23,003 nt of DNA. Source: a virus. The stretch is taken from positions 1-23,003 of IMG/VR virus record IMGVR_UViG_3300046009_006292, one strand, 5' to 3'. Under the pieces are notes generated by a model. That model did not search any database. It was not told where the DNA came from and was given only the letters and a program-made list of their open reading frames with translations. The translations under genes were made by a program, and so were the position numbers. Positions 1 to 23,003 of this stretch are shown one piece after another; positions within the stretch are counted from its first letter, which is position 1, and every line of letters begins with the position of its first letter.

Positions 1-25
1 GACCGTGAATCATACGAGTAATTTC

Positions 26-157
26 TAAGTCCTTATAATTCAAGGACTTACTAACCCCTTATAAATGAAGGACTTACGGAGACCAAAAACTACCGTCTTC
101 GTAAGTCCTTTGGAATCAAAGACTTAAAAAGTTATCCACATCTCACTTTTTTGTTTG
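26..157. repeat. Structured intergenic repeat, copy 1, with DnaA-box-like site
   Basis: This stretch aligns without gaps to 6119-6250 (constant offset 6093). It carries the 9-mer AAGGACTTA or its reverse complement TAAGTCCTT at 26-34 (inverted), 42-50, 68-76, 102-110 (inverted) and, with one change, 118-126. These build two hairpins: 26-34 with 42-50, and a long one with 68-83 pairing to 95-110. Next comes AAAAAGTTATCCACA, identical in both copies; its last nine bases (132-140) match the bacterial DnaA box TTATNCACA. A promoter -33 box follows directly. The layout (iteron-like repeats, DnaA box, promoter) could be a replication origin or a transcriptional control element; the sequence does not decide between them. 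Confidence 0.8.
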
Positions 158-184
158 GAATGTTCTAAATATTCCGTATCTTTG
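154..184 (+). promoter_or_regulatory. Bacteroidota-type promoter for the RNA-repair genes
   Basis: TTTG at 154-157, a 19-base spacer and TATCTTTG at 177-184 match the known Bacteroidota consensus TTTG / TAnnTTTG exactly. Transcription would begin about 7 bases downstream, giving a short A-rich leader with AAGGA before the start at 217. Confidence 0.8.
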
Positions 185-216
185 TATATCAGAAAACAAC
201 ACACAAGGACACAACA

Positions 217-675
217 ATGAACTCACAATTCATTACATACAACCTCTTCTTGGACGATGTAATAGAACCACAATATTGCTCAATATTCGAAGGAGACAAT
301 AGATACCATGAACTCAAATGGGTTGTTGTGAGAAGCCACAAAGACTTTATGCAGACTATCATCGACCGGTTCAATCAGGGTCAGTTTCCTTCATTGGTAT
401 CATTTGGTTACGAACTTAGTTGGCTTCCAACCAAGCTTGTAAAAAATTCTGATGGTTTACTTCAAGTGGTATTGGCTGATACCAACGAACCGTTTCCAGT
501 TCGTCTTGGGACTGGATTGGATTCTGTGATATTTTTGAAAGAGTGGTGTAAGGAAAACTCACTCGAACTACCAGAATGTCTCGTACATAGTACCCATATA
601 TGGGGACGAGATCAAATTTTGGAGGAGATTAACAGTGCAAAAACAACATATATCGGAGACCTAAACAATGCGTAA
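217..675 (+). CDS. cREC-like (cyclic-phosphate processing receiver-like) protein, degenerate active site
   Basis: The 152-residue product has the outline of the cREC family, a receiver-fold group predicted from comparative genomics to act on 2',3'-cyclic phosphate or related RNA ends in RNA-repair operons. Visible signatures are the N-terminal LFLDDV (residues 10-15), a WVVVRS strand (about 35-40), TGLDS followed by an amphipathic helix, and a VHSTHIWG stretch where relatives usually have an HSMNPxG-like segment. The usual S-F-D-H-D-L acidic motif reads SFGYEL, so two acidic positions are altered. The gene overlaps the RNA ligase by 8 bases, which supports a joint role. The start at 217 follows CAAGGACACAACA, an AAGGA-type ribosome-binding site. 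Family assignment is from remembered motif patterns, not a search. Confidence 0.6.
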   Translation: MNSQFITYNLFLDDVIEPQYCSIFEGDNRYHELKWVVVRSHKDFMQTIIDRFNQGQFPSLVSFGYELSWLPTKLVKNSDGLLQVVLADTNEPFPVRLGTGLDSVIFLKEWCKENSLELPECLVHSTHIWGRDQILEEINSAKTTYIGDLNNA

Positions 676-1717
676 GTTAGTAACACTTCAAACAATCAAG
701 GACATTCGCCCTATTCAAAATGCAGACGCAATCGAAGTCGCTACCGTCCTCGGTTGGAACGTCGTGGTAAAGAAGGGTGAGTTCTCCATTGGAGACACGG
801 CAATCTATTTTGAGATTGATTCTTTCCTACCATGTGAGCCACACTTCGAGTTTCTCCGTAAGGGTTGTTACAAACAACTTCCTGATGGAAGTGAAGGATT
901 CCGTCTTCGTACTGTAAGACTTCGTGGCCAACTTTCACAGGGTTTACTTCTTCCACTCCAAAACTTCCCCGATATTGATTTTTCGGGAATGTCAATCGGC
1001 GATGAAGTAACAGAACTACTCGGTGTAACAAAGTATGAACCACCGATGCCTGCGGTGTTGGCTGGTGATGCAAAGGGGTTGTTTCCTTCGTTCATTCAAA
1101 AGACAGACCAAGAGAGAATCCAAAATCTCTATGACGACTACAAGTCTATGTATGCGGATGAAGAGTTCGAGGTAACAGTAAAACTCGACGGTTCTTCGGC
1201 AACATACTACTTCAAGGATGGTGAGTTTGGAGTTTGTTCTCGGAATCTTGAACTGAAAGAAACAGAAGGTAATTCGTTTTGGAAGGTCGCCCGTAAGTAT
1301 GAGATTGAAAGAATCCTTCGATACCTACACGGAGAAACAGGAATGAATCTCGCTCTTCAAGGTGAATTGATTGGTGAGGGTATTCAAGGAAATCGTGAAG
1401 GTCTCCGTGGTCAAGACTTCTATCTCTTTGACATCTACAACATTGATGAGGGTCGGTATCTTCCACCAGATGAGCGAAGTGCAAGAAAGAGTCTAATTGC
1501 TGAGTTTGCTGTCATCAATCACGTTCCAAGACTTCAGATCATGAAGCCGTTTCAAATGTCTTTGGATGAGTTGTTGGAGTTTGCTAACGGTACTTCTCTG
1601 AACAATCCTATTCGTGAAGGACTTGTGTTCAAGTCTGTTCGTCCACTTCCCCCAACGAATCAAATCGTTACGTTCAAGGTAATCTCGAACAAGTACCTTG
1701 AAAACGGCGGTGAGTAA
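668..1717 (+). CDS. ATP-dependent RNA ligase, DraRnl/Rnl5 (DRB0094) type
   Basis: The 349-residue protein has an N-terminal OB-like domain (about 1-100: IQNADAIEVATVLGW, then a GDTAIYFEIDSFLP segment) followed by a nucleotidyltransferase domain. Motif I is KLDGS with the AMP-accepting lysine at K172; motif IV is EGLVFKS from residue 317, and motif V includes the lysine near K337. An N-terminal OB module before the ligase core is the hallmark of the Deinococcus DRB0094-type ligases, unlike T4 Rnl1 or Rnl2. It would seal nicked or broken RNA using ATP. The gene overlaps the cREC-like gene and sits just upstream of the tRNA cluster, fitting repair of tRNAs cut by host anticodon nucleases; that target is inferred. 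Confidence 0.9.
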   Translation: MRKLVTLQTIKDIRPIQNADAIEVATVLGWNVVVKKGEFSIGDTAIYFEIDSFLPCEPHFEFLRKGCYKQLPDGSEGFRLRTVRLRGQLSQGLLLPLQNFPDIDFSGMSIGDEVTELLGVTKYEPPMPAVLAGDAKGLFPSFIQKTDQERIQNLYDDYKSMYADEEFEVTVKLDGSSATYYFKDGEFGVCSRNLELKETEGNSFWKVARKYEIERILRYLHGETGMNLALQGELIGEGIQGNREGLRGQDFYLFDIYNIDEGRYLPPDERSARKSLIAEFAVINHVPRLQIMKPFQMSLDELLEFANGTSLNNPIREGLVFKSVRPLPPTNQIVTFKVISNKYLENGGE

Positions 1718-1724
1718 AAAATCG

Positions 1725-1756
1725 CTTGGAATTCTCATAACTATTCCGTATCATTG
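1725..1756 (+). promoter_or_regulatory. Bacteroidota-type promoter
   Basis: CTTG at 1725-1728, a 20-base spacer and TATCATTG at 1749-1756 match the promoter class seen at 154, including the TTGGAA and TTCCGTAT extensions. It would drive the gene at 1790 and rules out an ATG at 1754, which lies inside the promoter. Confidence 0.7.
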
Positions 1757-1789
1757 TATAACAGAAAACAACACCCAAAGGAAACAACA

Positions 1790-2101
1790 ATGAAAACACT
1801 GATTCAGAACTACGCCAATATGCGTGATGAAGAACTTGTCCAAGAATACCGTAATTTGGTAGGTGGTGATGAGATCATTGACTATTTAGACGGCGAATTC
1901 ACCATGATTCAGCTTCTATACAAGTTGTTGTATAACGCACCAGAACATGGCGAAGAAATTGAACCTACTGATGGAGATGATTCTCTGTATGCGAAATTCT
2001 CGGAAGTAATTCCACCCCATATTCAAAACAAGATTTTCTTACAGGAAATTGGTCGGGAAGAACTCATTCAACGATTAGACGTAAATAATCGTGGTATCTA
2101 A
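1790..2101 (+). CDS. Small acidic protein of unknown function
   Basis: This 103-residue product begins MKTLIQNYANMRDEELVQEYRN and is rich in Asp and Glu, with predicted helices and no signal peptide or membrane segment. I do not recognise the family. The start at 1790 is chosen over the upstream in-frame ATG at 1754 because that one lies in the promoter, and because 1790 follows AAAGGAAACAACA, the same leader type as the gene at 217. It has its own promoter and is separated from the next gene by another, so it is probably a monocistronic early-type gene. Acidic small early phage proteins often bind host factors, but nothing here shows that. Confidence 0.75.
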   Translation: MKTLIQNYANMRDEELVQEYRNLVGGDEIIDYLDGEFTMIQLLYKLLYNAPEHGEEIEPTDGDDSLYAKFSEVIPPHIQNKIFLQEIGREELIQRLDVNNRGI

Positions 2102-2109
2102 AAAAATCA

Positions 2110-2141
2110 TTTGGAATTGTCAGAAATTTTTCGTATTATTG
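2110..2141 (+). promoter_or_regulatory. Bacteroidota-type promoter
   Basis: TTTG at 2110-2113, a 20-base spacer and TATTATTG at 2134-2141, with the class extensions GGAATTGTC and TTTTCGTAT. It precedes the gene at 2167 by about 25 bases and may also transcribe into the intron-split tRNA. Confidence 0.7.
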
Positions 2142-2166
2142 TATAACACAATCACGGAATGAGAGA

Positions 2167-2538
2167 ATGATTACAAACAAACAAGTTTTTGAACAGGGCA
2201 AGTTGGTTCAACATTATCCGATTGACCACAATCCATTTACGGGTGAACAAGAGTCAAACGGTGGTGTAGAGAATCTTGTTATCTTTGACCACAAGGTTTA
2301 TTCTGTTCTCACAGACTTCACGGGTTCTATTGCAGATGCAAATGGTGAACCGAGTTTGGTGACGGATGATGCCGAAGGATTTATGAACACGATGTTTATC
2401 TTTGATGACCCCGAAGAAGTCCTAAAGGCAGAAACAGAAGCCCAAGAAGAAGTCGATTACGATGAATGGGAACGATGGGAATCTGCACACGGTATTCAAG
2501 AAATTGACGATGATTGGATGAGACAAGAAGATTGGTAA
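2167..2538 (+). CDS. Acidic protein of unknown function
   Basis: A 123-residue protein with a strongly acidic C-terminal third (many Glu and Asp with Trp and Tyr: VDYDEWERWESAHGIQEIDDDWM). No catalytic motif, signal or membrane segment is visible and I do not recognise the family. It has its own promoter at 2110-2141 and GAGAG just before the start. It ends 9 bases before the tRNA at 2548 with no terminator between, so the first tRNA is probably co-transcribed with it. Confidence 0.75.
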   Translation: MITNKQVFEQGKLVQHYPIDHNPFTGEQESNGGVENLVIFDHKVYSVLTDFTGSIADANGEPSLVTDDAEGFMNTMFIFDDPEEVLKAETEAQEEVDYDEWERWESAHGIQEIDDDWMRQEDW

Positions 2539-2547
2539 GATGAATTT

Positions 2548-2854
2548 GGGGTCTTAGCTCAACGGTTAGAGCATCCGACTCATGTTAATAAACGTGCCCC
2601 AACTAGGAAACTTTTTGGTGAGCAGGGGATGAATTCAAGAAAACCTACGGGGAAACCTATGGCAATCTTGAGCCAAGCTCCCGATACATCGGGAGAAGGT
2701 GCAGAGACTACTGGAGAGGTAAAGTCCTCTTAATGACCAGAATAAGCGTCCCCCACCTAAATCAAATTGATATGGTGATGAAATAGTCCGGAGAGTATCG
2801 AAAGATACACAAATCTGAATCGGCAGGTTCTCGGTTCAAATCCGGGAGGCCCCA
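2548..2854 (+). tRNA. tRNA with CAU anticodon, probably tRNA-Ile2, split by a group I intron
   Basis: The exons (2548-2583 and 2818-2854) join into a 73-nt cloverleaf. The acceptor is GGGGUCU/AGGCCCC, the D stem GCUC/GAGC, the anticodon loop CUCAUAA and the T stem CUCGG/CCGGG. The top pair of the anticodon stem (27-43) is U-C, a mismatch. The CCA end is not encoded. The D arm and anticodon loop resemble bacterial tRNA-Ile(CAU), whose C34 is changed to lysidine so that it reads AUA, more than elongator tRNA-Met; the identity therefore depends on host TilS and is probable, not certain. The intron lies between anticodon base 36 and base 37. Confidence 0.9.
2584..2817 (+). ncRNA. Group I self-splicing intron (IC3-like) in the tRNA anticodon loop
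   Basis: The 234-nt insertion has the group I core. P1 is CAUGUU (2581-2586) pairing with AACGUG (2591-2596), with the U-G pair at the 5' splice site. P2 is CCCC (2597-2600) with GGGG (2625-2628). The stretch GGCAATCTTGAGCCAAGC (2661-2678) matches the P3/P4 region, GGTGCAGAGACTA (2698-2710) contains the P7 5' strand GACTA, and TAGTC (2784-2788) is its partner. P9 is GTATC-GAAA-GATAC. The intron ends in G at 2817. These match the small introns of cyanobacterial tRNA-Leu and Azoarcus tRNA-Ile(CAU), and the latter also uses a CAU target with a GUG guide. There is no ORF inside. Confidence 0.93.
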
Positions 2855-2889
2855 CAAATTTTTTGTAGAGAATCTATCTATTTATAGGT

Positions 2890-3741
2890 ATGAATCAAAG
2901 TGTATGTCCCATATGTTCTTCCCCGAAGAAGGAATCTAATAAATTCTGTTCCTATTCTTGCCGTAATAAATCAAGAGTTTGGAATGATGAAAGTAGACAA
3001 AGATTATCGGAATCGGTGAAAAAGTCGATACAAAATGATTACTACGAAAAGATTTATACCTGTTCAACTTGTGGTAATACTGAAACAAGAAATGTACATA
3101 AAAATAAGAAAGAACGTAAATTTTATTGTTCTTCAAAATGCGCACATTCTCGTATAAGAAACGAATCTGTAAAAGATAAAATATCAAATTCTGTAAAATC
3201 TTATTATGATAAAGTTGGTAGATTTGAAGGTCTCGTAATAAAGTGTGAAGGATGTCAAGTAGATTTCTTTACAAAGAAACGAACACAACGATTTTGTTCA
3301 CGTAGTTGTGCTTCAAAATTCAATATGTCACTCGATTCAAGAAAAGAACGGTCTCGGTTGAGAATGATGAAGACACTTGAATCTCTTTCCCAAAAAAGAA
3401 GAAGTAAGAATGAAATCATGTTTTTTGAATTGTGTATTTCAGAGTTCAGTAATGTAAAACACAATGAATCCATTTTTGATGGATGGGATGCCGATGTTAT
3501 CCTAATGGATGAAAAGGTTGCCGTTTTGTGGAACGGAAAATGGCATTATGAGAAGATAACAGAAAGGCACAGTGTGTCTCAGGTTCAAAATAGAGATAGA
3601 TTGAAAATGAAAGCCATGACTAAAATTGGTTGGACACCGTATGTCATAAAAGACATGGGCCGTCATAATAGGACTTTCGTAAAAACCGAATTTGAAAAAT
3701 TCAAACAATGGTTGAAAAATCATTTGGAAATGTCAAAATAA
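2890..3741 (+). CDS. EDxHD (Vsr-like) homing endonuclease with zinc-finger array
   Basis: The 283-residue protein has three N-terminal CxxC...CxxxC fingers (C6/C9/C20/C24, C58/C61/C80/C84, C119/C122/C136/C140) and then a Vsr-like nuclease fold. Likely catalytic positions are E175 (RSKNEIMFFE), D200 or D202 (GWDAD), H219 (GKWHYE) and D236 (QNRDR). This is the EDxHD pattern of phage homing endonucleases such as I-Bth0305I. The gene is free-standing, starting 36 bases after the intron-bearing tRNA ends, so it is not intron-encoded. It looks more AT-rich than the ligase gene, as expected for an invading element. There is no good Shine-Dalgarno site; a TCTATTTAT motif lies 5 bases before the ATG. 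Confidence 0.85.
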   Translation: MNQSVCPICSSPKKESNKFCSYSCRNKSRVWNDESRQRLSESVKKSIQNDYYEKIYTCSTCGNTETRNVHKNKKERKFYCSSKCAHSRIRNESVKDKISNSVKSYYDKVGRFEGLVIKCEGCQVDFFTKKRTQRFCSRSCASKFNMSLDSRKERSRLRMMKTLESLSQKRRSKNEIMFFELCISEFSNVKHNESIFDGWDADVILMDEKVAVLWNGKWHYEKITERHSVSQVQNRDRLKMKAMTKIGWTPYVIKDMGRHNRTFVKTEFEKFKQWLKNHLEMSK

Positions 3742-3754
3742 TTTCGTATCTTTG
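3723..3754 (+). promoter_or_regulatory. Bacteroidota-type promoter for the tRNA cluster
   Basis: TTTG at 3723-3726, a 20-base spacer and a perfect TATCTTTG at 3747-3754. It overlaps the endonuclease stop codon and lies 12 bases before the tRNA-Lys gene, so it probably drives the four-tRNA block. Confidence 0.75.
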
Positions 3755-3766
3755 ATAGTATAAGAT

Positions 3767-3839
3767 GATTTCGTAGCTCAGTTGGTAGAGCAACAGACTT
3801 TTAATCTGTGGGTCGTGGGTTCGAGCCCCACCGAAATCA
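3767..3839 (+). tRNA. tRNA-Lys (anticodon UUU)
   Basis: A complete 73-nt cloverleaf: acceptor GATTTCG/CGAAATC, D stem GCTC/GAGC, anticodon stem ACAGA/TCTGT around loop CTTTTAA, T stem GTGGG/CCCAC. CCA is not encoded. Confidence 0.96.
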
Positions 3840-3844
3840 CTAAT

Positions 3845-3928
3845 GCCACCGTGGCGAAATAGGCAGACGCAACAGACTTAAAATCTGTTATCCGCAAGGG
3901 TGTAGGGGTTCAAGTCCCCTCGGTGGTA
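3845..3928 (+). tRNA. tRNA-Leu (anticodon UAA)
   Basis: An 84-nt class II tRNA with a long variable arm. The acceptor is GCCACCG/CGGTGGT, ending in a G-U pair. The anticodon stem ACAGA/TCTGT encloses loop CTTAAAA, and the T stem is GGGG/CCCC-rich. The anticodon arm stem is the same as in the neighbouring Lys and Arg tRNAs. It is intron-free, unlike cyanobacterial tRNA-Leu(UAA). Confidence 0.95.
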
Positions 3929-3945
3929 CTGTGGAATAAATGTAC

Positions 3946-4017
3946 GCGCCAATAGTTTAATGGTGAAAACCGGCTTCTTATACAGGTCAGACCAGGGTTC
4001 GATTCCCTGTTGGCGTA
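3946..4017 (+). tRNA. tRNA, probably Ile (anticodon UAU), with weak anticodon stem
   Basis: A 72-nt cloverleaf: acceptor GCGCCAA/TTGGCGT (terminal G-U), D stem GTTT/AAAC, T stem CAGGG/CCCTG. The anticodon stem that keeps U33 is GGCTT/AGGTC, with two G-U wobbles, around loop CTTATAC, giving UAU. Shifting the loop to read CTT breaks the stem. If the first tRNA is Ile2(CAU), both would read AUA, which is odd. Confidence 0.6.
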
Positions 4018-4032
4018 CAAATAAAATAAAAC

Positions 4033-4106
4033 GCACCCGTAGCTCAGTTGGATAGAGCAACAGACTTCTAATCTGTGGGCCATTGGTTCAAATCCAATCG
4101 GGTGTG
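4033..4106 (+). tRNA. tRNA-Arg (anticodon UCU)
   Basis: A 74-nt cloverleaf with acceptor GCACCCG/CGGGTGT, anticodon stem ACAGA/TCTGT around loop CTTCTAA, and a T stem of ATTGG/CCAAT. It reads AGA/AGG. CCA is not encoded. Confidence 0.95.
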
Positions 4107-4143
4107 CTTACGTGTTATCGTTCTTTGAAACAAGGAGACTATT

Positions 4144-4509
4144 ATGGATATAACATCATTCAGTCTGGGTATTTCGTTTGTGGTGGTCGTGGGGATGCTT
4201 GCGGTTACCGTTTACAATTTATTCAGGGTGTACAAAATGAACAAAGAAATACAAGAAATCAATAGTTCTTTCAATTTGAATTTTGAAAATTCATACAGAA
4301 CGATTGACGAAAACAAGACGATTGCAACGATGGAGAACGAAACGGTTTGGCGTGAATTCCGAGATATGAATTCAAAAATTGATTCCCGTCTCGATAAGTT
4401 GATTTACCGACTTGACCGACTGGAACGAGAGAGATTGGGTACATCAAGAGATGACGAAGCTATTTCAGGACGAGTGAAGAAACTTCAAAAAGAATTACTA
4501 AACGATTGA
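4144..4509 (+). CDS. Single-pass membrane protein with cytoplasmic coiled coil, unknown function
   Basis: The 121-residue protein has one hydrophobic N-terminal helix (about residues 6-28, SLGISFVVVVGMLAVTVYNLF) followed by positive residues (RVYKMNK) and a long charged segment with heptad-like leucines (about 75-120), suggesting an inner-membrane anchor and a coiled coil. The start is set by CAAGGAGACTATT just upstream. It lies between tRNA-Arg and tRNA-Ser, an unusual place for a protein gene. I do not recognise it; a spanin or holin is possible from the topology alone, but there is no supporting motif. Confidence 0.75.
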   Translation: MDITSFSLGISFVVVVGMLAVTVYNLFRVYKMNKEIQEINSSFNLNFENSYRTIDENKTIATMENETVWREFRDMNSKIDSRLDKLIYRLDRLERERLGTSRDDEAISGRVKKLQKELLND

Positions 4510-4538
4510 TAAACTAAACAGAAGAACGATAACACATT

Positions 4539-4623
4539 GGAGGGTTGCCCGACCGGTAAGGGGTCGGTTTGCTAAACCGAAGCCGAGTACAAGCTCGAAC
4601 TGGTTCGATTCCAGTACCCTCCG
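4539..4623 (+). tRNA. tRNA-Ser (anticodon GCU)
   Basis: An 85-nt class II tRNA with acceptor GGAGGGT/ACCCTCC, anticodon stem TCGGT/ACCGA around loop TTGCTAA, and a long variable arm (AGCCGAGTACAAGCTCGAACT region). It reads AGC/AGU. CCA is not encoded. Confidence 0.95.
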
Positions 4624-4633
4624 CAAAAAAAGA

Positions 4634-4665
4634 TTTGGAAATTACGAAATTTTTTCGTAATATTG
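4634..4665 (+). promoter_or_regulatory. Bacteroidota-type promoter
   Basis: TTTG at 4634-4637, a 20-base spacer and TAATATTG at 4658-4665, with the extensions GGAA and TTTCG. It lies just after tRNA-Ser and serves the helicase-like gene; the in-frame ATG at 4670 falls at the expected transcription start. Confidence 0.65.
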
Positions 4666-4702
4666 AATATTGAAATTTAACATTTACGTTTTGAGGATTG
4701 AA

Positions 4703-6121
4703 ATGGCAAAGTCATCAACCACCAATTCTTTGGATCCAAGAATTGATTATTTAGTAAATCCGTTTATGAAACTAATAACTCAAAAAGAGTTTTCAAATAA
4801 ACGGAATACCATGCACATATTTCGAGGTGTTACTGGACAAGGTAAGACCCATACTTGTATTCACGATTGGATTCCTGCCTTATTGTCAAAGGGTATTCGT
4901 CTAATGGTTTACTCTGTACCAATGAATGAAATTCGTCAAGATGATGAATTTGAAATTGCATCTTTGGGATATGATGTACGACCATTAGTTGTTCGAGATG
5001 ATTTTGATAAAGCCCAATACTTTTTAGAAAATACTAATCATCCTATTATCTTTATTACCACTAACCAAAATTGGACTGGTAATAAGGGTAGGTCGTTCCA
5101 AGAATGGGCCATTGATAATTTGGGAAAAAATAAAATTGGATTTTGTCTTGATGAAGCCCATACTTGGTTGGTATCGTGTCACCCTAATTATAGAACAGTA
5201 GTTGGTAGTTCAACTCCTACATATGAGGCAATTTTATTCAAACAATTGAGCAAGTTGGCCAAAGTAACACCATATGTCTTTGGAATGACTGCAACACCAA
5301 ATTCAGAAATGCTCGGTAGTATTGTCCCCGCTCCTGGTATGAAGTTTGAGATTATTAACGAAATGGCAGATAAGAAACTTCTTGTTTCAAGAACTGCTTG
5401 GTTAAATCTTCTTGAACATTACGAAAGAGGTAAAGAAGAATTTGCATTTCAAAAAACAATTGACGATTTTCTCAAAAAAGAATCAGACAACAAGCCGGTT
5501 ATGATGATTCATGTTTGTAGAGAACCAAACGAATGGGATGTTGATAATACATTAGAATACCTGAAGAATCACTTAGACATATCTGGACCTTTTGATAAGA
5601 GTCAAAACGAAAAACTAATAGTGGTGCTTACCGATAAGAGAAAGTTTGTAACAGATATTAACGGGAATAAAGAAACATTGAATGACCAAACCGCCCTCAA
5701 ATATCTGCGGGACCCAAAACATCCTGCTCGTTTTTTGATTGTTGTTGAAAAAGGGAAGTGTGGTATGAACGTTCAAAATTTATCTTCATACTTTTCTTTC
5801 CGTTTTATAGACCGAAAAGATTTAGAGGGCTCATACATAACAACAAGTTTTTTACAAACAGCTGGTCGTTTTGTGAGACCAAATGTATCGAAGAATTATT
5901 TAGATAGTAATAATGATTTAACTAATTTCGTTCGTTCCGTAAAAGAAAATCACAAGTACACCAAGTCACAAAAAAAGTCAATTATTGATGATTTGATTAG
6001 GACTAATTCATTTGACATTTGTGTCCCAAAAACAGAAACATGGGTGGAATCTATGAGAATATTCAGTAAAGATTATTGTAGTTCTACGATTGATTCCCGT
6101 AAATGGATTAAGTCCGTGTAA
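4703..6121 (+). CDS. SF2 DEAH-type helicase-like ATPase
   Basis: The 472-residue protein has a superfamily 2 motor. Motif I is GVTGQGKT (residues 42-49), motif II DEAH (150-153), motif III a TAT in GMTATPN, and motif VI QTAGRFVRP near the C-terminal third. A segment with RFLIVVEKGKCGMNVQ matches motifs IV/V. It resembles type III restriction Res/UvsW-like cores without a nuclease or methylase domain. The role is probably DNA or RNA remodelling; the substrate cannot be told. The start at 4703 follows GAGGATTGAA and is preferred to 4670, which coincides with the promoter start site. The gene appears AT-richer than the ligase and polymerase genes and is flanked by a tRNA and by repeat copy 2, both common recombination points. 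Confidence 0.8.
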   Translation: MAKSSTTNSLDPRIDYLVNPFMKLITQKEFSNKRNTMHIFRGVTGQGKTHTCIHDWIPALLSKGIRLMVYSVPMNEIRQDDEFEIASLGYDVRPLVVRDDFDKAQYFLENTNHPIIFITTNQNWTGNKGRSFQEWAIDNLGKNKIGFCLDEAHTWLVSCHPNYRTVVGSSTPTYEAILFKQLSKLAKVTPYVFGMTATPNSEMLGSIVPAPGMKFEIINEMADKKLLVSRTAWLNLLEHYERGKEEFAFQKTIDDFLKKESDNKPVMMIHVCREPNEWDVDNTLEYLKNHLDISGPFDKSQNEKLIVVLTDKRKFVTDINGNKETLNDQTALKYLRDPKHPARFLIVVEKGKCGMNVQNLSSYFSFRFIDRKDLEGSYITTSFLQTAGRFVRPNVSKNYLDSNNDLTNFVRSVKENHKYTKSQKKSIIDDLIRTNSFDICVPKTETWVESMRIFSKDYCSSTIDSRKWIKSV

Positions 6122-6250
6122 CCCCTTACACCGCAATGACTTACTAACCCCTTTATTTTCAAGGACTTACGGAGACGGAATCTCCCACCCTTCGTAAGTC
6201 CTTGATATATAAGGACTTAAAAAGTTATCCACACCCTCATTTTTTGCTTG
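6119..6250. repeat. Structured intergenic repeat, copy 2, with DnaA-box-like site
   Basis: This is the gap-free counterpart of 26-157. It carries AATGACTTA (6135-6143), AAGGACTTA (6161-6169), TAAGTCCTT (6195-6203) and AAGGACTTA (6211-6219), then AAAAAGTTATCCACA ending at 6233. The main hairpin pairs 6160-6171 with 6193-6204; its outer pair is C-G where copy 1 has G-U, a compensating change. An inner GGAGA/TCTCC hairpin (6171-6175 with 6181-6185) and an alternative 6196-6203/6211-6218 hairpin are also possible. It begins at the helicase stop codon and runs into the next promoter. Confidence 0.8.
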
Positions 6251-6278
6251 GATTTGTCCTCAAATAGCCGTAGTTTTG
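6247..6278 (+). promoter_or_regulatory. Bacteroidota-type promoter after repeat copy 2
   Basis: CTTG at 6247-6250, a 20-base spacer and a perfect TAGTTTTG at 6271-6278. It is positioned relative to the DnaA-box-like site exactly as the promoter at 154, with one extra spacer base. It drives the small-gene block from 6315. Confidence 0.75.
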
Positions 6279-6314
6279 TATATCAAGTTCAATCACAGAC
6301 AAAGTGGGTTTCAC

Positions 6315-6653
6315 ATGAATTACGTTATCATTCCGTCAACACATGAGATGTTGTGTAACGATAATCGTTTCCGAGTCCGTCCGTGGTTCGGAACAGAAAA
6401 TTGGTGTGTCAAGTCTTACAAAACAATCGGCCGTGCTTTGTCTTCGGCAAAGAAGTTTCGTCAAACATTACACAATGAGGGTTTCGTAATGTCAATTCAC
6501 AACGAACGAATCCGTAATACGGATGAATTTGAAATTTGTGCAAATGGTCTTGTTTGTTGGAATGAAAATTCAGCAACAATCGAGTCACTCGTGAACAATC
6601 ACAAAAACGGTATTCAAAACGATTTTCCTGTAACATTTACGAAGGTTGCCTAA
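6315..6653 (+). CDS. Small protein of unknown function
   Basis: A 112-residue protein starting MNYVIIPSTHEMLCNDNRFRV, basic in its first half (several Arg and Lys) and with no membrane segment or recognisable motif. The start at 6315 is chosen over the in-frame ATG at 6276 because that one lies in the promoter. It is the first gene of a compact block in which each gene touches or overlaps the next. I do not recognise the family. Confidence 0.7.
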   Translation: MNYVIIPSTHEMLCNDNRFRVRPWFGTENWCVKSYKTIGRALSSAKKFRQTLHNEGFVMSIHNERIRNTDEFEICANGLVCWNENSATIESLVNNHKNGIQNDFPVTFTKVA

Positions 6654-6884
6654 ATGATTCGTCTAAAGCAAATTGGTTCAAACATGACCGTCCTCAATAA
6701 GAGCGGTTACGATATTTTGTTCTCGTATGAAACACCCGTCGCGGTCTATGACCATCAACGTGGTGAGTATCTACGGACAGAACAAAAGTTTTCACAAACA
6801 ACATCACGTCACATCAACAAGTGGATTGGTACTGCACTCACAATTTCAGTCCCACAAAGTATTATTGAAAGTTACGTTCGATGA
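6654..6884 (+). CDS. Small conserved-looking phage protein, unknown function
   Basis: The 76-residue product (MIRLKQIGSNMTVLNKSGYDILFSY...) has a mostly beta-strand pattern and the segment TTSRHINKWIG. I have seen a similar pattern, an early G-S-N-M-T-V followed by TTS-x-HIN-x-W, in small proteins of unrelated phages, but no function is known to me. It starts directly after the previous stop codon and overlaps the SWIM-type gene by 4 bases, so translation is probably coupled. Confidence 0.7.
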   Translation: MIRLKQIGSNMTVLNKSGYDILFSYETPVAVYDHQRGEYLRTEQKFSQTTSRHINKWIGTALTISVPQSIIESYVR

Positions 6885-7225
6885 ATGAACTTCCCGAAAA
6901 AATCGTTTCACTTTACCCACCAACGGTAATCAATTGTTCAGACGGAACAAGATTCGCAGTCTATTCAGGTTCAGGTTGGTTTCAAGTTGACGAAGACTTC
7001 ACATTGGAAGATGCAGTTGCTCGATGGGAAAAGTGGACACCAAATTCACAACCTCTCAATGAATCAATTGGAGATAAGTCTTGGCAAGTTGAATCTTCAA
7101 AGAAGGGTTCATTCTACACGGTTCGTTTCAACAATGGGTATTGGGGATGTTCTTGTCCTGCCAATACTTATCATAGAAACAAAGAATGTAGACACATCAG
7201 AGAAATCAAGGAGAAAAACTCATGA
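6881..7225 (+). CDS. SWIM zinc-finger protein
   Basis: The 114-residue protein ends with a SWIM-type zinc site: C90-x-C92 ... C103-x-H105 (WGCSCPANTYHRNKECRHI). SWIM domains bind nucleic acid or proteins and occur in Swi2/Snf2 helicases, MuDR transposases and recombination factors; here the domain stands nearly alone. Upstream of it is a FAVYSGSGWFQVDEDFT segment of unknown role. The gene overlaps both neighbours by ATGA, showing coupled translation. A DNA-binding or adaptor role is inferred. Confidence 0.8.
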   Translation: MNELPEKIVSLYPPTVINCSDGTRFAVYSGSGWFQVDEDFTLEDAVARWEKWTPNSQPLNESIGDKSWQVESSKKGSFYTVRFNNGYWGCSCPANTYHRNKECRHIREIKEKNS

Positions 7226-7380
7226 CAGATGCAGGGACTACCGAATCCCGAAAACGTCAGGCACAAGTAGACGCTGGTGTCTATGACGGTCGGTATAAGA
7301 CGAAGGTGGTAGACGATAAGAAAAAGAAGGTGGCGAAAATCGCTTGCCGTAAATTCAAACAAACAAAAATTGAGGACTAA
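7222..7380 (+). CDS. Very small basic protein
   Basis: A 52-residue ORF starting MTDAGTTESRKRQAQVDAGVYDG, with a Lys-rich middle (VVDDKKKKVAKIACRKFKQTK) and a high net positive charge. Its ATG overlaps the stop of the SWIM-type gene (ATGA), and GGAG lies about 8 bases upstream. These signals support translation despite the small size. It could bind nucleic acid; there is no specific motif. Confidence 0.65.
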   Translation: MTDAGTTESRKRQAQVDAGVYDGRYKTKVVDDKKKKVAKIACRKFKQTKIED

Positions 7381-7384
7381 CATA

Positions 7385-7723
7385 ATGACGAAGACAACAT
7401 TCACATCAAAGAACGTAGACGTAAACGGAACTTCTCTTCAGGGATTTATTACTTGTTCCTACGATACACTTTGTGAGGTGTTCGGTGAACCGATTGGTGG
7501 TGATGGCTACAAGACTCGTGCGGAATGGGAAGGTAAGACATCAGATGGTACAGTATTTACAATCTACGATTGGAAGGAACGTCAACCTATCGGCGATGTT
7601 ACCAACTGGCACATTGGTGGACGTGATACAAAGTCTGTTCAAGCCATTCACGATATTGTGAATGAAACTCTTGGAGAGCAGGCAAAGTATACCACCCGTC
7701 TTGAAACTATCCGAACTTTCTAA
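7385..7723 (+). CDS. Small conserved-looking phage protein, unknown function
   Basis: The 112-residue protein contains the pattern FGEPIGGDGYKTRAEWEGKTSDGTVFTIYDWKE ... VTNWHIGGRDTKSVQAI (about 33-95). I recognise this order (FGEP, GDGYK-x2-AEW, DGT-x2-TIYDWK, W-x-IGG) from uncharacterised proteins of several phage groups; the function is unknown. The start at 7385 follows GAGGACTAACATA, 4 bases after the previous stop, and is preferred to the ATG at 7370 inside the upstream gene. It ends the block that starts at 6315. Confidence 0.75.
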   Translation: MTKTTFTSKNVDVNGTSLQGFITCSYDTLCEVFGEPIGGDGYKTRAEWEGKTSDGTVFTIYDWKERQPIGDVTNWHIGGRDTKSVQAIHDIVNETLGEQAKYTTRLETIRTF

Positions 7724-7731
7724 AAAAAGTG

Positions 7732-7763
7732 CTTGGAATTGTCAAAATAATTTCGTAAGTTAG
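7732..7763 (+). promoter_or_regulatory. Bacteroidota-type promoter, weaker -7 box
   Basis: CTTG at 7732-7735, a 20-base spacer and TAAGTTAG at 7756-7763. The upstream portion GGAATTGTCAAAATAATTTCG is close to the promoter at 3723, which supports membership of the class despite the imperfect -7 box. Confidence 0.6.
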
Positions 7764-7792
7764 TATTACTTCAAAACACAAAAGGAAAAACA

Positions 7793-7948
7793 ATGGATTA
7801 CTTGGATATGTTCGACGAAGATTACATCGACCCTATTGACAAGTGGATTGAGGACAACAATGCCGATATTAAGAAAGTGAAGTCGGTATCGTATCGTAAG
7901 GTAAAACAACTTTTGGAACAAGACTATGTTGATGAACATGATGCGTGA
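7793..7948 (+). CDS. Very small acidic protein
   Basis: A 51-residue ORF (MDYLDMFDEDYIDPIDKWIEDNN...) preceded by AAAAGGAAAAACA, the same leader type as the genes at 217 and 1790, and by a class promoter. It is strongly acidic with a basic C-terminal helix (KKVKSVSYRKVKQLLEQ). It overlaps the next ORF by 23 bases in another frame. Function is unknown; promoter and ribosome-binding site are the evidence that it is real. Confidence 0.6.
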   Translation: MDYLDMFDEDYIDPIDKWIEDNNADIKKVKSVSYRKVKQLLEQDYVDEHDA

Positions 7949-8126
7949 TAAAGATTCTTTTGTCCGCCAACTATTTTTGATTATCGCAACCGCTATGCAA
8001 ACTGCGGTTTGGGTTACGATGGTCTCTAACTTTGGATGGACACACGTAGCTTCTATTGCTTCGTACATCCTATCTACTCTTATCTATTACGTGGTCTACA
8101 TCGTTTGGACAAATAAACTAAACTAA
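7926..8126 (+). CDS. Small two-helix membrane protein
   Basis: The 66-residue product has two hydrophobic segments, about 15-34 (LFLIIATAMQTAVWVTMVSN) and 40-61 (HVASIASYILSTLIYYVVYIVW), joined by a short turn and ending in KLN. Possible starts are 7926, 7932, 7938 and 7941; 7926 is chosen because GGAA lies about 8 bases upstream. The topology fits an inner-membrane protein such as a holin, superinfection-exclusion or host-takeover protein; nothing distinguishes these. It overlaps the upstream acidic ORF. Confidence 0.65.
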   Translation: MLMNMMRDKDSFVRQLFLIIATAMQTAVWVTMVSNFGWTHVASIASYILSTLIYYVVYIVWTNKLN

Positions 8127-8144
8127 TCGGACAATCCGATTTTC
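8125..8144 (+). terminator. Short hairpin followed by T-rich tract
   Basis: AATCGGA (8125-8131) pairs with TCCGATT (8135-8141) around a CAA loop, followed by TTTC. It lies at the end of the membrane-protein gene and overlaps its stop codon. It is a plausible intrinsic terminator, though the stem is short. Confidence 0.5.
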
Positions 8145-8185
8145 TATAACCCCATTTTTATTTTTTACTTTTTGTAGGTGTTTTT

Positions 8186-8473
8186 ATGATTACTGTTGAT
8201 GCTGCTGGTCGTATTCGTCTTTCTCGTGAAGCTTCTCGTGGTGCAGGATTCCGTCCTGGTCAAAAGATTGCTGTTGTTGCTGAAGGACAAAATTCGTTCC
8301 GTATTCAGTCTGCCGCAAAGACTGCGAAGTCTGTTGACTCCGCTCGTTATTCGGTGGAACTCGATGGTCGCATCCGTGTTGCAAAGACGGCTGTCCGTGA
8401 ACTCGGTGTGAAGTCGAAGCGGAAGAATATGTCAGCTGATGTTCAGAAGGGAAGTATCGTCGTCACTATGTAA
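8186..8473 (+). CDS. Duplicated AbrB/MazE-like (swapped-hairpin) DNA-binding protein
   Basis: The 95-residue protein reads as two similar halves. The first is ITVDAAGRIRLSREASRGAGFRPGQ, then a KIAVVAEGQNSFRI strand region. The second is YSVELDGRIRVAKTAVRELGVKSKR ending in QKGSIVVTM. Each resembles the AbrB/MazE/SpoVT half-domain (V-D-x-x-GRI-x-L/V ... L-G-x-x-PG), in which two chains normally pair. A tandem fusion would let one chain make the full DNA-binding fold. It would be a transcription regulator or chromatin-like protein; the assignment is by pattern only. It is basic and Ala/Arg/Ser-rich. The upstream region is T-rich with no clear class promoter. Confidence 0.6.
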   Translation: MITVDAAGRIRLSREASRGAGFRPGQKIAVVAEGQNSFRIQSAAKTAKSVDSARYSVELDGRIRVAKTAVRELGVKSKRKNMSADVQKGSIVVTM

Positions 8474-8502
8474 TAGTTACACGAACGATAGCTCTTGGTA
8501 AT

Positions 8503-8535
8503 GGTGGGGAGGATGCTGACGGTATTCTCCCCACT
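8503..8535 (+). terminator. Strong hairpin without clear U-tract
   Basis: GTGGGGAG (8504-8511) pairs with CTCCCCAC (8527-8534) around a 15-base loop, extended by a G-U pair. No run of T follows at once; a TATATTTAT motif does. It may terminate the AbrB-like gene or be a structured leader. GGTAATGG just upstream also occurs upstream of the hairpin at 20834. Confidence 0.5.
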
Positions 8536-8536
8536 C

Positions 8537-8545
8537 TATATTTAT
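8537..8545 (+). promoter_or_regulatory. TATATTTAT motif, candidate late-type promoter element
   Basis: TATATTTAT lies 32 bases before the HNH endonuclease start. The same or nearly the same 9-mer occurs intergenically at 2877, 14922, 20779 and 20889. Its reverse complement, ATAAATATA, resembles the T4 late box TATAAATA, so its orientation is uncertain. Confidence 0.35.
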
Positions 8546-8577
8546 CGTAAAGTCCTATATTTTACTCGGAGAGTTTT

Positions 8578-9081
8578 ATGAGAGCAAACAAAAAAGTGCT
8601 TGTATTGAATCAATCATACCAACCGATTAGTGTTACCACCGTCAAAAAGGCGGTAAATCTAACATGGCGTAATAAGGTCGATACAATTGAGATTAGTGAA
8701 CAAACACTTCGTTCTCCGAATGCCGAGTTTCCACTACCACTTGTTATCAGATTGAAGTCTGGTGTGAAGTACAATCCATTCCGTCGTGTTGAATTGAATC
8801 GTCGGAATCTTTTCAAACGTGATAAGAACTGTTGTGTTTATTGTGGTTCAAAAGAAAACCTAACGGTTGACCATGTTATTCCTCGTTCCCGTGGTGGTAA
8901 AACAACATGGGATAATGTGGTAACTGCTTGTCATCCTTGTAATAATAAGAAGGATAACAAAATGCCAGAAGATGTTGGTTTGAAATTGAAGATACAACCA
9001 AAACAACCAAACCATCTTATCTTTCTAACAGAAGAAACAAAACTCCACGAAAAGTGGAAACCATATTTGTATATGGTCTAA
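8578..9081 (+). CDS. HNH endonuclease
   Basis: The 167-residue protein has a zinc-bound HNH motif: C86-x2-C89, the DH pair at 98-99 in LTVDHVIPRSRGG, N113 (WDNVV) and C118-x2-C121 with the final helix. It begins with KVLVLNQSYQPISVTTVKKAVNL, the N-terminal region typical of a widespread stand-alone HNH family (COG1403-like) found in bacteria and phages. It could be a homing endonuclease or a packaging or degradation nuclease; no terminase is in view. GGAGAG precedes the start. It ends at the promoter for the next operon. Confidence 0.85.
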   Translation: MRANKKVLVLNQSYQPISVTTVKKAVNLTWRNKVDTIEISEQTLRSPNAEFPLPLVIRLKSGVKYNPFRRVELNRRNLFKRDKNCCVYCGSKENLTVDHVIPRSRGGKTTWDNVVTACHPCNNKKDNKMPEDVGLKLKIQPKQPNHLIFLTEETKLHEKWKPYLYMV

Positions 9082-9097
9082 CTTATTCGTATATTAC
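9066..9097 (+). promoter_or_regulatory. Class promoter, TTCGTATATTA variant
   Basis: TTTG at 9066-9069, a 20-base spacer and TATATTAC at 9090-9097 preceded by TTCG. The -33 box lies in the end of the HNH gene. It would drive the phosphoesterase-thioredoxin-dUTPase block. Confidence 0.55.
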
Positions 9098-9124
9098 AGA
9101 ATCAGAAAACAAAAGGTTACGAAA

Positions 9125-9826
9125 ATGATTATCGCCATTGGTGATGTCCACGGAAAATTTGACCAACTCGTTCTCAAGATGAAAGTTGTCTTGGAAGGAA
9201 ATACTGGTGTAAACTTTGTTCAGGTCGGAGACTTCGGTCTTGGATTTGAAAAACCGGTGGTTGATTGGAATAGATTATACGATGTAAATTCAATGTTACA
9301 GAAATCAAATTCTATGTTGTATGTTATTCGTGGTAATCACGATAATCCTGCATTTTGGGATTGGGGAACAAGTTTCCATTTCTCAAACATAGAGTTTATT
9401 CCTGATGATTGTACTAGACTTATCGAAGATAAGGTTTGTTACTTCGTTGGTGGTGCAGTATCTGTTGACCGTTCACGGCGTCGTCAAGGTATTGATTATT
9501 GGTGTGGTGAAACATATAATCCAAAACCAGCTCGATATATCACCGATAAAATTGATATTCTGTTTACACATGATGTTTACCATCCTTGTTCACCATACAC
9601 AATTTCAAATTCGGTCGTGGTAAATTACTTTGCAGATGTAGATGAAAATCTGATTGAAGATTTACAAATCAGTCAATCTGTCATGGAAAATCTGTACAAC
9701 GATATTATCCAAACGAATCCAAACTTTGTGTGGTATCACGGACACTACCATGAGTCACACGTAACAAATAACAACGAACAAATAACTCACTCTCTTTCAG
9801 AACTAGAATTCAAGGAAGTACGATGA
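9125..9826 (+). CDS. Calcineurin-like metallophosphoesterase
   Basis: The 233-residue protein carries all the metal-binding motifs of the family: GDVHG (D7, H9), GDFG (D36), GNHD (N71, H72, D73), THD in LFTHDVYH, and GHYH near the C-terminus. Such enzymes cleave phosphomonoesters or diesters; in phages they include protein phosphatases and RNA or cyclic-nucleotide phosphodiesterases. The substrate is not evident. It has its own promoter, a leader with AAAAGG, and a 4-base ATGA overlap with the thioredoxin gene. Confidence 0.9.
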   Translation: MIIAIGDVHGKFDQLVLKMKVVLEGNTGVNFVQVGDFGLGFEKPVVDWNRLYDVNSMLQKSNSMLYVIRGNHDNPAFWDWGTSFHFSNIEFIPDDCTRLIEDKVCYFVGGAVSVDRSRRRQGIDYWCGETYNPKPARYITDKIDILFTHDVYHPCSPYTISNSVVVNYFADVDENLIEDLQISQSVMENLYNDIIQTNPNFVWYHGHYHESHVTNNNEQITHSLSELEFKEVR

Positions 9827-10074
9827 CAACGATCAAACAATATGGAGCCCCGTGGTGCGGCCCCTGCAGATCTCTCAAACCAATTATGCAAGAAATTGTA
9901 TCACAAAATCCGTCGGTATCTTATCAATACATTGACGTTGATTCAAATCCAGCGGATGCTCAAGCCAACGGTATTCGTTCTATTCCAGTAGTTATTGTTC
10001 AAAAGAACGGAGTAGAAACATCACGTTTCGTTGGTATTCAATCAAAAGCAGTTTACGAACAATCAATCAAGTGA
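9823..10074 (+). CDS. Thioredoxin
   Basis: This short thioredoxin (83 residues) has the active site WCGPC (C12, C15) after MTTIKQYGAP, a SIPVVIVQKNG segment with the cis-proline (about 55-64), and a short C-terminal helix. It would reduce disulfides in the cytoplasm, possibly for ribonucleotide reductase, which is not in the window. It lacks the first strand and helix of E. coli thioredoxin, as many phage thioredoxins do. It is translationally coupled to the phosphoesterase. Confidence 0.93.
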   Translation: MTTIKQYGAPWCGPCRSLKPIMQEIVSQNPSVSYQYIDVDSNPADAQANGIRSIPVVIVQKNGVETSRFVGIQSKAVYEQSIK

Positions 10075-10081
10075 GGTAAAA

Positions 10082-10570
10082 ATGAACGGAACTAATTGGT
10101 GGACAACACCCGACGGTGTGAAGTTTCAAGTGGGTGAATCCGATAACAGACTAAAAGTGAGATTCAAGAAGTTACATCCCGATGCAATTACTCCAACGTA
10201 TGCCAAGGATGGTGATGCGGGTCTCGACTTGACTGCTTTGACTATGACCGATAGGTCGGGGATTCCATACATAGAATACGGAACAGGTATCTCCGTGGAA
10301 ATTCCAAAAAGTTATGTTGGTCTTATCTTCCCACGTTCTTCTGTTTCAAAGTTAGAAAACTTTTATCTAAAGAACGCAGTCGGTGTAATTGATTCTGGTT
10401 ATCGTGGTGAATTGATGTTGAGATTCAACAAGTCATTTTCCTTTTACAAAGTCGGTGACAAGATCGGTCAACTGATTATTCTACCTTATCCAACTATTTA
10501 TTTGGAAGAAGTAGAAGAACTTTCTAACACAGAACGTGGGGAAGGCGGTTTCGGTTCAACAGGTATCTAA
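10082..10570 (+). CDS. dut: Trimeric dUTP diphosphatase
   Basis: The 162-residue protein has the five dUTPase motifs: I AGLDLTA (46-52), II PRSSVSK (84-90), III GVIDSGYRGE (101-110, with the catalytic Asp D104), IV GDKIGQL (125-131), and V RGEGGFGSTG (152-161). It converts dUTP to dUMP and pyrophosphate, keeping uracil out of phage DNA. The start at 10082 follows GTGAGGTAAAA; the longer frame reaching back to 10031 lies inside the thioredoxin gene. A 20-residue N-terminal extension (TNWWTTPDG...) is longer than usual. Confidence 0.95.
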   Translation: MNGTNWWTTPDGVKFQVGESDNRLKVRFKKLHPDAITPTYAKDGDAGLDLTALTMTDRSGIPYIEYGTGISVEIPKSYVGLIFPRSSVSKLENFYLKNAVGVIDSGYRGELMLRFNKSFSFYKVGDKIGQLIILPYPTIYLEEVEELSNTERGEGGFGSTGI

Positions 10571-10588
10571 CCACAATTGGAGAATCGA

Positions 10589-11320
10589 ATGATTAGAGTT
10601 TTCAGAACAGGATTAGTTTCGTTACTATTTACATTATCTTTTGTCTCATCGTATGCACAACGAGGCTCTCACGAGAAATATGGACAACCGGCAAAGTTTG
10701 AAAGTGCAATCATCATCAAACGTTCCGAGTTTGTTTACTCATTCAACAGAACCACAGGATTTGCAAACTGGGTTTTACATCGACTTGGTAAAGATGACTT
10801 CGGACCAGTTCCAAGATTTCATGGACCATTTTTCAAGGACTCACTCCTTCCGATAGATTTACCACGTCCAACAAATACTGATTTTGAAAATTCAGGATTT
10901 GATAAAGGACACGCGGTTCGTTCGGAAGAAAGAACTTGTACGAATGAGGCTAACCGTCAAACATTCGTTATGTCAAACGTCTTTCCACAAAGACCTGAAT
11001 TGAATCGTGGGCCGTGGTTGGATTGTGAAAGATGGGTTGAAAAGATGTGTAAGGATTCAACTTATGAGTTTTGGATTGTAGTTGGTCCTGTATATGAAAA
11101 GGATAAGGTAGAATATCTAAACAAGAAAACAAAAATGTTTCCTGTTCCACAATGGGTGTTCAAAGTTATGTTGGTAAAGAAACCTGATGGTAAGTTGGAA
11201 AAGATTGCGGTTCTTATGCCAAACATCAATGGTATTCGTAGGTTAGATTGGAAGTCGTATGTTGTCCCACTTCAAAAGGTTGAGGAAGTCACAGGATATA
11301 AGTTCTTTGGTGGTTTCTAA
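10589..11320 (+). CDS. Secreted DNA/RNA non-specific endonuclease (NUC1/NucA family)
   Basis: The 243-residue protein begins with a classic Sec signal peptide (MIRVFRTGLVSLLFTLSFVSSYAQ, cleavage likely after Ala-23). The nuclease motif is DKGHAVRSEERT (105-116, catalytic H108) in place of the common DRGH, followed by NVFPQRPELNRGPW with metal-binding N139, and E147. Family members cut DNA and RNA non-specifically. A TTG at 10577 could extend it, but ATG 10589 after TTGGAG fits the signal peptide best. A phage-coded exported nuclease is unusual: it might act in the periplasm on incoming rival DNA, or outside the cell after lysis. Periplasmic export would also protect the phage's own cytoplasmic DNA. 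Confidence 0.9.
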   Translation: MIRVFRTGLVSLLFTLSFVSSYAQRGSHEKYGQPAKFESAIIIKRSEFVYSFNRTTGFANWVLHRLGKDDFGPVPRFHGPFFKDSLLPIDLPRPTNTDFENSGFDKGHAVRSEERTCTNEANRQTFVMSNVFPQRPELNRGPWLDCERWVEKMCKDSTYEFWIVVGPVYEKDKVEYLNKKTKMFPVPQWVFKVMLVKKPDGKLEKIAVLMPNINGIRRLDWKSYVVPLQKVEEVTGYKFFGGF

Positions 11321-11328
11321 ATAACAGA

Positions 11329-11481
11329 ATGTCATTAGAAGTTTTGCCATTACCCGTCCTTATATTTTCGTTAGGAGGAGCCACCATCTCCCTTATCGTA
11401 GGTATTTGGACGGGTTGGTACTTTCTATCAGCAATTCTAAAAGGTATATGGGAAAGGTTTAGAGAGAATGAAAAGTTATGA
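11329..11481 (+). CDS. Very small membrane protein
   Basis: A 50-residue ORF (MSLEVLPLPVLIFSLGGATISLIVGIWTGWYFL...) with one or two closely spaced hydrophobic segments (about 8-36) and a charged C-terminus (KGIWERFRENEKL). It begins 8 bases after the nuclease stop and overlaps the next gene by 14 bases. The compact spacing and clear membrane pattern support it, although no strong ribosome-binding site is seen. Its place directly after the exported nuclease suggests a possible link, such as immunity or localisation; this is a guess. Confidence 0.55.
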   Translation: MSLEVLPLPVLIFSLGGATISLIVGIWTGWYFLSAILKGIWERFRENEKL

Positions 11482-11878
11482 ACATGATTGTGGATTGATC
11501 ACTGCATATAATCATACATACACTCCACATGAAAACAAACAACGAAACAAACAACTCCAAGCAAAGATTCAGATCGGTAGATATGGAGTTGTAACACTTT
11601 CAAGTAAAGGATATGATATGTTCTTTATTGTTGATTTAAAGAATACAGGAAAACTCGGATATGATTTGAGTAAATGGTCACAAGAGTATGAACAGGAAAC
11701 AATCCACTTTATTCCGAAGGGTGGTATCGGTAGTGATAGAGTTTTTTCTCAAATTGATATGAATGAATTGAAGTCAAAAGAAAATGATATTCATAACTAC
11801 TATGAAGTTGCGAATATAAATGGTAAGTGGGCAATGACTAATATTGCCAACTTGGATTGGAGACATATTCAAGTTTAG
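11468..11878 (+). CDS. Protein of unknown function, phage/bacterial FIPKGG-type
   Basis: The 136-residue protein has the order LITAYN ... ENKQRNKQLQAKIQIGRYGVVTL ... FFIVDL ... ETIHFIPKGGIGS. I recall this succession (an ITA/ISA start, an EN-x2-RN-x2-L helix, a YGV strand and an FIPKGG turn) from uncharacterised phage and bacterial proteins, but no function is known to me. GAGAG lies just upstream of the start, which overlaps the small membrane-protein gene. Its end overlaps by 4 bases the convergent minus-strand gene. Confidence 0.7.
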   Translation: MKSYEHDCGLITAYNHTYTPHENKQRNKQLQAKIQIGRYGVVTLSSKGYDMFFIVDLKNTGKLGYDLSKWSQEYEQETIHFIPKGGIGSDRVFSQIDMNELKSKENDIHNYYEVANINGKWAMTNIANLDWRHIQV

Positions 11879-12762
11879 ATTTTGAATCTATAACCTACCT
11901 TTGTTCCAACAATTTCAATACCTTCCGTATATTTCGTCAAACGTCTAATTGGTTCCCACGTTGGTTCTGAACTCTGATGGAATGTTCCGAAATGAATCGG
12001 TAAGATAACAGGTGACTTCATCATTCTTGTCATTTGAAGTGCTTCTTCGGGAGTACAATGATTGTCTGAATATCCTTGATATGCCCCGATTGGCATAATT
12101 GATACATCGGTATTCCCAAATGTTGAAAACGATTTTGTGTATGCGGTATCTCCACCAAATGCAATCTTCAAACCATTTCGTTCTATGACATATCCGTTAT
12201 AACTTCTACCCGTTTTTATATGACCATCTCGTCTACATTTCTCACCCGGTAATCTCCAACCATTGTGAAGAACTTGTTTTCCTGTTATGGTTACATTGTT
12301 TACACAGATTGAGTCATTCCAATCTAACTCTGTTAGAGACTTCCATTCCAAGTCATTGATTATGTCTGATGTATTCTTTGCAGTGATACAATGGATTCCT
12401 TTTGGATTATGTTCCGTTAGCCAATTTAGAGTTTCTAAATCCATGTGGTCTATGTGGGCATGAGATATGAGAACAATATCAATCTTTGGTAGTTGTTCAA
12501 TTGGTATTGCTGGTTTGGTATATCTTGGTATTCCGATCGTAGTTCCGAGAACGTATAGTCCAATTCTATTGAACATAACTGGGTCGGTGAGTATAGTTGT
12601 CCCATCTATATCTAACAAAACTGTGGAGTGACCTATCCAAGTTGCAGTAAAAAATGGTTTGGAAGTATCGGTAGAATTGAGTATATTACCAAGTAAATTG
12701 TTGGTGAATATAACGGAACCACACGCCATGATAGATAGTCCCAAGAAGTTTCTTCTATTCAA
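11875..12762 (-). CDS. Metallo-beta-lactamase-fold hydrolase with Tat-like leader
   Basis: The 295-residue product has the metal site HAHIDH (H101, H103, D105, H106), a GGDTAY segment with the bridging Asp and a late histidine in LPIHFGTF, as in UlaG/NAPE-PLD-like lactonases and phosphodiesterases. The N-terminus, MNRRNFLGLSIMACGSVIF, has a twin-arginine motif (RRNFLG) before a hydrophobic stretch, so export by the Tat route in folded, metal-loaded form is likely. The leader is reached only with a TTG start (12762), preceded by GGGAG. It is the sole minus-strand gene in the window and is not typical for a phage, suggesting acquisition from a bacterium. The substrate is unknown. Confidence 0.85.
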   Translation of the reverse strand: MNRRNFLGLSIMACGSVIFTNNLLGNILNSTDTSKPFFTATWIGHSTVLLDIDGTTILTDPVMFNRIGLYVLGTTIGIPRYTKPAIPIEQLPKIDIVLISHAHIDHMDLETLNWLTEHNPKGIHCITAKNTSDIINDLEWKSLTELDWNDSICVNNVTITGKQVLHNGWRLPGEKCRRDGHIKTGRSYNGYVIERNGLKIAFGGDTAYTKSFSTFGNTDVSIMPIGAYQGYSDNHCTPEEALQMTRMMKSPVILPIHFGTFHQSSEPTWEPIRRLTKYTEGIEIVGTKVGYRFKI

Positions 12763-12844
12763 CAGAGGTCTCCCAAGTGTTCAACAATAATTATGATTAG
12801 AGGTAGTCAGTTTTGAATTACCATTTCTTTACATGGAGGTTTAT

Positions 12845-13120
12845 ATGAGTAGAAGTTATAAGAAAACACCAGTATCAGGAAACACGAGTGCAGATTCGGA
12901 TAAGCCAGGTAAAAAGATTTGGCACAAAAAGGTTCGTAACAAAACAAAACAAATTCTAAAATCCACACATAACGATGTCGATTTGTTAGAAGACATGACT
13001 ATTCCAAATGAAAAGGAAGTCGGTTATGGACCGTGGGTATGGCCGAAGGACGGTAAACGTTATCTCGGTCAATGGATAAAGAATAACATTGAAAGAATTA
13101 GACAAGTTATGGGTAAATAA
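12845..13120 (+). CDS. Small basic SRSYKKTP-type protein, unknown function
   Basis: The 91-residue protein starts MSRSYKKTPVSGNTSADSDKPGKKIWHKKVRNKTKQIL. This opening (S/A-RSY-x-K-x-P, NT-x-ADS-K, then a run of basic residues) is one I recognise from small uncharacterised phage and bacterial proteins. The start at 12845 follows GGAGG; the ATG at 12833 overlaps that site. The region 12763-12844 between this gene and the divergent hydrolase has no clear class promoter. It may bind nucleic acid, judging only from charge. Confidence 0.75.
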   Translation: MSRSYKKTPVSGNTSADSDKPGKKIWHKKVRNKTKQILKSTHNDVDLLEDMTIPNEKEVGYGPWVWPKDGKRYLGQWIKNNIERIRQVMGK

Positions 13121-13132
13121 AGGAGTGTGCCA

Positions 13133-13429
13133 ATGGAACTTATACAAGTAGAACTAAAGAAAACAAACTTCTTTGCTTATCTATTTGATGGTAGTGAACA
13201 ATCCGCCAAAGAATTTTGTAGGAAGTTTGGTTTACATTATCAGACGGATTTTATGGACAAAGAAAAGTTTTCAATAACATTACCAAACAACAAACGAGTG
13301 TACGCGGGAAACTATGTCGTCATTGACGGAAGTAACTTCACACCATACACTCAAACAAATTTCATTGAAACGTTCAATACTCTACCGAATTACCGTCAAA
13401 GTGGATATTCATTCATGGCTGAAGATTGA
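13133..13429 (+). CDS. Small protein of unknown function
   Basis: A 98-residue protein (MELIQVELKKTNFFAYLFDGSEQSAKEFCRKFGL...) with a mixed alpha/beta pattern and a final aromatic-rich stretch. It is preceded by AGGAG at 13121-13125, seven bases before the ATG, which favours 13133 over the in-frame GTG at 13127. The methyltransferase starts 3 bases after its stop codon, so the two are probably co-translated. I do not recognise it. Confidence 0.7.
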   Translation: MELIQVELKKTNFFAYLFDGSEQSAKEFCRKFGLHYQTDFMDKEKFSITLPNNKRVYAGNYVVIDGSNFTPYTQTNFIETFNTLPNYRQSGYSFMAED

Positions 13430-13432
13430 TAT

Positions 13433-14317
13433 ATGTCTCTAAATAAGTTTTTTGATTTAACTGAAGAAGAGAAAGAAGAAATCTTTTTCAAGAAATATTT
13501 TGGTGGCATACCGACCTCTGTCATGCAATTCGATAAATCCCCCGAACTCATGGACTTTATCGACGATACCGACTCCGTAGGAATCGTAAACGGTGGAACA
13601 GCAACCCCTCGTGGTGGTGGGTACGCAAAAAACATGAGATACTCAATCTACAACCCAACACAGGCAGAATTCATTTTGAAATACTACACAGAAGAAGGTC
13701 AGGATATTCTCGACCCATTCGCGGGACGAGGCACCCGTTCACTTATGTCTCTTCGTTTAGGAAGGAATTATTATGGGATTGATGTTTGCATCGGCACGGT
13801 ACAGGACAATATCCGCAAGATTGAAGAAAAGAATTTCGGAAACAAAAAATGGGAAATCAAAGTTGGAGACGGAACTCGTCCCCACGAAGTCTTCCCCAAT
13901 CAAACGTTTGATGCGATTTTTACGTGTCCTCCGTACTACAACATAGAAAAATATTCAGGTAATGAAGGTGACCTCTCACATCTTTCTGACGAAGGGTTTG
14001 AAAGAAGTATCGGAGAAATGTTCCAAAACCTAAAGGGTATGGTAAAGAAATCAAACTACAAAGAGAAACGATTTCATCCTCTTATCTTCACGGTAGGAAC
14101 AGTTCGACGTGGTGAACGGGGTTTACTTGACATGGATTCTTTTTTTCAAGGAATGGCAAAGAATTGCGGTTTCACACTTCACGATAAATTGATTACGGTC
14201 AATCGGGCACCTGGTGCTGGATTCACGTTCCGAAGAAATTGGGATTACAAGTTTCTTTGTAAGACACACGAAACAACATTAGTTTTTTTAGATTATGAGG
14301 ATGAACATGAGGATTGA
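13433..14317 (+). CDS. DNA methyltransferase (amino-MTase, motif I before motif IV)
   Basis: The 294-residue protein has the SAM-binding motif DPFAGRGTRS (from D94) and the catalytic TCPPYYN (C165-P-P-Y168). The order motif I then motif IV differs from the two tandem enzymes at 18016 and 19011, so it is a separate lineage. The C-P-P-Y variant of the (D/N/S)PP(Y/F) motif occurs in some phage N4-cytosine or N6-adenine enzymes; the base and site are not evident. No restriction gene is adjacent, so it is probably an orphan protecting phage DNA. It lacks the Q-x-Y-F-x-F tail of the other two. Confidence 0.85.
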   Translation: MSLNKFFDLTEEEKEEIFFKKYFGGIPTSVMQFDKSPELMDFIDDTDSVGIVNGGTATPRGGGYAKNMRYSIYNPTQAEFILKYYTEEGQDILDPFAGRGTRSLMSLRLGRNYYGIDVCIGTVQDNIRKIEEKNFGNKKWEIKVGDGTRPHEVFPNQTFDAIFTCPPYYNIEKYSGNEGDLSHLSDEGFERSIGEMFQNLKGMVKKSNYKEKRFHPLIFTVGTVRRGERGLLDMDSFFQGMAKNCGFTLHDKLITVNRAPGAGFTFRRNWDYKFLCKTHETTLVFLDYEDEHED

Positions 14318-14921
14318 AATAAACTCCCCACATATTAGACAAAAGGATTTAGAAAATAACATTACTCTTCCTGTAATTGTAAAGGTTATTGGTGAGTTCA
14401 ACGAAGAATCGGCGAAGTCACTTTATGCCGACTGTGATCGTGCCCTAACAACAGGACAAAAGATTCTTCCTATCTTTATTGACTCGTATGGTGGGTATGT
14501 GGATTCACTTTTTGGAATGTTGGATTATTTTCAATCGTTTAGAGATTCGGGTGTAGAGATTATAACGATTGCTTGTGGCAAGGTGATGTCCTGTGGGGCA
14601 ATGTTATTTGCAATGGGAGATAAGAGATTCGTTGGTAAGAGGTCTCGTATTATGTTTCATCGTGTTTCGGCTGGGTCATTTGGAAATCCTGATGACATGA
14701 AAACCGATGCAAAAGAATCTGAACGATTAGAGAAGTTTATCTTTGAGGAAATTTCAAAGAACATCGGAAGACCAAAGGGATGGTTGTTTGACCAACTGAA
14801 GAGAAATAACTTTTCGGATTGGTATTTGACGGCAGATGAAGCACTTGAAGCAAAGGTAGCGACGAAGATTGGTATTCCACAATTTACATTTGGAATTGAG
14901 ACTCGATTTAGTTACGAATGA
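14307..14921 (+). CDS. ClpP-like serine protease
   Basis: The 204-residue protein follows the ClpP/crotonase fold: IFIDSYGGYVDSLFGMLDYF, then KVMSCGAMLFAMGD with the likely nucleophile S95, and RIMFHRVSAG with the likely catalytic H118. A cysteine follows the serine where ClpP usually has Met. Phage ClpP homologues are often capsid-maturation (prohead) proteases, but no portal or capsid gene is in view, so it may instead act on host or phage proteins. ATG 14307 has GAGG six bases upstream and is preferred to 14295 and 14301. It overlaps the methyltransferase by 11 bases. Confidence 0.85.
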   Translation: MRIEINSPHIRQKDLENNITLPVIVKVIGEFNEESAKSLYADCDRALTTGQKILPIFIDSYGGYVDSLFGMLDYFQSFRDSGVEIITIACGKVMSCGAMLFAMGDKRFVGKRSRIMFHRVSAGSFGNPDDMKTDAKESERLEKFIFEEISKNIGRPKGWLFDQLKRNNFSDWYLTADEALEAKVATKIGIPQFTFGIETRFSYE

Positions 14922-14930
14922 TATATTTAT
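14922..14930 (+). promoter_or_regulatory. TATATTTAT motif, candidate late-type promoter element
   Basis: TATATTTAT followed by GTG lies just after the ClpP-like gene stop and 44 bases before the gene at 14975, which is a candidate structural gene. See the motif at 8537 for the orientation caveat. Confidence 0.4.
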
Positions 14931-14974
14931 GTGTAGTGGTTTCGTAATCATTTCAAACCCATATGGAGAAAAAA

Positions 14975-15355
14975 ATGTCTTATTCGTTCACACAAGGCTC
15001 GACTAGTTCCGACGCTACAAGAGTCGGTTCACACGGTGCTGTTACGCCAGGTACACCTGATTCTGTTATTACATTTCCTGAAGCAACAGGAATCATGTCT
15101 CTTGGCCCATCAATCATCGCTTCGGGTATCATCACAATGTCTGCACTAACTGCAGGTTCTGGCTCTGGTTCGGTTTCTGTTGCTGGTCTTACTGCAACAG
15201 ATGTAGTTGTAACATCAATTGACACTGACGCAAGTGGTTCATCATTCTTCTACACAAAGGTAGATACATCGGCTGATACAATCTCATTTAGAGGATTGAC
15301 AGTATCGGGTAGCACATACGCGAAGTGTCACTACGTTGTTTATCGTAGTATCTAA
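14975..15355 (+). CDS. Ser/Thr/Gly-rich possible virion protein
   Basis: The 126-residue protein is low in charge and rich in Ser, Thr, Gly, Val and Ile (SYSFTQGSTSSDATRVGSHGAVTPGTPD ... GSGSGSVSVAGLTATDVVVTSIDTD ... YVVYRSI), with a beta-strand pattern typical of phage decoration, head or fibre proteins. There is no recognisable domain. The start at 14975 follows TATGGAGAAAAAA. It is isolated, with a candidate late-type motif upstream and a strong terminator downstream, as expected for a separately and highly expressed late gene. The virion role is inferred from composition and context. Confidence 0.65.
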   Translation: MSYSFTQGSTSSDATRVGSHGAVTPGTPDSVITFPEATGIMSLGPSIIASGIITMSALTAGSGSGSVSVAGLTATDVVVTSIDTDASGSSFFYTKVDTSADTISFRGLTVSGSTYAKCHYVVYRSI

Positions 15356-15377
15356 CTGAGTTTACATCGGAAAAATA

Positions 15378-15403
15378 AAAGGGGAATCTTCGGATTCCCT
15401 TTT
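15378..15403 (+). terminator. Intrinsic terminator with UUCG tetraloop
   Basis: GGGAATC (15382-15388) pairs with GATTCCC (15393-15399) around TTCG, extended by an AAAG/TTTT base and followed by T-rich sequence. It ends transcription of the gene at 14975. Its last bases, TTTG (15401-15404), double as the -33 box of the polymerase promoter. Confidence 0.9.
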
Positions 15404-15432
15404 GGTTTTATGGAATATTCTTCGTATATTAA
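15401..15432 (+). promoter_or_regulatory. Class promoter for DNA polymerase
   Basis: TTTG at 15401-15404, a 20-base spacer and TATATTAA at 15425-15432, with TTCG directly before the -7 box. It overlaps the tail of the preceding terminator. The variant TTCGTATATTA also occurs at 9087 and 17978. Confidence 0.6.
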
Positions 15433-15454
15433 AAGACAATAATCAAAGGAAGTT

Positions 15455-17971
15455 ATGTATCAAAATATTTTCGTAAAGACGACGACGAATGAAGCATGGG
15501 TATGGGATGACAAGAAGGGATTGACTCACTTCAACTATACACCTTATGCGTACAAGAAAGACCCGAACGGAAAGTATCAATCACTTCACGGTGATAAACT
15601 TTCTCGTGTAACATCGTTTGTAAAGAATGACCCAAATTTATTTGAGTCGGATGTTCCTGAGACAACTCGTATTCTTGTTGATATGTATGGTGACTCGGAT
15701 ATGCCATCTGAAGGTATTGTAACGATGGCGTTTGACATTGAGGTCGAGATGATTACGGGAACTCCTGATCCGCAGTTGGGAAACAATGAAGTTACTTCTA
15801 TTGCGTATCACGACTCGGCTACAAGTGAATATACGGTTCTCATCCTCGACAAAAGAAAGAGAGTAGAAAGCAAGACAATCGGTAATCGTCATATTGTTTC
15901 TTGTCAGAATGAGAAAGACCTTCTTCTAAAGTTTATTGATGCAATTCAGACAATCCGTCCACACGTTATGACAGGTTGGAACGTTGACAACTTCGACGTT
16001 CCGTATCTTTACAATCGTATAAAGAGAGTGTTGGGTAAGAAAGTGGCAAACCAACTTTCGACTATTGGTGAGATGTATTACTCTCCATACAGAAACCGAT
16101 ACTCTATCGCTGGTACTTCTATGTTGGACTACATGGTTGTGTATAAAAAGTTTTTCTATGGTGAACTTCCATCGTATGCTTTGAACGCAATCTCTATGAA
16201 AGAATTAGGACGTGGTAAGATTGAGTATGAAGGAAACCTTGATGCTTTGATGGAAAACGATATTGAAACCTTCATTGAATATAACATTACCGACGTTGAA
16301 CTTATCCTTGAATTGGATAAGAAGTTACAGTACATTGACCTACTCCGAGCTATTTGTCACGTTGGTCACGTTCCGTATGAGGACTTCGTATATTCATCAA
16401 AGTATCTTGAAGGTGCTCTTCTAACGTATCTCAAACGAGCAGGAAACATTGTTGCTCCAAACAAACCAGCTGACCGACGTGAGAAGATGGAAGAGTTGAA
16501 GGAATCGGGTGAACAAGGTTTCATCGGAGCTTTCGTGAAAGACCCGATACCCGGTAAGTATGAATGGATGTATGACTTGGACTTGACATCTCTGTACCCG
16601 TCTATCATTATGACCTTGAACATCTCACCTGAAACAAAGGTGGCAAAGATTCTAGATTGGGATGCTGATGAATTTATTCGTGGTCAAAAGGATGAGTACA
16701 TTGTAAATGGTGAGAAAGTAAGTAAAGAAAAGTTGGTCAAGTTCTTGGAGAAGTATCGTTATACAGTTGCATCGAATGGTGTGATGTATAACACAGACAT
16801 CGTTGGTCTTATCCCAGCTATCCTAAACGAATGGTTTGACAAACGTGTTGAATACAAAGACGCGATGAAGAAGTGGGGTAAAGAAGGAGACAATGAAAAG
16901 TATGAGTTCTATAAGAAGCGTCAGTTGGTTCAAAAGATTCTTCTGAACTCTCTGTACGGTGTGTTAGGTCTACCAGCGTTTCGTTTCTACGATATTGATA
17001 ATGCCGAAGCCGTAACTCTTTCAGGTCAAACAGTTATCAAGAAGACCGAAGCCGCAATCAATATGAAGTACAATAAGGAATTGAAGACAGATGATATTGA
17101 CTATGTTCAATACGTTGATACCGACTCTGTGTTCGTTTCGTGTCTACCACTTGTAAAGAATCGTTTTCCCGATATTGATACCAACGACGTTGAGTTGATG
17201 ACGGGTAAGATTTACGAGATTGCCACCGAAGTTCAAAATTACGTCAACGGTTTCTATGATGTGTTTGCCAAAAAGGTATTCAACACGGAGAAACACCGAC
17301 TTGAAATCAAACAGGAAATGATTGGACGTACTGGCTTTTGGGTAAAGAAGAAGAGGTATGCTCTTTGGATTATCTCGGACAACGGTGTTCCGATGGACAA
17401 GTTGGAAGTGAAAGGACTGGACGTTGTTCGTTCTTCATTCCCGAAGTCATTCCAAAAGTTCATGAAGGAAGTTCTCGTTGACATTCTAAAGTCAAAGAAC
17501 AAGGATGAGATTGATGAGAACATTCTAACATTCAAGCGTCAGTTGGGTGAGGTTCTGTTTGCCGAAGTTGCAAAGAATTCTTCTATCAAAGACATCAAGA
17601 AGTATGAAGAACCAGTGAAGGATTCTGTTCTTGGTGCATTTGCAAAAGGAACACCATCACACGTCAAAGCTGCAATCAACTACAACAAATTGTTGAAGAT
17701 GTTCAAGTGTCCTGCCAAATATCCACCAATCAAAAACGGTGATAAGGTGAAGGTTGCTTATCTAAAGAACAACAGATTTGGTTTGGAAGAACTTGCGTTT
17801 CGTGGGGACTCTGACCCTGATGAAATTATTCAATTCGTAAAGGAACACTTTGATGCACACGAATTGTTCAACTCTGAACTTGACGGTAAGCTTCGTGCTT
17901 TTTATGGAGCACTCAAATGGGAATTTCCATCGGAACATAAAAAGAATGCACAAAAGTTTTTTTCTTTCTAA
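15455..17971 (+). CDS. 43: Family B DNA polymerase, T4 gp43-like
   Basis: The 838-residue replicative polymerase has a 3'-5' exonuclease domain (D94 and E96 in AFDIEVE; TGWNVDNFDVPYL; YNITDVEL) and polymerase motifs A (DLDLTSLYPSI, D374/D376), B (KILLNSLYGVLG) and C (YVDTDSVFV, D555/D557). It is slightly shorter than T4 gp43 (898). The extreme C-terminus is KKNAQKFFSF, which parallels the clamp-binding tail of RB69 gp43 and has the same Q-x-[FY]-F-x-F pattern as the next two proteins. It has its own promoter and a leader with AAAGGAAG. It is uninterrupted: no intein or intron is seen, although these often occur in phage polymerase genes. Confidence 0.97.
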   Translation: MYQNIFVKTTTNEAWVWDDKKGLTHFNYTPYAYKKDPNGKYQSLHGDKLSRVTSFVKNDPNLFESDVPETTRILVDMYGDSDMPSEGIVTMAFDIEVEMITGTPDPQLGNNEVTSIAYHDSATSEYTVLILDKRKRVESKTIGNRHIVSCQNEKDLLLKFIDAIQTIRPHVMTGWNVDNFDVPYLYNRIKRVLGKKVANQLSTIGEMYYSPYRNRYSIAGTSMLDYMVVYKKFFYGELPSYALNAISMKELGRGKIEYEGNLDALMENDIETFIEYNITDVELILELDKKLQYIDLLRAICHVGHVPYEDFVYSSKYLEGALLTYLKRAGNIVAPNKPADRREKMEELKESGEQGFIGAFVKDPIPGKYEWMYDLDLTSLYPSIIMTLNISPETKVAKILDWDADEFIRGQKDEYIVNGEKVSKEKLVKFLEKYRYTVASNGVMYNTDIVGLIPAILNEWFDKRVEYKDAMKKWGKEGDNEKYEFYKKRQLVQKILLNSLYGVLGLPAFRFYDIDNAEAVTLSGQTVIKKTEAAINMKYNKELKTDDIDYVQYVDTDSVFVSCLPLVKNRFPDIDTNDVELMTGKIYEIATEVQNYVNGFYDVFAKKVFNTEKHRLEIKQEMIGRTGFWVKKKRYALWIISDNGVPMDKLEVKGLDVVRSSFPKSFQKFMKEVLVDILKSKNKDEIDENILTFKRQLGEVLFAEVAKNSSIKDIKKYEEPVKDSVLGAFAKGTPSHVKAAINYNKLLKMFKCPAKYPPIKNGDKVKVAYLKNNRFGLEELAFRGDSDPDEIIQFVKEHFDAHELFNSELDGKLRAFYGALKWEFPSEHKKNAQKFFSF

Positions 17972-17988
17972 AAGATTTCGTATATTAG
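17957..17988 (+). promoter_or_regulatory. Possible class promoter for the methyltransferase-clamp operon
   Basis: TTCG followed by TATATTAG (17981-17988) matches the -7 region of the polymerase promoter, but the -33 position (17957-17960) reads TTTT, so it is weaker. It overlaps the polymerase stop codon. Confidence 0.45.
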
Positions 17989-18015
17989 AACATTAGTAAA
18001 ACAAACAGAGATGTT

Positions 18016-19011
18016 ATGGAAACAAATATCATTTTAGAAGGCGACTGTATTGAATCAATGAAGAAGTTGCCGGATGCTTTTATCAACACCTGCGTTACTT
18101 CACCACCTTACTATGGTCTTCGTGATTACGGAGAAGATGGTCAGATTGGTCAAGAAGAAACACCACAACAATACATTGATAAGATGGTTGAAGTGTTTGC
18201 AGAAGTTCGTCGTATTCTTCGTGATGACGGAACTCTTTGGTTGAATCTTGGTGATTCATATGCTGGAAGTGGCAAGGGTGCTTACGGAGATGGTGTAGTT
18301 AGATTATCAGAGAAGTCAAAGATTCAAGCTGGTAGTAAAGGAACTACAACTGGAACATTCAAGAAGACAAGTGTCCAAACTTTGAAACCAAAGAATCTTA
18401 TGGGTATTCCGTGGAGAACTGCAATGGCTCTCCAAGAAGATGGTTGGTATCTTCGTCAGGATATTATTTGGGCAAAGCCAAACCCAATGCCTGAGTCAGT
18501 CACGGATAGATGTACAAAGGGACACGAGTATATTTTCTTGATGACGAAGAACCCTGATTATTATTTTGACTACCAAGCTATCCGAGAACGTTCTGTTTCA
18601 AAGATGGACAGAGAACATCTTTCTCCGATTGGTGGAAAGAAGAACGCACTAAAACCTGGTTCGTATTCAGGTAATGCTCCAGAGAACGATGGGTTTAGAA
18701 ACAAACGTTCTGTGTGGAATGTTCCTATCCGAGCAAAGTCATACGAAGGAGCACACTTCGCAGTTTACCCCGAAGACCTTATCACACCTTGTGTTCTTGC
18801 TGGTGCTCCCGAAGGTGGTATTGTCTTTGACCCATTCTTTGGTGCAGGAACAACTGGTGCAGTTGCAATCAAGAACGGAAGAACTTACATTGGTTGTGAG
18901 TTGAATCCAGAGTATATCCAAGTTGCAAAGAATCGTCTTGACCCAATTCATCTCAAGGATGAGAATATGAAAAAGGCAGATGGTATTATTCAAAGTTACT
19001 TCCAATTCTAA
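18016..19011 (+). CDS. DNA methyltransferase A (beta-class), with candidate clamp-binding tail
   Basis: The 331-residue enzyme has catalytic motif IV TSPPYYGLRDYG (S29-P-P-Y32) early and the SAM motif DPFFGAGTTG (from D272) late, the order of beta-class amino-methyltransferases. SPPY is usual for N4-cytosine, and sometimes N6-adenine, modification. Shared blocks LRDDGTLWLNLGDSY and GWYLRQDIIWAKPNPMPESV are nearly identical in the next gene; the stretches between them, likely target recognition, differ. The C-terminus is IIQSYFQF, matching the polymerase tail pattern. No restriction nuclease is adjacent. The stop overlaps the next start by one base. Confidence 0.93.
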   Translation: METNIILEGDCIESMKKLPDAFINTCVTSPPYYGLRDYGEDGQIGQEETPQQYIDKMVEVFAEVRRILRDDGTLWLNLGDSYAGSGKGAYGDGVVRLSEKSKIQAGSKGTTTGTFKKTSVQTLKPKNLMGIPWRTAMALQEDGWYLRQDIIWAKPNPMPESVTDRCTKGHEYIFLMTKNPDYYFDYQAIRERSVSKMDREHLSPIGGKKNALKPGSYSGNAPENDGFRNKRSVWNVPIRAKSYEGAHFAVYPEDLITPCVLAGAPEGGIVFDPFFGAGTTGAVAIKNGRTYIGCELNPEYIQVAKNRLDPIHLKDENMKKADGIIQSYFQF

Positions 19012-20033
19012 TGATAGATACCAACGTTATATTGGAAGGTGATTGCATCCAATCTCTGAAATCATTACCGGAAGGTATTGTAAATACGTGCATAACTTCG
19101 CCACCTTATTACGCTCTTCGTGATTATGGTGCGGATGGACAAATTGGATTGGAAAAAACACCTGAAGAATATGTCCAAAAGTTGGTAGAAGTATTCAGAG
19201 AAGTAAAACGTGTTCTTCGTGATGATGGGACTCTTTGGTTGAATTTAGGTGATAGTTACGTCGGCGGGAAAGGATCAAGTGGGCAAGGTTCGTCTGAATA
19301 TCAGTCGATACGGGCTTCCGATGGTGTATCTATAAATCAACACTATCATAACATAGGTGGTAAAGGTGAAGTCCGCCCAACCGATAATATGGCTGTCATG
19401 CGAAAGTTGCGTCTAAAACCAAAAGACCTTATTGGAATTCCGTGGATGGTTGCATTTGCTCTTCGTAATGACGGGTGGTATCTTCGTCAGGATATTATTT
19501 GGCACAAACCAAATCCTATGCCTGAATCTGTATCGGATAGATGTACAAAATCTCACGAGTATATTTTCCTTCTTTCCAAGTCAAAGACATATTACTATGA
19601 TGCGGAAAGTATAAAGGAACCGGTCAAACAAGATTGGGGAACAAGAGATAGAACAAACGGAAAGTATCACAATACCGGAACTGGCTTGAATCCACATACT
19701 GGATTACAAAAGTCATATGAGAAGGCAAACAAACGTTCTGTTTGGTCTATCACAACAAAACCATTTCACGGAGCACACTTTGCAACTTTCCCACCTGATT
19801 TGATTGAACCTTGTGTTATTGCAGGTTCACCTGAAGGTGGAATTGTATTAGACCCATTCTTCGGGTCAGGAACAACTGGTTTGGTCGCAATGAGAAATAA
19901 TAGAAAATATCTTGGATGTGAACTAAATTCTGAGTATATTAGTATTGCGAATGAAAGATTGAAGCCAGTAGAAACAGAAATCAAAAACAAAGAAATTACA
20001 GAATCTCTTATTCAGAATTATTTTCAATTCTAA
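19011..20033 (+). CDS. DNA methyltransferase B (paralogue of A), with candidate clamp-binding tail
   Basis: The 340-residue paralogue of the preceding enzyme has TSPPYYALRDYG (S30-P-P-Y33) and DPFFGSGTTG in the same beta-class order. The segments between LGDSY and LKPK, and between the KSKTYYYDAESI region and RSVW, differ strongly from the first copy, so it probably has another target sequence. It ends in LIQNYFQF, again Q-x-Y-F-x-F at the carboxyl end. Its ATG shares a base with the upstream stop, showing coupled translation, and the sliding clamp follows after 25 bases. The pair arose by tandem duplication; the third methyltransferase at 13433 is not close to it. Confidence 0.93.
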   Translation: MIDTNVILEGDCIQSLKSLPEGIVNTCITSPPYYALRDYGADGQIGLEKTPEEYVQKLVEVFREVKRVLRDDGTLWLNLGDSYVGGKGSSGQGSSEYQSIRASDGVSINQHYHNIGGKGEVRPTDNMAVMRKLRLKPKDLIGIPWMVAFALRNDGWYLRQDIIWHKPNPMPESVSDRCTKSHEYIFLLSKSKTYYYDAESIKEPVKQDWGTRDRTNGKYHNTGTGLNPHTGLQKSYEKANKRSVWSITTKPFHGAHFATFPPDLIEPCVIAGSPEGGIVLDPFFGSGTTGLVAMRNNRKYLGCELNSEYISIANERLKPVETEIKNKEITESLIQNYFQF

Positions 20034-20058
20034 CAAATAAATTTAGACAGGAGTAAAT

Positions 20059-20778
20059 ATGGAAAAGTCAAGGTTGATGAACTTCATTAGTAAGTATCAC
20101 CTAAACGGTTTGGTTCAATCGGTTGCTTGGAACTCTAATGGTTCTCTTTCAACTCGGTTTATCTCTGACGATAAGTCGGTGGTAGGAGAAGTTCAGATGA
20201 ACACATTCAACGGAACAAAGTCAAAGCTCGGTGTTTACAATACCGACCTTCTTGTAAAGTTGCTCGGTGTTCTTGGTAATGACATCAATTTCAATGTCAA
20301 TCTTGCACAAGACAAGGCATTCTCACTTACACTTGACGATAACTCAACAACGGTAAACTATATGTTGGCTGACATGGCAGTTATTCCACCAACGCCAGAG
20401 TTGAAGCAACTTCCTCCGTTCCAACTTACAATCAAGTTGACAAAGGAATTCATTGATAAGTTTATCCGTGCTAAGGGAGCTCTTCCTGAAATTGAACACT
20501 TTACTCTTGTCAAGAATCAAAAGTTGAATAAGTATCAAGTTGTTCTTGGTCATTCTAATCTAAACTCAAATCGCATCTCTCTTGATATTGATTGTGAAGT
20601 TACCGAAGACATTGAACCAATTTCATTCTCAGCAAAGTATTTCCGTGAGATTCTTGCGGCAAACAAGGACTTGAATGGTGGAACACTCGCGGTATCATCA
20701 GAAGGTCTTGCTAAGGCAGAGTTTGAAATTGATGGATTTGAATCACGATATTTCTTGGTTCGTTTGGAGAACAACTAA
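20059..20778 (+). CDS. 45: Sliding clamp, T4 gp45-like
   Basis: The 239-residue protein has the length and repeated beta-rich pattern of phage gp45 trimeric clamps, with a DMAVIPPTPELKQLPPF inter-domain linker (about 109-125) and a C-terminal FEIDGFESRYFLVRLE strand pair. It would ring DNA and tether the polymerase. Recognition rests on overall pattern plus neighbourhood (polymerase upstream, clamp loader downstream), since clamps diverge quickly. CAGGAGTAAAT precedes the start. It is followed by the structured region 20779-20885. Confidence 0.88.
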   Translation: MEKSRLMNFISKYHLNGLVQSVAWNSNGSLSTRFISDDKSVVGEVQMNTFNGTKSKLGVYNTDLLVKLLGVLGNDINFNVNLAQDKAFSLTLDDNSTTVNYMLADMAVIPPTPELKQLPPFQLTIKLTKEFIDKFIRAKGALPEIEHFTLVKNQKLNKYQVVLGHSNLNSNRISLDIDCEVTEDIEPISFSAKYFREILAANKDLNGGTLAVSSEGLAKAEFEIDGFESRYFLVRLENN

Positions 20779-20885
20779 TATATTTATGAGTATAGTTCGT
20801 GTCCTCCTCTCTCGTCCTTTGAGACGGTAATGGGGCCGAACATTCTTCCCAAAAGGGAGTTCGGCCGGGCTCCCTTTTACTTTTG
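20779..20885 (+). ncRNA. Possible small structured RNA or 3' leader after the clamp gene
   Basis: This 107-base non-coding stretch opens with TATATTTAT (20779-20787), then a small hairpin (CGTC 20813-20816 with GACG 20823-20826). An 8-bp stem follows, GGCCGAAC (20834-20841) with GTTCGGCC (20859-20866), whose loop contains the 5' strand of the terminator hairpin. The two hairpins either compete, sharing base 20859, or form a pseudoknot. It could be a short independent transcript or a regulated terminator for the clamp operon. Confidence 0.4.
20851..20878 (+). terminator. Intrinsic terminator, overlapping an alternative hairpin
   Basis: AAAAGGGAG (20851-20859) pairs with CTCCCTTTT (20870-20878) around a 10-base loop, followed by ACTTTTG. 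It terminates the clamp operon or the preceding small RNA. Its loop is the 3' strand of the upstream 8-bp stem. Confidence 0.75.
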
Positions 20886-20888
20886 ATT

Positions 20889-20897
20889 CATATTTAT
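20889..20897 (+). promoter_or_regulatory. ATATTTAT motif, candidate late-type promoter element
   Basis: CATATTTAT followed by ATG lies between the terminator and the gene at 20920, 22 bases before its start. It belongs with the motif at 8537; the orientation is uncertain because the reverse complement contains the T4 late box TATAAATA. Confidence 0.4.
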
Positions 20898-20919
20898 ATG
20901 ATATATCATGGAGAACAAA

Positions 20920-21333
20920 ATGAAATTGTCAAGTAGAAGAGAGCTTCTGAAAGAATCACAACTAACACTCAAATCAATCAAGGAGTCCTTGAATGAAGGA
21001 CTAATCTCGGTAAAGGGTAAAATGATTGAAGAGCCAGAACAATATGTTGTCAGATGCCACACGGTAAATGATTCTCTAAAAAAACAAACGTATTATGCCA
21101 ATAATATGAAAGTTGGTTATTATATGGCTGGTGAAGGTACTAATACTTTTGGTACTGATGACATAAACAAAGCAACCGTTCATACAACTGAGGACTCCCC
21201 TAATAAATATACGAGTGGAAAACCGCGCAGATTCTTATGGGGTCAATTGGCAAAAGATTTTTTACCTGGCGATTTCTTTGAACCAGTTCCTGTTGATGTA
21301 AAAATCACAAGAACCATAACGATAAAAAAATAA
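20920..21333 (+). CDS. Protein of unknown function
   Basis: A 137-residue protein with a basic helical N-terminus (MKLSSRRELLKESQLTLKSIKESLNEGL) and a strand-rich remainder ending in ITRTITIKK. No signal, membrane segment or catalytic motif is visible, and I do not recognise it. ATG 20920 has GGAG eight bases upstream; the in-frame ATG at 20908 overlaps that site. A terminator on each side and an ATATTTAT motif make it a monocistronic unit, like the possible virion gene at 14975, which suggests late expression. Confidence 0.7.
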   Translation: MKLSSRRELLKESQLTLKSIKESLNEGLISVKGKMIEEPEQYVVRCHTVNDSLKKQTYYANNMKVGYYMAGEGTNTFGTDDINKATVHTTEDSPNKYTSGKPRRFLWGQLAKDFLPGDFFEPVPVDVKITRTITIKK

Positions 21334-21341
21334 GATAATAC

Positions 21342-21365
21342 AAAGGGAACTTCGGTTCCCTTTTT
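21342..21365 (+). terminator. Intrinsic terminator with UUCG tetraloop
   Basis: AAAGGGAAC (21342-21350) pairs with GTTCCCTTT (21355-21363) around TTCG, and T's continue to 21365. It is directly followed by the clamp-loader promoter. Confidence 0.93.
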
Positions 21366-21367
21366 CA

Positions 21368-21399
21368 TTTGGAAATGTCCCAAAAATTTCGTATATTGT
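21368..21399 (+). promoter_or_regulatory. Class promoter for clamp loader genes
   Basis: TTTG at 21368-21371, a 20-base spacer and TATATTGT at 21392-21399, with the extensions GGAAATGTC and TTTCG. It lies 29 bases before the gp44-like start and 3 bases after the terminator. Confidence 0.7.
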
Positions 21400-21427
21400 A
21401 TTCATCTGATAACAATAAGGTTTCAAA

Positions 21428-22366
21428 ATGTTCAATCCCCAACACACCCTCTATGTGGAAAAGTATCGTCCACAATCACTTGACACGTATATTGGAAACG
21501 AAACAATCAAGGAAACGTTCAAGCGATACCTACAATCAGGTGATGTACCACACCTTCTTCTTTATGGTGATGCCGGTAGTGGTAAGACAACACTTGCAAA
21601 GATTGTAGCCAATACAGTTTCAAAAGACAATTACATTTACATAAATGCTTCCGATGAGAACTCCATTGATACCGTCCGAGACAAAATCAAGCAGTTCGCA
21701 TCGTCAATCGGTTTCGGTGGTTTGAAGATTATCATTCTCGATGAGTCCGATTACCTTACTCCTAATGCACAAGCTGCTCTCCGTAATATCATGGAGACGT
21801 TTAGCAAAACAACACGGTTCATCCTAACGTGTAATTATGTGGACAAGATTATTGACCCGATTCAATCTCGGTGTCAAATCTTCAACATCGTTCCTCCATC
21901 CAAGAAAGATGTTGCAGTTCACACGATGGGAATCCTTGAATCGGAAGGCGTGGAGTTCTCAAAGGAAGATTTAGCACAAATTATCAATATGACTTATCCC
22001 GATATTCGTCGTGTCCTGAATACAGTTCAACGTTGTATTCTCGATGGTAAGATGCAACTCGATAAGTCAACTCTTGTTCAAAATAACTTTTACTCAACGA
22101 TTGTTGATATTCTAAAGTCAAGTAAGAACAAGAAAGAAAAGTACACAGAGATTCGTCAGATTCTTGCTGACAACTCAATCCGTGATTACAACCCACTCTT
22201 CCGTTATCTTTATGATAATGTAGAACAATTTGCGAATGGGTTTGTATCAACTGCGATTCTTATTATCGCGGAATCACAATACAAAGATGCAATGGTAGTA
22301 GACCATGAAATTAATGCGATGGCAATGTTTATTCAACTTATTATGGAAATAGATCAAAGGAAATAA
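21428..22366 (+). CDS. 44: Clamp loader ATPase large subunit, T4 gp44-like
   Basis: This 312-residue AAA+ protein of the RFC/gp44 type has YVEKYRP at the start, Walker A GDAGSGKTT (47-55), Walker B IIILDESD (D105, E106), sensor 1 ILTCNY (132-137) and the arginine-finger SRC (147-149). It forms a tetramer that, with the gp62-like partner, opens and loads the sliding clamp at primer ends using ATP. The RFC-like N-terminal box and SRC motif leave little doubt. It has its own promoter after a strong terminator. The zinc-ribbon gene starts one base after its stop codon. Confidence 0.96.
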   Translation: MFNPQHTLYVEKYRPQSLDTYIGNETIKETFKRYLQSGDVPHLLLYGDAGSGKTTLAKIVANTVSKDNYIYINASDENSIDTVRDKIKQFASSIGFGGLKIIILDESDYLTPNAQAALRNIMETFSKTTRFILTCNYVDKIIDPIQSRCQIFNIVPPSKKDVAVHTMGILESEGVEFSKEDLAQIINMTYPDIRRVLNTVQRCILDGKMQLDKSTLVQNNFYSTIVDILKSSKNKKEKYTEIRQILADNSIRDYNPLFRYLYDNVEQFANGFVSTAILIIAESQYKDAMVVDHEINAMAMFIQLIMEIDQRK

Positions 22367-22367
22367 T

Positions 22368-22625
22368 ATGAGCAATATATTTGATATTGGCGGTGGAGAA
22401 CAACAACCACAACGTGTAAATGTAAATCTCAACGAAGCACAAGATATTACTTGTGATAAGTGTGACGGGCATTTCTTTCATTCAGTAACCTTCTTCAAGA
22501 AGATTTCAGCTCTCATGTCTCCAACTGGTAAGGAAGCAATCGTTCCACTTGAAACGTATGCTTGTCTTGAGTGTGGAAATATCAATCCTGAATTTTTACC
22601 AACAGGGTATGGTCAGAATGGCTAA
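22368..22625 (+). CDS. Small zinc-ribbon protein
   Basis: The 85-residue protein has one CxxC...CxxC zinc ribbon (C29/C32 and C66/C69: ITCDKCDGHFF ... YACLECGNIN) with the segment ISALMSPTGKEAIVPLE between. I recognise this SPTGKE-type ribbon from many phages, often among replication genes, without a known function. It starts one base after the clamp loader ATPase stop and overlaps the gp62-like gene by 8 bases, so it probably has a replisome or late-transcription role; that is inference. Confidence 0.85.
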   Translation: MSNIFDIGGGEQQPQRVNVNLNEAQDITCDKCDGHFFHSVTFFKKISALMSPTGKEAIVPLETYACLECGNINPEFLPTGYGQNG

Positions 22626-23003
22626 GACCTTGTTTGATTTGATAAAGGGTGTGACCAAAGATAAAATCAAATGGGAAGCCCTTGCCGAAGAAGACCAAAA
22701 GGTGTGGAATAACTTTATTATCACCCGTTGGTTTTCTATGGAAATGGAACTAACGGATGCCGTGAACGACTTTCAAAAGTATAGTAACGGCATCCTTACT
22801 TCCAAAGATTACTACAAGTTACTTCACGATATTCTACCAAAGACAACATTCTATCTGAAATACACAAAGAAAAAGAAAAAGATAGATATAGATTCGCAGT
22901 TTGTAGATTTATTCTGTCAACATTATCAACTTGGCAAAAAAGTAATTTTTGAGTATATTAGAGACCTTGTAAGAATAAATCCAAACGAACTTATTTCTGT
23001 CCT
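22618..23003 (+). CDS. 62: Clamp loader small subunit, T4 gp62-like (3' truncated by window)
   Basis: The first 128 residues of a protein cut by the window edge. They read MAKTLFDLIKGVTKDKIKWEALAEEDQKVWNNFIITRW and continue with a helical, Lys-rich segment (FYLKYTKKKKK). Gp62 proteins diverge strongly; the call rests on position directly after the gp44-like gene, the helical pattern and the W-x2-x-F/Y-x2-x-RW opening seen in relatives. It would hold the gp44 tetramer on the clamp. It overlaps the zinc-ribbon gene by 8 bases. Confidence 0.75.
   Translation, partial: MAKTLFDLIKGVTKDKIKWEALAEEDQKVWNNFIITRWFSMEMELTDAVNDFQKYSNGILTSKDYYKLLHDILPKTTFYLKYTKKKKKIDIDSQFVDLFCQHYQLGKKVIFEYIRDLVRINPNELISV

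Follow-up and report, generated by a model that had tools for sequence, protein, structure and literature searches.

A dispersed promoter cassette combining palindromes with a putative DnaA box in a T4-like phage with a probable Bacteroidota host

Two colinear repeats at positions 26-157 and 6119-6250 of a 23,003-base viral contig (hereafter the window, i.e. the whole stretch of DNA that was analyzed) are, in the reading that we favor with moderate confidence from their sequence, copies of a dispersed promoter cassette of a T4-like Bacteroidota phage, to which a dimeric factor, probably of the phage itself, and the host DnaA would bind. At these two sites the phage would thus probably use host DnaA as a regulator of genes and not for starting replication. 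The window encodes T4-like replication genes, and its family-B DNA polymerase has thousands of matching records, which are mostly from T4-like phages. A Bacteroidota host of the phage is suggested by its promoters, which are of the Bacteroidota type.

The two repeats align without gaps with 96 of 132 positions identical, as against 56 of 132 for the runner-up 132-base match in the window, which bears out the colinearity that the initial annotation had claimed. The identical block containing TTATCCACA is likewise present, but it is 20 bases long rather than the 15 originally given: the exact 20-mer GACTTAAAAAGTTATCCACA, ending in TTATCCACA, is found at 121-140 and 6214-6233. The repeated units described as iterons are also real, although they do not have the form of iterons, being inverted pairs that make up 25-bp palindromes, three in each copy at offsets 0, +26 and +76 (starts 26, 52 and 102, and 6119, 6145 and 6195). 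In copy 1 the two distal palindromes occupy 26-50 (TAAGTCCTT-N7-AAGGACTTA) and 52-76 (TAACCCCTT-N7-AAGGACTTA) and the promoter-proximal one 102-126 (TAAGTCCTT-N7-AAAGACTTA); their counterparts in copy 2 lie at 6119-6143 (TAACCCCTT-N7-AATGACTTA), 6145-6169 (TAACCCCTT-N7-AAGGACTTA) and 6195-6219 (TAAGTCCTT-N7-AAGGACTTA). The palindromes are followed in both copies by 5 nt, the DnaA-box 9-mer TTATCCACA (132-140 and 6225-6233, plus strand), 14 nt and a Bacteroidota-type promoter TTGG...TAnnTTTG, also on the plus strand (155-184, with -33 TTGG and -7 TATCTTTG; 6248-6278, with -33 TTGG and -7 TAGTTTTG). The 14 nt between the end of the box and TTGG agree with the distance of about 14 bases from the -33 element noted at the outset. 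In the whole window exact TTATCCACA occurs at these two places only and exact AAGGACTTA seven times, always inside the repeats; with up to one mismatch AAGGACTTA occurs 20 times in the window versus 6.2 +/- 2.5 times in shuffles.

All genes bordering the two copies are on the plus strand. Copy 1 is followed by a gene for a 152-aa protein with a weak, sub-cutoff match to cREC_REC (217-675) and, as the second gene, by that of an RNA ligase (668-1717). Copy 2 adjoins a helicase-like gene with a ResIII match (4703-6121), whose stop codon (TAA, 6119-6121) doubles as the opening triplet of the first palindrome, and the copy precedes a gene for a 112-aa protein with no assigned function (6315-6653), in place of which G002 and G042 have a 164-aa gene.

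Pattern and protein searches gathered a clade of related contigs comprising G001 and G002 (99.98% identical over 10.5 kb; G002 shares 92-97% identity with ~11 kb of the window), G003 and, overlapping it, G014, G015, G017 and G018, as well as G016, G019, G042 and, at a greater distance, G036. Six related contigs with the window included, which are partial genomes amounting to 147 kb, contain 14 composite sites (two each in the window, G002, G003 and G042, five in G016 and one in G019), and orthology collapses these to about nine loci. The composite site was not found in sister phages such as G032 (177 kb), G031, G039 and others, whose polymerases show ~80% amino acid identity, nor in Mel-JY01, the isolate whose DNA polymerase matches best (65%). 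When viral contigs were scanned with AAAAAGTTATCCACA alone, almost none of the matches listed had the longer block.

All 14 copies are attached to a promoter of the form TTGG...TAnnTTTG. Under a strict definition (-33 TTTG or TTGG, -7 TAnnTTTG and a spacing of 19-21 bp) the window has five such promoters and its shuffles none. The order palindrome, box, promoter is retained in 13 of the 14 copies, with one to three 25-bp palindromes TAAGTCCTT-N7-AAGGACTTA upstream of a single box. The distance from the box to the TTG is either 14, 14, 14, 14, 14 and 16 nt or 4, 4, 4, 4 and 5 nt, with reversed boxes at 6 and 7 nt; the two groups differ by about one helical turn, and because the copies are partly orthologous these spacing classes represent a handful of independent loci. 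From the TTG to the first ORF there are mostly 60-72 nt in the composite copies; at G016:8517 the start-codon script chose an in-frame TTG farther upstream, although the gene more likely begins at an ATG that comes later in that frame. One copy, at G003:8554-8592, counts against the preferred explanation, being inverted and having its box farther away: the promoter here faces a tRNA cluster, and 63 nt separate its TTG from the box upstream of it. This copy is conserved in G036, where the box is TTTTCCACA.

Comparison of 26 distinct palindromes (all with a 7-nt spacer, which was set by the construction of the search) recovered not a single pair with a compensatory double change. One-sided changes break the pair at arm position 4 in 11 of the 26 and that at position 7 in 12, and the remaining half-site letters are near-invariant. 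Such conservation as sequence and not as pairing indicates that the palindromes are half-sites of double-stranded DNA rather than RNA hairpins, and near-invariant half-sites with mismatches at positions 4 and 7 are the pattern predicted for a dimeric DNA-binding protein. The difference between 67/111 and 6160/6204, to which a compensating pair of a hairpin had been attributed, does exist; yet the pair concerned is a single one, at the margin of a stem to which two adjacent palindromes contribute half-sites, and the compensated RNA-like hairpin is not supported by the above comparison. Single-strand folding of the two window copies gave z values of -4.9 and -6.2, but this foldability is expected since the half-sites are inverted, and the foldable stretch lies upstream of its own promoter.

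Alternatively, the palindromes might be RNA stem-loops supplying a terminator or 3'-end signal to the upstream gene, in which case the cassette would be a strict PeSL, the promoter/stem-loop cassette that reportedly figures in the work of Arbiol (2010) and Comeau (2014) on T4-type phages. In 8 of the 9 copies having an upstream ORF its stop codon is indeed the TAA of a palindrome, so that the cassette abuts the gene end, and the exact palindrome is often located behind tRNA genes in other bacteria. However, apart from the tolerated mismatches, no T-run follows the stem and no terminator was called at the copies, even though this genome exemplifies a terminator in a PeSL-like cassette at 21343-21401 (AAAGGGAACTTCGGTTCCCTTTTT followed by a promoter). 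We rejected the RNA hairpin or terminator on account of the missing compensatory changes and the missing T-run, and consider the strict PeSL very unlikely.

As for the protein that would bind the palindromes, a regulon of the Bacteroidota host using this exact sequence is unlikely: among 102 genome stretches inspected by title or locus there was one match in Bacteroidota, situated at a gene end, and this near-absence argues for a phage factor. In Spirochaetota and Planctomycetota the exact palindrome adjoins genes for tRNAs and integrases. A tyrosine-integrase site was considered and dismissed, as the phage contigs contain no integrase-like ORF that we could find. A site for a Bacteroidetes SOS regulator was dismissed too, since the motifs reported for these regulators, CTAA-N5-TTAG, GGA-N5-TCC and TTAC-N5-GTAA, all mismatch the palindrome (PMC8565304). 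The stretch at 8186-8470 is AbrB-like in look and lacks Pfam support. A literature search with the letters of the palindrome returned unrelated papers only, and no gene for the factor was identified, which counts against the preferred explanation.

The 9-mer is probably a DnaA box and thereby a putative DnaA site. The consensus TTWTNCACA is matched by TTATCCACA (the A-form) or TTTTCCACA (the T-form) in all 14 composite copies, and variation of the box is almost confined to exchange between these two forms, in either orientation; the T-form stands at two sites orthologous to A-form sites, namely the G042 copy at promoter 30711 and that in G036. At G016:2400 the usual place is taken by a decayed TTATCCCCA and the match is found only in a reversed box next to it, which again counts against the preferred explanation; the box at G016:3396 is reversed as well. 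Both forms are in use in Bacteroidota, the phylum inferred for the host: close tandem pairs of TGTGGAWAA are present in 37 of a sample of 80 genomes, against two for a reversed-pattern control, often consist of one A-form and one T-form, and may mark the origins of these genomes. Against this, close A-form pairs were not found in 26 Flavobacterium relatives, and the flanks of the DnaA gene in these relatives had no box cluster; both results weigh against the preferred explanation.

It is also conceivable, though rather unlikely, that DnaA does not read the 9-mer, which would instead be the outer part of the site of the phage regulator on the palindrome and match the DnaA box by coincidence. 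This would account for the constant gap of 5 nt between box and palindrome in forward copies and for the palindromes without a box being mostly away from the promoter-proximal place. It is not readily reconciled with the boxes reversed at altered gaps at G016 3396 and 2400, with a drift from A-form to T-form as in DnaA boxes, or with the tandem pairing of both forms in Bacteroidota genomes. With DnaA as the reader, the boxes could still be mere decoys that titrate host DnaA and block initiation of host replication. In E. coli, extra boxes are known to titrate DnaA, and the number of boxes would rise with the copy number of the phage. Nevertheless, decoys need no fixed place beside promoters, whereas in the six contigs 14 of the 18 DnaA-box 9-mers fall within the 90 bp preceding a promoter, stretches that make up ~2% of the sequence (window copy 1, which is outside the main promoter regular expression, was recognized in a separate promoter scan), and outside G016 the total number of boxes is just modestly above chance. 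We therefore regard decoys as highly improbable.

Repeated initiator-like sites together with a DnaA box and a promoter do resemble an iteron origin, and in T4 several origins are located at promoters. The copies might accordingly be promoter-coupled, transcription-primed origins of the T4 kind, at which DnaA or a phage initiator loads the replisome. We judge this improbable, as about nine loci are already present in partial genomes, where iteron and DnaA origins call for one or few sites per replicon, each copy has a single box, and no sustained reversal of the GC skew is apparent in the window, at either copy included. Two dedicated origins are hard to square with this copy number, which weakens the suggestion, made in the initial annotation, that the repeats are phage origins; the number approaches the situation of many copies at every early promoter which that annotation held to speak against origins, though not every promoter has the site. 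Multiple promoter-coupled origins at the copies may nonetheless exist in the manner of T4.

Regulation of transcription by host DnaA fits best, because the box is part of a composite site that accompanies promoters in a fixed manner at 14 places in the related contigs; of the earlier proposal that DnaA regulates early promoters it is the promoter-regulator part to which this applies. In the mechanism that we envisage, the palindromes would be occupied by a dimeric factor, most likely phage-encoded, and the box by host DnaA. As the box usually precedes the -33 element by 4-5 or 14-16 nt, DnaA would be positioned to contact RNA polymerase. Side by side the two proteins could recruit or time RNA polymerase at a host-type promoter and thus switch on or time as a set the accessory operons behind the cassettes, which include those of an RNA ligase, a DNA ligase, a tRNA cluster, an AAA ATPase and a large VWA-like protein. 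More tentatively, and with the odds somewhat against it, the cassettes might form a phage-wide regulon that requires host DnaA as co-activator or timer besides the phage dimeric factor, so that expression of the repair ligases, the tRNAs and the accessory operons would be coupled to the replication-initiation state of the host, with some sites possibly serving also as multiple transcription-primed origins. As lytic T4-like phages carry their own replication machinery, systematic use of host DnaA would be unexpected. If true, phage genes would read the host cell cycle directly, and the cassettes would afford a regulatory map, the first for the T4-like phages that infect Bacteroidota, as well as a second, terminator-free class of shuffling cassette alongside the PeSLs.

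As a description, the boundary of an exchangeable module proposed for the repeats is well founded. Over its 172 bp, the cassette at 6118-6289 shares 89% identity with its equivalent in G002, with unrelated sequence on both flanks, the upstream neighbor being the helicase-like gene in the window versus tRNA-Ser in G002 and the downstream one the 112-aa versus the 164-aa gene; in G042 the same cassette stands behind yet another upstream ORF. As a side effect, the repeated cassettes would offer homology for swapping the genes between them.

These features invite comparison with several known systems. PeSLs are described as promoter/stem-loop cassettes of T4-type phages (PMC4503421). Like them, the present cassettes are small, repeated and intergenic, with the promoter directly before the next gene, and lie between non-homologous genes, being kept while the flanking genes swap (6118-6289 versus G002 and G042). 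Unlike PeSLs, they provide the upstream gene with no terminator (no T-run and no compensatory pairing) and contain a DnaA box and sequence-conserved palindromes. Since cassettes similar to the PeSL-like one of the window are found in G003, G022, G036 and G042, these phages possess two cassette classes. The promoter part fits the consensus of Bacteroidota sigma-ABfr promoters, -33 TTTG and -7 TAnnTTTG (PMC6847099), from which the phage promoters differ in being more uniform (TTGGA...TTCCGTAnnTTTG) and in a subset having the upstream composite site. Host DnaA reportedly acts near promoters of phage lambda (pR/pO) and makes contact with RNA polymerase (PMC3985674). The likeness lies in host DnaA, predicted to bind in the case of the cassette, being on phage DNA near promoters where it can affect transcription; in lambda there are few sites in one control region, whereas here each repeated cassette has one box beside a palindrome at many promoters. 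Finally, the iteron-plus-DnaA-box origins of plasmids and P1 similarly have repeated initiator sites adjoining a DnaA box and a promoter. In the phage cassettes, by contrast, the half-sites of the initiator-like units are inverted and not direct, and there are probably many copies per genome, with one box each and no initiator gene seen.

The 25-bp palindromes of the promoter cassettes, each made of inverted half-sites, can overlap the end of the preceding gene: in eight of the nine copies that have an upstream ORF, a palindrome supplies the TAA with which that ORF ends (6119-6121 in the window; the related phage contigs G002, G003, G016, G019 and G042 were also surveyed). The exact palindrome, TAAGTCCTT-N7-AAGGACTTA, is also contained in 102 bacterial genome stretches (L351-L452; e.g. 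position 3161 of L352, 4000 of L379 and 4419 of L402), where it frequently adjoins a tyrosine integrase gene and lies very near, within a few bases of, the 3' terminus of a tRNA gene, mainly in Spirochaetota and Planctomycetota. Separately, an unrelated viral contig, L335, has eight exact copies packed into 570 bp (4303-4871).

The 95-aa protein encoded at 8186-8470 is a candidate palindrome-binding factor; its two halves resemble AbrB-type repeats by eye, and Pfam gave no support for such repeats in this protein. Two adjoining paralogous genes (18016-19011 and 19011-20033), which cross-match in sequence comparisons, look like DNA methyltransferases in translation. A tRNA-Met-like gene (anticodon CAT; 2548-2856) is interrupted by a group I intron (2572-2810; Rfam RF00028) and is followed by an ORF (2890-3741) with a weak match to HNH endonucleases; in the relatives G001/G002 and G042 this tRNA seems to be uninterrupted.

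At 21343-21401 the terminator stem-loop AAAGGGAACTTCGGTTCCCTTTTT is directly followed by a promoter, and relatives also carry cassettes of this type at dispersed places. This cassette is devoid of a DnaA box, and in its terminator stem-loop and promoter it is like PeSL, the promoter/stem-loop cassette of T4-type phages.

Follow-up and report, generated by a model that had tools for sequence, protein, structure and literature searches.

A phage tRNA(CAU) gene split by an IA-like group I intron next to a putative free-standing homing endonuclease gene

The tRNA-Ile(CAU) gene of Azoarcus carries a group I intron of subgroup IC3, which lies between tRNA bases 36 and 37 and whose P1 helix pairs the exon letters CAU with a guide GUG. 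As for phages, a review of 2014 stated that every phage intron observed until then was in a protein gene, although phages possess many tRNA genes (PMC3984707). One such intron, that of psbA in S-PM2, is described as a partner in collaborative homing with the adjacent nuclease F-CphI, whose cleavage the intron blocks (Zeng 2009, as summarized in PMC6083498). Homing endonucleases are also known beside phage tRNA genes, since SegB is described as the homing endonuclease of the T4 tRNA region (PMC3984707, PMC13096335). Introns in phage tRNAs themselves have been reported, unclassified, for the Lak megaphage, e.g. in Tyr and Thr tRNAs (PMC6784885), and an interrupted tRNA-Stop was claimed for Vibrio phage pVa5, although its authors say that the tRNA may be an artefact (PMC5746245). 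In the literature searched, with most subscription journals outside its reach, we found no report of a group I intron in a phage tRNA. Here we describe a well-supported group I intron in a phage tRNA gene, together with a family of nucleases strongly associated with CAU tRNAs and a natural allele from which both the intron and the nuclease are missing.

The window, as we call the whole 23-kb stretch of DNA that was analysed, is a linear virus record with a T4-like replication module (PolB, sliding clamp, clamp loader). Its PolB is 65% identical to that of Microcystis phage Mel-JY01, the closest isolate by this protein, in which RNA ligase, thioredoxin and PolB follow in the same order as in the window; Mel-JY01 has no match to the Rfam group I model RF00028, and the syntenic place holds only tRNA-Leu. 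Elsewhere in the window, the only sizeable minus-strand gene (11875-12762) reads from its sequence as metal-dependent hydrolase-like with a signal peptide, and DNA methyltransferase-like ORFs lie at 13433-14317 (by Pfam) and, in tandem and similar to each other, at 18016-19011 and 19011-20033 (by eye). The features of the tRNA locus are collected in Table 1.

Table 1. Features of the intron-bearing tRNA(CAU) locus in window coordinates
Feature	Position	Strand	Basis or remark
tRNA(CAU) 5' exon, bases 1-36	2548..2583	+	ARAGORN with introns, spliced fold; homologous to intronless tRNA-CAU L279:280-353
P1 exon strand CAU	2581..2583	+	U2583-G2594 wobble at 5' splice site; invariant in 27/27 introns
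Group I intron, 234 nt, IA-like, without ORF, terminal G2817	2584..2817	+	RF00028; covarying alignment of 27 homologous tRNA-CAU introns
Internal guide sequence GUG	2594..2596	+	Invariant in 27/27 introns
P3 5' strand	2625..2631	+	Partner 2747-2753; 97% of cells paired; compensatory changes in 3 pairs
P7 5' strand	2706..2710	+	Partner 2784-2788; 100% paired, invariant
P7.1/P7.2 insertion between P7 and P3, 30 nt	2711..2740	+	9/9 pairs compensatory; 84-88% of cells paired
P7.1; P7.2	2711-2714/2737-2740; 2715-2719/2726-2730	+	
P9 hairpin GUAUC-GAAA-GAUAC	2795..2808	+	Compensatory changes in 5/5 pairs
tRNA(CAU) 3' exon, bases 37-73	2818..2854	+	Intron-site comparison, ARAGORN with introns, spliced fold
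CTATTTATAG, inverted-repeat-like, just before nuclease start codon	2878..2887	+	
Free-standing putative homing endonuclease, 283 aa	2890..3741	+	AlphaFold model, PDB comparison; family tied to CAU tRNAs
tRNA-Lys(UUU), first of resident cluster Lys, Leu, Ile, Arg, then Ser	3767..3840	+	

Standard ARAGORN, run with introns off, does not call the split tRNA at 2548-2854. With introns allowed, it finds a tRNA(CAT) at 2548-2855 with an intron of 234 nt, and under this setting no intron-tRNA appeared in 40 order-1 Markov-resampled copies of the window; a second call of this kind, at 3472-3840, was rejected as spurious and overlaps the plain tRNA-Lys and the nuclease gene. Joined, the exons fold into the 73-nt tRNA(CAU) that an earlier note on this DNA had proposed, with the T arm and acceptor stem intact and a U/C mismatch at pair 27-43 as the flaw. 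The CAU anticodon sits in an Ile2-type body (score 36 with the E. coli Ile2 reference, against 23 for elongator Met and 20 for fMet), the best annotated E. coli matches of the spliced tRNA carry the label tRNA-Ile, and its KVP40 match is annotated tRNA-Ile-2, all of which is consistent with an Ile2-like tRNA. A tRNA(CAU) of the Ile2 type needs the lysidine synthetase of the host to read AUA; the same phage also encodes a tRNA-Ile(UAU), able to read this codon. Because such genes escape standard tRNA callers, the tRNA complement of phages is probably undercounted.

The insert itself has the makings of a complete ribozyme. RF00028 covers 2572-2810 over its full length (model 1-253) with 73.6 bits at a gathering score of 50 (E 3.1e-17), and the insert has the P3-P9 core of the covariance model, a U-G pair at its 5' splice site and a G at its end. 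The earlier note had described a compact group I intron with a CAU/GUG P1 and a terminal G, inserted into a phage tRNA(CAU) between bases 36 and 37, and had named a covariance-model search for the core as a check; each of these points was borne out. For the covariation analysis, 27 introns at tRNA-CAU 36/37, seven compact phage ones and twenty bacterial, were aligned on a hand-written structure. Across them, 90.3% of cells pair in the group I structure, versus 72.0% in shuffles and 34-44% when it is slid; both sides have changed in 43 of the 61 pairs, with 320 double-changed cells versus 108 in shuffles. Since the ribozyme parts are intact and covary, the intron is probably self-splicing.

Its class turns out to be another than the one first suggested. 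The earlier note had suggested IC3, the type of Azoarcus and of cyanobacterial tRNA introns, but the covarying P7.1/P7.2 domain sits between P7 and P3, and a domain in that place is the mark of subgroup IA and rules IC3 out; IA is typical of phage introns. By its sequence the architecture is thus IA-like, and the nearest named introns are phage ones: those of crAss-like phages, of S-PM2 psbA and of Vibrio phages. The likeness of P1 to that of Azoarcus follows from the shared anticodon target.

A pattern scan of viral contigs for such introns returned 36 stretches, mostly tRNA introns, in the tRNAs CAU, Asn(GUU) (inserted after base 35) and Thr(UGU); a further viral intron, in tRNA-Lys, is described below. 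Seven different viral introns hold an internal HNH gene; those in tRNA-CAU are L031, L044, L046, L047, L049 and L050, the intron of L037 is HNH-bearing as well, with exons that are not cleanly resolved, and that of L062 carries an apparently degenerate HNH gene. That phage versions at the very same site encode HNH genes suggests that this intron class is a homing element.

The window intron has no ORF of its own, and a putative nuclease gene starts 35 nt downstream of the end of the tRNA. This ORF (2890-3741) lies outside the region treated in the earlier note (2548-2854) and went unmentioned there, as did the empty sister allele described below. Its N-terminus bears zinc-finger-like CxxC motifs, and the C-terminal domain of its AlphaFold model aligns with I-Bth0305I (3r3p, Z 10.6, 97/97 residues aligned) and with Vsr (1cw0, Z 9.5). 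The fold assignment rests on this full-domain structural alignment, because the Foldseek E-values by themselves are weak (0.016 at best). Pfam gave no match on the window nuclease and weak NUMOD3 and zinc-finger matches on other members of the family, and a PDB sequence search with the nuclease gave weak zinc-finger matches only. Residues E175, D200, D202 and H219, candidates for the catalytic residues of the EDxHD motif, are invariant in 16 family members, and judged by the model the ORF probably encodes a free-standing homing endonuclease.

A CAU tRNA lies within 200 nt in 28 of 39 distinct family loci, often overlapping the end of the ORF, and CAU accounts for 32 of 54 adjacent tRNAs versus 5 of 130 others (odds ratio 36, p 2e-16, with kinship ignored). 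These neighbours include CAU tRNAs of Ile2/Met-like and of fMet-like look; different as they are, they share the loop CTCATAA, which suggests the anticodon loop as the putative target of the nuclease. Two further members (L005, L036) abut an intron-bearing tRNA-CAU, which makes three of about 40 with an intron for a neighbour; most have an uninterrupted CAU tRNA beside them, and hence the intron is not required for the nuclease to exist. Conversely, four of the seven compact phage CAU introns are without this nuclease family, one of the four having a different nuclease upstream. In the contig L143, a more distant relative is flanked by tRNA-CAT and tRNA-Trp; the end of this contig matches, at 98%, the beginning of the ligase gene in the window.

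Two kinds of sequence recur in front of these ORFs. Elements of the CTATTTATAG type are found upstream of the nuclease ORFs of L005, L017, L108 and others, as in the window, and TATTTATA occurs within 60 nt upstream in 13 of 40 family ORFs versus about 1% expected; the element could be a hairpin or a promoter controlling the nuclease. Sequences like decayed T arms stand just upstream of many of the ORFs (L006, L016, L017, L019, L022, L066), possible remnants of displaced tRNA genes.

A natural allele without the two elements is found in the sister contig G037 (L279, L305), whose PolB is 99% identical to that of the window. Here an intronless tRNA-CAU is followed 14 nt on by tRNA-Lys, and both the intron and the adjacent nuclease are absent. 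That a near-identical virus does without both suggests that the intron and the nuclease gene spread together as a mobile pair, though one empty allele speaks to joint presence and absence, not to joint transfer. Between the two viruses, identity runs at 86-98% in the 50-nt bins upstream, at 98% and then 92% in the first two bins downstream, and at 81% in both exons. Co-conversion of the exons from a divergent donor would give such a figure, which is suggestive only, given how short the tracts are and how widely identity ranges further downstream as well (0.54-1.00). A mirror case is offered by the relative G051 (PolB about 81% identical), in which tRNA-CAU is intact and the neighbouring tRNA-Lys(UUU) is split by a group I intron (79.8 bits; G051:C1:22391-22612, L300), with a free-standing HNH-like ORF of 218 aa (HNH by eye) right behind it. 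An HNH relative also led to phiKZ, where a tRNA intron was considered and rejected, no group I core being found. The split tRNA-Asn(GUU) that ARAGORN reports there (L265 2275-3124) encloses, in its 774-nt insert, the HNH gene PHIKZ296 and a complete tRNA-Asn, and this insert is perhaps an HNH element bringing a replacement tRNA.

The reading that we favour, at a probability of roughly 60%, is that the phage tRNA(CAU) with its self-splicing group I intron and the adjacent nuclease represent collaborative homing into the anticodon loop. In the precursor RNA, the exon CAU would pair with the intron guide GUG, and guanosine bound by P7 would attack after U36; the freed U36 would in turn attack after the terminal G, whereby the two exons are ligated to a normal tRNA. 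On the DNA, the nuclease would cleave CAU tRNA genes that have no intron, in the anticodon or close to it. As the layout matches that of S-PM2 psbA and F-CphI, we infer that the intron would block this cleavage, protecting its own carrier by interrupting the cut site; when the break is repaired in a mixed infection, the intron and the nuclease gene would be copied as one.

The alternative that fares best is that the intron splices and the nuclease is an independent, tRNA-associated homing gene, the two having become neighbours through chance colonization of one and the same target, or through turnover of homing endonuclease genes after loss of an HNH gene. Most family members indeed have no intron beside them, such turnover has been proposed as the origin of loci of this kind (PMC10448857), and the introns nearest to that of the window (L031, L050) hold an internal HNH gene, because of which the window intron may have lost an endonuclease gene of its own and met a second nuclease later. 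Yet the near-identical sister allele lacks both the intron and the nuclease, and the two stand side by side again in L005 and L036, as do an intron and an HNH gene in G051, so that we regard independence as unlikely, if far from negligible.

A second alternative starts from bacteria. The earlier note took the intron as a sign of transfer between bacterial and phage tRNA genes, and the same pattern is present in bacterial genomes at no fewer than 116 loci (at least), which weakens a phage-only origin. Among the matches listed, tRNA-CAU is interrupted at 36/37 in 41 bacterial loci, and in 48 with phage and bacterial introns taken together; IA-type introns are common there (L146-L261) in bacterial tRNA-CAU (36/37) and tRNA-Asn (35/36), in Proteobacteria, cyanobacteria, Planctomycetes, Patescibacteria and others. 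In a tree of the intron cores, the window intron groups with L050, L031 and L054, and two bacterial introns, from Elusimicrobia (L186) and Cytophagales (L252), branch nearby among the phage ones at modest support (0.6-0.87). With the same class at the same site in bacterial tRNA-CAU and these two among the phage relatives, exchange between bacteria and phages is plausible; a tree built on about 150 nt does not, at this support, fix its direction. A recent arrival from a bacterial tRNA-Ile2 gene, with mobility due to recombination with host tRNA genes and not to the nuclease, is nonetheless improbable: the nearest sequences are phage introns (core identity 0.78, versus 0.73 or less for bacterial ones), and no member of the nuclease family turned up in those bacterial loci with the pattern that were examined. 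Hardly credible at all is a decayed, non-splicing insertion in a tRNA pseudogene dispensable to the phage, to which the 27-43 mismatch, the miss by standard ARAGORN and the presence of tRNA-Ile(UAU) might lend some colour, as the core helices are all intact, P1 and P7 are invariant, and the joined exons still fold as a tRNA, its T arm and acceptor stem intact.

Collaborative homing at this one locus might be an instance of something wider. Tentatively, and at somewhat less than an even chance, anticodon loops of phage tRNAs may be a general homing hot spot, in which group I introns paired with free-standing nucleases of varying class, of I-Bth0305I/Vsr fold in the window and HNH at the tRNA-Lys of G051, invade neighbouring tRNA genes, the loop CTCATAA being recognized and the intron conferring immunity. 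Whether anticodon loops are nuclease targets, and how intron/nuclease pairs assemble, are now directly testable.

Set beside the described systems, the locus shares something with each. It has the tRNA, the 36/37 site and the CAU/GUG P1 of the Azoarcus intron, but differs from it in the P7.1/P7.2 domain. The interrupted tRNA claimed for pVa5 has an insert of about 2.5 kb versus 234 nt here. In Lak-C1, a CAU-type tRNA, identified by eye, comes after a homologue of the nuclease, and the 540-kb Lak-C1 genome has no RF00028 match. The C-terminal domain of the nuclease has the fold of the EDxHD homing endonuclease I-Bth0305I and of Vsr, from both of which it is set apart by its zinc-finger-like N-terminus and its association with tRNA genes. 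T4 SegB is likewise free-standing and tied to a phage tRNA cluster, but it is a GIY-YIG nuclease and involves no intron. In S-PM2, too, an intron stands beside a free-standing nuclease gene, that of F-CphI lying 66 nt downstream, and over 129 nt the cores of the two introns share 71% identity. That the nuclease cleaves, and that the intron blocks it, has been shown for F-CphI, and for the window pair both are predicted; F-CphI is EndoVII-like and the window nuclease has the I-Bth0305I/Vsr fold, and where the target in S-PM2 is a protein gene, the putative one in the window is a tRNA gene.
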